A stretch of 64,000 bases of DNA, taken from assembly GCF_004799665.1 (NCBI RefSeq), contig NZ_CP031310.1, positions 3,154,887 through 3,218,886 of the forward strand. Reading direction: 5' to 3'. The notes beneath the pieces are model-generated. The model was given only the letters and a program-made list of their open reading frames with translations, was not told where the DNA came from and searched no databases. The DNA comes from Halapricum salinum. Its GTDB lineage: Archaea > Halobacteriota > Halobacteria > Halobacteriales > Haloarculaceae. The position numbers were made by a program, and so were the translations under genes. Of the stretch, positions 1 through 64,000 are shown piece after piece. How positions within the stretch are numbered: the stretch's first letter is position 1; every line of letters begins with the position of its first letter.

Positions 1-125
1 ACGCCCGCGAGATCGACGCCGACATCGTCGTGATGGGCTTTCAGGGCGAAACCCACACCAAGAAGATCGGGTCGACGGCCGATCACGTCCTCCGGGAACT
101 CGATCGCCCCGTCCTGACGGTCTGA
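1..125 (+). CDS. Universal stress protein (UspA family), C-terminal fragment
   Basis: Only the last 40 codons are in the window; the gene begins upstream. The visible frame starts at base 3 and reads through the ADIVVMGFQGE and GSTADHVLRELDRPVLTV segments to a TGA at 123-125. This is the end of an UspA alpha/beta fold. The nucleotide-binding loop (family pattern G-x2-G-x9-G-S/T) is recognisable as GFQG, nine residues, then GST. UspA proteins are cytoplasmic stress-response proteins, often ATP-binding dimers. Nothing can be said of the N-terminus or promoter. The downstream helicase begins 51 bases later on the same strand and could be co-transcribed. Confidence 0.8.
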   Translation, partial: AREIDADIVVMGFQGETHTKKIGSTADHVLRELDRPVLTV

Positions 126-176
126 GCCGGTGGGGACAAGCGCAACGGTTAGGACGACCCGCCCGATAGCGACTAC

Positions 177-2489
177 GTGGACGAGACGATCGCCTGGCTT
201 CGGGACCGACCGTACTACGAGGGACAGATCGCCGCCGAGCGCACCCTCGACGGCCGCGACGCCTCATTCGCCGATCTGGATCTCGATTCGCGCGTCGCAA
301 GCGTCCTCGAATCCGAAGGGATCGACTCGCTGTACGACCACCAGGCGGCGGCCGTCGAAGCCGTCCGTGACGGCGACCACGTCGTCCTGGCGACCCCGAC
401 CGCCAGCGGCAAGAGCCTCGCCTACACGATCCCGGCCTTCGAGCGGGCGCTGGACGGCCGCCGAACGACCCTCTACATCGCCCCACAGGTCGCGCTGATC
501 AACGATCAGGCCGAGACGCTCTCGGATCTCGCTCAGGGGCTGGGTTTCGCCTCGGGCGTCAACGTCGACCGCTACACGGGTCGGCTCTCGAAGACCGAGA
601 AAGAACAGGTGCGCGAGCGCCAGCCCACCGTCTTGCTGACGACGCCCGACATGCTCCACTACGGAATCTTGCCCCACGCCCACCGCCTCTGGCAGTGGTT
701 CTTCCAGCGACTCGACACCGTCGTCGTCGACGAAGTACACGAGTATCGCGGTGTCTTCGGCAGTCAGATTTCGCTCGTCCTGCGACGACTCAACCGGGTC
801 GCCGACCGATTCGAGAGCGACCCGCAGTACGTCTGTTGCTCGGCGACGATCGGCAACCCCATCGAGCACGCCGCGACCGTCACTGGCCAGCCCGAATCCG
901 ACGTCACACTCGTCGACGAATCCACTGCGGCAACGGGACCGAAACACTGGCTGCTGTGGAATCCCCCCGAGTACGAGGGGGGCGGGTGGGGCAGTGGCCG
1001 CCGCAAGTCCAGCCATCCCGAGGCCAAGCGGCTGTTCGTCGACCTGCTCCAGCGCGGTCTCCAGACTGTAGTTTTCACCTCCTCGCGGCAAATTGCGGAG
1101 CGCTACGCGACCGAGAGCGCCGACACACTCAGGGATCGCGGCGAGTACGACCTCGCCTCGGGCGTCGCAGCGTATCAGGCCGCGCTCAAAAGCGACCGTC
1201 GGCGCGAACTCGAAGCCGGACTGGGAGACGGCTCCATCAGGGGCGTCTGGAGTACGAACGCGCTGGAACTCGGTGTCGACATCGGCGGCCTGGACGCGGT
1301 CATTCTCGACGGCTATCCCGGAACCAGAATGAACGCCTTCCAGCAGGCGGGCCGCGCAGGCCGGGGGACCGATCCCGCGCTCGTTGCCCTCGTCGCTGGC
1401 GAGGACCAGCTCGATCAGTACGTCGTCGCCAGTCCCGAGGCGCTGTTCGATCGCGACCCCGAACAGGCCATCGCTAATCCCGAGAACGACCACCTCCTGC
1501 CGGGCCACGTCCGCGCTGCCGCCCGGGAAAACTGGCTCAAACCCGACGACGACCGCCACTTCGGTGAGACGTTTCCGAAAGTAGTTGCCGACCTCGAATC
1601 GGCGGGTGACCTCGACCGACGCGACACTCGCGACGGCGTCCGCTGGACCTACGGGGGTGAAGGCAGCCCCCAGCACGAGATGAACCTTCGAACTGCGGAG
1701 GACCGCGAGGTCAAACTCTCGGTCCGAGGCACCAGTGACGCGATCGCGACGCTACCCTTCGGAGACGCCCTCCGGGACGCTCACCCGGGTGCGATCTACC
1801 ATCACCAGGGGACCAGCTACGAAGTGACCGATCTCGACCGCCGACACGACGTCGCCACGCTCCAGCGAACCTACGCCGACTACTACACTCGGGTGCTGCA
1901 CGACAAGGAAATCACCGTCGAGCGCGACCGAGAAGAGAAGCCCTTCCCCACGAGAGATGACGTCACGGTCCGCTTCGCCGACGTCACGATGCGCAAGCAG
2001 ATCACCGGCTTCGAACGCCGCGACGGCTCCTCGGGGGAAGTGCTGGCGACCGAGTCGCTCGACCTCCCGGAGACGAGCCTGGAGACGACTGCGCTCTACT
2101 ACACGCTGCCCCACGATCTCGCCGCGCGCCTGGACGAGATGGGCGACTTCGCCGGTGGGATCCACGCCGCAGAGCACGCCATGATCTCGCTCTTTCCGTT
2201 CGAGTATCTGTGTGATCGGCGCGATATCGGTGGTCTCTCGACGCCGATTCACCCCCACACTGATCGGAGTACGATCTTCATCTACGACGGGTATCCCGGT
2301 GGCGTCGGTCTCTCTCGAAGCGGCTACGAGGCGATCGACGACCTCGCGGCGACGACGCTGGACATGCTCCAGTCCTGCGACTGTGCGGACGGCTGTCCGG
2401 CGTGCGTGCAGTCACCCCACTGTGGCAACGCCAACGACCCGCTCGACAAGGGCGTGGCGATCGAGTTGCTGGAGTCGCTCCTCGGATAG
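177..2489 (+). CDS. DEAD/DEAH-box helicase with C-terminal DUF1998 domain (MrfA/Hrq1-like)
   Basis: Superfamily 2 DNA helicase of 770 aa. Two RecA-like domains are visible: Walker A TPTASGKS at residues 73-80, a DEVH box near 186-189, the CCSATIGN motif III region and a QQAGRAGRG motif VI. The C-terminal part is the DUF1998 (MrfA/Hrq1) region and ends with a four-cysteine cluster, CDCADGCPACVQSPHC, around residues 733-750, which binds metal in MrfA-type helicases. Bacterial MrfA and eukaryotic Hrq1 act in repair of crosslinks and bulky lesions; the same role here is inference. The start is GTG at 177. It converges with a lipoprotein gene 19 bases downstream. Length is usual for the family. 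Confidence 0.88.
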   Translation: MDETIAWLRDRPYYEGQIAAERTLDGRDASFADLDLDSRVASVLESEGIDSLYDHQAAAVEAVRDGDHVVLATPTASGKSLAYTIPAFERALDGRRTTLYIAPQVALINDQAETLSDLAQGLGFASGVNVDRYTGRLSKTEKEQVRERQPTVLLTTPDMLHYGILPHAHRLWQWFFQRLDTVVVDEVHEYRGVFGSQISLVLRRLNRVADRFESDPQYVCCSATIGNPIEHAATVTGQPESDVTLVDESTAATGPKHWLLWNPPEYEGGGWGSGRRKSSHPEAKRLFVDLLQRGLQTVVFTSSRQIAERYATESADTLRDRGEYDLASGVAAYQAALKSDRRRELEAGLGDGSIRGVWSTNALELGVDIGGLDAVILDGYPGTRMNAFQQAGRAGRGTDPALVALVAGEDQLDQYVVASPEALFDRDPEQAIANPENDHLLPGHVRAAARENWLKPDDDRHFGETFPKVVADLESAGDLDRRDTRDGVRWTYGGEGSPQHEMNLRTAEDREVKLSVRGTSDAIATLPFGDALRDAHPGAIYHHQGTSYEVTDLDRRHDVATLQRTYADYYTRVLHDKEITVERDREEKPFPTRDDVTVRFADVTMRKQITGFERRDGSSGEVLATESLDLPETSLETTALYYTLPHDLAARLDEMGDFAGGIHAAEHAMISLFPFEYLCDRRDIGGLSTPIHPHTDRSTIFIYDGYPGGVGLSRSGYEAIDDLAATTLDMLQSCDCADGCPACVQSPHCGNANDPLDKGVAIELLESLLG

Positions 2490-2508
2490 TCTGTCCAGTC
2501 GCGAGCGA

Positions 2509-3639
2509 TCAGCAGGCGACCGAGCGGGCCATCCCCATCGCGACCGAGCGATTCGCCCGCGTACTCACGAGATAGCGGTGCTCCTCGCATGTCCACGCGA
2601 CGAATCGACGCTCGCTGAGCTCGGTATACGTCCCTTCGACTGGGCCGAGTGAGACGGGCGCTCCGTTCTGGATCGGGCCGAAAGAGGTATTGTCCCAGCG
2701 GAGAAGTCGAAGATCGGTCGTATCGTGCTGGTAGAACAGCAGCACCTGTTCGGTCCCGTTGATCGTCGTGACGTTGCCCCACCCGAACGCAAACTGTTCG
2801 GGCACGGTTGGTTCGGGGATGGGCGGCTGTATCTCTTCGTTCACGGCCGCTATCGTCTGGTGCTCGCCGAATCTCGATTCGAGTCCGGCCCAGAGATCCG
2901 TTCGCGTGGCGTTGGTCGGCGGTTGGAACGTCTCCGCAGACAGCTCGACGCCGCGTTCGATGTCCTCGTAGCGGTAGGTGACCGTCAGGGGGACCTCGTA
3001 GGCCCTCATGGTCAGACGCGTCTTGATCGGGAGCCAGCGATCGCGGTCGATCCAGACAGTCGCGTTCACGGGTGTCGATTCGTTCATCGCCGACGCCAGG
3101 CGGCTGCGTCGCTCGACCTCGCCCGAGATCAGCGACACCTTCGAGCCGTCGAGGGCGTAGGAGAGCTTCGCCGCGTCGTCACCGGCAACCGTCTCGTTGC
3201 CGGCGAAGGTGACGTTCGGGCCGAACTGCGTCGATGGCATCATCAATTGCGAGAGCGACCGCGGTCGCGTTTCGTTGTACCAGACGACCCGCTGGGTCGC
3301 GCCGTCGTATCCCCACAGCTGCGTTCCGTTGGCGATCACGGCGTCACCGGTCGCGTTCGGAATGCGATGGCCTGTCTGGTTCGTCACTTCGAGATACGTG
3401 AGATTGTAGTGGCGCGGGCGTTCGTACCGGAGGCGGACCCGCTCGGTGATCGTCGTGTTCCCCTGCTCGATCGTCGCGATCATCGTCGCTTCGAGCGTCT
3501 CTATCTCCTGCAGTTCGGTATCGACACGATCGGTGATCGCAGCAGCGTCACCACTGTCGCCACCGTCGTCGACGGCGATCGTACACCCGCTCAACGCGAG
3601 GACTGCCAGACACGCGAGGGCCAGCACACGGCGGGACAT
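2509..3639 (-). CDS. Lipoprotein with LolA-like fold (outer-membrane lipoprotein-sorting family)
   Basis: Predicted secreted lipoprotein of 376 aa. A short Arg-start hydrophobic signal ends in LSGC, with the lipidated cysteine at residue 19, followed by an acidic Gly/Asp linker. The body has the layout of haloarchaeal LolA-like proteins: an N-terminal helix region (about 35-60), repeated beta strands with many N-x-S/T sequons, and a C-terminal extra domain. These proteins face the outside of the cell and their substrate is unknown; halophiles have no outer membrane, so a true Lol role is unlikely. A TATA-like box (actattttgc on the coding strand, about 3665-3674) lies about 30 bases upstream of the ATG. 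The many sequons suggest N-glycosylation, which fits the glycan genes next door. Confidence 0.72.
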   Translation of the reverse strand: MSRRVLALACLAVLALSGCTIAVDDGGDSGDAAAITDRVDTELQEIETLEATMIATIEQGNTTITERVRLRYERPRHYNLTYLEVTNQTGHRIPNATGDAVIANGTQLWGYDGATQRVVWYNETRPRSLSQLMMPSTQFGPNVTFAGNETVAGDDAAKLSYALDGSKVSLISGEVERRSRLASAMNESTPVNATVWIDRDRWLPIKTRLTMRAYEVPLTVTYRYEDIERGVELSAETFQPPTNATRTDLWAGLESRFGEHQTIAAVNEEIQPPIPEPTVPEQFAFGWGNVTTINGTEQVLLFYQHDTTDLRLLRWDNTSFGPIQNGAPVSLGPVEGTYTELSERRFVAWTCEEHRYLVSTRANRSVAMGMARSVAC

Positions 3640-3749
3640 CTCGTTGTCGAATCATCTTCGAACAGCAAAATAGTCGTTGTGGTTGGACTGCGGCCGCTCC
3701 ATTCGTCCCGGCAATCGCGGGCCAGGCTAGCGACCCATCTCGAAACAGT

Positions 3750-4823
3750 TTACAGTCTGAGTCGTGAGTTCTCGCCGACGACGAGCCGACGGCCGTCTGG
3801 AAGATAGCCGTCTTTGCTCTCGAGTCGTGTCCGGCGACCCAACAGACTATCCACGAACGTCTCGTGGGCCTCGATCGTCGACTCACCGATGACGACGCTG
3901 TTCTCGATGTGCGTCTCTCGGATCATCGTCTCCGGGCCGATCGAGGTGTAAGGACCGACGTACGCGCCGTCGCCGACGACCACGTCTTCGGCGATCGAAA
4001 CCGGTCCACGGACCACGGCCCCGTCCTCGACGGTCGCCGTTTCGTGGAGGTCGATCTTCCCGACGACCTCCGCACCGGACTCCACCGTGCCGTCGATCGT
4101 CGATTCGATGTCGTCGAGGATCAGCCTGTTCGCTTCGAGGATGTCCTCCGGCCTCCCGGTATCTTTCCACCAGCCGTCGACGCGGTGTGAGTAGACCGGA
4201 CCGCCCTCGTCGATGAGGATCTGGAAGGCGTCCGTGATCTCGTATTCGCCCCGTGCGGAGGGTTCGACCCGCTGAATCGCGTCGAAGACCTGCGCGGAGA
4301 ACAGGTAGATCCCGATGACGACCAGATCACCCTCGGGATCGTCGGGTTTCTCGTCGATCCGGACGACGTTACCGTCCTCGTCCAGCGTCGCGACGCCGAA
4401 CTGCTCGGGGTTCGGGACGTGCTGGAGTGCGACGCCGGCGGCGTACTCACCCTGCTCGAACCCACGGACGAAATCGGCGATCGATTCGTTGAGGATGTTG
4501 TCCCCGAGGTAGACGACGAAGTCGTCGCCGTCGACGAAATCCCGTGCACACCCAACTGCGTGGGCCAGCCCGAGTGGCTTACCCTGCACGATGTAAGTGA
4601 TGTCGACGCCGAATCGTGAGCCGTCTCCGAGATACTCCCGGACCGCCTCTCGGCCCTGTGTGCCGAGGATGACGCCAATCTCGGTGATCCCGGCTTCTTT
4701 GAAATCGTCGATCGCGTACTCGATCACCGGCTTGTTGGCGATCGGAATCAGTTGCTTGGGACCGGTGTGGGTGATCGGCCGCAGTCTCGATCCAGTCCCG
4801 CCCGCGAGTAACACGCCTTTCAT
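3750..4823 (-). CDS. graD: Glucose-1-phosphate thymidylyltransferase-like sugar nucleotidyltransferase (long, LbH-tailed)
   Basis: Forms nucleotide-activated sugar (NDP-glucose) from sugar-1-phosphate and NTP. The N-terminus holds the pyrophosphorylase signature LLAGGTGSRLRP (residues 5-16), then PKQLIPIANKP and VYLGDNIL. From about residue 240 the sequence becomes a left-handed beta-helix of hexapeptide repeats, as in the long archaeal RmlA/AglF class. Length (357 aa) matches. It is the first gene of a surface-glycan cluster with two SDR epimerases and a GT2 transferase. In Haloferax the relative AglF supplies activated sugar for S-layer N-glycosylation; whether this enzyme uses glucose, glucuronate or another sugar cannot be read from the sequence. 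Confidence 0.87.
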   Translation of the reverse strand: MKGVLLAGGTGSRLRPITHTGPKQLIPIANKPVIEYAIDDFKEAGITEIGVILGTQGREAVREYLGDGSRFGVDITYIVQGKPLGLAHAVGCARDFVDGDDFVVYLGDNILNESIADFVRGFEQGEYAAGVALQHVPNPEQFGVATLDEDGNVVRIDEKPDDPEGDLVVIGIYLFSAQVFDAIQRVEPSARGEYEITDAFQILIDEGGPVYSHRVDGWWKDTGRPEDILEANRLILDDIESTIDGTVESGAEVVGKIDLHETATVEDGAVVRGPVSIAEDVVVGDGAYVGPYTSIGPETMIRETHIENSVVIGESTIEAHETFVDSLLGRRTRLESKDGYLPDGRRLVVGENSRLRL

Positions 4824-4930
4824 CGATTACTCCCCCAATACAGTGGGACAGTACCGCCGAAACCTGAAACCATAGGTATCTTTCGCCAGGAAATATCTTA
4901 AAAGTACGCGCCCCCTACCGCCGCGAGACA

Positions 4931-4945
4931 TAGATTTTTGTAGAC
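4931..4945 (+). promoter_or_regulatory. TATA-like promoter of the first epimerase gene
   Basis: The run tagatttttgtagac lies 22-36 bases before the ATG at 4967, the distance expected for a leaderless haloarchaeal transcript. Together with the good fit of the protein N-terminus it favours 4967 over the upstream GTG at 4949. A second A/T-rich patch (atatcttaaaagt, about 4895-4907) lies further upstream in the divergent spacer and may belong to either gene. Confidence 0.5.
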
Positions 4946-4966
4946 TCGGTGAGACTGTTAACCGAT

Positions 4967-5896
4967 ATGACAGTGCTCGTCACCGGCGGCCTCGGCTATC
5001 TCGGCTCGCAGTTGCTCCGGGACCTTCCGGACCATCCAGACTTCGCCGACGAGTCGATCCGAATCCTCGACAACTACCGCAAACCGCGCTATCAGGCCAT
5101 GTGGGATCTCCCGTCGTACGCCGACTACGACTTCGCGGAGGTCGATATCCGTGACGAGGCTGCCGTTCGCGAGGCTATGAACGGCGTCGACACCGTCTTC
5201 CATCTCGCGGCGATCACCAACGCGCCCGAGACGTTCGACATCCCCGAGGAGACCTGGGACGTGAATCACGAGGGGGCGATGAACGTCTTCGAAGCCGCCA
5301 GAGACGCCGGTGCCAGCAACTTCGTCAACATCTCCTCGTGTTCGGTGTACGGCCGCACGAACGACGAGATCGACGAGAGCTACGCCTGCGACCCCGAGTC
5401 GCCCTACGGCGAGTCGAAACTCCAGTCCGAACAGGAGATGCTCGACTCTCGGGACGGGACGATGGACGTCACTGCCCTGCGGATGGGAACGGTCTACGGC
5501 TGGACGCCGGGGATGCGTTTCGACACGGTCGTCGACAAGTTCGCACTGCTGGCGGCGACAGGCGAACCGCTGACGGTCTACGAGGGTGCCGAAGACCAGC
5601 GTCGTCCGTACATCCACGTCAAGGACTCGATCCGGTCTCTGCTGTTCGCCGCGACCGAACTCGGCGACGGTGAGGTCTACAACGTCGTCGGTCAGAACGG
5701 CCGTCTGCAGGACGTGATCGACACCATAGAGACACACTTCCCCGAGGCCGAAGTCGGCTACACGCAGGTCGAACAGCTCAATCAGCTCTCGTACATCGTC
5801 AACGACGAAAAGATCCGCGCGGAAGGGTTCGAGCCGGTCTACGACATGGATCAGGGCGTCGCGGAACTGGCCGACAAGCTCCGGGCGTTCGTGTAA
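4967..5896 (+). CDS. NAD-dependent epimerase/dehydratase (extended SDR)
   Basis: Extended short-chain dehydrogenase/reductase, 309 aa, probably an NDP-sugar epimerase or dehydratase. The Rossmann motif TGGLGYLGSQ sits at residues 6-15, the conserved NISSCSVYG strand in the middle, and the catalytic tyrosine and lysine in YGESK, with RRPYIHVKD typical of NDP-sugar binding. I start it at ATG 4967, which puts the glycine motif directly behind a short beta strand and has a promoter at the right spacing; a GTG at 4949 would add six residues. It is transcribed away from the nucleotidyltransferase gene and towards a second SDR. Substrate unknown; a part in surface glycan precursor synthesis is inferred from context. 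Confidence 0.83.
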   Translation: MTVLVTGGLGYLGSQLLRDLPDHPDFADESIRILDNYRKPRYQAMWDLPSYADYDFAEVDIRDEAAVREAMNGVDTVFHLAAITNAPETFDIPEETWDVNHEGAMNVFEAARDAGASNFVNISSCSVYGRTNDEIDESYACDPESPYGESKLQSEQEMLDSRDGTMDVTALRMGTVYGWTPGMRFDTVVDKFALLAATGEPLTVYEGAEDQRRPYIHVKDSIRSLLFAATELGDGEVYNVVGQNGRLQDVIDTIETHFPEAEVGYTQVEQLNQLSYIVNDEKIRAEGFEPVYDMDQGVAELADKLRAFV

Positions 5897-5911
5897 GCCT
5901 CGCTGTCGCGG

Positions 5912-6898
5912 TCACTGGTCGAGATATTCCTCACGATGCTCGCGATAGAAGTTGATCGTCTCTCGGAGTCCCGTCTCCAGATCCGTCCGAGGATGCCAGT
6001 CGATCGTCGATTCGAGTTTCGAGGGATCGCAGTAGACGTCGCCGCGGTCGATCTTCGTCCACTCTTCTGGCCACGGAACCAGTTCGACGCGCCCGATTCC
6101 GGCGATCTCGACGATCGTCTCTGCCAGTGCCAGTAGTTCGGTCGGGTCGCCGCTGCCGAGGACGAACTCCTCGCCGAGGACCGCGTCGTGAGTCCCGAGC
6201 GTCTCCAGTGCGTCGACGACGTCCTCGATGTAGACGATGTCCCGGATCATATCGCCTGGCTCGAAGACCTCGATGATCTCGTCGCGGAGCGCTTTCGCGA
6301 CGAAGGTCCCCTGGACGCCGTAGCCCTTTTCGATCGGCGCGCGCGGGCCGTAGCCGTTCGCGAGCCGGCAGACCGTCGTCGGGACGCCCTCCTGCTCGTG
6401 ATAGATTCGGCAGTAGTGTTCGGAGGCGCGTTTGTTCGCGCCGTAGAGATCCATCGGTCGTGCGGGCGTCGACTCGTCGACGGGATTCGTCTCCGGACGG
6501 CCGTAGACCGCCAGCGAACTCGTGTAGACCACGCGTGGCGCAGGATCACTGGCTGCCGCCGCGTCGAGGACGGTGACTGTTCCCTTGGCGTTGATGTCGA
6601 CGTCCATCTGGGGCTGGCGGCCTGCGTGGGCCCGGTCGTTCTGGGCCGCACAGTGATAGACGACGTCGCTGTCGGCAACGAGGTCGGCGACCAGCGACTC
6701 GTCGCGGACGTCACCCTCGACGACCCGCACCTCCTCGGCGATGTCGGCAACGTTCGCGCGCTTGCCGCCGAGATGGGGTAGCAGTGCGTCCAGCAGTGTG
6801 ACCTCAGCACCGTGCTCGACCAGTCTGTGGGCGAGGTTGCTTCCGATAAATCCCAGTCCCCCGGTAATCAGGACGCGGCGTCCGCTCCAGTCGGTCAT
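5912..6898 (-). CDS. NAD-dependent epimerase/dehydratase (UDP-glucose 4-epimerase-like SDR)
   Basis: Second extended SDR in the cluster, 328 aa. It carries TGGLGFIGSNL at residues 13-23, AAQND after the fourth strand, the YTSSLAVYG strand and YGANK as the catalytic YxxxK. The region with RDIVYIEDVVDAL resembles GalE/WbpP-type nucleotide-sugar enzymes. It converges on the first epimerase gene with only 15 bases between their stops, and lies 30 bases downstream of the glycosyltransferase gene on the same strand, so GT2 and this SDR probably form an operon. Exact sugar unknown. Family assignment is firm; the role in S-layer or polysaccharide glycosylation is inferred. Confidence 0.85.
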   Translation of the reverse strand: MTDWSGRRVLITGGLGFIGSNLAHRLVEHGAEVTLLDALLPHLGGKRANVADIAEEVRVVEGDVRDESLVADLVADSDVVYHCAAQNDRAHAGRQPQMDVDINAKGTVTVLDAAAASDPAPRVVYTSSLAVYGRPETNPVDESTPARPMDLYGANKRASEHYCRIYHEQEGVPTTVCRLANGYGPRAPIEKGYGVQGTFVAKALRDEIIEVFEPGDMIRDIVYIEDVVDALETLGTHDAVLGEEFVLGSGDPTELLALAETIVEIAGIGRVELVPWPEEWTKIDRGDVYCDPSKLESTIDWHPRTDLETGLRETINFYREHREEYLDQ

Positions 6899-6928
6899 AG
6901 CGCTGCTTGGTCAGGGACGGCGAAAAAG

Positions 6929-7867
6929 CTACCTTCCCCGGAGCATCGAACCCGTCGCACTGGCGAATTCGCGGTAGAGATCGACGTTCAGCGGATTGTA
7001 GAGTGCCGTCCGAAGACCGGCACGCGCACCAGCCACGAAGTCACCCTGGTCGTAGAGGCGAAAGCGCAGCTCCCGTAGCGAATGGTTCGACATCGCCCTG
7101 GCGTAGCGTCGCCGAGTGACCGGTGGGTCACCGTTGGGGTACCGCCACCGCATCCGTCGCAGGACGGTCTTCTCCTCGGCGAAGACGATATCGGAGCGAC
7201 GGCCGAGATTCGCGTGTTCGTCGTCGCGAAGCATCCGGACCACAGGAGCGTCCATCTCGTAGACGGCGTCGTAGTGCTGGGCCGCGTCGAGCCAGTGCTC
7301 CCAGTCGCTCACCACCCTGAGATCCGGGTCGCCCCAGGGATGGGGGCCCTCAGGGAGGTGGTCACGGCGGAACAGCACCGACGGGCTGGCGATCGACATC
7401 CCGTCGACGTAGAGGTCGGTGAAGAACTCGCTGGCGTCGATCTTGCCTGGCCCCTGCCAGTCGCCCCAGGTCGTGAACACCTCGCCCTGTAGATCGACGA
7501 ACTCCGCGGGCGAGTAGACGAGTCCGACGTCGGGGTGTTCGTCGAGAATTTCGACCTGCCGCTTCAGCCGCCCGGGCAGTGATTGGTCGTCCTGTGGGTG
7601 GACCCCGAGGTACTCCCCGTTCGCCAGTGTGATCGCCGTGCTCGTGGCGGCTGTCACGCCCCGATTCTCCTGGCTGACGTAGGTGATGTCCTGGTGGGGG
7701 AGGTATTGCTCGATGACGGCTTCGCTGTCGTCGGGCGAGCCGTCGTTGACGATCACGAGTTCGACCGAGTCGAACGACTGCTCGAGGACGGACTCGATCG
7801 CGTCGGCGACGTAGTCTTCCCCGCCGTAGACCGGCATCAGGAAACTCACGCGGTACTCCCAGGACAT
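6929..7867 (-). CDS. Glycosyltransferase family 2
   Basis: Transfers a sugar from a nucleotide donor to a lipid or glycan acceptor at the cytoplasmic membrane face. The N-terminus shows the GT-A signature VSFLMPVYGGEDYVADAI, then ELVIVNDGSPDDS and the acidic metal-binding run HPQDDQSLPGR. About 312 aa from ATG 7867. A frame-consistent ATG at 7957 would add 30 residues without family similarity, but a strong TATA-like box (TTTAATTA on the coding strand, 7897-7904) lies about 30 bases before 7867, which decides the start. Its C-terminus (from about residue 230) is variable, as usual in this family. It probably shares a transcript with the downstream SDR. Confidence 0.85.
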   Translation of the reverse strand: MSWEYRVSFLMPVYGGEDYVADAIESVLEQSFDSVELVIVNDGSPDDSEAVIEQYLPHQDITYVSQENRGVTAATSTAITLANGEYLGVHPQDDQSLPGRLKRQVEILDEHPDVGLVYSPAEFVDLQGEVFTTWGDWQGPGKIDASEFFTDLYVDGMSIASPSVLFRRDHLPEGPHPWGDPDLRVVSDWEHWLDAAQHYDAVYEMDAPVVRMLRDDEHANLGRRSDIVFAEEKTVLRRMRWRYPNGDPPVTRRRYARAMSNHSLRELRFRLYDQGDFVAGARAGLRTALYNPLNVDLYREFASATGSMLRGR

Positions 7868-7895
7868 CGTCTCGTCTGGGTGGAGGTGGGTAGGG

Positions 7896-7906
7896 ATAAT
7901 TAAACC
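7896..7906 (-). promoter_or_regulatory. TATA box of the GT2 gene
   Basis: The coding-strand sequence ggTTTAATTAT, about 30-39 bases before the ATG at 7867, is among the clearest TATA boxes in the window. It would lie inside the coding region if translation began at 7957, so it argues for the shorter protein. Confidence 0.6.
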
Positions 7907-8030
7907 ACCCCGATCATGCCAATGTTCGCAATCATTGATCCACCTCTCCTGGTACACTTCGAGTCGGTTCCCGAATGCGTGTCCCAGTGAGGATACCGAT
8001 CGTTGATATTTTATCGATTGCCAACAATTT

Positions 8031-8037
8031 AGGAGGT
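8031..8037 (+). promoter_or_regulatory. Strong Shine-Dalgarno of the PQQ lipoprotein gene
   Basis: AGGAGGT lies four bases before ATG 8042. Most genes in the window look leaderless, so a near-consensus ribosome binding site is unusual here and fixes the start. Confidence 0.7.
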
Positions 8038-8041
8038 GCCA

Positions 8042-9352
8042 ATGGAGCGTCGTCAGTACCTCGCTTCGGCTGGAGTTATGCTCGGTGCGGGCTGTTTATC
8101 GAATAACAGCACGCCGGAGAGTTGGCAGTCGTACGAGGCTCCGACTGACACGCCACCGGGAGAGTTCGAGTCAGGTACCTCCTCCGGAATATGGGAATAT
8201 GACTCCCCAGGCAACTACATGGCCATTGGGGTTGATGACGAGGGGGTGCACGTTGCGACGAGCACGGCTCTCACTTGCCTGTCCCCGGTCGGGGAGATAA
8301 ATTGGATCACAGACTCCAGCGAGGACTCCTACGATGTCGTACGGCCTCACAATCTCACTGTCGCTGGCTCGACAGTGTACTACACGGCGAGGGTGTCCGG
8401 AACCAGTTTTGGTACCAATTATGTCGGTGAATACGGTGCGTACGATACAGCGTCTGGCGAACAGCGATGGGTGACAACCCTCGATACCGTTGCTCAGAAC
8501 ATAATTTCAGTGACTGAGGACACTGTCCTTGCCAGCCAGATGTCCGATGATCCGTCTACAGCACCAGTATTCGCGTTGGACGCTGAAACCGGAGAGGAGC
8601 AGTGGCGGACCGTGACCGGGATGGATATGGGATCGGCAGTGTCACACGGGCTCTGTCTGATCTACTCCATCGTGGACGGCCTCACCGCACTAGATATTGC
8701 GACTGGTGACGTGGCGTGGAGACGGACGCCCGGCGAGGGCTATAGTGCGCAAGTATCTGTCGCAGGTGATACTCTCTGTCTGTTCTTGGAAGGGACGGTT
8801 TACGGCTACTCACTTCCTGATGGAACACAGCAATGGGAGCAGTCAATAGCAGGCGATGGGTACGCCCGACATCCGCCATCGAATTCCGCACAAACTTCAG
8901 ATCTCTATATCGCCACTGATAGCGGAAATCTGACGGCTCTGAATGCGGCGACCGGTGAAAAACGATGGGTCGTAACGACGAACGCCGACGGATACCCGGA
9001 GATGTGCGTGGGGACGGACTCAGTGTTTCAGCATTCCGGGACTGCAATCGCCAGTTACGACCCTGTAGACGGGGACCGGCGGTGGGCGTACTCACTTGGA
9101 TCAGACTACGAGTCGAGTTGGCTGTTCATCGCTGATGGGAATCTGATTCTCATCACGCAAGAGGCTGACCAAGAGCCAGTGGTAAAAGCATTCGACGCCG
9201 AGACCGGCCACCGTCAATGGTCTGCGCAACTCCCAACAGCAGACATACCGCGAGTTATGGGTGTCTTTGACGAGTATATTGTCTTCGAGAAGGAGGAGCG
9301 CCTCATCGGTGTCCCAGCACCTCTTTCGACTCCCACGGAGCATGCAGAGTAA
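8042..9352 (+). CDS. PQQ-repeat (beta-propeller) Tat lipoprotein
   Basis: Exported beta-propeller of 436 aa. The N-terminus MERRQYLASAG is a twin-arginine type signal followed by LGAGC, a lipobox-like site, so it is probably anchored outside. At least seven propeller blades can be seen as recurring A-x-D/N-x-x-T-G-x-x-x-W motifs (for example ALDAETGEEQW, ALDIATGDVAW, ALNAATGEKRW, AFDAETGHRQW). Family members are WD40/PQQ-like scaffolds; no dehydrogenase function is implied. An AGGAGGT Shine-Dalgarno at 8031-8037 with correct spacing selects ATG 8042 over GTG 8036. A gatattttatcg box lies at about 8006-8017. Base composition is visibly more A/T-rich than its neighbours, with many A/T-ending codons, suggesting later acquisition. 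Confidence 0.8.
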   Translation: MERRQYLASAGVMLGAGCLSNNSTPESWQSYEAPTDTPPGEFESGTSSGIWEYDSPGNYMAIGVDDEGVHVATSTALTCLSPVGEINWITDSSEDSYDVVRPHNLTVAGSTVYYTARVSGTSFGTNYVGEYGAYDTASGEQRWVTTLDTVAQNIISVTEDTVLASQMSDDPSTAPVFALDAETGEEQWRTVTGMDMGSAVSHGLCLIYSIVDGLTALDIATGDVAWRRTPGEGYSAQVSVAGDTLCLFLEGTVYGYSLPDGTQQWEQSIAGDGYARHPPSNSAQTSDLYIATDSGNLTALNAATGEKRWVVTTNADGYPEMCVGTDSVFQHSGTAIASYDPVDGDRRWAYSLGSDYESSWLFIADGNLILITQEADQEPVVKAFDAETGHRQWSAQLPTADIPRVMGVFDEYIVFEKEERLIGVPAPLSTPTEHAE

Positions 9353-9545
9353 CGACTCTTCGGGCAGTATCACCCATATAGACTGACCGATATACGGAGC
9401 GCGAGGAAGAAAGCCGATCAGCGTGAGACGTGCCTTGCATGCAGCAAGACCACTGAAATCGTTCATCGATTGAGAGATTCAACGACACCGAAGATCACGC
9501 CCGCATTCGGGAACGCCTTTAGGCCGAGGCCGACTACCCGATAGC

Positions 9546-10397
9546 ATGACAGACGCGAGCACGCCCGAGGACGCCTGGTTCGCCGGGCTCGACTGGGGTG
9601 ACGCCGACGCCGCCCGCACGGCGATCCGGGAGGGGTCGGCCCCAGAGGCCCGGGAGTGGCCGAGCGACGCCGTCGAAGCGGGCGTCGTCGCGGACACCGA
9701 CGAGTACTACGACTGGCTCCGTTCGGCGACCATCGACGCCGCACGTACAGTCGCGGACGAGCACGAGCGAGCCGACGACCAGCAGTTGATCCACCTCCTC
9801 CGGGCGATGGACGACTGTGAGCGGACCGCCAACGAACTGGCCGAGCGCGTCGCCGAGTGGGGCGGCAGTCGCTTCGGCGAGTCCGGCAGTGGGATCGAGT
9901 TCGCCGCCGAGATCGCCGACCGCGACGCCGACGACCCGGCGACAGAACGGCTGGTCGGACTCGCGACGGAGGTCGTCGATATCGACCGCGAAGCCCGGGA
10001 AATCCGGGAGACGATCGAGCGACTCGCGCCCGACGTCGCCCCGAACCTCGCCGCGATGGCCGGCCCCGTGCTCGCCGCCCGCCTCGTCTCGCTCGCTGGT
10101 GGCCTGAAACCGCTGGCACGCTCGACCAGCGGCACGGTGCAGGTCCTCGGTGCGGAGGACGCGCTATTCGCCCACCTCAAGGGCAACGCCCCATCTCCAA
10201 AGCACGGGATCATCTACACCCACGAGTACGTCCATGGGACCCATCCCGACCACCGCGGCTCGGCGGCGCGCGCACTCGCTGGCAAGCTCACGCTCGCGGC
10301 CCGCGTCGACCACTACAGCGGCGAGCGCAAGCCCGAACTGCAGGCCGAACTCGACGAGCGCATCGCGACTATCCGCGCCCGAGGTGACGACGAATGA
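9546..10397 (+). CDS. nop5: Nop5/NOP56-58 family protein of box C/D sRNP
   Basis: Core scaffold of the archaeal box C/D ribonucleoprotein that guides 2'-O-methylation of rRNA and tRNA. It bridges L7Ae-bound guide RNA and the methyltransferase fibrillarin. The 283-aa protein has an N-terminal fibrillarin-binding part, a central coiled-coil segment (about 90-170) and the Nop domain with GNAPSPKHGIIYTHEYV near residue 220. The stop overlaps the fibrillarin start by four bases (ATGA), a conserved archaeal gene pair. A tttagg promoter element lies about 27 bases before the ATG. It is shorter than many archaeal Nop5 proteins, as is common in haloarchaea. L7Ae is not in this window. Confidence 0.93.
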   Translation: MTDASTPEDAWFAGLDWGDADAARTAIREGSAPEAREWPSDAVEAGVVADTDEYYDWLRSATIDAARTVADEHERADDQQLIHLLRAMDDCERTANELAERVAEWGGSRFGESGSGIEFAAEIADRDADDPATERLVGLATEVVDIDREAREIRETIERLAPDVAPNLAAMAGPVLAARLVSLAGGLKPLARSTSGTVQVLGAEDALFAHLKGNAPSPKHGIIYTHEYVHGTHPDHRGSAARALAGKLTLAARVDHYSGERKPELQAELDERIATIRARGDDE

Positions 10398-11029
10398 CGC
10401 TTCCCAACGGCGTCGAGCGACGCGAGTTCGACGGCCGGGAGTCCCTGGCGACCGATGGTCCGACGGTCTCTGACGAACCCTCGATCGGCGGCTGGCGACG
10501 CTGGAATCCGAATCGCTCGAAAGTCGGGGCGATGCTCGATCACGGAATGGAACACGGTCTGTCGGGCGGTGAAACGGTCCTCTACCTCGGCGCGGCCAGC
10601 GGGACCACCGTGAGCCACGTCGCGGACTTCGCCGGCCCGACCTACGCCGTCGAGTTCGCGGCTCGCCCGATGCGCGACCTCGTCGGTGTCGCCGAGGATC
10701 GCCAGCGACTCTTTCCCCTGCTGAAAGACGCCCGCAAGCCCGAGAGCTACGCCCACGTCGTCGAGCCGGTCGACCTGCTGATCCAGGACGTCGCGACCCG
10801 AGGGCAGGCAGAAGTCGCACTCGCCAACCGCCAGTTCCTCGAAGACAATGGGCGGTTGCTCATGGCGATAAAAGCCCGCAGCGAGGACGTGACGGCCGAT
10901 CCCGAGACGGTGTTCGACGAGGTCGTCGCGACCCTCGAAGAGGGCTACGAGATTCTCGACCGACAGCGACTGGAACCGTACCACGACGATCATCTCGGAG
11001 TCGTCGCGGTGCCGAACACGGACGGGTAG
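10394..11029 (+). CDS. flpA: Fibrillarin-like rRNA/tRNA 2'-O-methyltransferase
   Basis: SAM-dependent catalytic subunit of box C/D sRNPs. The 211-aa protein contains the fibrillarin N-terminal beta domain and a Rossmann methyltransferase fold. SAM motif VLYLGAASGTTVSHV lies near residues 63-77, AVEFAARPMRDL follows, then DLLIQDVATRGQ and the GRLLMAIKARSED strand. Translation is coupled to nop5 through the four-base overlap, so the two partners should be made in fixed ratio. No residue loss is seen in the cofactor pocket. Guide RNAs were not recognised nearby. Confidence 0.94.
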   Translation: MTLPNGVERREFDGRESLATDGPTVSDEPSIGGWRRWNPNRSKVGAMLDHGMEHGLSGGETVLYLGAASGTTVSHVADFAGPTYAVEFAARPMRDLVGVAEDRQRLFPLLKDARKPESYAHVVEPVDLLIQDVATRGQAEVALANRQFLEDNGRLLMAIKARSEDVTADPETVFDEVVATLEEGYEILDRQRLEPYHDDHLGVVAVPNTDG

Positions 11030-11084
11030 TAACACTGCCGTAACGAGAACGTTTTAGCGGCCAGCACCCAAACGCGTTGTATCG

Positions 11085-12173
11085 ATGGATACGGGCTCTG
11101 CGTCGCCGTTCACCCGCCTGGGAACGCTGGGTATCGAAGAGGAGTTCTACGTCGTCGACGAGGCGGGCCGTCCCACCTCCGGCACGGACACGCTCGTCTA
11201 CGAGACCGACCCGCCTGCGGTGCTTGAAGACAAACTGGATCACGAACTGTTCAAGACCGTCATCGAGATCCAGACGCGCCTGATCGAAGATCCTGACGAG
11301 GCTCGCGAGGCCCTCCTCGAAGTTCGGAACGCGCTGGTCGAACACGCCCGCGAACACGGCTACGACATCGCCGCCGCAGGGTTGCACCCACTCGCCAAGT
11401 GGCGCGAACTCGAACACGCCGACAAACCCCGCTACCGCAAACAGCTCGACCGGATCCAGTATCCGCAGCACCGCAACACGACGGCAGGCGTCCACGTCCA
11501 CGTGGGTGTCGACGACGGCGAGAAGGCGATGTGGATCGCCAACGAACTGCGGTGGTATCTCCCCGTGATGCTCGCACTCTCTGCGAACTCTCCGTACTGG
11601 AACGGCTTCGACACCGGCCTCGAATCGGCACGAGCCAAGATCTTCGAGGGGTTGCCCAACACCGGGATGCCCACGAAATTCGACTCGATAGACGACTTCC
11701 GGGCCTTCGAGCGGCGGATGCTCGACACCGACTCGATCAACGACCGCGGGGAGCTGTGGTTCGACGTGCGCCCGCACACCGAGTACGGGACCGTCGAAAT
11801 CCGCGCGCCGGACGGGCAGGCCGACCCAGACCGGACGATGGCGTTCGTCGAATACACTCACGCGCTCGTCCTCGACCTCGCAGCGCGATACGAGGACGGT
11901 GAGTCCGGTAGCGACCTCCGACGGGAGACCCTCGACGAGAACAAGTGGCGCGCGATCCGCCACGGCCACGACGCCTCGTTCGTGACCCGGGACGGCGAAG
12001 AGACAGTCGGCCTGGGCGACATCGTCGACCGAGAGTGTTCACGGCTCGAAATCAGCGGGATTCGCGACATCTACGAGGCGGGCAGTGGGTCCCAGCGTCA
12101 GCGGCGGCTCCGCGAGAACGAGGGAGCGGACGCGCTCTGTGACTCGCTTCGGCTCGGAATCGTCGACTCCTGA
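11085..12173 (+). CDS. gshA: Glutamate--cysteine ligase (haloarchaeal GshA, YbdK/GCS2-like)
   Basis: ATP-dependent ligation of glutamate and cysteine to gamma-glutamylcysteine, the main low-molecular-weight thiol of many haloarchaea. The 362-aa protein has the GCS2 N-terminus [11 protein letters not shown] (ATP and metal binding), then [24 protein letters not shown] and [15 protein letters not shown], all conserved in YbdK-like carboxylate-amine ligases. A gttttagc box lies about 32 bases before ATG 11085. It stands alone between flpA and a hypothetical gene. A general carboxylate-amine ligase activity is the alternative, but in haloarchaea this family supplies gamma-Glu-Cys. Confidence 0.9.
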
Positions 12174-12231
12174 ACTCTCGGGTGCCAGTGGGGTCGACAG
12201 GTACAATTGACTCTGGCTCCTCAGAGAACAC

Positions 12232-12930
12232 GTGACCCGGGCAGCCGTCAGCGATGGGTTCGAACACTTTGTCAGTGACGCGATAGACGTCACCGCCGAG
12301 CACTTCAGCGTCGCTCGGGCGCTCCGAAACGGCGTCAGAGGACCCGGCGGATCGGCCGTCGATCGCCTCCTGAAAAACTCCGATGCTGTCTGGCGGCGGG
12401 TAGTCGAACCAGAACTCCAGGCGTATCGCCGGCAGACACTGACCCAGTTCGACGCCATCCTCGACTACGCCGAGAGTGATGCTTCGATCGAGGCATTCCG
12501 TGATCAGATTCTCGATCGAGACGCGTTCGCCAGCGCAATCCGCGACGACATCACGCCAGCACGGCGTGCGGAGGTCGTCGAGGCGCTGCTCGAACGCCAC
12601 CGCATGCTCGGTGATGCGACAGTTCCGTTGATCGAGTCGCCCGAAGACGACTTCTGGGAGGCGGCCCGTACCACGATCGATCGCGAGGCGGCCGAACGAC
12701 TCGTCGAACAGCGGTTCGTCTTCGTCGATCCGATCCGCCCCTACACCGACGCGATCGCGATGCGGACGGCGCTCGAACCCGGCGACGTGCTGGGCGGCAT
12801 CGGCGGCCTGCTCGGCGGTGGCCTCCCGACGCTTTCCGTCGAATACACCGACGAAGCGATCCGGGCGATGAGCCGGGCCGAACAGGAAGTGATCGCCGAC
12901 GCGAAACGCGAGATCGATCGTCGGTTCTGA
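12232..12930 (+). CDS. Conserved haloarchaeal hypothetical protein
   Basis: I do not recognise the family. The 232-aa protein starts with GTG at 12232, is mostly alpha-helical by composition, acidic, and free of signal peptide. One short glycine-rich hydrophobic stretch, GDVLGGIGGLLGGGLPTLSV, lies near residues 182-201 and could be a loop or membrane-touching segment rather than a full transmembrane helix. Codon use matches the neighbours, which supports a real gene. It lies 58 bases after gshA on the same strand and 41 bases before the DUF2237 gene. The phrase RAEQEVIADAKREIDRRF forms a C-terminal amphipathic helix. Confidence 0.6.
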   Translation: MTRAAVSDGFEHFVSDAIDVTAEHFSVARALRNGVRGPGGSAVDRLLKNSDAVWRRVVEPELQAYRRQTLTQFDAILDYAESDASIEAFRDQILDRDAFASAIRDDITPARRAEVVEALLERHRMLGDATVPLIESPEDDFWEAARTTIDREAAERLVEQRFVFVDPIRPYTDAIAMRTALEPGDVLGGIGGLLGGGLPTLSVEYTDEAIRAMSRAEQEVIADAKREIDRRF

Positions 12931-12971
12931 CCTCCGAAGCAGGTTTCACTCGCGGCCCCGCAACGAAAACC

Positions 12972-13346
12972 ATGCAACAGCAGAACGTCCTCGGGACGGC
13001 CCTGGAACCCTGTAGCGCCGATCCCGAAACGGGGTTTCTCCGCGACGGGAACTGCACCGCCGTTCAACGTGATCCGGGCCGCCACGAAGTCTGTGCGGTG
13101 CTCACCGAGGAGTTTCTCGAATACAGTACAGCGCAGGGTAACGACCTCGTGACCCCGCGACCGGACCTCAATTTTCCGGGCCTGGAACCCGGCGATCGCT
13201 GGTGTCTCTGCCTCCCGCGATGGGAGGAAGCCCGCGAGGCCGGCGTCGCCCCGCCCGTCGTCCTGGAGGCGACCAATGAGGCCGTGCTGGATACCGTCGA
13301 GGCTGAGACGTTGAAAGAGTACGACGTCGAGAAGCGGGACGTGTAG
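12972..13346 (+). CDS. DUF2237 family protein
   Basis: Small globular protein of 124 aa that matches DUF2237 across its whole length. It has NVLGTALEPCS at the start, TGFLRDGNC, GRHEVCAVLTEEFLEYS, GNDLVTPRP, FPGLEPGDRWCLC and a short C-terminal tail. The conserved cysteines (about residues 14, 28, 41, 76, 78) and the RWCLC segment are the family hallmarks. The function is unknown in any organism. Bacteria and haloarchaea both carry it, usually as a single gene. Start ATG 12972 fits the family N-terminus. It is followed by a 177-base spacer before the repeat-protein gene on the other strand. Confidence 0.85.
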   Translation: MQQQNVLGTALEPCSADPETGFLRDGNCTAVQRDPGRHEVCAVLTEEFLEYSTAQGNDLVTPRPDLNFPGLEPGDRWCLCLPRWEEAREAGVAPPVVLEATNEAVLDTVEAETLKEYDVEKRDV

Positions 13347-13523
13347 GGGTCCTCCCCGAAGCAATCGAAATCGCGGTCGAGTTGGGTGGCCGAATCTTTC
13401 TTTCTTCCCCGATATTTCTTCGAGACTGTGCTGCATACAGGGCACGTATCTGTCACCGACTATCCGTCCCTTTTCTACGAGGCTATTTTGACGGACCCGC
13501 TGGATCGAGACGCCAGCTGACAG

Positions 13524-15797
13524 TCAGTCGTCAGCCACCTCCTTGGCGTCGGGGGCGTTGATCCCAACGGTCGATTCGAGGTGCTCCAGGCGGGCTTCGA
13601 GTTCCTCGTTGCGCTCGTGGAGTTGTCGGTTTTTCTCACGGAGCAATTCGGTCTGTTCTTCGAGTTCGTCGATGCGGTCGTCTTTCTCGTGGAGTCGCTC
13701 GGAGAGACCCTGAACCGCGGCAAGCGCGACGCCATCGGCGTCGACGTGACCGATCGTCTCGGGGTCGTCCCCGAGCCCGAACGTGTCGTGGAACTCGCCG
13801 GCCATCGGACCCATCCGGTCGACATCCGGGTTGGCGTCGTATGCCCATCGACTGATTGAGAGTGATTCCACTCCCGACAGCACCTCGTCGGGATCGATGG
13901 GTCTGACGTCGTGCTTGGCGCTGGCCGCCGACACCGTTTGCCAGGTGCTGTCGCCTGATGAGAGGTACGCGCCTGCGTTGGGATCGTCGTTGGTGTCGAG
14001 TCCCGTCACGAACCGGATTCCTCCTGTCGCTCGCACGTGGAACGTGTTATTCCCCGTGGGACTCGACCCCGTCCCGGACTGGTTCGATTCGAAATCCGCG
14101 TCCGTCCGGTCGGCCCAGACGAACGCGCCCGCGTTACGGGCTTTCGCTCGCTGGCCCGCAGCGAAGCCGTGATCGGCCTGTACCCGATTTTCTCGACCCC
14201 CTGGGATGGTCCCGTAACTACCGTCGACCTGGTTACTTTCACCGCCACCCACCGTTGCCGCGCGTGCGGTCGCGTCGTTCGAGTTACCCCCGGCAACGGT
14301 GTGGTACCGGTCACTATTGATGCCACCCGTCGACCCGCCCGCGGTGTTGGAGAAGCCGCCGCCGATAGTCGCATGTCGCCCGCTCGCAGTATTTTAGCCG
14401 CCGCCGCCCACGGTCGCTTCCTGGTCGCTGGCGGTATTACTCAAACCCCCACTCACGGTGGCGTACGTCGCGTACACGTCCGAGTCGCTGACTCCGGCCT
14501 GGTTGTCCCCGCCGCCGCCGACAGTCCCGTAGTCGTCGTACACCACGTTCTGGGTGCTGTCCTGATCCGGATCCTGCGGCGCGCCACCCGCGATGGTCCC
14601 GTAGTCGCCGGTGACCAGGTTGTTGTTTCCACCGGCGATAGTCGCGTACCGCGCGTCAGCGATGTTCAGTGACCCACCGCCGACTGTCGACCCGTTCGTC
14701 CTCGATTCGTTGTTCTCGCCGCCGCTGACCACGGTAGTGCTGTCGAGGGCCTTGTTGAATTTACCGCCGCAGACAGTCGATCTCACACCAGTTGCGTCGT
14801 TCTCCCCGCCGCCGCCGACGGTCGCGTTGATGGCCGTCGCTGTGTTGCTCGTTCCACCGGAGATGGTCGCGTTGTCCGCATTGGCAGTGTTATGATCGCC
14901 GCCGCCGACCGTGGCGTACTCCGCGTTCACAGCGCCGTCCTGGTCACCCGCCTGATTGCCATCTCCGCCACCGATGGTTCCGTAGTCGTCGTAGACGACG
15001 TTCCGAGGCGGGGAGAACGTATCCAAATCGGCTCCTTTCCCGCCGCCACCGATGGTGGCTGCTTTGCCCTTTGCTTCGTTGCCGTAGCCCCCACCGACAG
15101 TCGCCTCATCGCCGGTGGCGGCGTTGTTCAGACCACCGCCGATGGTCGTTCTCTGGGCAGTCGCTTCGTTTCTGGAACCGCCGCCGACGGTGGCGAGATC
15201 TGCGTTGGCGGTGTTCGAAAACCCCCCACCGACGACCGCGGTGCCGCCGCTGGCTTCGTTCGTACGTCCCCCGCCGACTGTCGCTCTCTTCCCGGCTCTA
15301 TTGGCCAGCCCACCGCCGATAGTGCCGTAATCACCCGTTACAGCGTTGATGCTATCACGCAGGCCGTCACTATTGGAGGAACCGCCGCCGCCGATCGCCG
15401 CTCCGACGGTGCCGTTCTGGACGCCGTTGTCCTCGTAGCCCGCGATGACGTTCCCGCCGCCGGTGTCGCCGAACTCGTCAGTGTCCGTCGGACCCAACTG
15501 CAGGGTGGGCGCCCCGTCGATCCTCAGGGTGTGGCCGCTGGTCGATTCGATCGCTCCCTGGACCCTGGCGTCGTCGGGCGTCGCCAGACCGTACCCGCTG
15601 GCATTGTTGGGTACCGCTCCCTGGACACCGATCGGCGTGCCGTTATCGGCGTCGTTCTGGCCCAATACGCCGACACCGTCGTCAGCGTCGAGTTGGCCGA
15701 GTATCTTGAACGTCGACGTCACGGCAGTACTTTGCAGATCGATACTCTCGTTGCTCGAAATGTCGTCCGGTGGGTCGCCGTTTGCGTTGTTGGACAT
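13524..15797 (-). pseudogene. Giant glycine-repeat (YadA-head-like) protein with S74-type chaperone domain and coiled coil, broken by one in-frame stop
   Basis: A single reading frame runs from ATG 15797 to 13524 (about 757 codons) apart from a TAA at 14394-14396. The first part (about 1-130) is acidic with GVLGQND/GVQGAV-like units. Then come about 23 repeats of the type A-T-V/I-G-G-G-x-x-N-x-A, as in the left-handed beta-roll head of YadA-type trimeric proteins. These continue in the same frame for six more units after the stop. A spacer with TFHVRATGGIRFVTG leads into an ASAKHDVRPIDPDEVL...SRWAYDANP segment, resembling the S74 intramolecular chaperone of tail-spike and endosialidase proteins, and a heptad coiled coil near the C-terminus. 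No signal peptide is visible. The upstream fragment (13 codons short of 480) and the downstream fragment might still be made separately. Confidence 0.75.
14394..14396 (-). other. In-frame TAA interrupting the repeat protein
   Basis: The codon follows a GGC run (V-G-G-G-G) and precedes AAT ACT GCG AGC GGG (N-T-A-S-G). The repeat pattern continues without phase change, so this is a substitution or premature stop, not a frameshift. A lysine, glutamine or glutamate codon would restore the repeat. Confidence 0.85.
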
Positions 15798-15820
15798 TCT
15801 GTGGTCTCCCACACCTTCCA

Positions 15821-15830
15821 CATATACTAT
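15821..15830 (-). promoter_or_regulatory. TATA box of the repeat-protein gene
   Basis: The coding-strand sequence atagtatatg lies 24-33 bases before ATG 15797. This spacing supports ATG 15797 as the start rather than the GTG at 15821, which lies within the box. Confidence 0.55.
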
Positions 15831-16020
15831 CCACGGTCATCGTCTCGCCAGTATGACTGAAAGGTGCTAACAGGTGGGAAATTAAACTGAATAGACAATA
15901 AACGTGCTGGTTGTCCTGCTGCATCGATCCGCTGTATTCGGCACGCCGTTTCTATCAACGGCGCATTGCTTCGCCGGCTGCACGTTGTGGGTAGCGGTCT
16001 ATTTCTCGGGACTCTGTCTG

Positions 16021-16190
16021 CCCACAAGAGATCCACGTATTTCCGAGACGACGCTCGGCGACCGTGGTCGGCTGACGCCGTTCGACGCACTCCACTTCGT
16101 CGAATCGGACGGGGAGACCATCGTCTCGAGTGACGAGGCACCGAGGAGGTCACGACGCGGCTGGATCTGCGGTCGATCGAGAAAGACTGA
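16021..16190 (+). pseudogene. Remnant of a VapC-type PIN-domain toxin (C-terminal end, frameshifted)
   Basis: The plus strand reads RLTPFDALHFVESDGETIVSSDEA, matching the last third of PIN-domain ribonucleases, where the conserved aspartates of FDALH and SSD help bind Mg2+. Right after GCA at 16138-16140 the phase shifts: from 16143 another frame reads EEVTTRLDLRSIEKD and stops at TGA 16188-16190, a normal-looking PIN ending. The N-terminal half with the first catalytic aspartate is not recognisable. So this is a decayed toxin gene in the spacer before an intact AbrB/MazF pair. The rest of the 15.83-16.25 kb spacer shows only the TA promoter. Confidence 0.55.
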
Positions 16191-16221
16191 CCGTCCACGA
16201 ACGGCAGGTGACCGACGGAAC

Positions 16222-16248
16222 CTTTTAGAATATGAATCGAATATGAAT
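16222..16248 (+). promoter_or_regulatory. TA-operon promoter with tandem GAATATGAAT repeats
   Basis: A TATA-like cttttagaata starts about 30 bases before ATG 16253. Two perfect copies of GAATATGAAT follow at 16228-16237 and 16239-16248. The 11-base repeat period places both on one helix face. Overlapping TATA and start, this is a good candidate operator for autorepression by the AbrB-type antitoxin. Confidence 0.5.
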
Positions 16249-16252
16249 ACGT

Positions 16253-16516
16253 ATGGCTTCCGAAACACGGACAGTCGGGGAGCGCGGTCAGGTAACGATT
16301 CCGAAGGAGCTACGCGAACGGCTGGGGATCATGGGGGGAGACGAGGTCGTTGTTCGAGAGGAAGACGGACGAGTGATAATCGAACAGATGACGGTTCGTG
16401 AGCGACTCGCGGAAGGGTATCGAGCGCGGGCCGGGCGCGATAGTCAACTCGAACGAGAAATGGCGGACGTCTCAGCAGAAGCCGACGACGATCTCGGCGA
16501 CGCCCCGGAGTGGTGA
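16253..16516 (+). CDS. AbrB/MazE-like antitoxin (SpoVT-AbrB domain)
   Basis: DNA-binding antitoxin of 87 aa. The swapped-hairpin AbrB domain fills residues 6-45: GERGQVTIPKELRERLGI, then GDEVVVREEDGRVIIEQ. The acidic, probably disordered C-terminus (about 55-87) should wrap the toxin. It ends with a four-base overlap on the toxin gene (GTGA), a typical translational coupling. AbrB-type antitoxins repress their own operon, and the tandem repeat in the promoter would be the site. Family clear; the partner is the adjacent MazF/PemK gene. Confidence 0.87.
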   Translation: MASETRTVGERGQVTIPKELRERLGIMGGDEVVVREEDGRVIIEQMTVRERLAEGYRARAGRDSQLEREMADVSAEADDDLGDAPEW

Positions 16517-16878
16517 TCGTCGTGCGAGTCCGTCGCGGTGATGCCGTCGTCGTCGACCTGGATCCGACGAAGGGGTCTGAACAGCGGGGAACCCGGCCCT
16601 GCCTGGTCGTCCAGAACGACGTCGGAAACGAGAACGCTCCGACGACGATCGTCGTCCCGTTCACCACGTCTTTTGGCGACGAACTGTACCCGTTCGAGGT
16701 GCTCCTCCGGGGCGAGGAAGGGCCACTGAACGAGGATTCGGTCGCGCTCTGTAGTCAGGTCCGGACCGTGTCGATAGATGACCGGATCCGGAAGAATCTC
16801 GGGTCGATTCCCGACCATCGCATGGACGAGGTCGATCAGGCGTTACGGTACAGCTTCGGCCTGGTGCGTCCGACCTGA
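16513..16878 (+). CDS. MazF/PemK-type endoribonuclease toxin
   Basis: Toxin of about 121 aa that in this family cleaves mRNA at short sequences. The SH3-like PemK fold is marked by RRGDAVVVDLDPTKGSEQRG near the start, TRPCLVVQND, TIVVPFTTS and VALCSQVRTVSIDDRI, including the conserved N-terminal arginine/glycine-aspartate and the late threonine/serine-valine strand. Start is taken at GTG 16513 because it overlaps the antitoxin stop by four bases; GTG at 16510 or 16522 is also possible. The gene ends 52 bases before rfcL. Both partners look intact, so the module is probably active. Confidence 0.87.
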   Translation: MIVVRVRRGDAVVVDLDPTKGSEQRGTRPCLVVQNDVGNENAPTTIVVPFTTSFGDELYPFEVLLRGEEGPLNEDSVALCSQVRTVSIDDRIRKNLGSIPDHRMDEVDQALRYSFGLVRPT

Positions 16879-16930
16879 TTGCTGCGTCGCTCCACAACCC
16901 CTAAGCGACGGACCCTCCTACAGAGTGCTA

Positions 16931-18415
16931 ATGACCGACTGGACGGAGACGTACCGCCCGTCGACGCTGTCGGAAGTCCGGGGCAACGACAAGGCCCGCG
17001 ACGCCCTGAAAGAGTGGGCCGACACCTGGGAGGACCACCGGGAGGCGGTCGTGCTCCACGGCTCGCCGGGCGTCGGCAAGACCTCTGCGGCACACGCCCT
17101 CGCCAGTGACCTGGGCTGGCCGACGATCGAACTCAACGCCAGCGACGCCCGCACGAAGGACGTCATCGAGCGCGTCGCGGGCGAGGCCGCGAAATCCGGC
17201 ACCTTGAGCCAGGGCGGGTCGGGTCGCCGGGTCGTCATCATGGACGAGGCCGACAACATCCACGGCAACGCCGACCGCGGCGGGGCACGGGCGGTCACGT
17301 CGCTCGTCAAGGAGGCCGACCAGCCGATGATCCTCATCGCCAACGAGTTCTACGAGATGGGAAAGGGGCTGCGAAACGCCTGTCAGGACATCGAGTTCCG
17401 GGACGTCGGCAAGCGCTCGATCGTGCCCGTCCTCAGGGACATCTGCCGCAAAGAGGGAATCGAGTTCGAGGACGCCGCGCTGGATCAGATCGCAGATATG
17501 AATTCGGGAGATCTCCGCGGCGCGATCAAGGACCTGCAGGCGCTGACCGAGGGGCGGGATTCGATCGTCGAATCGGACGTCGTCACGGGCGAGCGCGACA
17601 CCACGCAGGGAATCTTCGAGTATCTGGACGTCGTCATCAAGGAGGGCGACGCCGAAACGGCGCTCAAATCGTCCTACGACGTCGACGAGACGCCGGACGA
17701 CCTGATCAACTGGATCGCGGACAACGTCCCAAAGGACTTCGAGGGCGCAGAGCTCGCGCGGGCCTACGACGCGCTGGCCCGAGCCGATCAGTGGCTCGGC
17801 CGGGTTCGAGCCACGCAGAACTACAGCTTCTGGAAGTACGCCGGCGACAACATGACTGCGGGCGTCGCCGCTGCTCGCGGGAGTCAGAAAGGCGGCTGGA
17901 CACGTTACGGGCCACCCTCCTACTGGTCGAAACTCGGGCGCTCGAAGGGGACCCGGAAGACCCGCGATTACATCGCTCGCGAGATTGCGACCACCAACGG
18001 CGTCAGTATCTCGACGGCTCGGCGGGAGATCATGCCCTTCCTTGCGACGATGACTCATCACTGCAAGAACCGTGAGCTCACGGTTGCGATGGCTGCTGCG
18101 TACGACCTGAGTGCCGGTCACGTCGCCTTCATCACAGGGAGTGGCGAGGACACGAACAAGGTCCAGTCGATCGTCGAGGACGCCGAGACGCTTCGGGAAG
18201 AAGCGGCCGTCGCGGCCAGCGGTGACGCGTTCGCTGGTGGCCGCGCGGGCCAGTCCGAGTCGACCGACGCAGCGGCGGACGAAGCGAGCACTACGAAACG
18301 AGCAGACGAGGGCGAGCAGCAAGCGGCCTCGACAGACGCAGCCGACGATTCGGGGGCCGAGGAGTCCGAGGAGGCAGACGACGACGGACAGACTGGTCTC
18401 TCGGACTTCATGTGA
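16931..18415 (+). CDS. rfcL: Replication factor C large subunit (clamp loader)
   Basis: AAA+ ATPase of the archaeal sliding-clamp loader, which with RfcS opens PCNA at primer ends. The 494-aa protein has RFC box II/III motifs: TYRPSTLSEVRGN at the start, Walker A GSPGVGKT (44-51), DEAD Walker B (105-108) and NASD. A collar domain follows to about 400, then a low-complexity Ala/Glu/Asp tail of about 80 residues ending in QTGLSDFM, which resembles a PIP box for PCNA binding. ATG 16931 is chosen because the family begins with MTDWTE-like residues; the open frame extends 51 codons further upstream but overlaps the toxin gene. Divergent-convergent layout with the kinase gene downstream. Confidence 0.95.
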   Translation: MTDWTETYRPSTLSEVRGNDKARDALKEWADTWEDHREAVVLHGSPGVGKTSAAHALASDLGWPTIELNASDARTKDVIERVAGEAAKSGTLSQGGSGRRVVIMDEADNIHGNADRGGARAVTSLVKEADQPMILIANEFYEMGKGLRNACQDIEFRDVGKRSIVPVLRDICRKEGIEFEDAALDQIADMNSGDLRGAIKDLQALTEGRDSIVESDVVTGERDTTQGIFEYLDVVIKEGDAETALKSSYDVDETPDDLINWIADNVPKDFEGAELARAYDALARADQWLGRVRATQNYSFWKYAGDNMTAGVAAARGSQKGGWTRYGPPSYWSKLGRSKGTRKTRDYIAREIATTNGVSISTARREIMPFLATMTHHCKNRELTVAMAAAYDLSAGHVAFITGSGEDTNKVQSIVEDAETLREEAAVAASGDAFAGGRAGQSESTDAAADEASTTKRADEGEQQAASTDAADDSGAEESEEADDDGQTGLSDFM

Positions 18416-18439
18416 CCGCCGTCGAGCGTGGAATCCGAC

Positions 18440-20284
18440 TCAGTACCAGTCGACGCCGGTGATCTCGAAGCGAGCGCCGCCCGAGTCGCTGTCACGGACG
18501 TCGATCTCCCAGTCGTGTGCCTCGACGATGGCCGAGACGATGTAGAGGCCGTAGCCTGAATCTTCTGCGGCATCGGCGTACTCGACCTCGAAAAGATCTG
18601 CTTTCTGCTCGTCCGGTATTCCGACGCCGTCGTCCGCGACGTAGAAGCCATGGTCGAGCAGCCCCACGTCGATCGAGGCCGGAGCGCCAGCGTGCTCGAC
18701 GCTGTTGGTAAACAGGAAGTCGAACAGTTCGATCAGCGAGTCCGAGTTGGCTGCGAGCGTCGCCTCGGGCGGGGGATCGATCGTCGCGTGGTCGGTTTCG
18801 ATCTTCGTCCAGGCGCTCGCCGCAGCTTCGCGGAGATCGGTCGCATCGGTCGTACGGGGAATCTTGCTCGTCTGGGCCAGCTGTAACAGCTGCGTCAGCA
18901 GACGTTCCATTCGTTCGAGTGTGTGCTCGGTCCCCTCTAGCCGCTGGGAGTCTCGAGTGGCACGCTCGCGAGCGACGTTTGCGAGCGCGATCTGCAAACG
19001 GTTGCGAAGCTCGTGTGCGCCGAGCGTCGCGAACTCTTCGAGCTGGCGGTTCTTCCGGGCCAGTTCGCGTTCGCGCTCGGCGCGGTCGAATGCGGCCGCG
19101 ACGTTCGAGGCCAGGACGTGCGCGAGCCGATCGCTGAACTCGTCGACAGCCCCGCTGGGGGCGACCAGCCCGAGTACGCCGTGGCCACCCAGGGGGATGA
19201 CGATCCCGACGTCACCGTGTTCGAACGACCCCTCGAAGACGGCGTCGACGATCGTCGACGCGTCACGTGTGATCGCGTCGTCCGAATCGACGTAGTGGGT
19301 TTCACCGCGTTCGTGGGTCCGCCGAAACGCCGTCCGGTAGCGGTCGAAGATCGACTCGGCTGCGTCTGTCGGGCTACTCTCGATCGGGGCGAGTTCATCG
19401 CCGCGTTCGAGCGCGACTTCTACTGCCGGCAGGTAGTCGATCTCCCGGGCGATGTCCACGGTGACGGCGGCGATCTCGGGTTTGGTCGTCGCTCGCGAGA
19501 GTTCTCGGCTGGCCTCGTGGAGAGCCGCCATCAGTGTCTCTTGCTGTTTCGCTGGTGTGACGTCCTGCGTGCCGCCCACGAGTCCGACGATTTCACCGCT
19601 CTCGTCGTAGCGGGGGACTTTCGTGGTGCTGACCCAGCGTCGGTTTCCACCCTGATCGACGTACTCTTCGACGTCGTTGATCATCGCCTGCCCGTCTGCG
19701 ACGAGCCGTTGTTCCTGTTCCCAGAGTTCGTCAGCGTGGTTGGCCTCGAACAGTTCGTAGTCCGTCATCCCGATCAACTGCTCGCGCGTGAAGCCGTAGT
19801 TGCCCGCCGTGTGGGTCGTGACGTTGGCGAACCGACCAAGATCGTCCTTGATGAACAGTGTGTGCGGGTAATTCCGAAGGAGCGACGACAACTGAGCCGA
19901 GCTGGGTTCGAAGTCGGCGCCGTACCCCGCCGCGTGCTCAATCCGACGGGCGATCAACGCCGGTCGAGACGCCGGGACGCGGATCACGTCCGTCGCACCG
20001 AGATCTAGCGGCGCCCGCACAGACTCGTGTCCGGCGCGTCGCGTGTAGACGACGACGGGGGCATCGAATCGCTCACGTGCGTCGTCCAGAAGAGGGAGGG
20101 CGTTCACCTCGGGCTTGTCCTCCGTCTCGGGCGCGTCCAGAACGACCAGACAGTCCGGGGTCGTCTCGACCTCGTCGAGGCCGGGGACGCGTTCCGCGAT
20201 CGGGAGCGACGCCGACCGGAGCGCGTCGGCTACCGGTTGGAGACGACCGTCCGGGTCGACGAGTACGATACCTGGCTCTGACAT
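18440..20284 (-). CDS. PAS/GAF sensor histidine kinase
   Basis: Soluble two-component sensor of 614 aa. Order: a receiver-like but uncanonical domain (1-125), a PAS domain (about 130-250, with KDDLGRFANVT and the GGTQDVT ending), a GAF domain (about 255-400), a dimerisation helix with the phospho-accepting His in GAHELRNRLQIA, and an HATPase domain with FTNSVEHA, ADDGVGIPDE and GYGLYIV boxes intact. In most relatives the H-box reads H-x-L-R-N-P; here the proline is arginine, a mild change. No transmembrane segment is seen, so it senses a cytoplasmic cue. Its response regulator is not adjacent. Confidence 0.88.
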   Translation of the reverse strand: MSEPGIVLVDPDGRLQPVADALRSASLPIAERVPGLDEVETTPDCLVVLDAPETEDKPEVNALPLLDDARERFDAPVVVYTRRAGHESVRAPLDLGATDVIRVPASRPALIARRIEHAAGYGADFEPSSAQLSSLLRNYPHTLFIKDDLGRFANVTTHTAGNYGFTREQLIGMTDYELFEANHADELWEQEQRLVADGQAMINDVEEYVDQGGNRRWVSTTKVPRYDESGEIVGLVGGTQDVTPAKQQETLMAALHEASRELSRATTKPEIAAVTVDIAREIDYLPAVEVALERGDELAPIESSPTDAAESIFDRYRTAFRRTHERGETHYVDSDDAITRDASTIVDAVFEGSFEHGDVGIVIPLGGHGVLGLVAPSGAVDEFSDRLAHVLASNVAAAFDRAERERELARKNRQLEEFATLGAHELRNRLQIALANVARERATRDSQRLEGTEHTLERMERLLTQLLQLAQTSKIPRTTDATDLREAAASAWTKIETDHATIDPPPEATLAANSDSLIELFDFLFTNSVEHAGAPASIDVGLLDHGFYVADDGVGIPDEQKADLFEVEYADAAEDSGYGLYIVSAIVEAHDWEIDVRDSDSGGARFEITGVDWY

Positions 20285-20397
20285 GGCTTTCCCCGCCCGC
20301 CCCTCCGAGGGCGACCGTACCCCGATACACCGACTACGTGGTAATAAACGTCCCGTCCGATTTCACCACGCGAAGAAACGTCGTCGACTCCGATTTC

Positions 20398-20787
20398 TCA
20401 GTTCGTGCTCACGAACTCCAGCAAGACGCCGCCCGTGTCTCGGGGGTGGAGGAACGCGACATCGTGACCCCAGGCCCCGGGACGCGGCTCGTCGTCGAGC
20501 GACTCGATCCCCATCCGTTCGGCCCGTGCCAGTGCCTGTTCAATGTCGACGGTCGCGAGAGCGAGATGGTGGATCCCGGAGCCCCGTCGATCGAGATAGC
20601 GCGCGATGGCGTTGTTCTCAGCGACTGGCTCGAGCAACTCGAAGTAACCGTTTCCGAGGTCGAGAAAGACGATTTCCATGCCGTCGAAGGTCTCCTGATG
20701 GGCGATCTCGGCGTCGAGCAACGACTCGTAGCGCTCTGCGAGCACCGCGGCGTCCTCGGTCGCGATCCCGGCGTGGTCGAAGCGCAT
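20398..20787 (-). CDS. mce: Methylmalonyl-CoA epimerase
   Basis: Converts (S)- to (R)-methylmalonyl-CoA, linking propionyl-CoA carboxylation to the mutase. The 129-aa VOC-fold protein starts MRFDHAGIATED and contains the metal-ligand histidine of DHAGIA, the glutamate in YFELLEP, the second histidine in GIHHLAL and the C-terminal glutamate in VLLEFVS. ATG 20787 is preferred over an upstream start eight codons earlier because family members begin here. The mutase large subunit lies about 310 bases upstream on the same strand, with an antisense DUF2892 gene in the gap. A glyoxalase of other specificity is a remote alternative. Confidence 0.9.
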   Translation of the reverse strand: MRFDHAGIATEDAAVLAERYESLLDAEIAHQETFDGMEIVFLDLGNGYFELLEPVAENNAIARYLDRRGSGIHHLALATVDIEQALARAERMGIESLDDEPRPGAWGHDVAFLHPRDTGGVLLEFVSTN

Positions 20788-20861
20788 AGCGGCCCGTCTC
20801 GTGGCTCCCATATCAACCTTGAGTCGGCATTGTTTTGTGAATGTGGGACAATATACACACT

Positions 20862-21092
20862 ATGGACCGCAACGTCGGTATGACAGATCGATTCGTTCGA
20901 ATGGGGCTCGGTTTCGTGGCACTGATCGCCGCACTCGCCTTGTTTGCCGGTGTCGGTGGCCTGTCCGGCACTGTCGGGACCGTCGCCGCTCCAATCGTCC
21001 TGGCAATCGTCGGTGCGGTATTGCTCGTGACAGGGTACACCCAGACCTGCCCAGCCTACCGGTTGATCGGCTTCCGGACGCTCAATCGCTGA
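20862..21092 (+). CDS. DUF2892 small membrane protein (YgaP-TM-like)
   Basis: Protein of 76 aa with two transmembrane segments: MGLGFVALIAALALFAGVGG and the stretch around VAAPIVLAIVGAVLLVTGYT. The start reads MDRNVGMTDRFVRM and the end TCPAYRLIGFRTLN, both typical of DUF2892. In rhodanese YgaP this module follows the sulfurtransferase domain; stand-alone copies have unknown roles. The late cysteine (CPAYRL) is a conserved feature. The gene lies between methylmalonyl-CoA mutase and epimerase but on the opposite strand, its stop only six bases from the mutase stop. Confidence 0.82.
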   Translation: MDRNVGMTDRFVRMGLGFVALIAALALFAGVGGLSGTVGTVAAPIVLAIVGAVLLVTGYTQTCPAYRLIGFRTLNR

Positions 21093-21098
21093 GTGGGG

Positions 21099-22778
21099 TT
21101 ACGTTCCAGGCTGGTGTTCGCCGAAGACGTCTCGTAACGCGTCACAGATCTCCCCGGTCGTCGCGTAGGCTTTCACTGCGTCGATCAACGGTGGCATGAG
21201 GTTGTCGCCGTTCTCGGCCGCGTCGCGAACTGCCGCCAGTGCGCTCGCGACGGCGTCGTCCTCGCGCTCTTCTCGCACTCCCTCCAGACGTTCGATCTGA
21301 CGCTGCTGCTGTTGCTCGCTCACGTCTTCGATCGCGGCGTCTTGCTGGGTCTCGTCGACAGTGAACTCGTTGACGCCGACGATGATCCGCTCACCCGACT
21401 CGACTTCTTGCTGGCGTTCGTAGGCGACGTCCTGGATCTGCCGCTGGACCCATCCTGACTCGATCGCCTCGCGCATCCCGCCGCGATCGTCGACCTCGGC
21501 GATGATCTCCCGGGCTTCGGCTTCCAGATCGTCGGTCAGTGACTCGACGTAGTAGCTGCCGGCCAGCGGATCGATCGTGTCGGCGGCACCGGACTCGTGG
21601 GCGAGGATCTGCTGGGTTCGCAGCGCGGTCCGGACGCTCTGTTCGGTCGGTAGCGAGAGTGCCTCGTCTTTGCCGTTGGTGTGGAGACTCTGGGTGCCGC
21701 CGAGAACTGCCGCCAGCGCCTGGTAGGCGACCCTGACGACGTTGTTCTCTATCTGCTGGGCCGTCAGCGTCGAGCCCGCAGTCTGGGTGTGAAACTTCAA
21801 CTGCTTGCTCGCCGGATCGTCTGGGTCGAACCGCTCCTCGACGATCGACGCCCAGAGCCGCCGCGCCGCACGGAACTTCGCCGCTTCCTCGAAGATGTCG
21901 TTGTAGGAAGCGAAGAAGAAAGATAGCTGGGGCGCGAACTCGTCGACGTCCAGTCCCGCGTCGAGGGCCGTCTCGACGTACTCGATGGCGTTCGCCAGCG
22001 TGAACGCGATCTCCTGGGCAGCGGTCGAGCCGGCCTCCCGGACGTGGTAGCCCGAGATCGAGATCGGATTGAACTTCGGGAGTTCCGCGGCCGCAAACTC
22101 GAAGATGTCAGTGACGATCCGCATCGACGGCTCCGGCGGGTAGATGTAGGTGTTGCGCGCGATGTACTCCTTGAGCACGTCGTTCTGGATGGTCCCCCGA
22201 AGTTCCTCGCGCGGGACGCCTTGCTGATCGCCCACCGCGACGTACATGGCCAGCAGGACGCTCGCCGGCGCGTTGATGGTCATACTCGTCGACACGTCCG
22301 AGAGCGGAATCCCGTCGAAGACCGTCTCCATATCCCGTAGCGAGTCGATGGCGACCCCCGCTTTCCCGACTTCCCCGGCAGCCATCGCAGCGTCCGAGTC
22401 GTAGCCCATCTGCGTGGGGAGGTCGAACGCCATCGAGAGGCCAGTCTGACCCTCCTCTAGCAGATAGTTGAATCGCTCGTTGGTCTCGCTCGCGGTGCCC
22501 ATCCCTGCGTACTGGCGCATCGTCCAGAGCCGGCCGCGATACATCGTCGTGTAGACGCCGCGCGTGTAGGGTTCCTTTCCAGGGAAGCCGAGGTCCTCGC
22601 CGTAGTCGAGATCGGCGACGTCGGCTGGCGTGTAGAGGCGGTCGACCTGCTGGCCCCCAGTGTCGGTCCTGAACTGCTCGCGGCGCTCGCCGAACCGGTC
22701 GAGGGTCGGCTGGAGAGTCTGGTCTTCCCACTCGGCTTTCGCCTCGCGAATCGCCGCCAGCTCGTCCGGATCGAACAT
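21099..22778 (-). CDS. mcmA1: Methylmalonyl-CoA mutase, large (substrate-binding) subunit
   Basis: Isomerises (R)-methylmalonyl-CoA to succinyl-CoA. The 559-aa protein is the substrate-binding TIM-barrel half: [28 protein letters not shown], then [34 protein letters not shown] and [10 protein letters not shown]. It lacks the C-terminal B12-binding domain with DXHXXG, so a separate small subunit is required, as in other archaea; it is not in this window. Start ATG 22778. The epimerase gene is next on the same strand. Together they serve propionate, odd-chain or methylaspartate-pathway carbon flow, the exact use being inference. Confidence 0.92.
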
Positions 22779-22862
22779 ACCTCAGCCTACGCGCGCCCGG
22801 CCTTGAAGGTTGGCCGTCGAAAAGCGAAACACCCCAGTCGAGCGCCACCATAGCACGATTCG

Positions 22863-23531
22863 ATGGCCGACTACGACACCGTCCTGCTCGATCTCGACGG
22901 GACACTCTGTGAGTACGTCCGGACCAAGAACGACCTGCTCGCTGCCGCATTCGGAGAGCTCGGCGTCGAACCGCCGTTCTCGGCACGTGACTACGTCGAA
23001 CGAGTCGATCTCTACGCCGACCGGGCGGACTCGATGGTCGAGCGTCGCCGGCTGTGTTTTGCAGAACTCGCCGAAGAGAACGGCCACGACCCCGATATCG
23101 GTCGTGCAGCCGCCGACGTCTACGCCAGGGAGCGCGACCACAGCAACGTCCGCTTTCTCGACGGCGCGAGCGAGGCCCTGGCAGCACTCCGAGAGCGCTA
23201 CCCGCTCGGCTTGGTGACTAACGGCGGCCCGGACATGCAGGACCAGAAGATCGATGGACTGGGTGTCCGCGAGCACTTCGAGACAGTCGTCTACGCCGGC
23301 CACGACACGCCGGCTAAACCCGATCCGGCGCCGTTCGAGCGCGCGCTGTCCGATCTCGGCTCGAACGCTGAGCGATCTATCTACGTCGGGAACAACTACG
23401 AATCCGACGTCGTCGGGGCCGCAAACGCCGGCCTGGCGTCGATTCTGGTCGGTGAACCACCGGTCGACGGCAGCGTCGATCCGCTGGCGACGGTCGACTC
23501 CCCGGCCGACGTGCCGCGGTTGCTCGAGTAG
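22863..23531 (+). CDS. HAD family hydrolase
   Basis: Haloacid dehalogenase-like phosphatase of 222 aa. Motif I DLDGTLCEY (residues 10-18) has the nucleophilic aspartate and the acid/base aspartate; motif II is LVTNGG; the lysine of motif III is in PAKPDPAPF; motif IV is GNNYESDVVGAANAG. The cap between motif I and II (about 20-95) is helical, placing it in subfamily I with phosphoglycolate phosphatase and pyrophosphatase-like enzymes. Substrate unknown. It diverges from the mutase gene with 84 bases between starts. Confidence 0.88.
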   Translation: MADYDTVLLDLDGTLCEYVRTKNDLLAAAFGELGVEPPFSARDYVERVDLYADRADSMVERRRLCFAELAEENGHDPDIGRAAADVYARERDHSNVRFLDGASEALAALRERYPLGLVTNGGPDMQDQKIDGLGVREHFETVVYAGHDTPAKPDPAPFERALSDLGSNAERSIYVGNNYESDVVGAANAGLASILVGEPPVDGSVDPLATVDSPADVPRLLE

Positions 23532-23568
23532 TCGCGGGGGCCGTTCGATAGTCGATAGCCTCTGATGA

Positions 23569-24150
23569 TCAGTCGCTGGTATCGTACTTGTAGGTCGCTT
23601 CGTCGGGGTCGATCCCGAAGTCCTCTGGCGTCTCGGTCGGCTCGGGTTCCTCGTCGGTGACGCCGGCGGCTTTGAACGCTTGCCGGAGGTCAGTGGGCAT
23701 CTCGAAATCCGCGACGTCCAGCCGCATCGGGACTGCCTCGGGCTGGATGTTCCCCCGCTTGGTGTCGAGTCGTTCCTGTAGCTTCTCGGGGAGTCCGTCG
23801 GCGTCCATCCCCTCGAAGCCGAACTGTGCGAGGTACTCGGGCTGGTCGGTCAGCGAGTAGACGACCTCGAACCCTTCGTCGCCCGCCTTCTGGACGAGAC
23901 GCTCGATGACGTGCGCCCCGACGCCTTGCTCGCGCCAGTCGTCGAGCACCCCGATGCTGGTGAGTTCACAGGTCTCTCCGCCGTCGGTCTTGTGGATTCG
24001 GATGCGGCCGAAACCCGCCTTCGCGTTGGTCTGCTCGTCGATGGCGATGACGTAATCGCGCGAGCGAAAGGCGGTCTCGTCCAGGCCCATCTCTTCGATC
24101 CGATCCAGCAACCAGACCTCTTCTCGGTTCTTCGCGTCCCGGACGTACAT
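23569..24150 (-). CDS. GNAT-family N-acetyltransferase
   Basis: Acetyl-CoA-dependent acetyltransferase of 193 aa. The GNAT core is at residues 1-130: KAGFGRIRIHK, then ELTSIGVLDDWREQGVGAHVIERLV with the Q-x-x-G-x-G/A pyrophosphate loop. A C-terminal extension of about 65 residues is acidic and ends ATYKYDTSD. ATG 24150 (MYVRDAKNREEV) is used instead of a start nine codons upstream because the GNAT fold begins here. It faces the racemase gene head to head with about 100 bases between. Acceptor unknown; such haloarchaeal proteins are annotated only by fold. Confidence 0.85.
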   Translation of the reverse strand: MYVRDAKNREEVWLLDRIEEMGLDETAFRSRDYVIAIDEQTNAKAGFGRIRIHKTDGGETCELTSIGVLDDWREQGVGAHVIERLVQKAGDEGFEVVYSLTDQPEYLAQFGFEGMDADGLPEKLQERLDTKRGNIQPEAVPMRLDVADFEMPTDLRQAFKAAGVTDEEPEPTETPEDFGIDPDEATYKYDTSD

Positions 24151-24251
24151 ACCTGCACGTAGGCTGGCCGCGCTCAAAAGGGTACTGTCGATAGGTGGTT
24201 GCGTCCCGGCTGGCCCGGCCGTTTTTTGTCGGCTCGACTCCCACGTCCGCT

Positions 24252-25469
24252 ATGCAACTCCCCCTGGGGTCCGGGACCATCGAAGTTACGCTGCCCGATT
24301 GTTCCGTCGAGACAGCGGTCCCAGCCGGTGGCGAGTCGATCGACGTCCGGTCGGCTGCCGAACGCACCGTCGCCGATCCGCACGGCCCGCCGCTGGCAGA
24401 CGCAGTGGACGCGAGCGACGACGTGGCGATCGTCGTCACGGACGTCACGCGGGCGACGCCCGACGACGTGCTGCTGGACGTTCTCGTGGACTGCCTCCGA
24501 GACTGCGGCGTCGGTCGCGAGCAAGTGACAGTCGTGCTCGGCCTCGGCCTCCACCGCCCCATGACCGACGACGAGATCCAGTCGGAATTCGACGAGAACG
24601 CCGACCTCGTCGAGAACCACGACCCGCAATCGGTCGTCACGGTCGGCCAGGTCGATGGCGTCGACATCGAGATTAATCGAACGGTCGCAGCCGCGGACAC
24701 GGTCCTGGCGACGGGCATGGTCGAACCCCACCAGTACGCCGGCTTCTCCGGCGGCGCGAAGACGGTCGTGATCGGCGCAGGAGGCGAATCACAGATCGGC
24801 TACACCCACGGCCCGGATCTACTATCCCAGGACGGGACGCGGATCGGTCGGATCGCGGACAATCCCTTCCGGGACTTTCTGGATCGGGCCGGCGACCTCG
24901 CAGGTCCCGACTTCTGCATCAACGTCACCCACGGTCCGCAGGGATTTCTGGGCGTCGAGGCCGGCCGACCACGAGCGGTCGTTCGAGCGCTGGCTTCGAC
25001 GGCCCGCGAGGCACTGGCCGTCGACGTAGACGGGGGATACGACGCCGTGATCGCAGGAATCGGCGCGCCCAAGGACGCCAACCTCTATCAGGCCTCACGA
25101 GCGGCGACATACGTCGCGCTGGGCGACCACAATCCACTCCACGAAGGCGGACGGATCGTCGTGCCCGCCGTACTCCCAGAAGGAGCGGGCGACGGTACTG
25201 GCGAACAGCGCTTCAAGCGCTGGCTCGAAAGCGCCGTCGACGCCGATTCGCTGTTCGAGACCATGCGAGATGGGTACGAACCCGGTGCCCAGCGGGCGTT
25301 CGTTCTCGCGCGCATCCTCCGGTCGTACGACGTGTGGATCACCAACAGTCAACACCCCCAGCTCGTCGCGGACTGTCTCATGCACGCCGCAGACTCGCCC
25401 GCGGACGCGATCGATTCCAGCAGTCGAGTCCTGGTCGTCCCCGACGCTATCAACACGCTCCTGCAATAA
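24252..25469 (+). CDS. LarA-family nickel-dependent racemase/epimerase (DUF2088)
   Basis: Member of the lactate racemase family, which uses a nickel-pincer nucleotide bound covalently to lysine. All key residues of Lactiplantibacillus LarA line up with exact spacing: arginine in DVTRATP (R67), catalytic His in GLHRPM (H101) and in EPHQYAGF (H160), the pincer-binding lysine in SGGAK ten residues on (K170), and the nickel ligand His in IGYTHGP sixteen further (H186). The protein is 405 aa from ATG 24252; the frame is open 19 codons upstream but only the shorter start fits. Cofactor genes larB, larC and larE are not in the window. The substrate may be lactate, malate or another 2-hydroxyacid. 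Confidence 0.87.
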   Translation: MQLPLGSGTIEVTLPDCSVETAVPAGGESIDVRSAAERTVADPHGPPLADAVDASDDVAIVVTDVTRATPDDVLLDVLVDCLRDCGVGREQVTVVLGLGLHRPMTDDEIQSEFDENADLVENHDPQSVVTVGQVDGVDIEINRTVAAADTVLATGMVEPHQYAGFSGGAKTVVIGAGGESQIGYTHGPDLLSQDGTRIGRIADNPFRDFLDRAGDLAGPDFCINVTHGPQGFLGVEAGRPRAVVRALASTAREALAVDVDGGYDAVIAGIGAPKDANLYQASRAATYVALGDHNPLHEGGRIVVPAVLPEGAGDGTGEQRFKRWLESAVDADSLFETMRDGYEPGAQRAFVLARILRSYDVWITNSQHPQLVADCLMHAADSPADAIDSSSRVLVVPDAINTLLQ

Positions 25470-25487
25470 GCAATTCGGCCGGCAGTG

Positions 25488-26222
25488 TCAGGCGTCGAGT
25501 TCGGAGACCGCGATCAACATCCGGCCGTCGTCGAGTGCCGTGACCATCTTCGACTCAGTAAAGGTCGAGCCGTCGGCGCGCAATCCCTTGCTTCGGCCGG
25601 TCCACTCGCCGCCGCCCTGGACTACGGGCAGGACGTGTGTCTTGATGTGCTCGACCTCCTCGTCCGGGTGGAGTTCGGTCCAGTGTTTGCCAGTGACCTC
25701 CTCGGACTCGTAATCGTAGAGACTGGCGTACGTATCGTCGACCTCGTCGAAGGATTCGTCGACCCCCACGACACCGACGCCGTCGAGTTCGATTTCCGAC
25801 TCGGGGTCGAACGCGCCGCCGCCCGCCATCGCGTGTTCGACTCGACGGACGAGCATCGTGTAGGGCTCGCCACCGAACCCCTTCTTGAGGTAGTCCGTCA
25901 GGCCGGCGTGGACGACCTCGGCGGCGACGTCAGAGGTCTCTGCACTCGAAAACAGCAACAGCGGGAGTTCGGGATGTAATTCCCGGACGGCTTCGAGGAA
26001 GTCGATACCGTTCATCTCGGGCATATCGTAGTCGCTGACGACACAGTCGTACTCGGTCGGTCCGTCCCGAAGCTCCTCCAGCGCGACCTCTGGATCGGTC
26101 TCTACGTCGACCGTACAGTTCAGTCCGCTCTGCTCGCGCTCTAAGTACGTCGCGACGATCTCGCCCATCGCCGGGTCGTCGTCGACGTGAAGAACATCGT
26201 AGTGAGTCATCAGCGCAGCCAT
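25488..26222 (-). CDS. Response regulator with receiver and PAS-like domain
   Basis: Two-component output protein of 244 aa. Receiver domain 1-125: acidic pocket VLHVDDDP, phospho-accepting aspartate in VVSDYDMPEMNG, switch serine in LLLFSSAE and lysine in YLKKGFG. The rest (about 140-244) is a PAS-like domain with TGKHWTELHPDEE and the closing FTESKMVTALDDGRML strands. No DNA-binding domain is seen, as in many haloarchaeal regulators. ATG 26222 is preferred because an A/T box (catatttcag, 26241-26250) lies about 20-28 bases before it; ATG 26210 is a close alternative. Confidence 0.84.
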   Translation of the reverse strand: MAALMTHYDVLHVDDDPAMGEIVATYLEREQSGLNCTVDVETDPEVALEELRDGPTEYDCVVSDYDMPEMNGIDFLEAVRELHPELPLLLFSSAETSDVAAEVVHAGLTDYLKKGFGGEPYTMLVRRVEHAMAGGGAFDPESEIELDGVGVVGVDESFDEVDDTYASLYDYESEEVTGKHWTELHPDEEVEHIKTHVLPVVQGGGEWTGRSKGLRADGSTFTESKMVTALDDGRMLIAVSELDA

Positions 26223-26275
26223 ACCTGAATGGACTGCGTGCTGAAATATGGCCTGAGTGCCTACCTCGTTTGGTA

Positions 26276-29059
26276 TCACTCTTCGACAGCTACCGGCCCG
26301 ACACCATCGTCATCTAGCTCCTCCAGCACGCGCTGGTGGAACTCCTGCAAGACGGCGGACTCGTCCTCGGCCAGCACCACGTCACTCGCCGAGAGGGTCG
26401 CCAGCCCGAACGCCCGCGGCGTCGGCGAGTCGACGCGGTGGTGAACGACGTCAATCTCGCCCACCTGCACCCCGTCCAGGAAGTCCTCGATGGCGTCGAC
26501 GTCCAGTTTGTCCTCCAGTATCTCACGGTACGTTTCCTCCATCACCGCGAAGCAATCGAGGTCGTCCGCGAAACTCAGCAGCATGTCGGCGTTGAACTGC
26601 TGTTCGCTCGCGGACTTCTCGTAGCCCTTGTAGCGCTTGAGGATCATCAGTGCCCGCGTCGCGTTGATCCGGAAGTACCGCTCCAGGAGGTCCGTCCCCT
26701 CCAGACTCGCCCGGAGATCTGCCCGGACCTCGCCGGGGTCGAGATTCGCGACGATCCGCTCGACGTCGACCTTCCGATTCAGCGGCATCGAGAGCGTGAA
26801 ACCGTTGTCAGCGACCGCGACCTGGACGTTGGCGGTCGCGGCCTGTGCGATCCGGTAGGCCAACAGCCTGGAAAAACCGTCGTTGAACTGCCGGCCGTAG
26901 ACCGAATGGACGTGATAGCGACGCTCGTACTCCTGGCGATCCCTGACTTCCTCGATGACCAGTCGATCGTCGGTGGCGACGCTCTCCGGTCCCGCGTATC
27001 TGAGCTGTTCGTCGTACAGCCGCGCGATAGCCCGCACCGAGTGCTCGTCGATGGGAAACTCCCGGAGCCACACGCGGACGGCGGGCCGTCCGCCGTCGCG
27101 GAAGCGTTCGAGTAGCTCGCGCTGGAAGGACAGCACCTCCAGCCCGAGGTCGTAGCTCATCGGCAGGCGTTCGGAGAACCACGAGGGGACCGTCGGCCGC
27201 GCACTCGTGCGGTCGACGTAGACCTTCGACCCCCGCCTGTAGCGAAACTCGAAGTGATCGCCGCCGAGGACGAACACGTCCCCGGTTTCGAGGCCGTCCA
27301 GATACGCCTCGTCGAGTTGGCCGACCCAGTCCTCGCCCGAGCGGGTGAACACGTCACAGGTGAAGCTGTCGGGGATCGTCCCGATGTTGGTCATGTAGAT
27401 GACCCGGGCCATCCGCCCGCGCTTGCCGATCAGGGGCTCGTCGACGTCGAATTGTTCGTAGTGGTGTTCGCCATCCGGGGAATCGTTGGTGTCGCGCCAG
27501 ATCTTCGCGTAGACGTTCTTCTCCTCGAGGCCGGGATAGTCGGCCGTGAGATACCGCATGAGTGACTCCCACTCGTCGTCGCTGTAGGTCCGGTAGGGGT
27601 AGGCCCGTTCGAGAATCCCGCGGATATCGGATTCGGGTCTGGGGCCGTTGATCGCCATGCCGTAAACCTGCTGGGCGGCGACGTCCTGGGCGTTCTCGGG
27701 GACGAACACTCGATCGACGAACCCCTCTTCGGCCTTCTTCAGCATGACGGCACACTCGATCAGTTCGTCCCGGTCGAGGGCGATCACCCGCCCGGTCACT
27801 GTTTCGCCGAGCTGGTGGCCCGCGCGGCCGATCCGCTGGAGTAACGCGGCGACGGATTTGGGCGAGCCCACCTGGACGACCAGATCGATGTGGGGCATGT
27901 CGATCCCGAGTTCCAGGCTCGTCGAGGTGGTCACCACGTCGAGGCTCCCCTCCTTGAGCTGGCTCTCTATCTCCTCGCGCCTGTCTTTCGAGAGGCTGCC
28001 GTGGTGACACCCCGAGTTCTCCTCGCCGTAGGTCCCGAATTTCTCACGGAGGTTGTGCAGGACCCGCTCGGCCCCCGAGCGCGTATTCGTGAAGACGAGG
28101 GTGTTGGTGTGCTCCTGAACGAGGTCGTGAAGCTGGTCGTAGAACCGCTTGGAGACGATCTCACCGGGCGTGTCGATCAGGTCGTCGGTCGGACAGGAGA
28201 GTTCGATGTCGAACTCGCGGGCGAAGCGGGCGTCGACGATCTCGTAATCGCGGGGCTGGCTTGCTCGCGGGGCGTTCCCCACGCTCGCCCGTTCGGAGAC
28301 GCGTGGCGTCTCCCGCCCGACCAGATACTCGGCCATCGTCTCCAGGGGCTCGACGGTCGCCGAACAACCGATCCGCGTCGGCGACTTCGCTGTCATGGCC
28401 TCCAGTCGTTCCAGCGACACCGAGAGGTGCGTCCCGCGCTTGTTCGCCGCCAGACTGTGGATCTCGTCGACGATGACGTACTCCACAGTCTCTAATTTCT
28501 GCTTGAATTTGGGAGAGTTGAGCAGGATCGCCAGCGTCTCGGGCGTCGTGTTGAGGATGTGTGGCGTCTCCTCCAACATTCGCTGGCGTTCGCTGTCGGG
28601 AGTGTCGCCGTGGCGGATCGCGTGACGAATCTCGACGTCTTCACCGCGCTCGTCAAGTGTCTCGGTGATTCCCTCCAGCGGGACCTCCAGATTGCGGTGG
28701 ATGTCGTTGGCCAGCGACTTGAGGGGAGAGATGTAGAGACAGTAGACCGAGTTGTCGAGACGATCTGCGCGGTCACGAGCGAACAGTTCGTTGATGATCC
28801 CGACGAACGACGCCATCGTCTTCCCGCTCCCGGTTGGCGCGGCGATCAGCGCGTTCTCGCCCTCGTGAATCAGCGGGATGGCCTCCTTCTGTGGCGGCGT
28901 GAAGAAGCCGCCGTTGTCGGGGACGAACGCGCCGAACTGCTCGACCCACCACTCGCGAACGACGGGGTCCAGCAGGTCCAGCACCTCGCCGTCGTCGATT
29001 GCGACCGCCTCGGGGTCGAAGTCCACGTCCGACTCTGCGAGCAGTTGGCGACCTCCCAT
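26276..29059 (-). CDS. Large Lhr-type DEAD/DEAH ATP-dependent helicase
   Basis: SF2 helicase of 927 aa, archaeal Lhr core. Motif Q/I at FFTPPQKEAIPLI and AAPTGSGKT (73-81), motif II DEIH, motif III CSATV, then the second RecA domain with TSTSLELGIDMPHIDLV and RIGRAGH. The winged-helix and Lhr-specific beta-barrel region follows from about 450 to the C-terminus. Lhr proteins unwind DNA forks and RNA:DNA hybrids and take part in replication-coupled repair. The terminal region is trimmed relative to bacterial Lhr (about 1500 aa). It lies downstream of a TrmB gene on the same strand with 95 bases between. Confidence 0.9.
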   Translation of the reverse strand: MGGRQLLAESDVDFDPEAVAIDDGEVLDLLDPVVREWWVEQFGAFVPDNGGFFTPPQKEAIPLIHEGENALIAAPTGSGKTMASFVGIINELFARDRADRLDNSVYCLYISPLKSLANDIHRNLEVPLEGITETLDERGEDVEIRHAIRHGDTPDSERQRMLEETPHILNTTPETLAILLNSPKFKQKLETVEYVIVDEIHSLAANKRGTHLSVSLERLEAMTAKSPTRIGCSATVEPLETMAEYLVGRETPRVSERASVGNAPRASQPRDYEIVDARFAREFDIELSCPTDDLIDTPGEIVSKRFYDQLHDLVQEHTNTLVFTNTRSGAERVLHNLREKFGTYGEENSGCHHGSLSKDRREEIESQLKEGSLDVVTTSTSLELGIDMPHIDLVVQVGSPKSVAALLQRIGRAGHQLGETVTGRVIALDRDELIECAVMLKKAEEGFVDRVFVPENAQDVAAQQVYGMAINGPRPESDIRGILERAYPYRTYSDDEWESLMRYLTADYPGLEEKNVYAKIWRDTNDSPDGEHHYEQFDVDEPLIGKRGRMARVIYMTNIGTIPDSFTCDVFTRSGEDWVGQLDEAYLDGLETGDVFVLGGDHFEFRYRRGSKVYVDRTSARPTVPSWFSERLPMSYDLGLEVLSFQRELLERFRDGGRPAVRVWLREFPIDEHSVRAIARLYDEQLRYAGPESVATDDRLVIEEVRDRQEYERRYHVHSVYGRQFNDGFSRLLAYRIAQAATANVQVAVADNGFTLSMPLNRKVDVERIVANLDPGEVRADLRASLEGTDLLERYFRINATRALMILKRYKGYEKSASEQQFNADMLLSFADDLDCFAVMEETYREILEDKLDVDAIEDFLDGVQVGEIDVVHHRVDSPTPRAFGLATLSASDVVLAEDESAVLQEFHQRVLEELDDDGVGPVAVEE

Positions 29060-29154
29060 CTGTCTCGTCTCTCGGTGCTGGACAGACTTGTGGGTTTGGA
29101 GCGTACAGTGAAAGTGAAATTGTTGCCAAGAGCGTTCCTACCCCTCTCTGAGAG

Positions 29155-29949
29155 CTACGAGTCTGAGAGTTCGCGGGCGTCTGTCCAGACATCTTCGAAG
29201 GCGGTTTCGATCGAGTCGGCGAAGGGTTCGTCTCGGACGGCGACGACGCCGAGGCGCTCGCTCGGATCGAACGGGTCCGTGACGTGGACATAGACCGTGT
29301 GGCCGTCGACGACGTCGACGGTGATCGAGAGGTCGGGAGTCGACCGCACGGCGAGGCCGGCCGAGAGATCGAAGAGTTCGCTCTGGATCTCGTCGTCGAT
29401 TCCCGACAGGAGTGACTCGCTGACGAGCACGCGAACGTCCAGTTCCGGATCGATCTCGCGCTCGATGACGTCGATCTCTCTGGCGTACTGCTGCCAGGCG
29501 GCGTTCTCGTAGGGCGCGCCGATCACCGACGTGATCCGGTCCTCGGCGAGTTCCTGTTGCTCCCTGGCGAGCGAGCACGCCTCCTCGCTGCCAAGTGCGG
29601 CCGTCCAGAACCGACTCTCAGTGGGGATCGCAGGCGAGAGTCGCTCGCTCACCGATTCGGCGACCGACTCGTAGTGTTTTCGCTGTTCGGTCAGTTCGCG
29701 CCGGCGTTCGTCGAGCAGGCGATCGACGGCGATCTCGGGGTCGACGGCCGCGTACCGCGTCGGCTCTCGCGAGTCGTGTGTCCGGACGAGTCCGCGACTG
29801 TCGAGCGTGTTCAACACGTCGTAGATCCGGCCTCGGGGCACGTCGCTCGCGTCCGAGATCGCCCTGGCCGGCGCGGAGCCGAGACCGAGCAGCGTCCGGT
29901 AGACCACGGCCTCGTAGCTCGACAGCCCCAGTTCGGCGAGGTCGCTCAT
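29155..29949 (-). CDS. TrmB family transcriptional regulator
   Basis: DNA-binding regulator of 264 aa. The N-terminal winged helix (residues 1-75) reads LGLSSYEAVVYRTLLGLG, then AISDASDVPRGRIYDVLNTL with the recognition helix, and RYAAVDPEIAVDRLL. A coiled-coil linker (75-105) is followed by the TrmB C-terminal sugar-sensing-type domain. TrmB proteins control sugar uptake and glycolysis genes in archaea; here no sugar transporter is adjacent, so the target is unknown. It is divergent from the SMR pump, sharing a 110-base spacer, and could regulate it. Inference only. Confidence 0.87.
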   Translation of the reverse strand: MSDLAELGLSSYEAVVYRTLLGLGSAPARAISDASDVPRGRIYDVLNTLDSRGLVRTHDSREPTRYAAVDPEIAVDRLLDERRRELTEQRKHYESVAESVSERLSPAIPTESRFWTAALGSEEACSLAREQQELAEDRITSVIGAPYENAAWQQYAREIDVIEREIDPELDVRVLVSESLLSGIDDEIQSELFDLSAGLAVRSTPDLSITVDVVDGHTVYVHVTDPFDPSERLGVVAVRDEPFADSIETAFEDVWTDARELSDS

Positions 29950-30059
29950 ACCCGCCGTTCAGCCACTATCGAGGAAATATTGACGGTCTCCCCTGCAACT
30001 GCGCGCAAGTGGCAGCGGATTCGAGAACGTACATTGGGGTGGTCGGCTTTTCCTCGCTC

Positions 30060-30398
30060 ATGAATCCCGCGCTGGCGCTGGTGCTCGCGATCGCGGCCGA
30101 ACTGGTCGGCACGACCGCCCTCAAACTGTCCGATGGCTTCTCGAATCACGTCGCAACCGGCGGTGTCGTCGTCGGCTATCTGAGTTCGTTCTACTTCCTC
30201 GGACTCGCCCTCGAAGCGATGGCGATCGGGAAGGTCTACGCCATCTGGTCAGCAGTGGGGATCGTCGGCACGACGGCGATCGGACTCGTCTACTTCGGCG
30301 AGTCGATCGACCTGGCCGCAGTGGTCGGGATCGGCCTCATTATCGCCGGGATCGTGTTACTGACGACGATTTCGGGCGCGTACACGCCCGCACACTGA
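30060..30398 (+). CDS. SMR-family multidrug efflux transporter
   Basis: Small multidrug resistance protein of 112 aa with four transmembrane helices. The essential membrane glutamate (E14 in EmrE) is in AELVGTTALKLSDGF, followed by YFLGLALEAMAIGKVYAIWSAVGIVGTT. SMR dimers exchange protons for cationic drugs, quaternary amines or guanidinium. ATG 30060 gives the family-length protein. It is divergently arranged with TrmB. The loop ends with YTPAH, short as usual. Substrate cannot be predicted; Gdx-type (guanidinium) and Qac-type are both possible. Confidence 0.9.
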   Translation: MNPALALVLAIAAELVGTTALKLSDGFSNHVATGGVVVGYLSSFYFLGLALEAMAIGKVYAIWSAVGIVGTTAIGLVYFGESIDLAAVVGIGLIIAGIVLLTTISGAYTPAH

Positions 30399-30404
30399 TT
30401 GCCG

Positions 30405-31436
30405 TCACCGTTCCATCTCGGCGGCCAGTTCCCTGAGTCGGCGGATTCGCTCGTCAGTCGGCGGATGTGTCCGGAACGGGTTGTCGCTCGTCTCTGCGGC
30501 GTCAGCCGGCAAGATATCCAGTACGCTGGCGGATTGCCGCCACGTTCGCAGGTCCTCGTCCGGCCGTCCACGTTCGGAATCCAGCGTCTCCAGAGCTGAC
30601 GCGAGTGCGCTCGGCTCACCGGTCAGCCTTGCGGCGGCACGGTCGGCCGCGAACTCCCGTTCTCGCGAGAGGACGGCTAGCCCGAACTGATTTCCCACCC
30701 GCTGGATGGGAGCGACGACCGACAATAACGCCCACATCAGGTACGCCCCGATGTAGGGCAGGCCGAACGTCTGGATCGAGTGCAGAAGTAATCGAGTGCT
30801 CGGCGGGTCCCGATCGCTGAAGTGCTCGATGACCAGTGTGGGCGTCAGTACCAGTCCCATCAGTCGGCTGTCTCCGTTTGCGAGGTGGGCCACCTCGTGT
30901 GCGAGGACGCCCCGTAGCTCGGACTCCGAAAGCGTCGCAAGTAATCCGGACGTGACGACGATCGTCCCGTCTGACCGGCCACCGATGGCGTAGGACTCGG
31001 GTCGGCGGCGTCTCGTGACGAACACATCCGGTTCGGCGATGTCGGCCTGTTTCGAGAGGAGTGTAACCGTCCGGACGAGGTCGGTATCGCTGGGCCGGCC
31101 GTGCACGCCGAGTTCCTCCCGGAAGGACTCGATTTCGGAACGGACCGGGCCGAGAGACACCACCAGTATTAGCGCGAGACCGCCGAGAACGACCGTCAGC
31201 ACTGGCTCGTTCAGCATCGTCGAGAAGAGCAAATATGGGTTTTCGGCGAACGGGATCAGTAGTGTCCCAACCACGACCCCCACCAGAAGCGAGAGTGGCA
31301 CAGCCACCACACCCAGGACCAGCGTGGTGATGGCGACAACCACGGTGGAGACGGCCAGGACCACGAGCAGGGCGGCGAGCATCCGTCCGAGGCGGGCGGC
31401 TCCCGACCCGATGTCTGTGGAGGGCGCTGCTTTCAT
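30405..31436 (-). CDS. htpX: M48 zinc metalloprotease HtpX-like
   Basis: Membrane-bound zinc endopeptidase of 343 aa for membrane protein quality control. Two transmembrane helices near the start (about 18-65) and another pair near 80-100 precede the active site HEVAH with the third ligand in EREFAADRAAARL. A further hydrophobic helix pair lies between them. ATG 31436 is used; the frame is open upstream into unrelated sequence. A TATA-like aattaatcc lies 30-40 bases upstream. The gene converges with the SMR gene with six bases between the stops. HtpX in archaea is presumed to act on damaged membrane proteins. Confidence 0.87.
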   Translation of the reverse strand: MKAAPSTDIGSGAARLGRMLAALLVVLAVSTVVVAITTLVLGVVAVPLSLLVGVVVGTLLIPFAENPYLLFSTMLNEPVLTVVLGGLALILVVSLGPVRSEIESFREELGVHGRPSDTDLVRTVTLLSKQADIAEPDVFVTRRRRPESYAIGGRSDGTIVVTSGLLATLSESELRGVLAHEVAHLANGDSRLMGLVLTPTLVIEHFSDRDPPSTRLLLHSIQTFGLPYIGAYLMWALLSVVAPIQRVGNQFGLAVLSREREFAADRAAARLTGEPSALASALETLDSERGRPDEDLRTWRQSASVLDILPADAAETSDNPFRTHPPTDERIRRLRELAAEMER

Positions 31437-31542
31437 GGCTCGATTCCTGTCTTCGCACACCAGCGGATTAATTCTGTCCTTCGTCGTGGGAAAATACGAA
31501 GAGTGGTCCAGTGAGCGAATAGGAGGTGCCAGAACGTCTCTT

Positions 31543-34191
31543 TCAGGAGATCTGGATCGCCGGCTTTCCGGGCTCGGCTTTCGACGCGAGCTGGTCGTCG
31601 GCTGCCTCAGCCTCGTGGACGACGACTTCGGCGTCGAACTCGTCGTCGAGCAGCCAACTCGCCCGCTGTAGTTCCGCCGTCTCGGTCGCCCGCGAGAGGA
31701 TGGGTTCAAGACCGTGCCCGCGCCCTTCGAGTGACTTCGCGTAGGACTCGGCTTGCTCACCGCGTTCGCGCATCGACTCCACACCCATGATCGCCGAGAC
31801 GATCGAATCGCCCGACTGCTGGCGTGCTATCTCGTATGCGTTATACTTCCACTCCGGGGCCACCACGAGTTCGATCCGCTCGGGATCGTCGATCCCGGCC
31901 GTCTCGCAGATGTCACGCACGTCGTCTCTGACGGTGGTGACCAGGGTACGTTCGCGATCGTAGGCTTCGAGGTCGCTCTCGACCGTGGGCCAGTCGGCCT
32001 GGACGACCAGCCCCTCCGCCCGGAGCATGTTCCAGCACTCCTCGGCCAGGTAGGGCGCGACCGGCGCGATCAGCCTGAGCAGGACGTTCAATCCGTGGCG
32101 GTACGTTTCTCTGTCGGGGACGTCGTAGGCGCGGTACTGGCCCAGTAGTTGTGCCAGCCCCCTGACCTCGCCGATCGCCTGGTGGATTCGGAACCGCTCG
32201 TAGTCCTCGGTCGCGGCCGCGACTGTGCGGTCGAGTTCGCGTTCGAGGTACTGTTCGGCTGGGCCGTCACGATCGGTGGTCGGCTCGCCATCCGCGAAGT
32301 CGTAGACCAGCCCGTAGATTCGCTGCTGGAGGTCGTAGGCCTCCCCGACATCTTTGGCCGCCCAGTCGAAGTCCCGGTTGGGGTGGGCGGCGCTCAGAAC
32401 GAACAGCCGAGTCGTCTCCGCGCCATACTCGTGGGGTGCGATGGCGTTCCCTTTCTTCTTGGACATCTTCTCGCCGCCGTGCAGCACCGTGCCCTGGTTG
32501 ATGAGACGCTCGACGGGCTCTTGGTGGTCGAGCAAGCCGACGTCTGACAGGGCCCGAGCGAAAAAGCGGATGTAGAGTAGGTGGAGGACGGCGTGTTCCT
32601 TCCCACCGACGTAGACGTCCACCGGGAGCGTGTCGTTCGCGAGGTCGACGTCGTAGGGCGCATCGTCGAGGTCGGGCGAGAGGAATCGCAGGAAGTACCA
32701 CGACGAGTCGACGAAGGTGTCCATCGTGTCGGTCTCGCGTTCGGCAGGTTCGCCGCAGTCGGGACAGGTCGTCTCCTTCCACTCCGTCGCCGCGTCGAGG
32801 GGGTTACCGCGAGACTGGACGAACTCCGGGAGTTCGACGGGGAGATCCGCTTCGGGAACGAGGACCGGCCCGCAGTCCTCGCAGTGGACCACCGGAATCG
32901 GCGTGCCCCAGTACCGCTGCCGGGAGATCAGCCAGTCTCGAAGCCGGTACTGAGTGTCGACTGCGGCACTGTCGAGGTCCTCGAGTAACTGGGTGTGCGC
33001 CTCCGCAGTCGAGAGTCCCGAATACTCCTCGCTGTCGACCAGTCGGCCAGCACCGGTGTACGGCTCAGTTTCGACGTCTACCTCGACGGTGCCGTCGCCG
33101 CGGGGTTCGACGACTTTCCGGACTGGAAGCCCCATCGCGGTCGCGAATGCGTGATCGCGCTCGTTGTGCCCGGGAACACCCATGACCGCGCCCGTCCCCA
33201 CGTCGTCGAGGACGTAGGCGGCGACGGAGACGGGAATCTCCGCACCCGTTACGGGATTCGTGGCTGTCAGGTCCGTCTCGACGCCCGTCATCGACTCGGG
33301 GTCGTGTTCGTCGAGGTAGTCCGCGACGGCGTCGTCCTCGGCCGCGAGTGTCTTGGCGAGATCGTGGCCCGGCCCGACGGCGAGATAGGTCGCGCCACAG
33401 ATCGTATCGAGTCGCGTGGTGAAGACCTCGACATCGCCGTAGCCTTCGACCGAGAATGCGACGCGGGCACCCTCGCGCTTGCCGATCCAGTTGCGTTGCA
33501 TCTCGGTGACGCTGTCGGGCCACTGTTCGAGGTCGTCCAGTCCATCGAGGAGTTCGTCCGCGTAGTCGGTGATCGTGAAGAACCACTGATCGAGTTCGCG
33601 GGTCGTGACCGGGGTCTCACACCGCCAGCAGACGCCCTCGGCGTGGTCGTGTACGTCGACATCCTCGGGTGGATCGACGACCTGCGCGTCCGCGAGCACA
33701 GTCTGACAGTCGGGACACCAGTTGACCTCGGCACCGCGGTAATCGACCAGCCCCTCGTCGTAGAACTCCCGGAAGAAGAACTGATTCCAGCGGTAGTAGT
33801 CCGGCTCACAGGTCGTGACCTCACGGGACCAGTCGTAGCCGAATCCCATCGTCTCCATCTCCTCGCGCATCTGGGTGATACACGAGTCCGTCCACGACCG
33901 CGGGTCGGTCGCACGTTCGTAGGCGGCGTTTTCCGCGGGCAGGCCGAATGCGTCCCACCCCATCGGGTGCAGGACGTCCTCGCCTTGCATGCGTTTGAAC
34001 CGGGCGTAGGCGTCCGTGATCGCGTAGTTGCGGACGTGGCCCATGTGGAGGTTCCCGGAGGTGTAGGGGAACATTCCGAGAACGTAGCGTGGATCCTCGG
34101 GGTCGTCGAGTTCGTAGACGTCCTCTTCGTTCCAGCGGAACTGCCAGAACTCCTGTACCTTCGCGTGATTGTAGGTGCGTCCTCGCTGCAT
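31543..34191 (-). CDS. leuS: Leucyl-tRNA synthetase, bacterial-type
   Basis: Charges tRNA-Leu; 882 aa. HIGH motif HMGH at 49-52 and KMSKS as EKMSKKKGN are present. Its layout and sequence (HPMGWDAFGLPAENAA, GFGYDWSREVTTC, WCPDCQTVLA, MQRNWIGKREGA) resemble the bacterial class rather than archaeal/eukaryal LeuRS, which is known for haloarchaea. Zinc cysteines are visible in the CP1 and C-terminal parts. The editing domain reads FTTRLDTICGATYLAVGPGH; bacterial enzymes normally have TTRPDT, so proline is leucine here. ATG 34191 follows a GGGGGAGA tract. Divergent from gltX with 227 bases between. Confidence 0.93.
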   Translation of the reverse strand: MQRGRTYNHAKVQEFWQFRWNEEDVYELDDPEDPRYVLGMFPYTSGNLHMGHVRNYAITDAYARFKRMQGEDVLHPMGWDAFGLPAENAAYERATDPRSWTDSCITQMREEMETMGFGYDWSREVTTCEPDYYRWNQFFFREFYDEGLVDYRGAEVNWCPDCQTVLADAQVVDPPEDVDVHDHAEGVCWRCETPVTTRELDQWFFTITDYADELLDGLDDLEQWPDSVTEMQRNWIGKREGARVAFSVEGYGDVEVFTTRLDTICGATYLAVGPGHDLAKTLAAEDDAVADYLDEHDPESMTGVETDLTATNPVTGAEIPVSVAAYVLDDVGTGAVMGVPGHNERDHAFATAMGLPVRKVVEPRGDGTVEVDVETEPYTGAGRLVDSEEYSGLSTAEAHTQLLEDLDSAAVDTQYRLRDWLISRQRYWGTPIPVVHCEDCGPVLVPEADLPVELPEFVQSRGNPLDAATEWKETTCPDCGEPAERETDTMDTFVDSSWYFLRFLSPDLDDAPYDVDLANDTLPVDVYVGGKEHAVLHLLYIRFFARALSDVGLLDHQEPVERLINQGTVLHGGEKMSKKKGNAIAPHEYGAETTRLFVLSAAHPNRDFDWAAKDVGEAYDLQQRIYGLVYDFADGEPTTDRDGPAEQYLERELDRTVAAATEDYERFRIHQAIGEVRGLAQLLGQYRAYDVPDRETYRHGLNVLLRLIAPVAPYLAEECWNMLRAEGLVVQADWPTVESDLEAYDRERTLVTTVRDDVRDICETAGIDDPERIELVVAPEWKYNAYEIARQQSGDSIVSAIMGVESMRERGEQAESYAKSLEGRGHGLEPILSRATETAELQRASWLLDDEFDAEVVVHEAEAADDQLASKAEPGKPAIQIS

Positions 34192-34418
34192 GGTGTCTCC
34201 CCCGTGTGGGTTGTCGTAGTTCGTGGTTCGGGTGTCCGCGTGAAAATCCTTCGCCCCCTTCGCGTCTCTTTTGTATCTGTTTTCGCATCGCGGTCGCAAT
34301 CGACCGCGCAGGCCGCGAAAACGCGCGCCGTTATTGCTTGACGACGCCTTTTCCGACACGAGAAAAATTGCGGCGGGAAGCCGAGGAGGTTTTGGTGAGG
34401 CCCCCGCAACCCCTGTCC

Positions 34419-36212
34419 ATGGACGAAGACATACGCCAACAGGCCGAAGAGGCCGCCGAGATCAACGCTCTCTTCAACGCGCTCAAACACGACAGCGACG
34501 CTCAAGTGGGTGCGATCATGGGCCCACTCATGGGACAGAACCCCGAGTTCCGCGAGTACGGCGACGAGATCGCGGGCGTCATCGCACCCGTCGTCAACCG
34601 CGTCAACGGGATGGACGCCGAGGCAAAGCGCGATCGCCTCGAAGAACTCGCACCCGAGCGCGTCGAGGAACTGGAAGCCGAGGACGAGGCAGACGAACAC
34701 GACCTTCCCGACCTGCCCAACGCCGACGACTACGACGAGATTCGCATGCGCGCCGCGCCCAATCCCAACGGCCCGTGGCACATCGGCCACGCCCGGATGC
34801 CCTCGGTCATCGGCACGTACAAGGAGCGCTACGACGGCAGCTTCATCGTCCGCTTCGACGACACCGACCCCGAGACCAAGCGTCCGGATCTCTCCGCCTA
34901 CGACGCCATCCTCGACGATATCGACTATCTCGGCTTCGAACCCGACGAGGTCCTTCGGGCCAGCGACCGCCTCGACATCTACTACGACCACGCCCGCGAG
35001 TTGATCGAAAAAGGCGGCGCGTACACCTGCACCTGCCCACAAGAGGAGTTCTCCGACCTGAAGAACTCCGGGGAGGCCTGTCCCCATCGCGAGAAGGATG
35101 CCGAGCAGACGCTCTCGGAGTTCGAGGCCATGATCGACGGCGAGTACAGTTCGGGCGAGATCACCCTCCGGGTGCGGACCGACATCACCCACAAGAATCC
35201 TGCACTCAGAGACTTCGTGGCCTTCCGGATGATCGACACGCCACACCCCCGAGAGGAGGCCAGCGAGTATCGCTGCTGGCCCATGCTGGACTTCCAGAGC
35301 GGGATCGACGACCACCTCACGGGCGTCACGCACATCATCCGTGGGATCGACCTGCAGGATTCGGCCAAGCGCCAGGGGTTCGTCTACGACTACTTCGGCT
35401 GGGAGTACCCCGAAGTGATCCACTGGGGGCACGTCCAGGTCGACGCCTACGACGTGAAGATGTCCACCTCCTCGATCGCCGAGCAGATCGACGCTGGCGA
35501 CCTCGACGGTTGGGACGACCCGCGCGCACCGACCCTGAAGAGTCTCAAGCGCCGTGGGATTCGGGGAGAAGCGATCGTCGACGCGATGGTCGAACTCGGT
35601 ACTTCGACCTCGAACGTCGATCTCTCGATGTCGGCGGTCTACGCCAACAACCGCGACATGATCGACGAGGAGACCGACCGCGCGTTCTTCGTCCGGGACG
35701 GCCACGAGAACGACGACACAATCGGCCCGGCGGTCGAGAAACCGATCATCGGCGGTCCGGAGACTGGCGAGCCCCCGGTTCATCCGAACCACGAAGATCG
35801 CGGCATTCGCGAGATTCCGGTCGAGGGTGCAGTCCTCGTCGAGGCGGCAGACGTCCCGGCGAACGGTCAGAAAGTCTGGCTGAAGGGCTACGGCTGCGTG
35901 AAACACACCCGCGATGCATTCGAATTTACTGGTGACGAAATCGACGTGGTCCGGGAGGGTGACGTGGAGGTGATCCACTGGGTCCCGGCCGACTCGTCGC
36001 TTCCGATGCGGATGCGGACCATGGACGGCGACGTGACCGGCTACGCCGAACCCGGGATCGCCGAGTACGAACCCGACGACCTCCTGCAGTTCGTGCGCGT
36101 CGGATTCGTCCGGATTGATAGCGTGCCGCCCAGCGGCACGGAAGAGTCGAGCGGTGACGAGCCGCGAGACCGCCACGACGAGGAGTCTGTAACCTACTAC
36201 GCGCACCCCTGA
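34419..36212 (+). CDS. gltX: Glutamyl-tRNA synthetase (archaeal type)
   Basis: Charges tRNA-Glu and, in archaea lacking GlnRS, tRNA-Gln for later transamidation. 597 aa. The archaeal N-terminal extension (1-105) precedes APNPNGPWHIGHARMPSV (HIGH at 121-124), and the second class I motif is VKMSTSSIAEQ (KMSKS equivalent). The C-terminal anticodon-binding beta-barrels occupy about 390-597. The protein is strongly acidic, typical of halophiles. ATG 34419 has upstream A/T boxes near 34364-34370 and a GAGGAGG tract too far to be a normal Shine-Dalgarno. It diverges from leuS, so two synthetases share one spacer. Confidence 0.93.
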   Translation: MDEDIRQQAEEAAEINALFNALKHDSDAQVGAIMGPLMGQNPEFREYGDEIAGVIAPVVNRVNGMDAEAKRDRLEELAPERVEELEAEDEADEHDLPDLPNADDYDEIRMRAAPNPNGPWHIGHARMPSVIGTYKERYDGSFIVRFDDTDPETKRPDLSAYDAILDDIDYLGFEPDEVLRASDRLDIYYDHARELIEKGGAYTCTCPQEEFSDLKNSGEACPHREKDAEQTLSEFEAMIDGEYSSGEITLRVRTDITHKNPALRDFVAFRMIDTPHPREEASEYRCWPMLDFQSGIDDHLTGVTHIIRGIDLQDSAKRQGFVYDYFGWEYPEVIHWGHVQVDAYDVKMSTSSIAEQIDAGDLDGWDDPRAPTLKSLKRRGIRGEAIVDAMVELGTSTSNVDLSMSAVYANNRDMIDEETDRAFFVRDGHENDDTIGPAVEKPIIGGPETGEPPVHPNHEDRGIREIPVEGAVLVEAADVPANGQKVWLKGYGCVKHTRDAFEFTGDEIDVVREGDVEVIHWVPADSSLPMRMRTMDGDVTGYAEPGIAEYEPDDLLQFVRVGFVRIDSVPPSGTEESSGDEPRDRHDEESVTYYAHP

Positions 36213-36397
36213 ATTCGCCGGACTTGCTGTGGGGCCGTACACAGGTCACCGCCTGCAACTCTCTCGGACAACGTCGCCGTCCCGACCGTCGCAGTCGCGC
36301 TCGGGGTGGGTCGATGCCCCGAAACGACTGACCAGCAACAATTCGAGGAGGAATGCTCGTGGTTTTCACGCTTCGTCCCCTAGGAATACCAGCAGCG

Positions 36398-37465
36398 ATG
36401 GCCGACACTTCAGACGCCGTCGATACGGCGGCGAAAGCGGAGGACGTCGAGTGGTGTTACGACATCGTACAGGACGTCTCCCGGACGTTTGCGATCACAG
36501 TCGACGTGCTCGAGGAACCGATGTCGTCGTCGATCTGTATCGGGTACCTGCTCTGTCGGATCCCGGATACGATCGAAGACGCCCGGCACATCCCACCGGA
36601 GACCAGGGCCGACTTGCTCGACGTGTACGACGAGGTCGTGTCGACGGACAGTTCGACTACGGCTGGGGCGTTCGAGGACGCCGTCGTGCCGTGGATTCCG
36701 GAGGACAGTGACGCCGACTGGGAGCTACTCGCACAGACCCCCAGAGTGCTGCGGGTGTTCGAAAGTCAGCCTGTAGACGTTCGGGAAGCCATCCGACCGG
36801 CGGTCCGCGAGATGGTCGACGGCATGGCGACGTTCCTCAGACGGTACGCGGACGAGGATGGCATCCGGATCCAGACCCGAGAGGAACTCCACGAGTACTG
36901 CCATTACGCCGCTGGAGTCGTCGGCGAACTCGTGACTAATCTCGTCCGTGACGAGGAACTGCCGGCAGCGTCCCGGAACCGTCTGACCGAAACCGCCGAC
37001 TCGTTCGGTCACGCCCTGCAACTCGTCAACGTCGCCAAGGACGTGGGTGAAGACTACCGCGAAGAGGACAACGTCTATCTGCCGGTCAGGGAACTCGCGA
37101 CAGCGGGTGTGGCGGTCGATGATCTCGGCGACCCGGACACTGTCGAGGGGGTAGTCACGGTCGTCGAGCGGACCATCGAGGACGCGCGAGGCCATCTCGA
37201 CGACGCCCAGACCTGGCTCGAACACGTCCCCGAGCGAGCGGGCAACCGCGTCGCGGCGTGGTCGATTCCCTACCTGCTCGCGGTCGCGACGCTCCGTGAG
37301 ATCGAATCTCGACCCGCGGACGTCCTCCGGACCGACGGCGTGAAAGTCGACCGCTCGGAGGTCGGCGCCGTCATCGAGGCGACTGTCGGTGGTCTCGAAG
37401 AGATGTCACTCGGTGAATTGCGTCGAGAGATCGCCGCGGAACCGCTGACCCCGGCGAATAGCTGA
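36398..37465 (+). CDS. Squalene/phytoene synthase family protein
   Basis: Head-to-head prenyl transferase of 355 aa. Two diphosphate-binding aspartate-rich motifs are present: DTIED at 57-61 and the NVAKDVGEDYREEDNVYLP segment. VSRTFAIT near the start and helical segments throughout match squalene synthase more than phytoene synthase, since the second motif has the eukaryote-like D-x-E-D-x-x-E form. Squalene and C40 carotenoids are both made by haloarchaea, so the product is not certain. ATG 36398 is chosen because the family begins MxxxxxEWCYD; an ATG at 36353 with an adjacent GAGGAGG would add 15 unrelated residues. Confidence 0.85.
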   Translation: MADTSDAVDTAAKAEDVEWCYDIVQDVSRTFAITVDVLEEPMSSSICIGYLLCRIPDTIEDARHIPPETRADLLDVYDEVVSTDSSTTAGAFEDAVVPWIPEDSDADWELLAQTPRVLRVFESQPVDVREAIRPAVREMVDGMATFLRRYADEDGIRIQTREELHEYCHYAAGVVGELVTNLVRDEELPAASRNRLTETADSFGHALQLVNVAKDVGEDYREEDNVYLPVRELATAGVAVDDLGDPDTVEGVVTVVERTIEDARGHLDDAQTWLEHVPERAGNRVAAWSIPYLLAVATLREIESRPADVLRTDGVKVDRSEVGAVIEATVGGLEEMSLGELRREIAAEPLTPANS

Positions 37466-37488
37466 AAGCACAGGCGCTGCGGTCCGGG

Positions 37489-38352
37489 TCAGTAGAACTC
37501 TCGAACCAGATCCGTCGCGCCGTCGGGTGCACCGTCGGGGATCTCGGCCATGCTACCCTCGATCCCTTCGCGCTGCTCGTACGGAATGGAGTCGTCGTCC
37601 TGGTAGAGGACGCCGATGTATTCCTTCTCGCTCTCCAGAATCCGATCTTTGGCCTGGTCGAAACTCGACGAGTCGTGTTCGGTGTCTTCGAGGTCGACGA
37701 TCGAGTCCCGGAAGTAGTCGTAGGTGTCGACGTCGTTGAACGTGACACACGGGCTGTAGACGTTCACGAAGCCGAAGCCGTCGTGCTCGATGGCTTGCTT
37801 GACCAGTTCGGTGTGCCGTTGGGAATCCGACGAAAAGGACTGGGCGATGAACGTCGCGCCCGCCGAGAGCGCCAGGGCCTTCGGGTTGACCGGCTGCTGG
37901 TTCGTCCCGTCCGGCGACGTCGACGTCTCGAAATCCTCGCGCGAAGTGGGCGAGGCCTGGCCCTTCGTCAGGCCGTAGATGCGGTTGTCCATGACGACGT
38001 AGCTCATGTCGACGTTCCGGCGGACGGCGTGGATGAAGTGGCCCACGCCGATCGAGTAGCCGTCGCCGTCCCCGCCCGCGACCATCACTTCGAGGTCGGG
38101 GTTGGCGAGCTTGACACCAGTCCCGACGGGGAGGGCACGACCGTGGACGCCGTGCAGCGCGTAGCTGTGCATGTACGTCCCGATCTTGCCAGAGCAGCCG
38201 ATCCCCGCGACGATGAACGTCTCGTCGGGGTGGTTGCCGGTCTCGGCCAGGGCTTTCATCATGCCGTTCATCGTCCCGAAGTCGCCGCAGCCGGGACACC
38301 AGGTGGGTTGCTTGTCGGATTTGAAGTCTGTGAATCGAACGTCTGAACTCAT
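37489..38352 (-). CDS. korB: 2-oxoacid:ferredoxin oxidoreductase, beta subunit
   Basis: Thiamine-diphosphate-binding subunit, 287 aa. It has TWCPGCGDFG near the start, GIGCSGKIG, HGRALPVGTGVKLANP and the TPP motif GGDGDGYSIGVGH, ending the first helix with a metal-ligating aspartate and asparagine (DNRIYGLTKGQ). With KorA it decarboxylates a 2-oxoacid to acyl-CoA, reducing ferredoxin; haloarchaea use these enzymes in place of dehydrogenase complexes. Size and partner size fit the 2-oxoglutarate enzyme better than the pyruvate one; this is from known family lengths, not proof. Its start overlaps the korA stop by four bases. Confidence 0.88.
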   Translation of the reverse strand: MSSDVRFTDFKSDKQPTWCPGCGDFGTMNGMMKALAETGNHPDETFIVAGIGCSGKIGTYMHSYALHGVHGRALPVGTGVKLANPDLEVMVAGGDGDGYSIGVGHFIHAVRRNVDMSYVVMDNRIYGLTKGQASPTSREDFETSTSPDGTNQQPVNPKALALSAGATFIAQSFSSDSQRHTELVKQAIEHDGFGFVNVYSPCVTFNDVDTYDYFRDSIVDLEDTEHDSSSFDQAKDRILESEKEYIGVLYQDDDSIPYEQREGIEGSMAEIPDGAPDGATDLVREFY

Positions 38353-40106
38353 GCTGTTGCCTCCGTTTTCTCGACGGCGTCGCGGATCTTTCCGGCCAGT
38401 TCGTCGGCCTTGAAGCGGACGCCAGTATACTTGTTGATTCGCTGGACGCGCGTCAACGCGTCGTGCTCGATGAGGTCTGCGAACTGCCCCCAGGCGTTAC
38501 ACTCGACGACGATCGCGTCTTCTGCTGCCTCGATCGCCTCACTGAGGTCGGGTCGCGGGAACATGTACGGCACCGAGATGAACCGTACAGGAAGCTCCCC
38601 CTCCAACTGTGAGATCGCCTCGCGGATCGCGCCCTCGTTCGAACCCCACGAGATCACCAGCGTCTCTGCGTCGGGGTCGCCGAACTCCCGGTAGTCCCAG
38701 TTCTCGCGTTCTTCGGCCGTCTCGACCTTGCGCTCGCGTTTCTGAACCTGCTCGACGCGGACTTCTTCCTCTTCTGTGCGCCGGCCGAGTTCGTCGTGCT
38801 CCAGCCCGGTCGTCATGTGCGCGCCGTCGATGGTCCCGGGGAACGCCCGCGGGCTGATCCCGTCGTCGGTCGCGGCGTGGGCGCGGAAGCGTCCCTTGTC
38901 GTCGAGCCACTCGTCGACCGACTCCTCGTCGACGACGTTGCCGCGCTCGATCTCGACGGCGTCCATGTCGAACTCCTCGGGCGCGTAGGTCTGTTCAGTT
39001 ACTGCGAGCGAGAGATCCGCAGTCAGATAGACCGGTATCTGGTACTTCTCGGCGAGGTTGAAGGCCTCGATGGTCTTGTGGAAACACTCGGCGACGGTCG
39101 TGGGCGCGACGACCATCCGGTGGACCTCGCCGTGGCCGCCGTAGAGCATCTGGTTGAGGTCACCTTGCTCCTGTTTGGTCGGCATCCCCGTCGATGGCCC
39201 CGAGCGCATGATGTTGGCTATCACCAGCGGCGTCTCCGTCGTCGCGACGAGGCCGAACGTCTCGGTCATCAGGTCGATCCCGGGGCCAGAAGTGGCCGTC
39301 ATCGAGCGTGCACCCGCACGAGCAGCGCCGAGGGCCATGTTCACGGCGGCGAGTTCGTCCTCGGCCTGGACGACCGCGCCACCGTACTGCTCGATTCGTC
39401 CAGTCAAGTATTCCATGACGTCGGTCGCGGGCGTGATCGGATAGCCAGCGTAGAACCGACAGCCGGCCGCGATCGCACCCATCCCGATCGCTTCGTCGCC
39501 GTTCAGCAGTACGTAGTCGTTGTCCGTCGTTTCGAGGTCGTACTCGAAGTCGTGGTCGTAGTTGTCCTGGACGTAATCCCGCCCCATCCGGGCGGCTTCC
39601 TTGTTGTTCTCGACGATGGCCTGCCCTTTCCCGCCGAAGCGCTTTTCGAGGGCTTCGTCGAGGTTCTCGATCGGGAAGTTGGCCACCTCGCAGGCAGCCC
39701 CGAGCGCGACGACGTTGCGCATGATCGCCCCGCCGGCTTCGACCGCCAGGTCCTTGATCGGCACGGGGAGACCGACCATCTCGCCGGGGATCTCGACGTC
39801 CTGCATCGTCGTCTGCTCGCCGTCGTAGATGATGACGCTGCCCTCGTGGAGCTCGTCGAGGTTCTCCTCGATCGTGCGCTCGGTCAGCGCGATCAGGATG
39901 TCGAGTCGGTCGACGACGCTCTCGACGGTGTCGACGGCGGTGCGAACTTTGTAGGCCGTGTACCCGCCTCGAATGCGCGAGGCGAAGTCTTTCGAGGTGT
40001 AGACGTGGCGCCCGGCACGGGAGAGCGCCCGGGCGAAGATCTTGCCCGTCGAGTCGATCCCGTCGCCGGCCTCGCCACCGATGGCCCAGTTGAGATCCTC
40101 ATGCAT
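38349..40106 (-). CDS. korA: 2-oxoacid:ferredoxin oxidoreductase, alpha (fused gamma-alpha) subunit
   Basis: Fused gamma/alpha subunit of 585 aa. The N-terminal gamma domain (1-185) begins MHEDLNWAIGGEAGDGIDSTG with RIRGGYTAYKVR; the alpha domain follows with LNGDEAIGMGAIAAGCRFYAGYPITPAT, VQAEDELAAVNMALGAARAG and TSGPGIDLMTE. It builds the active site with KorB. ATG 40106 fits the family start; the frame is open a long way upstream over the neighbouring flavin gene but on the other strand. A ggcttttcg box lies about 33 bases before it. The pair forms an operon with the four-base overlap. Confidence 0.9.
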   Translation of the reverse strand: MHEDLNWAIGGEAGDGIDSTGKIFARALSRAGRHVYTSKDFASRIRGGYTAYKVRTAVDTVESVVDRLDILIALTERTIEENLDELHEGSVIIYDGEQTTMQDVEIPGEMVGLPVPIKDLAVEAGGAIMRNVVALGAACEVANFPIENLDEALEKRFGGKGQAIVENNKEAARMGRDYVQDNYDHDFEYDLETTDNDYVLLNGDEAIGMGAIAAGCRFYAGYPITPATDVMEYLTGRIEQYGGAVVQAEDELAAVNMALGAARAGARSMTATSGPGIDLMTETFGLVATTETPLVIANIMRSGPSTGMPTKQEQGDLNQMLYGGHGEVHRMVVAPTTVAECFHKTIEAFNLAEKYQIPVYLTADLSLAVTEQTYAPEEFDMDAVEIERGNVVDEESVDEWLDDKGRFRAHAATDDGISPRAFPGTIDGAHMTTGLEHDELGRRTEEEEVRVEQVQKRERKVETAEERENWDYREFGDPDAETLVISWGSNEGAIREAISQLEGELPVRFISVPYMFPRPDLSEAIEAAEDAIVVECNAWGQFADLIEHDALTRVQRINKYTGVRFKADELAGKIRDAVEKTEATA

Positions 40107-40217
40107 GCTAGCGAGCCCTATCCATGGCCGGACGAAAAGCCTTCTGGAACCCGAAGTGTCTGTAATGAAGTTTCGTCTTCCGAAAAGGACTTTCGCCCCC
40201 CACTCCGCTGTCCGACT

Positions 40218-40862
40218 ATGGACCAACAGCTGCTCACCGTCACCGCCATCGAGTCGGTCGGCCCCGATTCGGTCGCCATCCACTTCGAGACGCCTGCCGA
40301 CTTCTCGGCCAGCCCCGGACAGTTCGTCAAGTTGACCCTCGACACTCCCGAAGGTGAGGAATCCCGGTTCTACACGATCTCCTCGCCCGACGTCGAGGAC
40401 ACCTTCGAGATCACCGTCGAGATCGACTCCGAGGGCGCGGTCGGCCCGCTGCTGGACGAACTGGAGGCCGGCGATTCGGTGCGCGTCGCTGGCCCGTTCG
40501 GCAGTTCCTACTACGAAGGCGAGCAGCGCGTCGTCGTCCTCGCTGGCGGCCCCGGCGTCGGCCCCGCGGTCGGGATCGGCGAACGCGCGATCGCGGACGG
40601 CAACGACGCCGCCATCGTCTATCGCGACAGCGACCCGATCCATCAGGACCGCCTGGAAGCACTGTCGGAGGCGGACGCGTTCGTCCGAATCGTCGCCGAC
40701 GGCCAGGACCTGACCGATCCCGTCGCCGACGCGCTCGAATCTGTGGGAGACGGCGCGCAGGTGTTCGTCTACGGGTTCGCCGACTTCCTGGACGCCGCGA
40801 CCTCCGCCATCGAGGCCGCGGGTGGGGAGCCTGACGAAGCCAAAGTAGAAAACTTCGGCTGA
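40218..40862 (+). CDS. FAD/NAD-binding oxidoreductase (ferredoxin reductase-like)
   Basis: Flavin reductase-type protein of 214 aa. An N-terminal FAD-binding beta barrel (1-95) has SPGQFVKLTLD and RFYTISSPD, the R-x-Y-S/T flavin motif. A nucleotide-binding domain follows with VVLAGGPGVGPAVGI and ends VYGFADFLDAATSAIEAAG. No iron-sulfur cluster motif is seen. Family members pass electrons between NAD(P)H and ferredoxin or other carriers. It starts 111 bases from the korA start in a divergent layout, and a link to ferredoxin reduced by KorAB is plausible but unproven. Confidence 0.84.
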   Translation: MDQQLLTVTAIESVGPDSVAIHFETPADFSASPGQFVKLTLDTPEGEESRFYTISSPDVEDTFEITVEIDSEGAVGPLLDELEAGDSVRVAGPFGSSYYEGEQRVVVLAGGPGVGPAVGIGERAIADGNDAAIVYRDSDPIHQDRLEALSEADAFVRIVADGQDLTDPVADALESVGDGAQVFVYGFADFLDAATSAIEAAGGEPDEAKVENFG

Positions 40863-41253
40863 AAGCCCTTGCGCGGCCCTGGCGGGCCGCGCTGCGCCCT
40901 TTTCATGTCCACCAGGCCCGCATGACCACCGTCGGCGATTGCCGACGGGGTCTGAAGGCAACGCCAGCGCTTTCTGGAGTCGCGGGCGAATTGCCCGCTC
41001 ACGGCTTCGCCGTTCGCGTGATACGAGGCGCGTCGCGCCTCGCTCCCGACGACTCCCCATTCCTCCCCGGCGGCCAGCATCAACGCTGGCCGCTGGCTTC
41101 CTGACCGCAGGCCGCTACGACCCACGGTCCGACCGTGGTCCGCCACAGCCACCTCCAGTGTGTCTCTGAGAGTTGCTACTCCAATCGCCACAACTGAACA
41201 TCGAATCGACAGGTGGCCGCGTGGTTTTTACTTTTCCACGGTGAGTGAGAACT
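40863..41253. other. Gene-free spacer of about 390 bases filled with hairpins
   Basis: No convincing protein frame: the short open frames here are on overlapping strands and lack family similarity. The stretch holds a run of perfect short inverted repeats (listed separately) up to about 41138, then about 85 bases without structure, then the promoter of the next gene: a tttttact box near 41226-41233, about 25 bases before ATG 41254. Confidence 0.6.
40871..41138. repeat. Array of seven perfect hairpins
   Basis: Seven inverted repeats in 268 bases, stems (left arm/right arm): 40871-40879/40884-40892 (9 bp, GCGCGGCCC); 40929-40936/40941-40948 (8 bp, CCGTCGGC); 40982-40987/40993-40998 (6 bp, GCGGGC); 41001-41005/41009-41013 (5 bp, ACGGC); 41024-41031/41035-41042 (8 bp, CGAGGCGC); 41070-41078/41085-41093 (9 bp, GCGGCCAGC); 41122-41128/41132-41138 (7 bp, CCACGGT). 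Loops are 3-6 bases. Stems differ in sequence and spacing, so this is not a CRISPR. The first could also act as a terminator for the flavin gene. It may be a structured RNA, a protein-binding region or a recombination scar. Confidence 0.7.
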
Positions 41254-41682
41254 ATGCGCAAGCCCGCGTTCGGTGGCCACCCCTCCGAGACACACTTTCT
41301 CTGGAGCGACGACGGCGGGAAACGCTTCGACGCCGAGCGACTTCAACGCTGGTGCGATCGCCACGACCTCACGATCGAGCGCGACAAGCGCGTCGACCAC
41401 GACCGGGGCGACGAACTCCGCGAACAGTACCGGATCGTCGTCACGTGGGCCGACGGGGAGTCCGAATCCTTCGACATGGGCGGCGAGGAGTGGTCGATGA
41501 CGACCCAGGAGACGCCGCGGACCTTCGTCGAGATCGACAGCGAAGGCATGGCCCGGGTGGCCTCGCTCGAAACCGAACGGGTTCTCGACCTGCGGGAGTG
41601 CTGGACCGACGGCGCGGCGCTCTGTTTCAAAGCCGACGGACTCGGTGGAACCAAACGACTCCCCCTCGATCGGCTTCGCTGA
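41254..41682 (+). CDS. Uncharacterised acidic protein, haloarchaeal
   Basis: I do not recognise a named family. The 142-aa protein has alternating charged strands and a short Trp/Asp pattern: HFLWSDDGGKRFDAERLQRW, then YRIVVTWADGESESFDMGGEEW and FVEIDSEGMARVASLETERVLDLRECW. No signal, membrane segment or cysteine cluster is seen, so it is a soluble protein, probably a small beta-rich domain. ATG 41254 with a promoter box about 25 bases upstream is preferred to GTG 41245. It lies 45 bases before the RibD-C reductase gene on the same strand and could share its transcript. Confidence 0.6.
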   Translation: MRKPAFGGHPSETHFLWSDDGGKRFDAERLQRWCDRHDLTIERDKRVDHDRGDELREQYRIVVTWADGESESFDMGGEEWSMTTQETPRTFVEIDSEGMARVASLETERVLDLRECWTDGAALCFKADGLGGTKRLPLDRLR

Positions 41683-41727
41683 CGCCGACCCGCAAACTGT
41701 TTTCTCGACCCGCTTCAACTGTGGCGC

Positions 41728-42390
41728 ATGCACGTGGTCGTCAACGCCGCGATGAGTGCCGACGGCAAGCTCTCGACGCGCGAACGCGAACAGATCGCTA
41801 TCAGCGGCCCCGACGACTTCGAGCGCGTCGATTCGCTCCGGGCCGACAGCGACGCCGTCATGGTCGGCGTCGGCACTGTCCTCGCTGACGATCCCTCGCT
41901 GACCGTCGACTCGGCGACTCGGATCGAGGCTCGTACTGACCAGGGAAAGCCACCACAGCCGGCCCGGATCGTCGCCGATTCCTCGCTCCGGACCCCCCTC
42001 GACGCTCGGATCCTCGACGACGCGGCCGAGACGATCCTGCTGGTCAGCGACGCGGTCGCCGACTCGCGGGTATCCGCGCTCGAGGACGACGGCGTGACCG
42101 TCGTCACGGCAGGCGATGGTCGCGTCGACCTCCGAGCAGCGTTCGCCGAACTCGAAGCGATGGGTCTCGACCAGGTGATGGTCGAAGGTGGCGGCGAACT
42201 CATCTTCTCGCTGTTCGAGGCCGACCTCCTCGACGAGCTCTCGGTGTTCGTCGGTTCGGTGGTCATCGGCGGTCGCGACGCCCCGACCCTCGCCGACGGC
42301 GACGGATTCGTCGCTGACTTTTCCCGACTCGAGCTCCGGACCGTCGAGCGACTGGACGACGGCGTCCTGCTGCGCTACGACGTCCAGTAA
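41728..42390 (+). CDS. 2,5-diamino-6-(ribosylamino)-4(3H)-pyrimidinone 5'-phosphate reductase (RibD C-terminal type)
   Basis: Reductase of 220 aa in the archaeal riboflavin/F420 branch: it reduces the ribosylaminopyrimidine before deamination. It has the RibD-C/HTP-reductase fold with VVNAAMSADGKLSTRERE, DAVMVGVGTVLADDPSLT, RIVADSSLRTPLDARIL and the NADPH-binding VMVEGGGELIFSLFEADLLDEL. The name ArfC is used for such archaeal enzymes. A creatininase-family gene at 54.8-55.6 kb could be ArfB in the same pathway. ATG 41728. No cysteine-based deaminase domain is attached, so this is the separate archaeal reductase. Confidence 0.87.
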   Translation: MHVVVNAAMSADGKLSTREREQIAISGPDDFERVDSLRADSDAVMVGVGTVLADDPSLTVDSATRIEARTDQGKPPQPARIVADSSLRTPLDARILDDAAETILLVSDAVADSRVSALEDDGVTVVTAGDGRVDLRAAFAELEAMGLDQVMVEGGGELIFSLFEADLLDELSVFVGSVVIGGRDAPTLADGDGFVADFSRLELRTVERLDDGVLLRYDVQ

Positions 42391-42427
42391 ACTGGCGTTT
42401 TTGCCGACCCGATGCTAAACAGTGGGT

Positions 42428-43957
42428 ATGACTGTCCTCGTCCTCGGCGACCAACTCACGGCCACGCGCGGGCCACTTTCCCGACGGCCCGACGACCGCG
42501 TCCTCATGATCGAGGCCACGGAATTCGCGCGCCGGCACCCCTACCATCCGCACAAGCTCACGCTCGTCTTCAGCGCCATGCGTCACTTCCGGGACGACCT
42601 TCGTGCCCGTGGTCGATCGGTCGACTACCGACAGGTCGAAACCTTCGCGGACGGCATCGACGCGCATCTCCGGGAGCATCCAGGCGACGAACTGGTCGTC
42701 ATGCGACCCCCGAGCTATCGGGGCGGCAATCGACTTCGTGATCTCGTCGACGAGCACGACGGTTCACTCGACGTCGTCCAGAACGACCTGTTTCTCTGCT
42801 CGTCCGAGTCCTTCGACGAGTGGGCCGGCGATCGTTCGAGCTACCGCCACGAGGACTTCTACCGCTTCGTGCGTCGCGAGACTGGCTACCTGATGGAAGG
42901 CGGCGACCCCGTCGGCGGCCAGTGGAACTACGACGACCAGAACCGCGAGACGCCACCCGACGGATACGAACCACCAGAGCCGCCCGCCTTCGAACCCGAC
43001 GAGACGACTCGTGAAGTAGTCGAGTGGGTCACTGAGACCTTCGCTGGGGAGTACGACGAACCTCCTTACGGCGGAGACTGGGCCGACCCCGAGCCGTTCC
43101 GCTGGCCGGTCACCCAGGAACAGGCCCGGGCGGTGCTCGACCACTTCGTGACCGAACGCCTGGACGACTTCGGTCCCTACCAGGACGCGATGCGCACCGA
43201 CTCGTGGGCCATGCACCACTCGCTACTGTCAGCCGCGCTCAATCTCGGAGTCATCCACCCACGCAGGATACTCGATCGGGTGACGAACGCTGCAGAGGAG
43301 CGAGACGTGCCGCTGAACAGCGTCGAAGGATTCGTTCGGCAGGTACTGGGCTGGCGGGAGTTCATGCGCCACGTCTACCGCCGGGAGATGCCCGATCTCG
43401 CGAGTGCGAACCAACTCGACCAGACCGAGCCCCTTCCCGAGTTGTTCTGGACCGGCGAAACCGATATGGCCTGCCTGAGCGACGTCGTCGACGGCGTCCG
43501 CGAGCGCGGCTACTCCCATCACATCGAGCGGCTGATGATCCTCTCGAACTTCGCGACGCTGCTAGGGGTCGAACCACAGGCGCTCAACCGCTGGTTTCAC
43601 GCCGCCTACGTCGACGCCTACCACTGGGTGACGACCCCGAACGTCGTCGGCATGGGCACCTTTGGCTCGGCCGTCCTCTCGACCAAGCCCTACGTCTCCT
43701 CGGCCAACTACGTCGATACAATGAGTGACTATTGCAACGACTGCCACTTCTACAAGACCAAGGCCACGGGCGAGCGCGCCTGTCCCTTTAATTCGCTGTA
43801 CTGGGACTTTCTCGATCGAAACGCCGACAAGCTCCGAAACAACCATCGGATGAACCTCGTCTACAGCCACCTCGACGACAAAGACGAGGCGGAAATCGAG
43901 ACGATTCGAGATCGGGCCGCGTCACTCCGGGAACGCGCCCGCCGAGGCGATCTCTGA
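42428..43957 (+). CDS. Iron-sulfur bacterial cryptochrome/(6-4) photolyase-like protein (PhrB type)
   Basis: Deoxyribodipyrimidine photolyase-related protein of 509 aa. N-terminal Rossmann-like domain VLVLGDQLTATRGPLS, then a helical FAD domain with SFDEWAGDRSSYRHEDFYRF and GFVRQVLGWREFMRHVYR. Four cysteines for a [4Fe-4S] cluster are visible: MACLSDVVD, then CNDCHFY and ERACPFNSLYWDF, as in Agrobacterium PhrB. NYDDQNRE and SHHIERLMILSNFATL match the family. PhrB repairs (6-4) photoproducts with blue light. ATG 42428 is preferred to GTG 42422. Sun-exposed brines fit its use. Confidence 0.89.
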   Translation: MTVLVLGDQLTATRGPLSRRPDDRVLMIEATEFARRHPYHPHKLTLVFSAMRHFRDDLRARGRSVDYRQVETFADGIDAHLREHPGDELVVMRPPSYRGGNRLRDLVDEHDGSLDVVQNDLFLCSSESFDEWAGDRSSYRHEDFYRFVRRETGYLMEGGDPVGGQWNYDDQNRETPPDGYEPPEPPAFEPDETTREVVEWVTETFAGEYDEPPYGGDWADPEPFRWPVTQEQARAVLDHFVTERLDDFGPYQDAMRTDSWAMHHSLLSAALNLGVIHPRRILDRVTNAAEERDVPLNSVEGFVRQVLGWREFMRHVYRREMPDLASANQLDQTEPLPELFWTGETDMACLSDVVDGVRERGYSHHIERLMILSNFATLLGVEPQALNRWFHAAYVDAYHWVTTPNVVGMGTFGSAVLSTKPYVSSANYVDTMSDYCNDCHFYKTKATGERACPFNSLYWDFLDRNADKLRNNHRMNLVYSHLDDKDEAEIETIRDRAASLRERARRGDL

Positions 43958-43997
43958 CGGCCAGTACTGTTTTGGCGTCGCATTACTAACGCTGCGT

Positions 43998-44282
43998 ATG
44001 GATTCAGAACAGCCCGAAACAGACGCTGAAACTGTTCGATACGTCTTCGGTGCGGGCTTCGTCTTCGGTGTGGTCACCGCGACGCTCGTGCTCGCGGGCG
44101 TGATGGCTGCTGCGACCGGATCGAGCGCGCTCGACCTGCTCGCAGCGCCGTTGATGCTCTCGGTCGGGGCCGCGATCGTTGTCGCTGCCGTCGTCGGCTC
44201 GGCGCTGTTCTTGCTCGCGTTCCCCGAGAACAGAGTCCGCGTCCCCGTCGTCCGCGGCGACCTCACCGACGAACGCGAGTAA
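43998..44282 (+). CDS. Small hypothetical membrane protein
   Basis: Protein of 94 aa with two transmembrane segments: YVFGAGFVFGVVTATLVLAG near 15-34 and VGAAIVVAAVVGSALFLLAF near 55-75. The N-terminus is acidic (probably outside or cytoplasmic, unclear) and the C-terminus ends VVRGDLTDERE. No family recognised. Codon use and the A/T-rich box (about 43969-43978, gttttggcgt) before the ATG suggest a real gene. It sits 40 bases after the photolyase gene on the same strand. Confidence 0.55.
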   Translation: MDSEQPETDAETVRYVFGAGFVFGVVTATLVLAGVMAAATGSSALDLLAAPLMLSVGAAIVVAAVVGSALFLLAFPENRVRVPVVRGDLTDERE

Positions 44283-44357
44283 TCCGCGCTCCGAGGGCTG
44301 TGAGTGATCCGAACTGGATCGCCCCGTTTTTGTAGACTCCTCCCGAGGATTCGCCCG

Positions 44358-44678
44358 ATGACCAGTTTCGACCCCGAGAAGTTCGAGGACAAGTACGAAC
44401 ACTACTTCACCGAACTCCAGCAGGCGTACAAGCAGGCGTTCGACGCCATGTCCGACCGCCACAGCTCCGATCTCGTCCACGGTGTCGACCAGCGCGTCCT
44501 CGCCGAGAGCGAACCCTTCTACGAGGGCGACGGCCAGTTCCGCGTCGAGCTGCCCGAGGACGCCGTCGCACGCCTCACTGGGGAGTTCCCGCTCTCGGAC
44601 GCCGAACTCCAGGAAGTCTACGACGAGTACACCGACGAGATCGAACGCCAGTTGCGGTCGGTGTTCGATCTCGAATAG
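44358..44678 (+). CDS. DUF5783-like haloarchaeal protein
   Basis: Small acidic protein of 106 aa. It starts MTSFDPEKFEDKYEHYFTELQQAYKQAFD, has a central DQRVLAESEPFYEGDGQFRVELPEDA and ends DEIERQLRSVFDLE. Helical at both ends with a beta middle; no cysteine, signal or membrane segment. From memory it resembles the haloarchaea-only family DUF5783, of unknown function, but I cannot check this. ATG 44358 has a tttttgtag box 23-31 bases before it. It precedes the NifU-like gene by 72 bases on the same strand. Confidence 0.7.
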   Translation: MTSFDPEKFEDKYEHYFTELQQAYKQAFDAMSDRHSSDLVHGVDQRVLAESEPFYEGDGQFRVELPEDAVARLTGEFPLSDAELQEVYDEYTDEIERQLRSVFDLE

Positions 44679-44750
44679 CGATCTGTCGGACGCCCACCCC
44701 GATATTAGGCGAACCAAAGGTTGAAACGACCTCCACACCTACCCCCTTTC

Positions 44751-45116
44751 ATGAGCACTGAGAGTGAAGACGGCACGAGCGACCTCGAAGACCGCATCGC
44801 GAACTTCCTGCGCCGGAACTTCCCACAGATCCAGATGCACGGCGGCAACGCCGCGATCCAGGAACTCGATCCCGAGAAGGGCGAAGTCACGATCGCGCTG
44901 GGCGGCGCCTGCAGCGGCTGTGGCATCTCGCCGATGACTATTCAGGCCATCAAGACGCGCATGACCAAGGAGATCCCCGAGATCGACACCGTCCACGCCA
45001 ACACCGGCGGTGGCGGCGGCATGGGTGCAGGCGCGGATAGCCCGTCTGTTCCCGGCGAGTCCCGCGGCGGCAGCATCGGCGGCGAGGACGACGAAGGCCC
45101 CCAGGCCCCGTTCTAA
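44751..45116 (+). CDS. NifU-like (Nfu domain) iron-sulfur scaffold protein
   Basis: Carries and hands over [4Fe-4S] clusters. The 121-aa protein has the Nfu domain at 10-75: IANFLRRNFPQIQMHGGNAAI, then ALGGACSGCGISPMTIQAIKT with the conserved C-x-x-C (CSGC) that binds the cluster. A glycine-rich acidic tail (85-121) follows, likely flexible. ATG 44751 fits the family. Its last codons overlap the panE stop by four bases in a convergent pair. Similar single-domain Nfu proteins are common in haloarchaea. Confidence 0.88.
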   Translation: MSTESEDGTSDLEDRIANFLRRNFPQIQMHGGNAAIQELDPEKGEVTIALGGACSGCGISPMTIQAIKTRMTKEIPEIDTVHANTGGGGGMGAGADSPSVPGESRGGSIGGEDDEGPQAPF

Positions 45117-46015
45117 ATTTTGCGGATATCCCGCGCGTCTTCCCACGCCCGAACGAGCGACGTGAGTGTCTCGTTGACGGGCACTGGTTCGGAGGCACGA
45201 TCGACGACAGCGCCGTTGATCGCGTCAATCTCGGTTCGACGCCCCTGCTGGAGGTCCTGATACATCGATGATTCGTTGTCAGCGGTCGAGGCAGCCACCG
45301 ACTGGACGGCAGCGACGGCATCGTCGTCGGTGAGGTCGATCTCGGCCGCCCGAGCGACTCGCGCAGTCTCACGGGCTGCGGCTGTCGCCACATCCCGCGC
45401 CGGCCCGGCAGCCAGTGCACCGTTTTCGATCCGAGCCAGCGCCGTCGTGGCGTTGATACCGGCGTTGACGGCCAGTTTCTCCCAGAGCCGTCGCGGCATG
45501 TCGCTCGCGACTGTCGCCTCGATTCCGGCTTGCTCGAACGCGGCGCCGACCCGGTCTGCAGTAGGCGAGTGACTACCATCACGGGCGCCCAGCACGACCT
45601 CGCCGAGACCGGTACACCGGACGACTCCCGGTTCCGTGAGCAACGCGCCGTAGGTGCACGTCCCCGCGAGGACCGTCGAATCGAGCGTTTGTGCGAGCGT
45701 CTGTTCGTTTCCGAGGCCGTTCTGGACTGTGAGGACGATTTCGGGTTCGCACGCCTGCAACGCTCGGGCGGCCTCTGCGGTGTCGTAGCTCTTGACCGTA
45801 ACGAGCGCGAGGTCGACACTCGATAGATCGGCCGGAATCTCGGTCGCAGCGTCTGGAGTGGCAGTCTCGCGAATCTCACCCTCGATCGAGAGCCCGTGTT
45901 CACGGACCGTCGAGACGTGCGGGTCGCGTCCGACGAGCGTGACGTCGTCGGTCCGCGCGAGGAGACCACCGAGCAAACTACCGAGACTGCCAGCGCCGAA
46001 GACGACGACCGTCAT
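45113..46015 (-). CDS. panE: 2-dehydropantoate 2-reductase
   Basis: NADPH-dependent reduction of ketopantoate to pantoate in coenzyme A synthesis, 300 aa. The glycine motif VVVFGAGSLGSLLGGLLA starts the Rossmann domain, LVTVKSYDT follows, and VQNGLGN marks the substrate pocket. The catalytic lysine and asparagine are in LWEKLAVNAGINATTAL. The upstream DUF7130-like gene ends directly before it (its TGA is at 46016-46018 and this ATG at 46013-46015), so translation is coupled. CoA synthesis also appears in coaD at 61.1 kb. Confidence 0.88.
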   Translation of the reverse strand: MTVVVFGAGSLGSLLGGLLARTDDVTLVGRDPHVSTVREHGLSIEGEIRETATPDAATEIPADLSSVDLALVTVKSYDTAEAARALQACEPEIVLTVQNGLGNEQTLAQTLDSTVLAGTCTYGALLTEPGVVRCTGLGEVVLGARDGSHSPTADRVGAAFEQAGIEATVASDMPRRLWEKLAVNAGINATTALARIENGALAAGPARDVATAAARETARVARAAEIDLTDDDAVAAVQSVAASTADNESSMYQDLQQGRRTEIDAINGAVVDRASEPVPVNETLTSLVRAWEDARDIRKI

Positions 46016-46315
46016 TCAATCCTGGAGGTGGTAATAGATGTCTTCCTGGGGCGCACCGCAGTCCGGGCAGCCGTCCTCTGGCAGTTCCTCGATGTCGCCG
46101 ATCGCCCCACATTCGTAACAGCGCCAGGTCAACTCAGCCTCGCCGGCGATACCAGAGGATATGTGCTCTCCCGAGAGTGCAGTGATCCCCTGGTCGGTGC
46201 TCACGAAGAAGCCGTGTTCGTCGAACCCTCGGACCGTTCCGAGGCGGTTGCCCTTCTGGTCGTATATTTCCGTACCGAAAGTCACGTCGACGTCCGTCTC
46301 TGCGGAGCGATCCAT
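46016..46315 (-). CDS. Small zinc-ribbon protein with PRC-barrel-like start (DUF7130-like)
   Basis: Protein of 99 aa. The first half (about 10-60) reads like a PRC-type beta-barrel (VTFGTEIYDQKGNRLGTVRGFDEHGF). The second half has a rubredoxin-like zinc ribbon: WRCYECGAIGDIEELPEDGCPDCGAP, four cysteines in two C-x-x-C pairs. This looks like the haloarchaeal family DUF7130, function unknown. It is directly joined to panE, with no gap, so the two are probably one operon, but a metabolic link is unproven. Confidence 0.8.
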   Translation of the reverse strand: MDRSAETDVDVTFGTEIYDQKGNRLGTVRGFDEHGFFVSTDQGITALSGEHISSGIAGEAELTWRCYECGAIGDIEELPEDGCPDCGAPQEDIYYHLQD

Positions 46316-46380
46316 ATCCCAACTACCGCGGGAGCGCTGTTAAAGTTAGGTGGCCAAATCGGCGCGCAGACGGATGCAAA

Positions 46381-46402
46381 CGTTTTTTGTCGACTGTCGA
46401 CA
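46381..46402 (+). promoter_or_regulatory. Promoter with palindromic operator candidate before the degenerate kinase gene
   Basis: An A/T element (cgttttttg, 46381-46389) sits 26-34 bases before ATG 46415. It is followed at 46388-46402 by TGTCGACTGTCGACA, a perfect 7-bp inverted repeat with a single central base. It overlaps the expected transcription start, so a dimeric repressor could block it. Confidence 0.45.
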
Positions 46403-46414
46403 GTGATAGAAGCA

Positions 46415-48001
46415 ATGGCAACACGGCCGCAAGTGTTGTTCGTCCGGAATCCGGACGGGGGTGGACATCTGGCTGCCGCGCTGAAAGACGCCGGGCTGGA
46501 CGTCGTCACCGCCGAGAGCGCACGCTCGGCAGCGACGACACTCGAAGCACGAACGCCACAGTGTGTCGTCAGTCAGTACGCTGTGCCGCCCGAGTCAGGC
46601 ACGGAGACAGACGGTGGCGCCACCGTCCGCGAGGCCGTCACCTCGATCGATCCCGACCTCCCGTTCATCCTGGTCTCGGACATCGAACACTACGACGACG
46701 CACGTGAACAGTTCGACGAGGACATCTTCGGATACGTCCCGTTACGCGAGGACACCGACACAGTCAAACTCCTGTTACGGCAGATCCAGTCGGCGATCTC
46801 CCAGCTTCCCGCTCGCCGCCGCGCCGCGATGCAGGCTCAGATCAACGAGGTCATCCGACAGGTCAACGGGACGCTCGTTCGCGCCCGCGACCGCGAGGAG
46901 ATCGAGCAGTCGGTCGTCGACGTCCTCACCCAGTCTCATCGCTATCGCTGGGCCTGTCTGGCGAGTGTTGACACCCAGGCCGGGACCGCAGCCCCGCGAA
47001 CGGGGGGTCGCGGCGGTGCTGACGAGGGCTGGCGCGACCGCGACCGCGAGCGTGCGCTAACGATCGCCCACCAGCAACCGCTCGTCGAGGCCAAAGAGGA
47101 GGGCGAGACCGTTGTCTCTCGACTCACGACCGAACGCACCCTCCCTGGCGAGGATGCCGGGACAGTCACCCAGATGGAGTCGGTGTTCGCGGTCCCGCTT
47201 GATTACGAGGGGAGCCACTACGGCGTGTTGGCAGTCTACTCGAATCGCGCCAGTGCCTTCCAGACCGACGAACGCCGGGCTTTGCGCGAGGCCGCTCGCA
47301 ACGTCGCGCTCGCGATCCACGCCGCCGAAGCCCGCGTCGAACTGCGCGAGCGGACCCGAGCACTGAAACGCCAGCACGACCGGCTGGAGGAGTTCGCCCG
47401 CGTGATCTCTCACGAGCTGCGCCATCCCCTCCAGGTCGCGATGGGGCGATTAGAGATTGTCGAGGACGTGGCCAACGGCGAGGATCTGCTGTTCGATCAG
47501 ATCGACACGATCGAGCGCAACCACACCCAGATGGAGCAACTGATCGACGATCTGGTGGCGCTGGCCCGCGAGAACGCCCGTCAGCACGAATCCGAACCGA
47601 CGAGTCTCCCCGTCACTGCTCGGCGCGCGGCCGGGATGGTCGACGGGCCGGGACCGACGTTGCGGATCGACACCGAGGCGTTCGTCGACGCCGATCCCGA
47701 ACGACTGCGACATCTCTTCGAAGTCGTCTTCGAGTTCGCGGTCGATAGAGCCGGCGACACGGCGACCCTCGGCGTCGAACGCCTCGACAGCGACGCCGGC
47801 TTCGCGGTCGTCTCGACCGACGACGCCCTCCCCGACGCCGACCCCGAAGAGCTGTTCCAGATGCACCCCGAGCCCAGCGATGCGCGCCGCATCTCGATGC
47901 GGATCATCATGAATATCATCGAGTCACACGACTGGTCGTTCGACGTCGAGTCACGCGGCGAAGAGACCCGATTCGTCTTCACCAACGTCGAGTTCATCTG
48001 A
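46415..48001 (+). CDS. Histidine-kinase-like protein with degenerate ATPase domain
   Basis: Protein of 528 aa. N-terminal receiver-like domain (1-130, without a clean phospho-acceptor pocket), a GAF domain (about 150-300), a coiled-coil and a dimerisation helix with intact H-box FARVISHELRHPLQVAMGRLE. The HATPase half is in place but its motifs are lost: the N-box reads LFEVVFEFAVDRAG (no asparagine), the G1 box is STDDALPDADPEELF (no D-x-G-x-G), and the G2 glycine box is replaced by ARRISMRIIMNIIESHDW. It probably cannot bind ATP normally. ATG 46415 is preferred; the frame is open upstream across another gene. Role as phospho-relay partner or scaffold is inference. Confidence 0.8.
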   Translation: MATRPQVLFVRNPDGGGHLAAALKDAGLDVVTAESARSAATTLEARTPQCVVSQYAVPPESGTETDGGATVREAVTSIDPDLPFILVSDIEHYDDAREQFDEDIFGYVPLREDTDTVKLLLRQIQSAISQLPARRRAAMQAQINEVIRQVNGTLVRARDREEIEQSVVDVLTQSHRYRWACLASVDTQAGTAAPRTGGRGGADEGWRDRDRERALTIAHQQPLVEAKEEGETVVSRLTTERTLPGEDAGTVTQMESVFAVPLDYEGSHYGVLAVYSNRASAFQTDERRALREAARNVALAIHAAEARVELRERTRALKRQHDRLEEFARVISHELRHPLQVAMGRLEIVEDVANGEDLLFDQIDTIERNHTQMEQLIDDLVALARENARQHESEPTSLPVTARRAAGMVDGPGPTLRIDTEAFVDADPERLRHLFEVVFEFAVDRAGDTATLGVERLDSDAGFAVVSTDDALPDADPEELFQMHPEPSDARRISMRIIMNIIESHDWSFDVESRGEETRFVFTNVEFI

Positions 48002-48068
48002 GCGTTCGCACCAGACCCTCCGTCTCTGATCGCAACGTACTCCCGTCCGCTATCCTAACGCGTATCCA

Positions 48069-48632
48069 ATGCAGACGACGATTCGCCGTCGACTCCCACT
48101 GGTCACCGGACTGTTGACTGTCGTCTCGCTCGTGGCTGTCGTCGCGGCTGTCAGGCAAGCGATCCCGGACGCGCTCCTGCCGCCGGTCCCACATTCGATC
48201 CTCGCTGCGATCCCACACCTCAACGCCCTTCTCAGTGCAGCGGCCATCGTCACGATCATCGCTGGTTGGCGATCGATCCAGGCTGACGACGTCGACCGAC
48301 ATCGACGGCTGATGCTCACGAGCCTGGGTCTCTTTCTGGGCTTTCTCGCGCTGTATCTGCTCCGGGTCGCGATCGAAGGGCCGACATCCTTCGGGGGTCC
48401 CGAGTGGCTGAAACTCTGGGTCTACTACCCGATTCTTGGGGTTCACATGCTGCTCGCGATCGTCTGTATCCCACTGGTCTACCACGTCCTCCTGCTGGGG
48501 TTGACCCACGCTCCTGCCGAGCTTTCTGAGACCCTGCACCCGCGGCTCGGACGGATCGCGGCGACGCTGTGGCTGATCTCGTTCTCGCTGGGGATCGTCG
48601 TCTACCTCATGCTGTACGTTCTGCCACTGTGA
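48069..48632 (+). CDS. DUF420 family membrane protein
   Basis: Integral membrane protein of 187 aa with five or six hydrophobic helices and conserved histidines (PHLNALLSAAAIV, VDRHRRLML, VHMLLAIVCIPLVYHVL). This resembles DUF420, a family found with cytochrome oxidase genes in bacteria and alone in haloarchaea; the histidines could bind heme or copper but this is unproven. No signal peptide is needed. ATG 48069 follows a cgtatccaat stretch. It converges with purF, leaving 15 bases between stops. The start MQTTIRRRLPLVTGLL has the usual positive-inside pattern. Confidence 0.75.
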   Translation: MQTTIRRRLPLVTGLLTVVSLVAVVAAVRQAIPDALLPPVPHSILAAIPHLNALLSAAAIVTIIAGWRSIQADDVDRHRRLMLTSLGLFLGFLALYLLRVAIEGPTSFGGPEWLKLWVYYPILGVHMLLAIVCIPLVYHVLLLGLTHAPAELSETLHPRLGRIAATLWLISFSLGIVVYLMLYVLPL

Positions 48633-48647
48633 GAAGAGAAAACCGAT

Positions 48648-50084
48648 TCAGTCGTCGGCCGGCGACGGTTCGATCGTCGGTCGATTGACCTCACGATCTG
48701 TCGCCTCGTCCTCGATATCGTAGGGATACTCGCCAGTGACACAGCCGAGACAGAGGTCGCCCCGGGTGCTGTCGAGCGCGTCCGCGATCGCGTCGATCGA
48801 CAGGTACGACAGGCTGTCGGCCTTGATCTCCTCGCGGATCTCTTCGATCGACTTGTCGGCGGCGATCAACTCCTCGCGCGAAGCCATGTCGATCCCCATG
48901 TAACAGGGGGCGATGATCGGTGGCGCACCGATCCGAACGTGGACCTCCTCTGCACCGGCGTCGCGCATCAGTTGAACGAGCTGGGTCGAAGTCGTCCCGC
49001 GGACGATCGAGTCGTCGATCAGCGTGACGCTTTTGCCTTCGACAGTGTTCTTGATCGGGTTGAGCTTCAGCCGGACCGCGCGTTCGCGCTCGTCCTGGGT
49101 CGGCATGATGAACGTTCGCCCGACGTAGCGGTTCTTCATCAAGCCCTCTGCGAAGTCGACGTCCGCGCCGGCGTCCTGTGCCGCGTCGGCGTACCCCGAG
49201 GCAAATGCCCGGCCTGAGTCCGGGACGGGGAGGACGACGTCGGTGTCGATACCGTTCTCCTCGTAGAGTTTGCGTCCGAGTTCGCGCCGGACGTCGTAGA
49301 CGAGCTTCTCGTCGATGTTCGAGTCCGGGCGCGCGAAGTAGACGTGCTCGAAGAAACAGTGGGCCGTCGAGTCAGCGTCGACGAGCTGGTAGGTGTCGTA
49401 GCCTGTTCCGTCGGGATGCAGCACGACCAGTTCGCCCGGTTGGACGTCCCGCACGAGTTCGCCGTCGAGCGTGTCGATGGCGGCCGATTCTGATGCGAGG
49501 ACGTAGCCGTCGCCCAGGTCGCCGATACACAGCGGACGATTGCCCTGGGGGTCTCGAACGCCGAGGACGGTGTCGTCGTGCATGATCGTCAGCGAGTAGG
49601 ACCCGTGGATTCGGTTCATCGTGCGCTTGACCGCACGGACGAGATCGGATTCGAGCAGGTTCCGGGCGAGATCGTGTGCGATGACCTCGGTGTCGCCGTC
49701 GGACGTGAAGGCGTGACCCAGATCGGCCAGTTCCGAACGAATATCCGGTGTATTGACGAGGTTACCGTTGTGGCTCAGCCCGAGCGATCCGGACTTGAAC
49801 GACACCGAAAATGGCTGGGCACAGCAGGCGTTGACGCTGCCGGCCGTGGGATAGCGGACGTGGCCGATACCGTTCGAGCCGTTCAACTGCGCCAGATCGT
49901 CCTCGTCGAAGACGTCACCGACCAACCCCATCTCGACGTGGGAGTGCTGCTGGAAGCCGTCGTGGGTGACGATTCCGGCAGACTCCTGGCCGCGGTGCTG
50001 GAGAGCATACAGAGAGTAGTAAAGCGGTCGGGCGGCGCTACGATCCTCCAGAGAGATGCCGACAACGCCGCACTTCTCGTGCAT
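48648..50084 (-). CDS. purF: Amidophosphoribosyltransferase
   Basis: First step of de novo purine synthesis: PRPP plus glutamine to phosphoribosylamine. 478 aa. The glutaminase domain begins after MHEK with Cys5 as nucleophile (MHEKCGVVGI), as in enzymes matured by removing a short propeptide. The phosphoribosyltransferase domain has the PRPP loop in VTLIDDSIVRGTTS. A C-terminal CLGC pair and an acidic tail follow. ATG 50084 is chosen over an upstream start because Cys5 must be near the N-terminus. eL37 ends eight bases upstream on the same strand, so it may be in the LSm-eL37 operon. Confidence 0.94.
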   Translation of the reverse strand: MHEKCGVVGISLEDRSAARPLYYSLYALQHRGQESAGIVTHDGFQQHSHVEMGLVGDVFDEDDLAQLNGSNGIGHVRYPTAGSVNACCAQPFSVSFKSGSLGLSHNGNLVNTPDIRSELADLGHAFTSDGDTEVIAHDLARNLLESDLVRAVKRTMNRIHGSYSLTIMHDDTVLGVRDPQGNRPLCIGDLGDGYVLASESAAIDTLDGELVRDVQPGELVVLHPDGTGYDTYQLVDADSTAHCFFEHVYFARPDSNIDEKLVYDVRRELGRKLYEENGIDTDVVLPVPDSGRAFASGYADAAQDAGADVDFAEGLMKNRYVGRTFIMPTQDERERAVRLKLNPIKNTVEGKSVTLIDDSIVRGTTSTQLVQLMRDAGAEEVHVRIGAPPIIAPCYMGIDMASREELIAADKSIEEIREEIKADSLSYLSIDAIADALDSTRGDLCLGCVTGEYPYDIEDEATDREVNRPTIEPSPADD

Positions 50085-50092
50085 CGTCGATC

Positions 50093-50266
50093 CTATTCGC
50101 CTGCTTTGCTCTGCCACTCGTACTCACGTCGCTTCGCCGATTTGCCGAAGCCACAGGACGCGCAGACGCCCTTCTTGACGTGATAGGACTTGTTTCCACA
50201 GCGTCGGCATTTGACGTGTGTGGTCTGGTTCTTCTTGCCCTGGCTCGGAGTTCCTGCACCAGTCAT
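50093..50266 (-). CDS. rpl37e: Ribosomal protein eL37
   Basis: Large-subunit protein of 57 aa, read directly from the minus strand. Sequence features: [17 protein letters not shown], then a zinc ribbon with CRRC (residues 20-23) and CASC (35-38) and the [13 protein letters not shown] tail. All four cysteines and the KSYHV core are those of eL37. Stop TAG at 50093-50095. Its ATG (50264-50266) overlaps the LSm stop by four bases, the standard archaeal lsm-rpl37e pair. It is too short to be caught by long-ORF searches. Confidence 0.93.
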
Positions 50267-50448
50267 GGACTAATCGTGACGACGTTATCGCCGCGTATAA
50301 TCGTTGTGTCTTCGCCCTCTTCGATGACGAGGTTCATGTGCTGGTCGTACCCGGCCAGCACGCCCGTGAACATCTCGCCGTCTTTGAGGTGTACCGTTAC
50401 CTCCTCTTCGAGCGACGCTTCGAGTACGTCAAGCGGTCGGCCACTCAT
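50263..50448 (-). CDS. lsm: LSm/Sm-like RNA-binding protein
   Basis: Sm-fold protein of 61 aa that forms RNA-binding rings. Sm1 motif: [21 protein letters not shown] with [18 protein letters not shown]. Sm2: [13 protein letters not shown]. Shorter than bacterial Hfq and without a tail. It heads a tight operon with eL37 (four-base overlap) and perhaps purF. A TATA-like acgtttaag lies about 25-32 bases before the ATG (50472-50480), supporting a leaderless start. Haloarchaeal Lsm binds tRNA and small RNAs; targets here unknown. Confidence 0.93.
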
Positions 50449-50469
50449 GCCTCTAGGCGCTAACCTCTC

Positions 50470-50482
50470 GGGCTTAAACGTA
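50470..50482 (-). promoter_or_regulatory. TATA box of the LSm-eL37 operon
   Basis: On the coding strand gtacgtttaagcc sits 22-34 bases before ATG 50448, a typical distance for leaderless haloarchaeal transcription. Confidence 0.5.
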
Positions 50483-50504
50483 CCGGCTCCGACCAGTCAG
50501 TGTG

Positions 50505-50666
50505 TCACCGCAACAGGATTTCTTCTACGCCGCTGTCACACGCCGGGCACGTCTCGTGGTCACGCGCGAACGCCCTCCCGCACCCCGAGCACTCGTATAC
50601 TCGCAGTTGAGACTGCTCAGACTCGGTCCGGCTGATGGCTCTTTCTACCTCGTTTCCCAGGGACAT
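50505..50666 (-). CDS. Small zinc-ribbon protein (53 aa)
   Basis: Microprotein found by direct reading. It reads MSLGNEVERAISRTESEQSQ, then YECSGCGRAFARDHETCPAC and ends SGVEEILLR. The two C-x-x-C pairs (CSGC at 26-29, CPAC at 40-43) form a zinc ribbon. TGA at 50505-50507, ATG at 50664-50666. An A/T element on the coding strand (tattgtttagaag) lies about 10-25 bases upstream. Haloarchaea carry many such small zinc proteins, several with regulatory roles; this one has no known function. It is upstream of the LSm operon on the same strand, about 56 bases away. Confidence 0.7.
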   Translation of the reverse strand: MSLGNEVERAISRTESEQSQLRVYECSGCGRAFARDHETCPACDSGVEEILLR

Positions 50667-50795
50667 GGCACCACTTCTAAACAATAGCGCTCTAGTCTCT
50701 TAGCGTTTGTTGACTGTTACCATACAAACTACACCTGTTGTGAGTCGGCACGTCGACGCCGACCCTTTTAGTAGGAGCCAGTCGAATCACCGGTG

Positions 50796-52070
50796 ATGAA
50801 TCTCGACAACGAGGCCGAGGAGCTCGCCTCCGCTCTCGGCACAGACAAACAGGAGGTCAAACGCGATCTGGAGAACCTGGTGTCCTACAGCGTCCCGCTG
50901 GAGGAAGCAAAGCAGAGTCTCCGCCGGAAGTACGGCGACGGCGGCGACAGCGGCGGGCCCGAACCCGAGAGCAAGGACCTGGCCAACGTGACGACCGAGG
51001 ACTCGAACGTCACCGTCACGGGCCGGATCCTGACCCTCGGCAAGCGCTCGATCCGCTATCAGGGCGCTGATCACACGATCTACGAGGGCGAGATTGCCGA
51101 CGCGACTGGCAAACTCTCTTACACTGCATGGGAGGACTTCGGACTGGCAGCCGGTGACACCATCCGCGCTGGAAACGCCGGCGTCCGCGAGTGGGAGAGC
51201 AACGCCGAACTCAACCTCGGCGAATCGACGAGCGTCGAGACGCTCGACGAGCCACTCGACGTCCCCTACGAGATCGGCGGCGACACCGATCTGATCGACG
51301 TCGAACCCGGCGACCGCGGTCTCAACGTCGAGGTCAGCGTCGTCGACTCCGAACAGAAGGTCATCGACGGCCGCGACGGTGAAACGACGATTCTCAGCGG
51401 CGTCCTGGGCGACGAGACGGCCCGCCTGCCGTTCACTGACTGGGACCCTCACTCCGAGATTGAAGCTGGCGGGTCCGTCCGCATCGAGAACACCTACGTC
51501 CGAGAGTTCCGGGGCTCGCCCTCGATCAACGTCTCGGAGTTTTCGCGTGTCACAGCGCTCGACCGCGAGGTCGAGGTCGCCGAGAACGCACCTCGGCTAT
51601 CGATAAAGCAGGCGCTCGACTCCGGCGGGATGTTCGACGTCGAGTTGCTGGGCAACGTTATCGCGGTTCGGGACGGCTCGGGATTGATCGAGCGCTGTCC
51701 CGAGTGTGGACGCATCGTCCAGAACGACCAGTGTCGAACCCACGGGCAGGTCGAGTCGGTCGAAGACCTCCGGACCAAGGCGATCCTCGACGACGGTTCG
51801 GGGACCGTGACGGTCATTCTGGACGACGAACTCACCGAAGTAATATACGGGGGAGACGTCGACGACGCCCGCGAGCACGCCCGCGACGCGATGGACAAGG
51901 AAGTCGTCGCCGACGCCATCCGTGAGGAACTGGTCGGCAGGGAGTTCCGCGTCCGGGGGACGCTGAGTATCGACGACTACGGCGCGAACCTCAACGCCGA
52001 CGAGTTCGCCGAGGTCGAGGACGACCCCGCAGACCGCGCCGCGGCGCTGCTCGCGGAGGTGGACGTATGA
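50796..52070 (+). CDS. rpa1: Single-stranded DNA-binding protein, replication factor A (RPA)
   Basis: Haloarchaeal RPA of 424 aa with three OB folds (about 70-165, 175-275, 285-400) and a zinc-finger-like insert CPECGRIVQNDQCRTHG in the third. The N-terminal segment MNLDNEAEELASALGTDKQEVKRDLENL is a conserved helical start. It coats single-stranded DNA in replication and repair. ATG 50796 (GTG 50793 is an alternative). The next two genes are its partner RPAP and a calcineurin-like phosphoesterase, overlapping by 4 and 1 base: in Haloferax volcanii the rpa1 operon has the same three genes. So the rpa1 name is by synteny. Confidence 0.92.
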   Translation: MNLDNEAEELASALGTDKQEVKRDLENLVSYSVPLEEAKQSLRRKYGDGGDSGGPEPESKDLANVTTEDSNVTVTGRILTLGKRSIRYQGADHTIYEGEIADATGKLSYTAWEDFGLAAGDTIRAGNAGVREWESNAELNLGESTSVETLDEPLDVPYEIGGDTDLIDVEPGDRGLNVEVSVVDSEQKVIDGRDGETTILSGVLGDETARLPFTDWDPHSEIEAGGSVRIENTYVREFRGSPSINVSEFSRVTALDREVEVAENAPRLSIKQALDSGGMFDVELLGNVIAVRDGSGLIERCPECGRIVQNDQCRTHGQVESVEDLRTKAILDDGSGTVTVILDDELTEVIYGGDVDDAREHARDAMDKEVVADAIREELVGREFRVRGTLSIDDYGANLNADEFAEVEDDPADRAAALLAEVDV

Positions 52071-53719
52071 GCGACTCCGAAGACGGCGGGCCGGGCCGCC
52101 GGGAGACGGCCTACCGGCTGTTCGCCAGCGAGTTCGAGGACGCGGACTTCTCCTACGCCGAGAGCGACGAGGAACGCACGCCGAACTACGTCGTCACACC
52201 CACCGGAGCACGGATCAATCGCCTGTTCGTCGTCGGCGTCCTGACGGAAGTCACACCCGTCAGCGACGACGTGCTCCGGGCGCGTGTGGTCGACCCGACT
52301 GGTGCGTTCGTCGTCTACGCCGGCCAGTACCAGCCCGAAGCGCAGGCCTTCCTCGACCGCGCCGAGCCGCCGACGTTCGTCGCCGTCTCCGGGAAAGCCC
52401 GGACCTTCCAGCCCGAGGACAGCGACGTCACCTACACATCGATCCGACCCGAGAGCGTCAACGAGGTCGACGCCGACACGCGCGACCGCTGGGTGGTCCA
52501 GACGGCCGAACAGACGCTCGCACGGATCGCAGACGTCGCCAGCGCGCTCCAGAGCGACGTCCGCGGTGACGAACTCCGCTCGGCGCTGGACGCCGACGGC
52601 GTCTCCGAGGGGCTGGCGGCCGGCATTCCGCTGGCGATCGATCACTACGGGACGGGTGGGGCGTACCTCCAGGCGCTTCGTGAGACGGCGCTCGACGCCG
52701 TCCGCGTCGTCGCCGGCGAAATCGACGAGGTCGAAGACCGCTCGGTCGCGCCCGACGCGACGGGCGAGGTCGACCTCTCGGCGCTGACCGATCGCCACCT
52801 CGACACGAGCGGGGCCACACCGGCCGAACCCGGCGCAGAGTCGCCGGCCGGTGCCGTCGACGAGGCTATCGAGAGTACGGCCGAGGCGGACTCGCGGGCC
52901 GGGAGCGCGGCCGAGGCGGCCAACAGCGAGCCCGAACAGGAGTCAGCTGTGACGGCGGAATCGACGAGCGACGAAACTGCCGCGTCGACCTCCTCGGAAC
53001 CCAGCGAAGCGTCGTCGAGTCAGCCAGCAGCCGCTGGCTCAGAGAGCGCGGCTGACACGTCCGAAACCGACACGGCTGACACGCCCAGCACGTCTGCGGC
53101 CGAGACGGCAGCAACCGAGACGGACGCGTCCGGTTCGACCGCGGACTCGGAGGACATCGGCGACTTCGAGCCCGGCGAGTTCGACCTCGACGAGGAGACG
53201 CGCGAGGAGGTCGAATCCGAGTACGGAACCGAGTTCCAGAGCGGGACCGAAGTCGAAGAACCCGGCGAGGCCGACATCGAGACGCCCGACCCCGAGGACG
53301 TCGAGGCGGCGGAGAGCGCCGGCGCGCCGGCGGGGGCCGCAGACGCCGAGGCTGCGCCGGACTCCGCGGGTGCGCCTGCCGGTGACGAATCGGCGACGCC
53401 CAGCGAGAGCGCGGCGACGACCGACGCCGTCACGGAGACGCCCGAGACCGACACCGAGGCCGGAGCCGACGAGGAAGCCGGGGAGGTCGACGCGACCGAC
53501 GCCGACGAGGAAGACGTCAGCGGGGCCGACCTCGAAGACGCCGTGATGGACGCGATGCGCGACCTCGACGACGGCGAGGGCGCGGACCGAGAGGGCGTAA
53601 TCGCCGCTGTCGTCGAGCAGACCGGTGCCGATCCGGGCGACGTCGAGGAAGCCATCCAGGAAGCGCTGATGAACGGGCGCTGTTACGAGCCCGACGACGA
53701 GACGCTCACGCCGATCTGA
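52067..53719 (+). CDS. rpap1: RPA-associated protein (RPAP) with long acidic linker
   Basis: COG3390-type partner of RPA, 550 aa. N-terminal OB-containing domain (about 1-200) with YVVTPTGARINRLFVVGVLTEV, TFVAVSGKARTFQ and SIRPESVN. From about 245 to 475 the chain is a Ser/Thr/Ala/Glu-rich low-complexity linker. The C-terminus (about 485-550) reads LEDAVMDAMRDLDDGEGADREGVIAAVVEQTG, a winged-helix-like domain similar to RPA2 C-termini. Haloferax RPAP1 is required for RPA1 function. Start ATG overlaps the rpa1 stop by four bases (ATGA). The linker is unusually long, mostly simple repeats of acidic and small residues. Confidence 0.88.
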   Translation: MSDSEDGGPGRRETAYRLFASEFEDADFSYAESDEERTPNYVVTPTGARINRLFVVGVLTEVTPVSDDVLRARVVDPTGAFVVYAGQYQPEAQAFLDRAEPPTFVAVSGKARTFQPEDSDVTYTSIRPESVNEVDADTRDRWVVQTAEQTLARIADVASALQSDVRGDELRSALDADGVSEGLAAGIPLAIDHYGTGGAYLQALRETALDAVRVVAGEIDEVEDRSVAPDATGEVDLSALTDRHLDTSGATPAEPGAESPAGAVDEAIESTAEADSRAGSAAEAANSEPEQESAVTAESTSDETAASTSSEPSEASSSQPAAAGSESAADTSETDTADTPSTSAAETAATETDASGSTADSEDIGDFEPGEFDLDEETREEVESEYGTEFQSGTEVEEPGEADIETPDPEDVEAAESAGAPAGAADAEAAPDSAGAPAGDESATPSESAATTDAVTETPETDTEAGADEEAGEVDATDADEEDVSGADLEDAVMDAMRDLDDGEGADREGVIAAVVEQTGADPGDVEEAIQEALMNGRCYEPDDETLTPI

Positions 53720-54468
53720 TGGGCGTCGAACCGATTCCCGACGCGCCCGCGGCCATCGCCGACTGTGGCTCCGAGCGCGCGCTCGTCGTCGCGGACTACC
53801 ACGCCGGCCTGGAAGCCGACCTCAAATACCAGGGCGTCGAGCTCGATTCGGCGGCCGACCACCGTCGTCAGGCGGTGCTCGATCTGCTCGGCACCCACCG
53901 CCCCGACCGACTCGTGTTGCTCGGGGATCTCGCGACTGCGATCGGCGCAGCCACTGGCGAGGAACACGCCGAGATCGAGGCGCTGTTCGAGGCCGTCGAC
54001 ATTCCGATCACGCTCACGAAGGGAAACCACGACGGCGACATCGAGGCGCTGACCGACGAGTACGACGGCGTGACCGTCGTCGATGGCGAGGGGGTGCGGC
54101 TCGGTTCGGTCGGGTTCGCTCACGGACACACCTGGCCCGCACCTGCGGTGCTGGGCGCTGATACAGTCTGTGTCGCCCACGAACACCCCGTCGTCCGCCT
54201 CGAAGACGAGGTCGGCGGGAGTCGAATGGAACGAGTCTGGCTCCGCGGGCGGGTCGACTCCGCCCCCTTCCGAGACCACTACGGCGACGACCTGGGCGAG
54301 ATCGACGCCGACCTCGTGGTCTGCCCGGCGTTCAACGACCGTTCAGGCGGCACGTGGATCAACGTCGACGGCCGGGACTTTCTCTCACCGTTTCTCCCCG
54401 CGGGACTCGCAAACGGCGAGGCGTATTTGCTCGACGGTACCCGGCTCGGTCCCTACACCGCGATATAG
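53719..54468 (+). CDS. rpe: Calcineurin-like metallophosphoesterase of the RPA operon
   Basis: Metal-dependent phosphoesterase of 249 aa. Metallophosphatase motifs are D-x-H in VADYHAG, LLGDL, GNHDGD and the histidines in FAHGHTWP and VAHEHP. Co-transcribed with rpa1 and rpap1 (one-base overlap, ATG shares the last A of the TGA). In H. volcanii the third gene of the operon is such a protein and affects growth with RPA, but its substrate is unknown. Its 3' end overlaps the convergent small membrane gene by 16 bases. Confidence 0.87.
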   Translation: MGVEPIPDAPAAIADCGSERALVVADYHAGLEADLKYQGVELDSAADHRRQAVLDLLGTHRPDRLVLLGDLATAIGAATGEEHAEIEALFEAVDIPITLTKGNHDGDIEALTDEYDGVTVVDGEGVRLGSVGFAHGHTWPAPAVLGADTVCVAHEHPVVRLEDEVGGSRMERVWLRGRVDSAPFRDHYGDDLGEIDADLVVCPAFNDRSGGTWINVDGRDFLSPFLPAGLANGEAYLLDGTRLGPYTAI

Positions 54469-54752
54469 TCGCCGATCGTTGCCTGCTCGAATACGAAGAG
54501 ATACAGCACGACCGCGACGAGAACGACGCCCACCACGTCGAGGAGCAACTGCTGGCGCGACACGCGCGGGCGGTCGAACCGATCGGGCAGCACCAGCGAC
54601 GGAATCACCCGGTACAGCCCCAGGAGACCCAGCGCCAGGAAACCCAGCGTGTAGAGGTCGACGCCGAAGCGCCGGTACGTTACCGCAGCGATCGCCAACA
54701 GCCCACCGGCCGTGGGCACGCTCAGCAGCACGTGCAGGTGATACCGTCTCAT
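54453..54752 (-). CDS. Small hypothetical membrane protein (convergent to RPA operon)
   Basis: Protein of 99 aa with about three hydrophobic segments: LHVLLSVPTAGGLLAIAAVTY (6-26), LYTLGFLALGLLGLY and LLLDVVGVVLVAVVLYLFVF. A basic segment RFDRPRVSRQQ lies between. No family recognised. Its 3' end overlaps the phosphoesterase 3' end by 16 bases on the other strand, so antisense RNA effects are possible. ATG 54752. Codon use is normal. Confidence 0.65.
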   Translation of the reverse strand: MRRYHLHVLLSVPTAGGLLAIAAVTYRRFGVDLYTLGFLALGLLGLYRVIPSLVLPDRFDRPRVSRQQLLLDVVGVVLVAVVLYLFVFEQATIGDYIAV

Positions 54753-54796
54753 ACCGAGTCCGACACGTCACTGGTAGAAACAACTTTGGGTACTGT

Positions 54797-55567
54797 TCAC
54801 ACGTGTCGCTTGGCGACGAGCGATTCGAACGGCTGGTCGGCCAGCCACTCGCTCAGCCGGACGAGTTGGTCACTCGCAGCCTCGAACAGTTGCTGTCCTT
54901 TCTCGGCGGTGGCGTCGGTCTGGTCGCCGAAGACACCGTTGGCGGAGTTGTCGATCGCGTCGTAGAACGTCCGTGCGCCGTGTTTGCGACCGGTGAACTC
55001 GTCGAACGCTGACAGTCCGCCGTCGCGGGCGTCGGCGAGGCGGTCGTCGTGGACTAACTCGCCCGCGATGTGCTGGATCATCGCCGTCTCCTTGGGCCCA
55101 CCGTGCGGGCCGTTCTGCTCGAAGAGGTCGTCCACGAGGTCGGGGATCGACTCGTCCCACATCCACTCGATCGCGTAGGCGTCGCCCGAATCCCGAAGGC
55201 GACGGCCGACCTCTCGAAGGTGCTGGACGTTGCCACCGTGGGCGTTGACGTAGATCACGCGATCGATCCCGTGGTAGGTGAGATTTCGGGTAATGGACTC
55301 GACGTAGTCCCGGAACGCGGGTGCGTTGGCCCACATCGTTCCGTGGAACTGGCGATGGTGTGAGCTGACACCCACGTTGATGGTCGGTGTGCAGAGATAG
55401 CCCGTCCGGTCTGCCGCTTCCCGAGCCAGTGCCTCGGCGATCAGGTGGTCGGTCCCCTCCGGGAGATGCGGGCCGTGTTGCTCGGTCGAGCCCAGGGGCA
55501 CGAGCGCCAGCGACTCCGTCTCGAAATACGACTCCAGATCCGGCCACGCCTCGTCCGCGAGATACAT
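54797..55567 (-). CDS. Creatininase-family amidohydrolase (ArfB-like)
   Basis: Metal amidohydrolase of 256 aa. Metal-binding motifs: LGSTEQHGPHLPEGTDHL near residues 25-43, GVSSHHRQFHGTM, VNAHGGN and the late EWMWDESIP glutamate. In archaea this family includes ArfB, the formamide hydrolase of the riboflavin/F420 pathway; the RibD-C reductase in the window serves the same pathway. Creatinine use is unlikely in this host. ATG 55567 is chosen; the frame is open upstream as far as 56170 but overlaps a real gene on the other strand. The region just upstream holds a possible island border. Confidence 0.82.
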   Translation of the reverse strand: MYLADEAWPDLESYFETESLALVPLGSTEQHGPHLPEGTDHLIAEALAREAADRTGYLCTPTINVGVSSHHRQFHGTMWANAPAFRDYVESITRNLTYHGIDRVIYVNAHGGNVQHLREVGRRLRDSGDAYAIEWMWDESIPDLVDDLFEQNGPHGGPKETAMIQHIAGELVHDDRLADARDGGLSAFDEFTGRKHGARTFYDAIDNSANGVFGDQTDATAEKGQQLFEAASDQLVRLSEWLADQPFESLVAKRHV

Positions 55568-55606
55568 ACTCCGGGGTTGGTGATGGGCTGTGAAGAACGT
55601 GTGGAC

Positions 55607-55623
55607 TCGTGTGCGCGGGACCG
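55607..55623 (+). repeat. Short repeat matching the tRNA-Leu 3' end (possible att site)
   Basis: The sequence TCGTGTGCGCGGGACCG shares 16 of 17 bases with 60238-60254, and 12 identical bases (TGCGCGGGACCG) with the 3' end of the tRNA-Leu gene at 60345-60356, in the same orientation. It lies between the creatininase gene and the DUF2267 gene, just where the gene content changes. Confidence 0.4.
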
Positions 55624-55666
55624 AGATGGTATAACAACGTGTCTCGTATTTTGACGGAGAAAAGCT

Positions 55667-55669
55667 ACG
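55667..55669 (+). other. ACG at the conserved start position of the DUF2267 gene
   Basis: Upstream in frame is TGA (55652-55654), and no ATG, GTG or TTG lies between it and GTG 55694. The ACG sits exactly where relatives have their initiator methionine. A gtattttga element lies 15-23 bases upstream. Confidence 0.55.
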
Positions 55670-55693
55670 AATTTCGACAAATTCACCCGGGAG

Positions 55694-56152
55694 GTGCAAC
55701 ACCGTCTCGAGCTCCCGGAGACTGGTGAGGCTGTCCGTGCGGTTCGAGCGACGCTGATGACAGTGGGCCAGCGAATCCCCGAAGGAAACGCCGATGATCT
55801 CGCCGCCTCCCTCCCAATGGAGATCAAGTGGTACATGACCGGCGCTGTCCACGAACACGGCCAGCGGTTCGACTGGAAGGAATTCGTTACGCGCGTCAGT
55901 GAGATCGAAGGTGCGGAGCGATCGGAGGCGACCTATCACGCACAGGTCATCATCGACCTCGTGAGTACACTCGTTCCTCCATCCGACCTCCAACAACTCC
56001 GTAATCAACTGCCCGAGAGCGAAGACGACGAGAACTGGCGGAAACTCTTCGCGGTCGTTGACGCTGGGGATGGGGGGACGCCCAAGAGGCTCAAACTGGC
56101 GGAGGTCCCCAGGACGAACCCAGTTGAGTCCGGGGGATTCCCGGCCATTTGA
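55694..56152 (+). CDS. DUF2267 family protein
   Basis: The 152-aa frame matches DUF2267 from VQHRLELPETGEAVRAVRATL through IPEGNADDLAASLPMEIKWYMTGAVHEHGQRFDWKEFV and DLVSTLVPPSDLQQL to DENWRKLFAVVD. Known relatives start MNFDEFT-x-EVQHRLE; here the same stretch is TNFDKFTREV, so the ATG position holds ACG (55667-55669). The first ordinary start is GTG 55694, nine codons later. The C-terminus (ARRL-type tail PRTNPVESGGFPAI) is longer than usual. Function unknown; DUF2267 genes often sit with Usp and cation ATPase genes in stress islands. It may be made from ACG, from GTG, or be a weak pseudogene. Confidence 0.82.
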   Translation: MQHRLELPETGEAVRAVRATLMTVGQRIPEGNADDLAASLPMEIKWYMTGAVHEHGQRFDWKEFVTRVSEIEGAERSEATYHAQVIIDLVSTLVPPSDLQQLRNQLPESEDDENWRKLFAVVDAGDGGTPKRLKLAEVPRTNPVESGGFPAI

Positions 56153-56240
56153 GTCGTGTCCCTTGTTCACCGACGAGACTGGTTGTACAGGTCGAGAACT
56201 CGCCCTGTCGCTTATCGGGGTGTCGGACGTACCACTCGGT

Positions 56241-56528
56241 ATGGGAGAGCTCGAAACCGAGAGTGAGAAATCACGGTCAGAAATCGCATCGTACCTCCGC
56301 GAAGTAGCAGATCAACTCGAGGGTGGTGGAGACGTGACGCTCGAACTCGGTGGTCGGCAGGCGCGATTGAATCCGACGAATCCAGTGACCTTCAAGCTGG
56401 AAGGCGAATCGGACTGGACCGAAGGCGATACCGAGGCGAAACAGAGTATCGAGTTCGAGCTAGTCTGGTGGCGTGACGCCCAGACGCCCGAAGAGGGACG
56501 ACTGGATATCAGCACCGGGGGAGAGTAA
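56241..56528 (+). CDS. Amphi-Trp domain protein
   Basis: Small protein of 95 aa matching the amphi-Trp domain found in halophile and bacterial stress loci. It has the start ELETESEKSRSEIASYLREVADQL, then VTLELGGRQARLNPTNPVTFKLEGESDW and the hallmark SIEFELVWW. ATG 56241 is used; the open frame runs back to 56058 but overlaps the DUF2267 gene. Function unknown. It lies 88 bases after DUF2267 and 24 bases before the Usp gene, so these three may be co-transcribed. Confidence 0.85.
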   Translation: MGELETESEKSRSEIASYLREVADQLEGGGDVTLELGGRQARLNPTNPVTFKLEGESDWTEGDTEAKQSIEFELVWWRDAQTPEEGRLDISTGGE

Positions 56529-56552
56529 CGCCCCTCCCTGGATTACGGTCTT

Positions 56553-56972
56553 TTGTACGACGGCATTCTGGTTCCGACAGACGGGAGTCAGGGCGCGAAA
56601 GCCGCTCTCGAACACGGTATAGAGATCGCGTCGAAATGGGATGCGACCTTGCATACTCTGTACGTCGTCGATGCTCACCTGGGGCGCTCCGGACCGTTGC
56701 TCGAAACACTCCGGGACGAAAAACGCCAGACAGTACGAGATGTCGAGGTGGCAGGAACGCAAGCCGATTTGACCGTCGTGACCGAAATCGTCGAGGGGAA
56801 TACGCACGAAGAGATTCTGGACTACGTCACCAGGTACGGTATCGACATGGTCATCATGGGAACCCACGGCCGGACAGGTCTCGACAGGGTCGTCATGGGA
56901 AGCGTCACTGAGCGAGTGGTTCGGCGGTCGCCTGTTCCCGTACTGACCGTACGGAGCGAGGAGCAGAACTGA
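56553..56972 (+). CDS. Universal stress protein (UspA family), TTG start
   Basis: UspA-fold protein of 139 aa. It begins with TTG: TTG TAC GAC GGC reads as YDGILVPTDGS, the family start. The ATP-binding loop GTHGRTGLDRVVMGSV is intact, and the C-terminus ends SPVPVLTVRSEEQN. It is 24 bases downstream of the amphi-Trp gene and faces the P-type ATPase gene, whose stop lies 21 bases away. Members bind ATP and help survive energy stress. TTG starts are rare in this window, which may lower expression. Confidence 0.85.
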   Translation: MYDGILVPTDGSQGAKAALEHGIEIASKWDATLHTLYVVDAHLGRSGPLLETLRDEKRQTVRDVEVAGTQADLTVVTEIVEGNTHEEILDYVTRYGIDMVIMGTHGRTGLDRVVMGSVTERVVRRSPVPVLTVRSEEQN

Positions 56973-56993
56973 GTTTTCATCAGACTCCGATCT

Positions 56994-59738
56994 CTAAGCC
57001 TCCCTCTCGTGGGTTTGGGAGTGTGGCTGGTCCTCTGTTTCAGAGCATGGGGGGTACCGCGCCTTCCAGCTCAGTTTGTGGAGTTCGATAGCGACGGCGA
57101 TGGTCAGGGCGATCACGCCGAGAACGAGCCACTGTTCCAGCGCGACAGGTGCTGTTCCGAGGACCGCCTGAGCGGGCGGGAAGTACATCGCCCCGAGGTG
57201 GACCAAGAACGCGGTAATCGTTCCGGTGAGCAAGATCGGGCTCCGAAACGGTGAGAGCTGGAACAGCGATGTCGTCTCGGATCGAGCGTTGCCGATGTTA
57301 ATCATCTGGAACAGGACTATCAGGAGGAGCAGGTGATTGCGGACGGCAGCCTCTGAGAGCCCCTGGCCCAGCAACCAGACGAACGTCCCGAACCCGATCA
57401 CGCCGATAACCAGTGCGGCGACGACCGTCCGTTCGATCATGATTCGATTGAAGATTCGTTCGTCCGGCGAGCGCGGTGGTCGATTCAATACGTCGCCCTC
57501 CTTGGGTTCGAAGGCGAGAGCGACGTCCTGAATGCCGTTCGTGACGAGGTTCAGCCAGAGTATCTGGACGGGTACCAGCGGGAGTGGCAGTCCGGCCGCC
57601 AGGCTCAACAGGACGAGGGCGACTTCACCAGCGCCGGTGGAGATGAGCAAGAAGATCACCTTGCGGATGTTGTCGAACGCGACACGGCCCTGTTCGATAC
57701 CGGCGACGATCGTCGCAAAGTTGTCGTCGCTGATGACGAGTTCGGCCGCGTCGCGGGCCACGTCGGTTCCCATCTTTCCCATAGCGATCCCGATGTTCGC
57801 CTGTCGAAGCGCCGGTGCGTCGTTGACCCCGTCACCCGTGACGGCTACGTAGTGTCCCATTCCCCGGGCAGCTTCGACGATTTTGAGTTTCTGGTCCGGC
57901 GAGACGCGTGCGAACACCAGCGTCGTTTCGAGGATTTCTTCGAGTTGCTCTTGGGAGGCGTCCATGAGTTCGGCCCCAGTGGTGACCTCGTCTGGCGACT
58001 CGGCAAGTCCGAGATCTCGGGCGATGGCGAGTGCCGTCTCCGGATGGTCCCCGGTGATCATCGTGACTGTGATACCTGCCTGTTGGGCCGACGTAATCGC
58101 CTCTGCCACGCCGGATCGAAGCGGATCGATCAGCCCGAGAAAGCCCAGAAAGGTCAGATCGGTTGGTTCGGACGGCGGCTGATTCAGCTCCCCGTCGGTC
58201 TCCACTGTTCCCTCCGCCACAGCGAGTACGCGGTACCCGTCGTGGGCCATCTCGTTTGCCTGCTGCAGGAGGGCTGGCAGTGAGAATTCGCCCTCGCTTG
58301 CATCCGTGCACATCTCCAGAACGCGCTCGGGCGCGCCCTTGACGAATACCCGCGTCTCGTCGTCTGTCCGGTGGAACGTCGCCGCATAACGCTGTTCGGG
58401 TTCGAAGGGAATCTCGTCGGTCTGTGGATGTGTATCGAGTGCGGACTGGCGGGACCACCCGAGCTTTCGGCCGAGCGCGAGGAGGGCAATGTCGGTCGGA
58501 TCACCGCGCCACGTCCACTCGTCGTTCCGCCGAGACAGGCGGCCCTCGTTACAGAGCACAGACGCTCGAGCGAGACGGGACAACTCGTCTGCGAGGTCAG
58601 GCTCCGGAGGGTACCCGTCTCGGAGGACGTTCCCTTCCGGAGCGTACCCCTCGCCGGTCACCTCGAACGTGCTTCCCTCGGGGAGTTGCACCTGTTTGAC
58701 GGTCAGTTCGTTCGCCGTCAGCGTCCCCGTCTTGTCCGAGGCAATCATCGTACAACTTCCCAGCCCCTCGACAGCCACCAGGCGACGAACGATGACGCCC
58801 ACTTTCGCCATGCGCCGGCTCGCAACGCCCAACGCGACAGTGATCCCGACGGGGAGTCCCTCGGGAATCGCTGACACGGCCAATGCAACAGAGAACAGGA
58901 ACATCTCGACGGCGTCGTACTGCTGGACGAAAATCCCGAGAAGCGCAGTGAGCGCTGCGGCGACGAGGACGACGAGGCCGACGAGACGGGTGAACCGCTC
59001 CATGCGCATCACGAGTGGCGGCTGCCCACCCTCGACGGCCGTGACGTCCTCCGCCAGTCGGCCGACGACCGTGTCGGCACCCGTTTCGACGACGACACCG
59101 CGGCCCCGTCCGCGATTCACCACAGTGCCAGCGTAGACCATGTTACGCCGATCCCCGAGAGGGGCGCGGTCGTCGCCTGTCCACGCCTCGTCTTTCAGAA
59201 CGGGCGCTGACTCACCGGTGAGTGCCGACTCGTCGATCTCCAGGCCGTGCGTGGAGACCAGACGAATGTCTGCAGGAACGCGATAGCCCGATTCGAGAAG
59301 GACGACGTCGCCCGGAACTACATCTTCTCCATCGATGTCGCGTGTCTCTCCATCGCGGATGACCGTCGCGCGGGTACGGATGAGTTGTTGAAGTGCCTGA
59401 CTGCTACGTTCCGCACGCCATTCCTGGATACCGCCGACGAGCGCGTTTATCAACAGCACTAGAGCGATGAATCCGGCGTCAGTCTCCTCTCCGATGGCGA
59501 ACGAGACGATTGCCGCGACAGCGAGAATGTAGATGAGCGGGTTCTTGAACTGACGGAGGAAGATCTGCCACACGGCGACCGGCTTTGCCTTCGGCAGCCG
59601 ATTCGGGCCGTGTTCAGAGCGTCGTCTGTCAGCTTCTTCGGTCGAGAGACCATCTGAATCGGCATCGAGAGAGTCGTAAATCTGGCTTATCCCCCGCGAA
59701 TACCAGGATTCAGTGTCCGTCGAAGCGGGGACGGCCAT
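56994..59738 (-). CDS. Cation-transporting P-type ATPase (P2-type)
   Basis: Membrane pump of 914 aa with ten predicted helices. Motifs: TGES in the actuator, the phosphorylation site DKTGTLT, the M4 element AIPEGLP, KGAPE in the nucleotide domain and TGDGVND in the hinge. Closest to the PMCA/SERCA-like P2 group. In M6 the sequence is NLVTNGIQDVALAF where SERCA has NLVTDG, so an important Ca2+ ligand aspartate is asparagine; ion choice is therefore open (Ca2+, Na+, Mn2+ or H+). It converges on the Usp gene. A gtataag box lies about 30-35 bases upstream of ATG 59738 and a palindrome further out (59800-59818). Confidence 0.88.
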   Translation of the reverse strand: MAVPASTDTESWYSRGISQIYDSLDADSDGLSTEEADRRRSEHGPNRLPKAKPVAVWQIFLRQFKNPLIYILAVAAIVSFAIGEETDAGFIALVLLINALVGGIQEWRAERSSQALQQLIRTRATVIRDGETRDIDGEDVVPGDVVLLESGYRVPADIRLVSTHGLEIDESALTGESAPVLKDEAWTGDDRAPLGDRRNMVYAGTVVNRGRGRGVVVETGADTVVGRLAEDVTAVEGGQPPLVMRMERFTRLVGLVVLVAAALTALLGIFVQQYDAVEMFLFSVALAVSAIPEGLPVGITVALGVASRRMAKVGVIVRRLVAVEGLGSCTMIASDKTGTLTANELTVKQVQLPEGSTFEVTGEGYAPEGNVLRDGYPPEPDLADELSRLARASVLCNEGRLSRRNDEWTWRGDPTDIALLALGRKLGWSRQSALDTHPQTDEIPFEPEQRYAATFHRTDDETRVFVKGAPERVLEMCTDASEGEFSLPALLQQANEMAHDGYRVLAVAEGTVETDGELNQPPSEPTDLTFLGFLGLIDPLRSGVAEAITSAQQAGITVTMITGDHPETALAIARDLGLAESPDEVTTGAELMDASQEQLEEILETTLVFARVSPDQKLKIVEAARGMGHYVAVTGDGVNDAPALRQANIGIAMGKMGTDVARDAAELVISDDNFATIVAGIEQGRVAFDNIRKVIFLLISTGAGEVALVLLSLAAGLPLPLVPVQILWLNLVTNGIQDVALAFEPKEGDVLNRPPRSPDERIFNRIMIERTVVAALVIGVIGFGTFVWLLGQGLSEAAVRNHLLLLIVLFQMINIGNARSETTSLFQLSPFRSPILLTGTITAFLVHLGAMYFPPAQAVLGTAPVALEQWLVLGVIALTIAVAIELHKLSWKARYPPCSETEDQPHSQTHEREA

Positions 59739-59799
59739 AAGTTACAGAAAATACAGCGGGGGACGACTTATACTTCCGGCTGTACGTTCGAAAAGATAC

Positions 59800-59818
59800 T
59801 CGGCACCTGGGGTGCCGA
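59800..59818 (-). promoter_or_regulatory. Palindrome upstream of the P-type ATPase promoter
   Basis: TCGGCACCTGGGGTGCCGA is an 8-bp perfect inverted repeat with a 3-base centre. It lies about 25 bases upstream of the TATA-like gtataag (about 59768-59774), where an activator usually binds. Confidence 0.4.
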
Positions 59819-59913
59819 ATTCCTTCTCCATGTTACTATGGTCGTCCACTCTCTCGATAACGGCCGCAGCAAGAGGCTGGTCTGACATGCTGAGAACGCC
59901 GAAACGAGACGGC

Positions 59914-60054
59914 TCACTCGAGTTCGTCGTCAACACCCGTCCCAGAGAGAACCCCGTCACTGAACGTGAAGTCGCTCCGCAATCGAACGATCAGCCACAG
60001 ATTCCCCAACAGGAAACTCACCAGAATGACCACCAATCTTGTACCCGGTGTCAA
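59914..60054 (-). CDS. Possible small membrane peptide (46 aa, TTG start)
   Basis: Minus-strand frame from TTG 60054 to TGA 59914-59916. It reads TPGTRLVVILVSFLLGNLWL then IVRLRSDFTFSDGVLSGTGV and ends DDELE: one hydrophobic helix with basic flanks, then an acidic tail. Composition looks protein-like, but there is no ATG, no Shine-Dalgarno and no clear promoter. Could be an accident of sequence. Confidence 0.25.
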   Translation of the reverse strand: MTPGTRLVVILVSFLLGNLWLIVRLRSDFTFSDGVLSGTGVDDELE

Positions 60055-60242
60055 CCCATTCGGGGCGGCCGCGAGAGAATTTCACGGGTCTGAGTGCAGT
60101 GTCAAGACCCGTCAGTACGATCGTGGTTTCGCGTAGCTCTCTGTTGCAAGCGCAGGCTCGATCTGAATGGTACAGCGTTCGTTCTACTTGGCTGTCATAG
60201 TTGCTGGCCCAAGCAAAACCACACGATGCGAGCAAAGTCGAG

Positions 60243-60266
60243 TGCGCGGGACCGGATTTGAACCGG
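60243..60266 (+). repeat. 24-bp exact copy of the tRNA-Leu 3' end
   Basis: These 24 bases are identical, in the same orientation, to the 3' end of the tRNA gene at 60345-60368 (start TGCGCGGGACCG, then the T-arm region). The copies lie 102 bases apart (start to start). Between them is a degenerate GGGTTCAAATC T-arm-like string. This is the pattern left when elements insert at a tRNA 3' end. Confidence 0.7.
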
Positions 60267-60344
60267 ATGAAGACGTGCTCACTTCGTTGCGCGCGACTTC
60301 CAGGGTTCAAATCTGTCCTGCTCTTCGCTCACTGCGTTCGCTCA

Positions 60345-60429
60345 TGCGCGGGACCGGATTTGAACCGGCGGACCCCTACGGGACAGCGTCCTAAGCGCTG
60401 CGCCTTTGGCCGTGCTCGGCAACCCGCGC
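60345..60429 (-). tRNA. tRNA-Leu (UAG anticodon)
   Basis: The minus strand folds as a class II tRNA of 85 nt. Acceptor GCGCGGG pairs with CCCGCGC, discriminator A at 60345. D-arm GCCGAGCACGGCCAAAGGC, anticodon stem CAGCG/CGCTG around loop CTTAGGA (anticodon TAG, decoding CTA), a long variable arm (TCCCGTAGGGG) and T-arm CCGG-TTCAAAT-CCGG. CCA is not encoded. No intron is seen. Open frames on the plus strand over this gene are spurious. Confidence 0.93.
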
Positions 60430-60495
60430 GCAGTCACCCATATTCCAGAAGAACTCAAGAACCCATCGCTTCGGCGTCGCCAGACGCCACCTCCC

Positions 60496-60630
60496 TCAAG
60501 AAATGTACAGCGGCTTCTCGTTCCCACCTGCAAACGGTCGATTACCCGTGCCGTTGCAGGCTCCGCAAAGCTCACCTGATCGTTCGCCGGTACCACCGCA
60601 CTCTGGGCAGCCATCGGTATTCCCGGACAT
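60496..60630 (-). CDS. 44-aa protein with two DnaJ-type CxxCxGxG motifs
   Basis: Microprotein found by direct reading. ATG 60630, TGA 60496-60498. It reads MSGNTDGCPECGGTGERSG, then ELCGACNGTGNRPFAGGNEK and ends PLYIS. The two C-x-x-C-x-G-x-G units (CPECGGTG, CGACNGTG) are the zinc-binding repeats of DnaJ; together they could bind one zinc. No J-domain is present. It lies between the tRNA-Leu gene and the TFB-like gene and shares a divergent A/T-rich spacer of 83 bases with the latter. Role unknown: a small zinc or RNA-binding protein is plausible. Confidence 0.68.
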   Translation of the reverse strand: MSGNTDGCPECGGTGERSGELCGACNGTGNRPFAGGNEKPLYIS

Positions 60631-60680
60631 CACCCCTATATTGGCACTAATAAGCCTTCAATCATCGGAAATATACTAGA

Positions 60681-60690
60681 AAATATATAA
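60681..60690 (+). promoter_or_regulatory. TATA box of the TFB-like gene
   Basis: aaatatataa lies 24-33 bases before ATG 60714, within a strikingly A/T-rich divergent spacer (about 60655-60713). Confidence 0.55.
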
Positions 60691-60713
60691 CCCGTTCCAA
60701 TATAATATTGCTG

Positions 60714-61091
60714 ATGGATCAGCGTCTCCCCCGACGCTGGCGAGAGGGCGACGTTTTTGAGCACTGCGGTCCAATCAGGGGTGTGTACCGCGCTCGCGAC
60801 GCCGTCGAGAACGAGGAGTGGGCCGCCGCCATCGACGAGGCCGGTGAACGCCTCGACCTGGGAACTGAAGCCCGCTCGCGAGCGGTCGATCTCTTCCTGT
60901 CGAACGTTCCCGACGAGGATCGCTCGAAGGAGGCAGTGCTGGCGACGAGCGTCTACGTCGCCGCACTCACGACGGGCGAACAGCGCTCGCAGAGTGCCGT
61001 CGCCGACGCGACTGGCGTCTCCCGGTTGACGATCCAGCAACGCTGGAAACCGATCCTCGAATCCGCAGGATTAGACGCCCCCGAGTGGTAG
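60714..61091 (+). CDS. TFB-like protein with a single cyclin-type domain
   Basis: Short transcription factor IIB-family protein of 125 aa. Normal archaeal TFB has a zinc ribbon, a B-finger and two cyclin repeats (about 300 aa). Here only one cyclin-like repeat is seen, with EARSRAVDLFLSNVPDEDRSKEAVLATSVYVAAL and SQSAVADATGVSRLTIQQRWK (a helix-turn-helix-like end). No cysteines for a zinc ribbon. Such mini-TFBs are found in haloarchaea and may act as regulators rather than general initiation factors. ATG 60714 with a good TATA box. It converges on coaD with no gap (stop at 61091). Confidence 0.78.
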   Translation: MDQRLPRRWREGDVFEHCGPIRGVYRARDAVENEEWAAAIDEAGERLDLGTEARSRAVDLFLSNVPDEDRSKEAVLATSVYVAALTTGEQRSQSAVADATGVSRLTIQQRWKPILESAGLDAPEW

Positions 61092-61583
61092 TTACTCCTC
61101 GATCGGATCGCGGCCGTCGCGTTCGGGCGTGAGATTGCCGTATTGGTCGATCTCACCGCGGACGATTCGGGTACTGGAGATGATGTCCCCGTCCTCGGCG
61201 TGGACGTGCTCGACGACCTCGATTTCGAGCGGGTCGTAGCCCTTCTCCCCTCGGATCTCGTTGATCCGCCGGCCACCAGTCTGCGTCTCCGGAGAGACGA
61301 CGAGCGCGTCGAACTGCGGCTCGGTGGCGATCCCGGTCGGCTCGGTCAGTTCGCGAATCTCGTACTCCCGATCGAACGCCTCGGCCAAGCGCGACAGTTC
61401 GGCGTCCAGATCACGTTTTCGCTGCTCGAAATCCCGGACGTAACGGTTCTCGTGGCGAGTCCTGGGGGCCAGTTCGTCGCTCGTCAGCCCGACCGTAACG
61501 TCACCGAGCTCGAACGCGCGTTCGAACAGCGCCCGGTGTCCGTCGTGGATCGGGTCGAACGTCCCGCCCAACGCGACCTTCAT
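61092..61583 (-). CDS. coaD: Phosphopantetheine adenylyltransferase
   Basis: Archaeal-type PPAT, 163 aa, transferring AMP to 4'-phosphopantetheine in CoA synthesis. Nucleotidyltransferase motif GGTFDPIHDGHRAL (HxGH-like HDGH) near the start and ISSTRIVRGEI near the end. VTVGLTSDELAPR and the EPQFDALVVSPET region match archaeal PPAT. ATG 61583. Its stop abuts the TFB-like gene stop on the opposite strand. Together with panE the window holds two CoA-pathway genes at distant places. Confidence 0.92.
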   Translation of the reverse strand: MKVALGGTFDPIHDGHRALFERAFELGDVTVGLTSDELAPRTRHENRYVRDFEQRKRDLDAELSRLAEAFDREYEIRELTEPTGIATEPQFDALVVSPETQTGGRRINEIRGEKGYDPLEIEVVEHVHAEDGDIISSTRIVRGEIDQYGNLTPERDGRDPIEE

Positions 61584-61631
61584 ACTCGTCCCCAGGCAGG
61601 CTCTCGGTTTAGTGGCTTCGCTTCGAGCAGT

Positions 61632-62165
61632 TCACTCCGTCTCGGCGTCCTCGACGGAGATTGTTACTGGTTCGGTCGTCTCCTCGTCCTCGTCGTCTTC
61701 CGATAGATACGAGTCGAGGTTGAACACCGTGTTCAACTGCTCTTGAACGTCCCCGACGGCCTCGGAAACGAGTTCGCTCGGCGCGATCGCGCTGTACTCG
61801 TAGGGATTGTTGCCCGCTCCGTCGTTCTCACGTTTGCGCCGCGTGAGTGTCTCCTCCTCGTGCAACTCCGCCAGCGCCTCCCTGACGGTGCTTGGATACA
61901 GGCCCGTCCCGTCGGCGATCTCCTCGCTCGTGCTGTGGGGGTGCTGGCGGAGATGGACGTAGATACGCGCCCGTGTCTCGGTGTCGAGCAACCACGCCAG
62001 CAGATCGACGAGCGTCTCGTCGAACTGCTCAACCGCTTTGTCGGCTTCCTGTTCGAGTCGCTCCCGGACGTTGCCGTCTGCTTCGGTTCCGGCCTCGTCT
62101 TCGGTGTCCGTCTCAGTGACGACCTCGACCTCCTCGCTGTCGTCCGCTGTGTCCTCTGGAGACAT
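61632..62165 (-). CDS. Winged-helix transcriptional regulator
   Basis: DNA-binding protein of 177 aa. The acidic N-terminus (1-45) is probably disordered; a winged helix follows at about 55-115: LLDTETRARIYVHLRQHPHSTSEEIADGTGLYPSTVREALAELHEEETLTRRKREN. This resembles haloarchaeal MarR/ArsR-like helix-turn-helix regulators. The C-terminal half is acidic and may form a dimer or effector region. It lies 48 bases upstream of coaD on the same strand, and 52 bases after pabA on the same strand. Target unknown. Confidence 0.8.
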   Translation of the reverse strand: MSPEDTADDSEEVEVVTETDTEDEAGTEADGNVRERLEQEADKAVEQFDETLVDLLAWLLDTETRARIYVHLRQHPHSTSEEIADGTGLYPSTVREALAELHEEETLTRRKRENDGAGNNPYEYSAIAPSELVSEAVGDVQEQLNTVFNLDSYLSEDDEDEETTEPVTISVEDAETE

Positions 62166-62217
62166 ACGTCGTTTCTACGAGGACAAAAGCCATTCTGGGG
62201 TAAAAACCCTTGCCCCG

Positions 62218-62823
62218 CTACGGACTGAGGAACGACGCTAGCATCTCCTTGCCGTGCTCGGTCAGGATACTCTCGGGGTGGAACTGCACGCCGACGTGTG
62301 GCAGCGAGTCGTGACGGACGCCCATCACGACCGACCGCTCGTCGTCGGTGTGGGCCGTCTCGATCAAACAGTCCGGAAGTGACCCACGCTCGACCGCAAG
62401 CGAGTGATACCGCCCGACTTCGAATCCATCGGGGAGGTTCGCGAACACGCCGCGTCCGTCGTGAGTGATCGCCGACGGCTTGCCGTGGACTACCTCGGGC
62501 GCGTGACCGACGGGTGCGCCGTGGACGGCACACAACGCCTGGTGTCCCAGACACACTCCGAGCGTCGGGATCGACAACGACTCGAAGATCGGCATCGAGA
62601 CGCCCGCGTCCCGGGGATGGCCCGGCCCGGGAGAGACGACGATAGCGTCGGGATCGAGTGCGCGAACCCCGTCGAGATCGATCGCGTCGTTGCGGCGGAC
62701 GATCACCTCGCCGTCGACGCCCCCCAGCCACTGGTCGGTCGTCACGATTTCGCCAACGTACTGGACGAGGTTGTACGCAAAGGAGTCGTAGTTGTCGACG
62801 ACCAGCACTGTCGGGTCAGTCAT
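62218..62823 (-). CDS. pabA: Aminodeoxychorismate/anthranilate synthase component II (glutamine amidotransferase)
   Basis: Class I glutaminase of 201 aa. Motifs: [27 protein letters not shown], the nucleophilic Cys in [10 protein letters not shown] and the catalytic HPE in [10 protein letters not shown]. It makes ammonia for the partner synthase. Its ATG (62821-62823) overlaps the pabB stop by four bases. pabA or trpG cannot be told apart by sequence alone; the partner is more PabB-like, so the folate (4-aminobenzoate) role is favoured. The pabC-type lyase is not next to it here. Confidence 0.9.
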
Positions 62824-64000
62824 CGCTTCTCACCGTCGCTGGCGGACTGTGAGCTGGCTGCGTCTTCGATCGAGAGATCGGTTCCGCCGTCGAGTGCGGT
62901 GTCGACCGCGTTGATCAACGCCCGGCCCTTGTCGAGCGTCTCCAGGTACTCGCGTTCGGGGATCGAGTCGTGGACGATCCCAGCGCCGACACGCAGATGA
63001 TACTCCGACCCGTAGCGGACGAGCGTCCGGATGACGATGTTCAGCGTCGCCCGCTCGTCGAACCCGAAGAGGCCGATCGAGCCGGTGTAGGGACCGCGCC
63101 GAGTAGATTCGACCTCGTCGATGATCTCCATCGTCCGGGGCTTGGGCGCGCCGGTGATCGTCCCGCCCGGAAAGACGGCGGCGACGGCGTCGGCGAGGTC
63201 GTGTTCGTCCCGCAGTCGTCCTTCGACCAGCGAGACGAGGTGCATCACCTCGCTGTACCGATCTACTCGGCGGTACTCGCTGACGTCGACGCTGCCGTAC
63301 TCGCTGACCTTGCCGAGATCGTTCCGTTCGAGGTCGACCAGCATCGCGTGCTCGGCTCGCTCTTTCTCGTCGCCGGTCAGTTCCGCTGCAAGCGTCGCGT
63401 CTGTTTCTGGATCCTCTCCGCGCGGCCGCGTGCCGGCGATCGGTTCTGTCTCCAGGTGGTCACCCTCACGGTGCAGGAGGAGTTCCGGACTCGCACTCAC
63501 GAGATCGACGCCCGGAAACTCTACCAGGGCGGAGTATGGAGCCGGATTCACGTCACGAAGTGCGTCGAAGACAGCCACCGGATGCACAGCGGCCGGAGCA
63601 GTCAATCGATGCGAGATGTTCGCCTGAAAGGTATCGCCGTCGCGGATGTACTGCTTGACCCGGCGGACCCGGTCGGCGAAAGCCGCCTCCCCGCAGTCGC
63701 TCTCGAAGGTCGCTTCCGTGCGTTCGGCCGGCGGCGAGCCGACCGACCGATCGCCCTCGACCACCGCACTTGCGAGGTCCAGCGCGCGTTCTCGGCCGTG
63801 TTCGTAAGCCGATAGGGGGTCTTCGAAGCCTCGCTCACCGTTGCCGGACTGCCCGTCGACGTCCCCGAGACGCGGGCAGGCAGTGACGTGCAGCGTCGTC
63901 GCTCCATCGCGTGGCTCCTCCCAGGCTGCGAGTCGGTCGTAGATACCGAGTTGCAGCCACGGGAGGTCGCGGTCGCTGGTGGCGCTCTCAGGGAGGTGCT
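62820..64000 (-). CDS. pabB: Aminodeoxychorismate synthase component I, 5' part outside the window
   Basis: Chorismate-binding enzyme, at least 393 aa visible; the frame stays open to the window edge, so the start lies beyond 64000. Motifs: [19 protein letters not shown], the [25 protein letters not shown] region, [40 protein letters not shown] and [20 protein letters not shown]. The chorismate-binding PIAGTRPRG site and LVDLERND support aminodeoxychorismate synthase rather than TrpE. N-terminal text [18 protein letters not shown] also fits. The C-terminus is a short Ser/Glu tail (SDGEKR). Coupled to pabA by a four-base overlap. Confidence 0.9.

Follow-up and report, generated by a model that had tools for sequence, protein, structure and literature searches.

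In Halapricum salinum, a gene for an adhesin-like repeat fibre is interrupted by a single in-frame TAA, and it is probable (roughly 0.77) that this gene is a young nonsense pseudogene, or a null allele at the level of the lineage or strain, within a haloarchaeal family of fibre genes that exists in multiple copies. According to this explanation, the interrupting base would be genuine, the change that created it recent and the function of this copy lost. An intact copy would start with a short N-terminal domain specific to the family, continue as a long trimeric beta-roll of the UspA1 type, and finish with an S74 intramolecular chaperone and, at the C-terminus, a coiled coil.

Frame analysis placed the gene on the minus strand of the window (the whole 64,000-nucleotide stretch of DNA that was analysed). 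The frame starts with an ATG at 15797 (a GTG at 15821 is likewise in frame), and exactly one internal stop lies between this ATG and the natural terminal TAA at 13526-13524. The original prediction, which had described a single TAA at 14394-14396 in an otherwise open frame, is therefore borne out, with the strand now added. Its proposal that changing the TAA to a sense codon would yield a 757-aa protein agrees with the codon count (467 + 289 codons, or 757 with the TAA counted as sense). The features of the gene are listed below.

14394..15797, minus strand: upstream open frame from the ATG to the in-frame TAA (467 aa), containing the N-terminal domain and most of the repeats, without chaperone or coiled coil
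15483..15797, minus strand: N-terminal domain, approximately residues 1-105, with the motif FKILGQLDADDGVGVLGQND...PIGVQGAVPN (boundary approximate)
14397..15482, minus strand: 15-residue ATV/I-GGG-x-x-N repeats before the stop, assigned by repeat spacing and profile match to the UspA1 head
14394..14396, minus strand: in-frame TAA, in place of X2 in the repeat motif GGG-X1-X2-N
13524..14393, minus strand: open frame past the stop (289 codons), with the natural terminal TAA at its end
14025..14393, minus strand: leftover beta-roll repeat turns after the stop (downstream residues 1-123; predicted structure)
14250..14252, minus strand: GTG, the first in-frame ATG/GTG/TTG after the stop, a valine codon of a repeat
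13692..14024, minus strand: S74-type intramolecular chaperone region (downstream residues 124-234)
13929-13931, minus strand: Ser155 of the S74-type region
13914-13916, minus strand: Lys160 of the S74-type region
13566..13748, minus strand: long C-terminal helix or coiled coil (downstream residues 216-276; predicted structure)

The repeat (ATV/I-GGG-X1-X2-N-x-A) has a period of 15 residues, and its phase is unchanged across the TAA: the flanking units are GGGG*N at residue 463 and GGGFSN at residue 478. The repeats thus continue in phase on either side, and the C-terminal chaperone and coiled coil stay in frame with them, both as had been claimed. Frameshifting around the TAA was ruled out because the frame is the same before and after the stop. 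The TAA falls at X2, the most variable position of the repeat unit, which across this gene and four paralogs is occupied by Ser (10), Gly (9), Asn (8), Arg (7), Asp (6) and 11 other residues; since these residues are so highly mixed, almost any sense codon should be tolerated there. Directly upstream of the 5′ end of the gene, on the opposite strand, the window carries a MazE-like antitoxin and PemK/MazF-like toxin pair (16253-16878).

Profile comparison matched the repeats to the UspA1 head both before the stop (3pr7, E 1.6e-57) and downstream of it (E 1.8e-39). An AlphaFold model of the part after the stop (pLDDT 89.5) shows the turns of a beta-roll followed by a mixed domain and then a long helix, and its beta-roll matched UspA1 and other YadA-like heads with structural Z scores of 12-16 (15.8 to 3ntn). 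The model of the N-part was poor (pLDDT 64.3) and a fold search with it returned no usable match; the fold claim for this part consequently rests on the sequence profile. The window protein is like the head of UspA1, a trimeric autotransporter adhesin of Moraxella catarrhalis (3pr7, 3ntn), in its repeat sequence and in its predicted left-handed beta-roll. The N-terminal domain is not that of UspA1, and the protein closes with an S74 chaperone and coiled coil; Pfam detected no YadA-type or type V secretion beta-barrel anchor at the C-terminus, where the S74-like domain and helix are found instead. Although the repeat part resembles a UspA1/YadA-like head, the protein is not a trimeric autotransporter.

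The mixed domain matched the intramolecular chaperones 3gud, 7dc3, 3gw6 and 4uw8 with Z scores of 5.5-6.3, values too low to be relied on by themselves. The window copy scored 17.2 bits against Pfam Peptidase_S74 (PF13884), under the curated cut-off of 22, whereas a paralog 50% identical to it scored 38.1 bits. Ser155 is present in 96 of 98 aligned relatives and Lys160 in 97 of 98, and the window copy keeps both, with a spacing equal to that of Ser1264 and Lys1269 in T5 pb1 (PMC4690869). The C-terminal chaperone of pb1 is auto-proteolysed once the trimer has folded correctly (PMC4690869); taking pb1 as a model, the upstream fragment alone should not mature. The earlier suggestion of a trimerising and folding role for the C-terminus towards the repeat part is in line with these fold and sequence matches. 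The window protein has this domain towards the C-terminus of a fibrous protein, as do the proteins with the chaperones of endosialidase, the T5 L-shaped tail fibre and MYRF (PF13884; 3gw6, 3gud, 4uw8, 7dc3), and like them it combines a Ser with a Lys five residues away and, in the model, a long helix at the C-terminal end; the resemblance in predicted fold is modest. It differs from those systems in scoring below the Pfam threshold, in having no phage context and in the stop between the chaperone and most of the repeats. The same layout of repeats and S74 domain is seen in genes annotated "tail fiber domain-containing protein" on haloarchaeal and bacterial chromosomes and plasmids (it was found in haloarchaea, Chloroflexi, Planctomycetota, Verrucomicrobiota and others). 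The genes of this type that we examined are open from end to end bar a few broken exceptions, whereas the window copy is stopped in frame.

The pattern expected of a nonsense pseudogene, intact relatives beside an interrupted window copy, is the one observed. The genome of H. salinum (one contig, 3.45 Mb, 99.98% complete) holds four full-length paralogs of 625 to 878 codons, each a single frame without a stop; an intact paralog lies in the region 1219237-1221219. A genome-wide scan returned 78 loci from many phyla; within the family, 37 of 146 genomes matched the C-terminal part, and nearly all full-length matches were single open frames. Among more than 100 distinct S74-bearing frames surveyed, only that of the window is preceded, beyond the stop that bounds it, by further repeats in frame, with 16 repeat motifs in the 300 codons above the stop compared with 0 or 1 in the others. 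The original prediction had stated that related strains keeping a TAA at this codon would count against it; the TAA was found in none of the more than 100 relatives or the four own-genome paralogs. The downstream frame is not a chance one, since its entire length aligns with relatives at 40-50% identity.

The fibre gene had no match in five other species of the genus, no ortholog exceeding ~50% identity among the genomes sampled from the family and the order, and no close relative in viral contigs or phage records; a first scan of genome contigs with the N-part likewise gave no match. An empty site could not be read in genus mates because the flanking synteny is not kept within the genus. Gene conversion was rejected as the origin of the stop: the paralog loci searched in the same genome gave at most a 64% match to the 105 bases surrounding it.

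The part downstream of the stop carries no second stop or frameshift. GC3 is 0.773 before the stop and 0.744 after it, with paralogs at 0.78-0.79. Of 51 strongly conserved alignment columns, the downstream part retains 46, a count that is below the median and within the spread of relatives (15 of 98 sequences keep fewer). Such limited decay points to a recent event, although taken alone it would fit an error or continued use equally well; judged from sequence, recency rests on this lack of decay rather than on a dated comparison.

A six-frame codon-score scan of 518 kb of the H. salinum genome searched for stops that have coding signal both before and after them and lack a start in the following 25 codons. 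(A version of the scan with a naive background was dropped because it gave too many hits.) Four candidate stops were returned, and the three besides that of the fibre gene apparently separate ordinary neighbouring genes, such as PspA followed by Usp, so that no second gene interrupted in the same way was found in the 518 kb. One of the three involves an AbrB-PhoU type gene that follows another PhoU gene (L177 2276-3286; genome ~1,072,276-1,073,286); this gene lacks an in-frame ATG/GTG/TTG for 44 codons even though its N-terminal domain begins at once, and it apparently has an unusual start or a small frameshift.

The original prediction had left a choice between a recent loss, a sequencing error and two products from one transcript. 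Recent loss fits best, given that the stop is absent from relatives and paralogs, that there is no clear decay downstream and that other members of the family are broken too. Next in rank, and improbable by our estimate, is that the TAA stems from an error in base calling or assembly (a base-calling error being the main rival) or from a mutation acquired in the culture that was sequenced, with the wild gene remaining an intact frame of 757 codons. The intact surroundings and uninterrupted paralogs would suit such an error, as would the sequence next to the stop (GGC GGC GGC GGC TAA AAT) in a repeat gene of a kind that short reads handle poorly. However, the genome is a single, 99.98% complete contig, and no other gene so interrupted was seen in the 518 kb scanned. 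Moreover, long-read sequencing errors are usually indels, whereas here the frame is kept.

A functional gene, making two products or relying on readthrough, is unlikely when both forms are considered jointly. Two separate proteins, a 467-aa repeat protein and a chaperone part made by reinitiation or from an internal promoter, are poorly supported and very unlikely. The confident model suggests that the downstream part could fold alone, and haloarchaea use termination-reinitiation, demonstrated for overlapping stop/start pairs (PMC6728339); however, no start codon overlaps the TAA, the first in-frame ATG/GTG/TTG lies at +144 (141 bases past the stop) and is the repeat valine codon at 14250-14252, no GGAGG-like or SD-like motif is found near this GTG, and none of the relatives surveyed has the split layout. 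Less likely again is readthrough, in which the TAA would sometimes be decoded to give short and full-length products from one mRNA. The good preservation of the downstream part would be expected under such decoding, as would a TAA placed where the repeat tolerates almost any residue. A recoded gene would be expected to share its stop with relatives, with conserved codons on both sides, but this stop is common to no relative, and the 518 kb contained no comparable gene. No suppressor tRNA for TAA, TAG or TGA was found either: the tRNA genes recovered (42 Infernal matches, with ARAGORN run on those loci and on the window, a search that may miss intron-bearing tRNAs) include none with the anticodon TTA, CTA or TCA. 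Furthermore, a review of archaeal recoding reports stop readthrough for Sec and Pyl only and does not mention UAA (PMC8211752); going by that review, readthrough of this TAA would, if true, be the first in archaea outside Sec and Pyl. A particular version, in which low-frequency readthrough would leave most repeat chains unfinished but supply a small number of full-length chains that carry the chaperone and would seed trimers, is the least likely of all.

Other members of the family are disrupted as well. One genome has a frameshifted copy (G057) and another a remnant (G144). In a further genome (G224), the repeats of another haloarchaeal family member are split between a GGFS and an NTASG unit by an IS200/605 element (L194 1925-5304), which has both a TnpA-like and a TnpB-like frame and is apparently complete. 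H. salinum itself has a truncated paralog reduced to the N-terminal domain (187 aa) and followed by a gene for TnpB (OrfB_IS605, with a Cas12f-like TNB domain), the two together occupying 2,220,507-2,222,453 (L055 8507-9070 and 9194-10453); for this paralog, a genome search did not find its S74 remainder.

The N-terminal domain of the window copy (approximately residues 1-105) and the repeats are common to the paralogs of its own genome (L055, L056), and their C-terminal domains differ: the end may be a canonical S74 domain, a divergent S74 domain like that of the window copy, or an unrelated domain with a coiled coil. Such variation suggests that the folding end has been swapped among paralogs. 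Similar proteins with repeats and an S74 domain occur elsewhere in haloarchaea (L057, L066, L071); some start with twin-arginine-type signals, for example SRRGFLQGLGVVGLGAYATG, and others with a PNHxYNVPxxGxxxWHxPLNxNF domain. Neither is present in the window copy.

For the window copy, we propose that a single base change in a variable repeat codon produced the TAA. Translation would then end at residue 467, giving a product without the chaperone and trimerisation region that would probably not mature, and the 289 codons downstream would probably go untranslated. Several intact copies remain in the genome, which makes the loss of one plausible. As a broken gene this is an ordinary case and not a new way of reading genes. 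Annotators should be wary of it: gene calling would assign the S74 part beyond the stop to a gene of its own, starting at a false GTG at 14252, and would take the N-part for a complete protein. The main value of the finding lies in the side view that it offers of a haloarchaeal family, little described in the literature searched, in which UspA1-type heads are joined to phage-type self-folding ends and of which haloarchaea have several copies. The repeated disruption of this family, by IS200/605 elements, frameshifts and a stop, makes it an accessible case of turnover among surface-type fibre genes.

Follow-up and report, generated by a model that had tools for sequence, protein, structure and literature searches.

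The first six of seven closely spaced hairpins in an intergenic spacer of the window (the whole 64-kb stretch of DNA analysed here) are one copy, at 40861-41108, of a dispersed hairpin-rich element. We propose that this modular element of Halobacteria sits at the 3' ends of genes and acts in cis as a terminator-like 3'-end element, a tentative reading to which we give a probability of about 0.48.

An independent scan for perfect stems of at least 5 bp with loops of 3-6 nucleotides returned the same seven hairpins (stems of 5-9 bp) that an earlier note on this DNA had reported, at 40871-40892 (stem of 9 bp), 40929-40948 (8 bp), 40982-40998 (6 bp), 41001-41013 (5 bp), 41024-41042 (8 bp), 41070-41093 (9 bp), and, on the + strand, 41122-41138 (7 bp). 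The shuffled-sequence check of hairpin density that the note had proposed came out in its favor: 40871-41138 holds 52 stem bp, a value that none of 1000 dinucleotide shuffles reached (9.15 ± 6.12), and of 236 further tiles of 268 nt across the window none had more than 27 stem bp. Folding z-scores of the spacer were -5.1 for the + strand and -6.3 for the - strand, and in neither case did any of 100 shuffles fold as well. The reading frames of the spacer were short and overlapped the hairpins. No Rfam family reached its gathering score over the spacer (at E ≤ 10 there were four sub-threshold hits, all weak), which ruled out a known RNA family and agrees with the note's statement that no known RNA explains the region. 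The note had treated the seven hairpins as one group, and this holds for the first six; the seventh lies outside the skeleton common to other copies, and 41113-41244 taken alone is not hairpin-rich, having one hairpin (420 of 1000 shuffles equaled this count and 95 of 1000 equaled its stem bp). With no shuffle as hairpin-dense as the spacer and with a homologous family of copies in existence, it is extremely improbable that the hairpins arose by chance in a GC-rich spacer, a view for which nothing speaks apart from the earlier reader's own caution.

The element has the skeleton GAAAGCCCTCG-hairpin-CTCGCCCTTTTCATGTCC-RCCAGG-hairpin-pyrimidine linker-hairpin, which was conserved across copies, and in the window all of its parts are on the + strand. 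Its left end lies within the TGA stop codon (40860-40862) of a gene for an FAD-binding oxidoreductase (PF00970; 40218-40862, + strand). Module M1 (40861-40910) was delimited by its match to R1, our covariance model of the element's first hairpin, by covariation, and by sequence. In its helix P1, GAAAG (40861-40865) pairs with TTTTC (40900-40904), and its variable stem P2 (40871-40879 / 40884-40892) has the loop TGGC; M1 also contains pyrimidine linkers and a T-run followed by C. The window M1 scored 73.2 bits with R1 (match G000:C1:3195746-3195804). The linker ACCAGGCCCGC (40911-40923), conserved among copies, leads to module M2 (40924-40952), a hairpin GACC-A-CCGTCGGC-GATT-GCCGACGG-GGTC that occupies the same slot in other copies and whose counterpart in the set of copies at fttA (below) is helix 3 of the covariation test. 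A further conserved linker, which includes GGCAACGCCAGCGCTTTC (40953-40975), is followed by module M3 (40976-41056), recognized from the scan and the sequence. M3 is expanded here, with an outer stem GGAGTCG/CGACTCC (40976-40982 / 41050-41056, read from the sequence) around hairpins 3-5 of the scan; the M3 slot in loci L002, L003, L005, and L013 holds one simple hairpin. The copy is completed by a pyrimidine linker with CCTCCCC (41057-41069), module M4 (41070-41093), a hairpin GCGGCCAGC-ATCAAC-GCTGGCCGC, and the right end TGGCTTCCTGACCGC (41094-41108). This linker and the right end are conserved among copies; M4 is in the same slot in other copies, and its counterpart (helix 4) covaries in the fttA set. 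Two side observations concern this copy. A segment inside M3, GCTCACGGCTTCGCCGTTCGCG (40996-41017), had two further exact (100%) occurrences in the same genome by BLAST, and TCAC-hairpin-GTTC loops resembling it were seen in several copies. The M1 loop TGGC could possibly kiss with CCAGG/GCCAG, both of which are near-invariant and beyond the reach of covariation.

BLAST searches with the spacer gave 11 matches in its own genome, where R1 had at least nine, and found matches in all six genomes of the genus. The earlier note had called the stems unrelated and the region no simple repeat; the stem sequences do differ, but the spacer belongs to a dispersed repeat family with a conserved skeleton, and the differing stems are therefore compensated forms of one set of hairpins. 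Among 293 genomes of the order, which represent 87 genera, an 18-base skeleton pattern searched with one mismatch allowed occurred in 54 (20 genera), some of these 54 being coding false positives; the reversed control gave few matches. When 84,980 species genomes were searched with an exact 21-base pattern, 12 stretches matched, all from Halobacteria by title. Of the 391 Halobacteria genomes sampled, R1 matched 113, in 45 of 86 genera, with a best score of 84 bits. In a phylum-wide sample it matched 27 of 294 genomes, of which the seven that share the phylum only scored no more than 27.5 bits, and we took these matches outside Halobacteria as chance. Genomes carried from about one to at least 14 R1 matches, these counts being lower bounds because no more than 14 to 50 candidates were scored in each genome. 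The exact skeleton pattern was absent from IMG/VR, a phage collection gave no match to the element, and plasmids gave a single partial match of 48 nt, across the inserted M3 hairpins; carriage as phage or plasmid cargo was rejected on these grounds. We found no description of the element in the open-licence literature, which does not imply its absence from print.

The retrieved loci contained 110 M1 copies; having been collected by pattern search, they do not sample the family at random, and relatives among them are not independent. Stretches reading GCCCCTTTCATGTCCGCC, which we read as lying inside a coding gene, were excluded from locus retrieval. Pairs were counted in the 64 copies of the commonest length, which together with the window make up a 65-row alignment. 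Both M1 helices covaried in this alignment and the stem sequences varied freely. Two-sided changes were present in 250 cells versus 84 in shuffled alignments, and the covariation score was 0.655 versus 0.170 ± 0.013 for shuffled alignments and 0.07-0.11 for slid controls; kinship of the copies inflates the shuffle control, and the slid control retains that kinship. P1 (GAAAG/TTTTC) had changed from G-C to A-T on both sides in six copies, and in the second copy of locus L007 it reads CTAAG/CTTAG. The covariance check with homologues that had been suggested in the note thus found stems covarying in copies elsewhere, and the idea of decayed sequence gives way to a conserved skeleton with covarying stems. 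We also saw a recurrent tandem T.C/C.T mismatch (often CTCG facing CTCG), at two different heights, in otherwise unrelated M1 stems; the rows concerned include L066, L095, L110, L115, L117, and L144, and they give the impression of a four-base inversion.

In 73 of the 110 copies a sense frame that was gene-like, as judged by length and acidic composition, ended within 300 nt upstream. The left end of the element was within 8 nt of a sense stop codon in 60 copies (the frame ending between 8 nt before the element and 1 nt into it). A sense gene lay within 60 nt upstream of 66 copies, in 25 gene clusters of which eight were common to at least two families; 44 copies had no sense gene within this distance. 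In 8 of the 110 copies a divergent frame begins 37-42 nt from the left end, which in that case would lie just behind that gene's promoter. Host genes found in at least two families (NCBIfam/Pfam) were fttA/aCPSF1 (three families), gyrB, PAN1, and genes for ErpA/IscA-like, GdhB, and PhoU-domain proteins. aEF-1beta was a host gene within one family and rpS19e in Halapricum, with a similar gene end in L068 that was read by eye. The gyrB-side copies are located between gyrB and the next gene, which we take to be gyrA. As to the host gene in the window (40218-40862), its orthologue has the element 0-9 nt past the stop codon in four of the six genomes of the genus; L162 has the gene end without the element, and L161 was unmatched by the tail pattern. 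In the four Halapricum carriers the element was kept with the upstream gene and the sequence beyond it differed, so that the comparison yielded no clean empty site. A homologue of this gene in family f14 (L110) also has the element.

The fttA gene was followed most fully in the Natrinema-containing family (Natrialbaceae), in 111 genomes of which R1 gave 48 matches at E ≤ 0.01. All 17 matches scoring 48 bits or more (17 genomes, 9 genera) lay 1-6 nt past a match to the FttA profile, on the same strand; three of the 31 weaker matches were also behind fttA (gaps of 3, 67, and 124 nt) and 28 were not. The class search added three more genomes with the element at fttA (G421, G363, and G349). At L228, which had no model match, the element at fttA is interrupted by an inserted double hairpin, and the fttA count is therefore a lower bound. 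A strong R1 match was missing in 94 of the 111 genomes, and fttA was without the element in all six Halapricum genomes. We aligned 16 fttA copies across M1, M2, and M4 (14 of the 17 strong matches plus L182 and L191), omitting G168, G403, G149, and L197, in which inserts or missing parts break the alignment. The four helices had 69 double-change cells versus 19.1 ± 3.3 in shuffled alignments, and the covariation score was 0.354 versus 0.108 (0.04-0.06 for slid versions). In pairwise comparisons the similarity of the element followed that of FttA (Spearman 0.715; 0 of 2000 permutations) and averaged 0.776, the same value as for third codon positions of fttA; the next 100 nt past the element were near random (0.547 versus 0.513 shuffled). 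These similarities speak for an element that was co-inherited with fttA and evolved in place there, as opposed to repeated insertion. The excerpts of the FttA/aCPSF1 literature that we consulted contain no mention of aCPSF1 self-regulation.

We favor a role in cis at the 3' end because M1, a GC hairpin plus TTTTC, is like mapped terminators. In the available portions of a study of Haloferax volcanii (H. volcanii below), intergenic terminators are described as T-runs with termination at a C and, in some, an upstream hairpin; an inserted T5C stopped 95% of transcripts and a hairpin 59% (PMC7237163). The TTTTC of the window (40900-40904), 38 nt past the stop codon, has the form of the H. volcanii T-run terminators, and among 64 M1 copies position four of the run was T in 52 and the following base was C in 56. 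According to excerpts of two other papers, FttA binds U-rich RNA (PMC11616081) and aCPSF1 works with terminator U-tracts (PMC8716108). We infer that the element is transcribed and contributes to termination as follows. A nascent transcript would leave the stop codon and enter the GC-rich hairpin and then the T-run ending in C (TTTTC), and the later hairpins with their C/T-rich linkers would halt the polymerase or else shield the new 3' end and set its position. FttA may act on the element, given that it is a termination factor that binds U-rich RNA and that one family's clear copies follow its gene; at fttA such action would give feedback, a bolder extension of the 3'-end reading. Bolder again, and in our view unlikely, is the idea that the element was ancestrally a feedback 3'-end switch by which FttA controls its own level, recognizing or cleaving the structured tail of the mRNA that encodes it, and that copies of this tail came to lie, in several haloarchaeal families, behind other housekeeping genes (gyrB, PAN1, aEF-1beta, rpS19e, and glutamate dehydrogenase), whose 3' ends would thereby be linked to FttA activity. 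Against a terminator-like role, a full stop between gyrB and the putative gyrA would be costly, the stems have no RNA-like wobble signature (below), the link to FttA is not general, the 44 copies with no sense gene within 60 nt and the eight near a divergent start do not fit, and several genomes have many copies, as if the element were spreading. If the role is real, haloarchaea own, beyond short T-run signals, a homologous 3'-end module that can be copied, and the gene of the general archaeal termination factor has one behind it in one family, which would make FttA self-regulation testable. Even if selfish, the element would be a haloarchaeal palindromic repeat whose stems change wholly while pairing and position persist, and a good case for comparing selection on RNA with DNA template switching as the keeper of perfect palindromes.

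The selfish alternative is a serious one, and we hold it to be plausible, if somewhat less likely than the role in cis: a non-autonomous palindromic repeat of the PATE/REP type, occupying harmless gaps behind genes, whose stems are kept perfect by hairpin-templated (template-switch) replication errors and not by selection on RNA. The gyrB-side location, the multi-copy spread, the stems common to copies of one genome (L014, L018, L026), and the missing wobble pairs keep it a close rival. Copies are dispersed, with tandem and convergent pairs (L003, L007) and a patchy distribution, and the small double-hairpin inserts within the element (as SMR-A in PATEs), the T.C/C.T tandem mismatches resembling local inversions, and the gene tails duplicated beside some copies point the same way. 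Such a repeat would not be expected to yield 17 strong copies at one gene in the Natrinema family with similarity that follows FttA, nor the recurrence of the same genes across families at offsets of 0-8 nt. A candidate mobilizer of PATEs also failed to track the copies: the IS200/IS605 Y1 transposase (PF01797) was absent from all four multi-copy genomes tested (G000, G034, G010, and G040) and present in all five low-copy genomes (G001, G005, G068, G261, and G215), which leaves dependence on IS200/IS605 unsupported.

The scarcity of wobble pairs bears on whether the stems are maintained as RNA or as DNA. G.T pairs made up 3 of 576 M1 stem cells and 3 of 515 cells in the fttA set, versus 24 of 642 in 30 tRNAs of the same genome as the window, a shortage of about sevenfold (Fisher p about 1e-4 and 3e-4). 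There were 13 A.C mismatches in M1 and seven in the fttA set; ARAGORN draws permitted pairs only, and its tRNA A.C count of zero carries no information. Scarce wobble fits upkeep of the palindromes at the DNA level and speaks against a plain RNA reading, but strong terminator stems too could avoid G.U, and the shortage is not decisive. One way for DNA to be the selected form is a boundary or protein-binding element, with structure-specific proteins on extruded hairpins between genes and a role in the chromosome or its supercoiling. Nearly wobble-free stems would suit it, as would the placing of the left end at a stop codon or, in eight copies, at 37-42 nt from a divergent start. We nevertheless consider it improbable, since no protein is known to bind it and such a role needs neither the T-run nor the orientation with the sense gene. 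If each copy gave rise to its own structured noncoding RNA acting in trans, the strong covariation would be explained, but this is very improbable: wobble pairs are nearly absent, and in 60 of the 110 copies the element starts no more than 8 nt past the stop codon, which leaves little space outside the gene for a promoter of its own.

Bacterial REP/BIME elements lie at gene 3' flanks, as does the element described here, and we know of no link between mitochondrial hairpin elements and the stop codons of given genes. As described in the accessible parts of two papers, REP/BIME elements with RAYT are likewise palindromes outside genes, arranged as mosaics, in tandem, or convergently, but they have more than 100 copies, conserved stems, and RAYT, whereas our element has about one to at least 14 matches per genome, free stems, and no Y1 transposase in four of four multi-copy genomes (PMC2817692, PMC3116915); the combination of a conserved palindrome and a RAYT Y1 transposase was thus not found. 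Mitochondrial repetitive hairpin elements, e.g., those of sponges, are also dispersed intergenic hairpins, in quite different genomes (PMC2800124, consulted in part). According to the parts of the PATE study that we consulted, PATE of Haloquadratum walsbyi is likewise haloarchaeal, non-coding, palindromic, and dispersed, has no internal transposase gene, and hosts SMR-A inserts comparable to the small nested inserts here (PMC3119063). Our element resembles it in having hairpins near both ends of 40861-41108, which is too short for a transposase. Unlike PATE, as compared by its description, the element is tied to stop codons and specific genes across families, in one family has few copies beyond the one inherited together with fttA, being nearly single-copy there, and occurs in multi-copy genomes that were without Y1 when tested. 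The H. volcanii terminators, in the portions available, also have a T-run and then C behind genes, some with an upstream hairpin, but they share a short motif only, whereas the copies of the element are homologous along a long skeleton with several hairpins (PMC7237163).

Several copies contain a second, smaller double-hairpin unit with short repeated ends, often between RCC and AGG and in the same slot in two families (L184, L194, L197; L061, L121, L123, L125, L126; L018, L026). This insert behaves like the SMR-A elements of Haloquadratum. At L050, L051, L056, L059, L060, and L077, M1-only copies lie antisense behind genes that are presumably acyl-CoA dehydrogenase-like, with a direct repeat of the gene tail (27-56 nt) on their flanks; flanking direct repeats were clear only at these loci and were rejected as a general target duplication. 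At L212 (about 1440-1535) the tail of the host gene is apparently duplicated directly before the element, and the first tail copy is then followed by its own fold-back (TTCTGATTGC GTAG GCAATCAGAA), as if by template switching. Tandem M1 pairs, at a spacing of about 51-52 nt, were seen at L003 (1323-1431), L014, L108, and L109, and L007 (1384-1834) has two tail-to-tail copies within one intergenic region.
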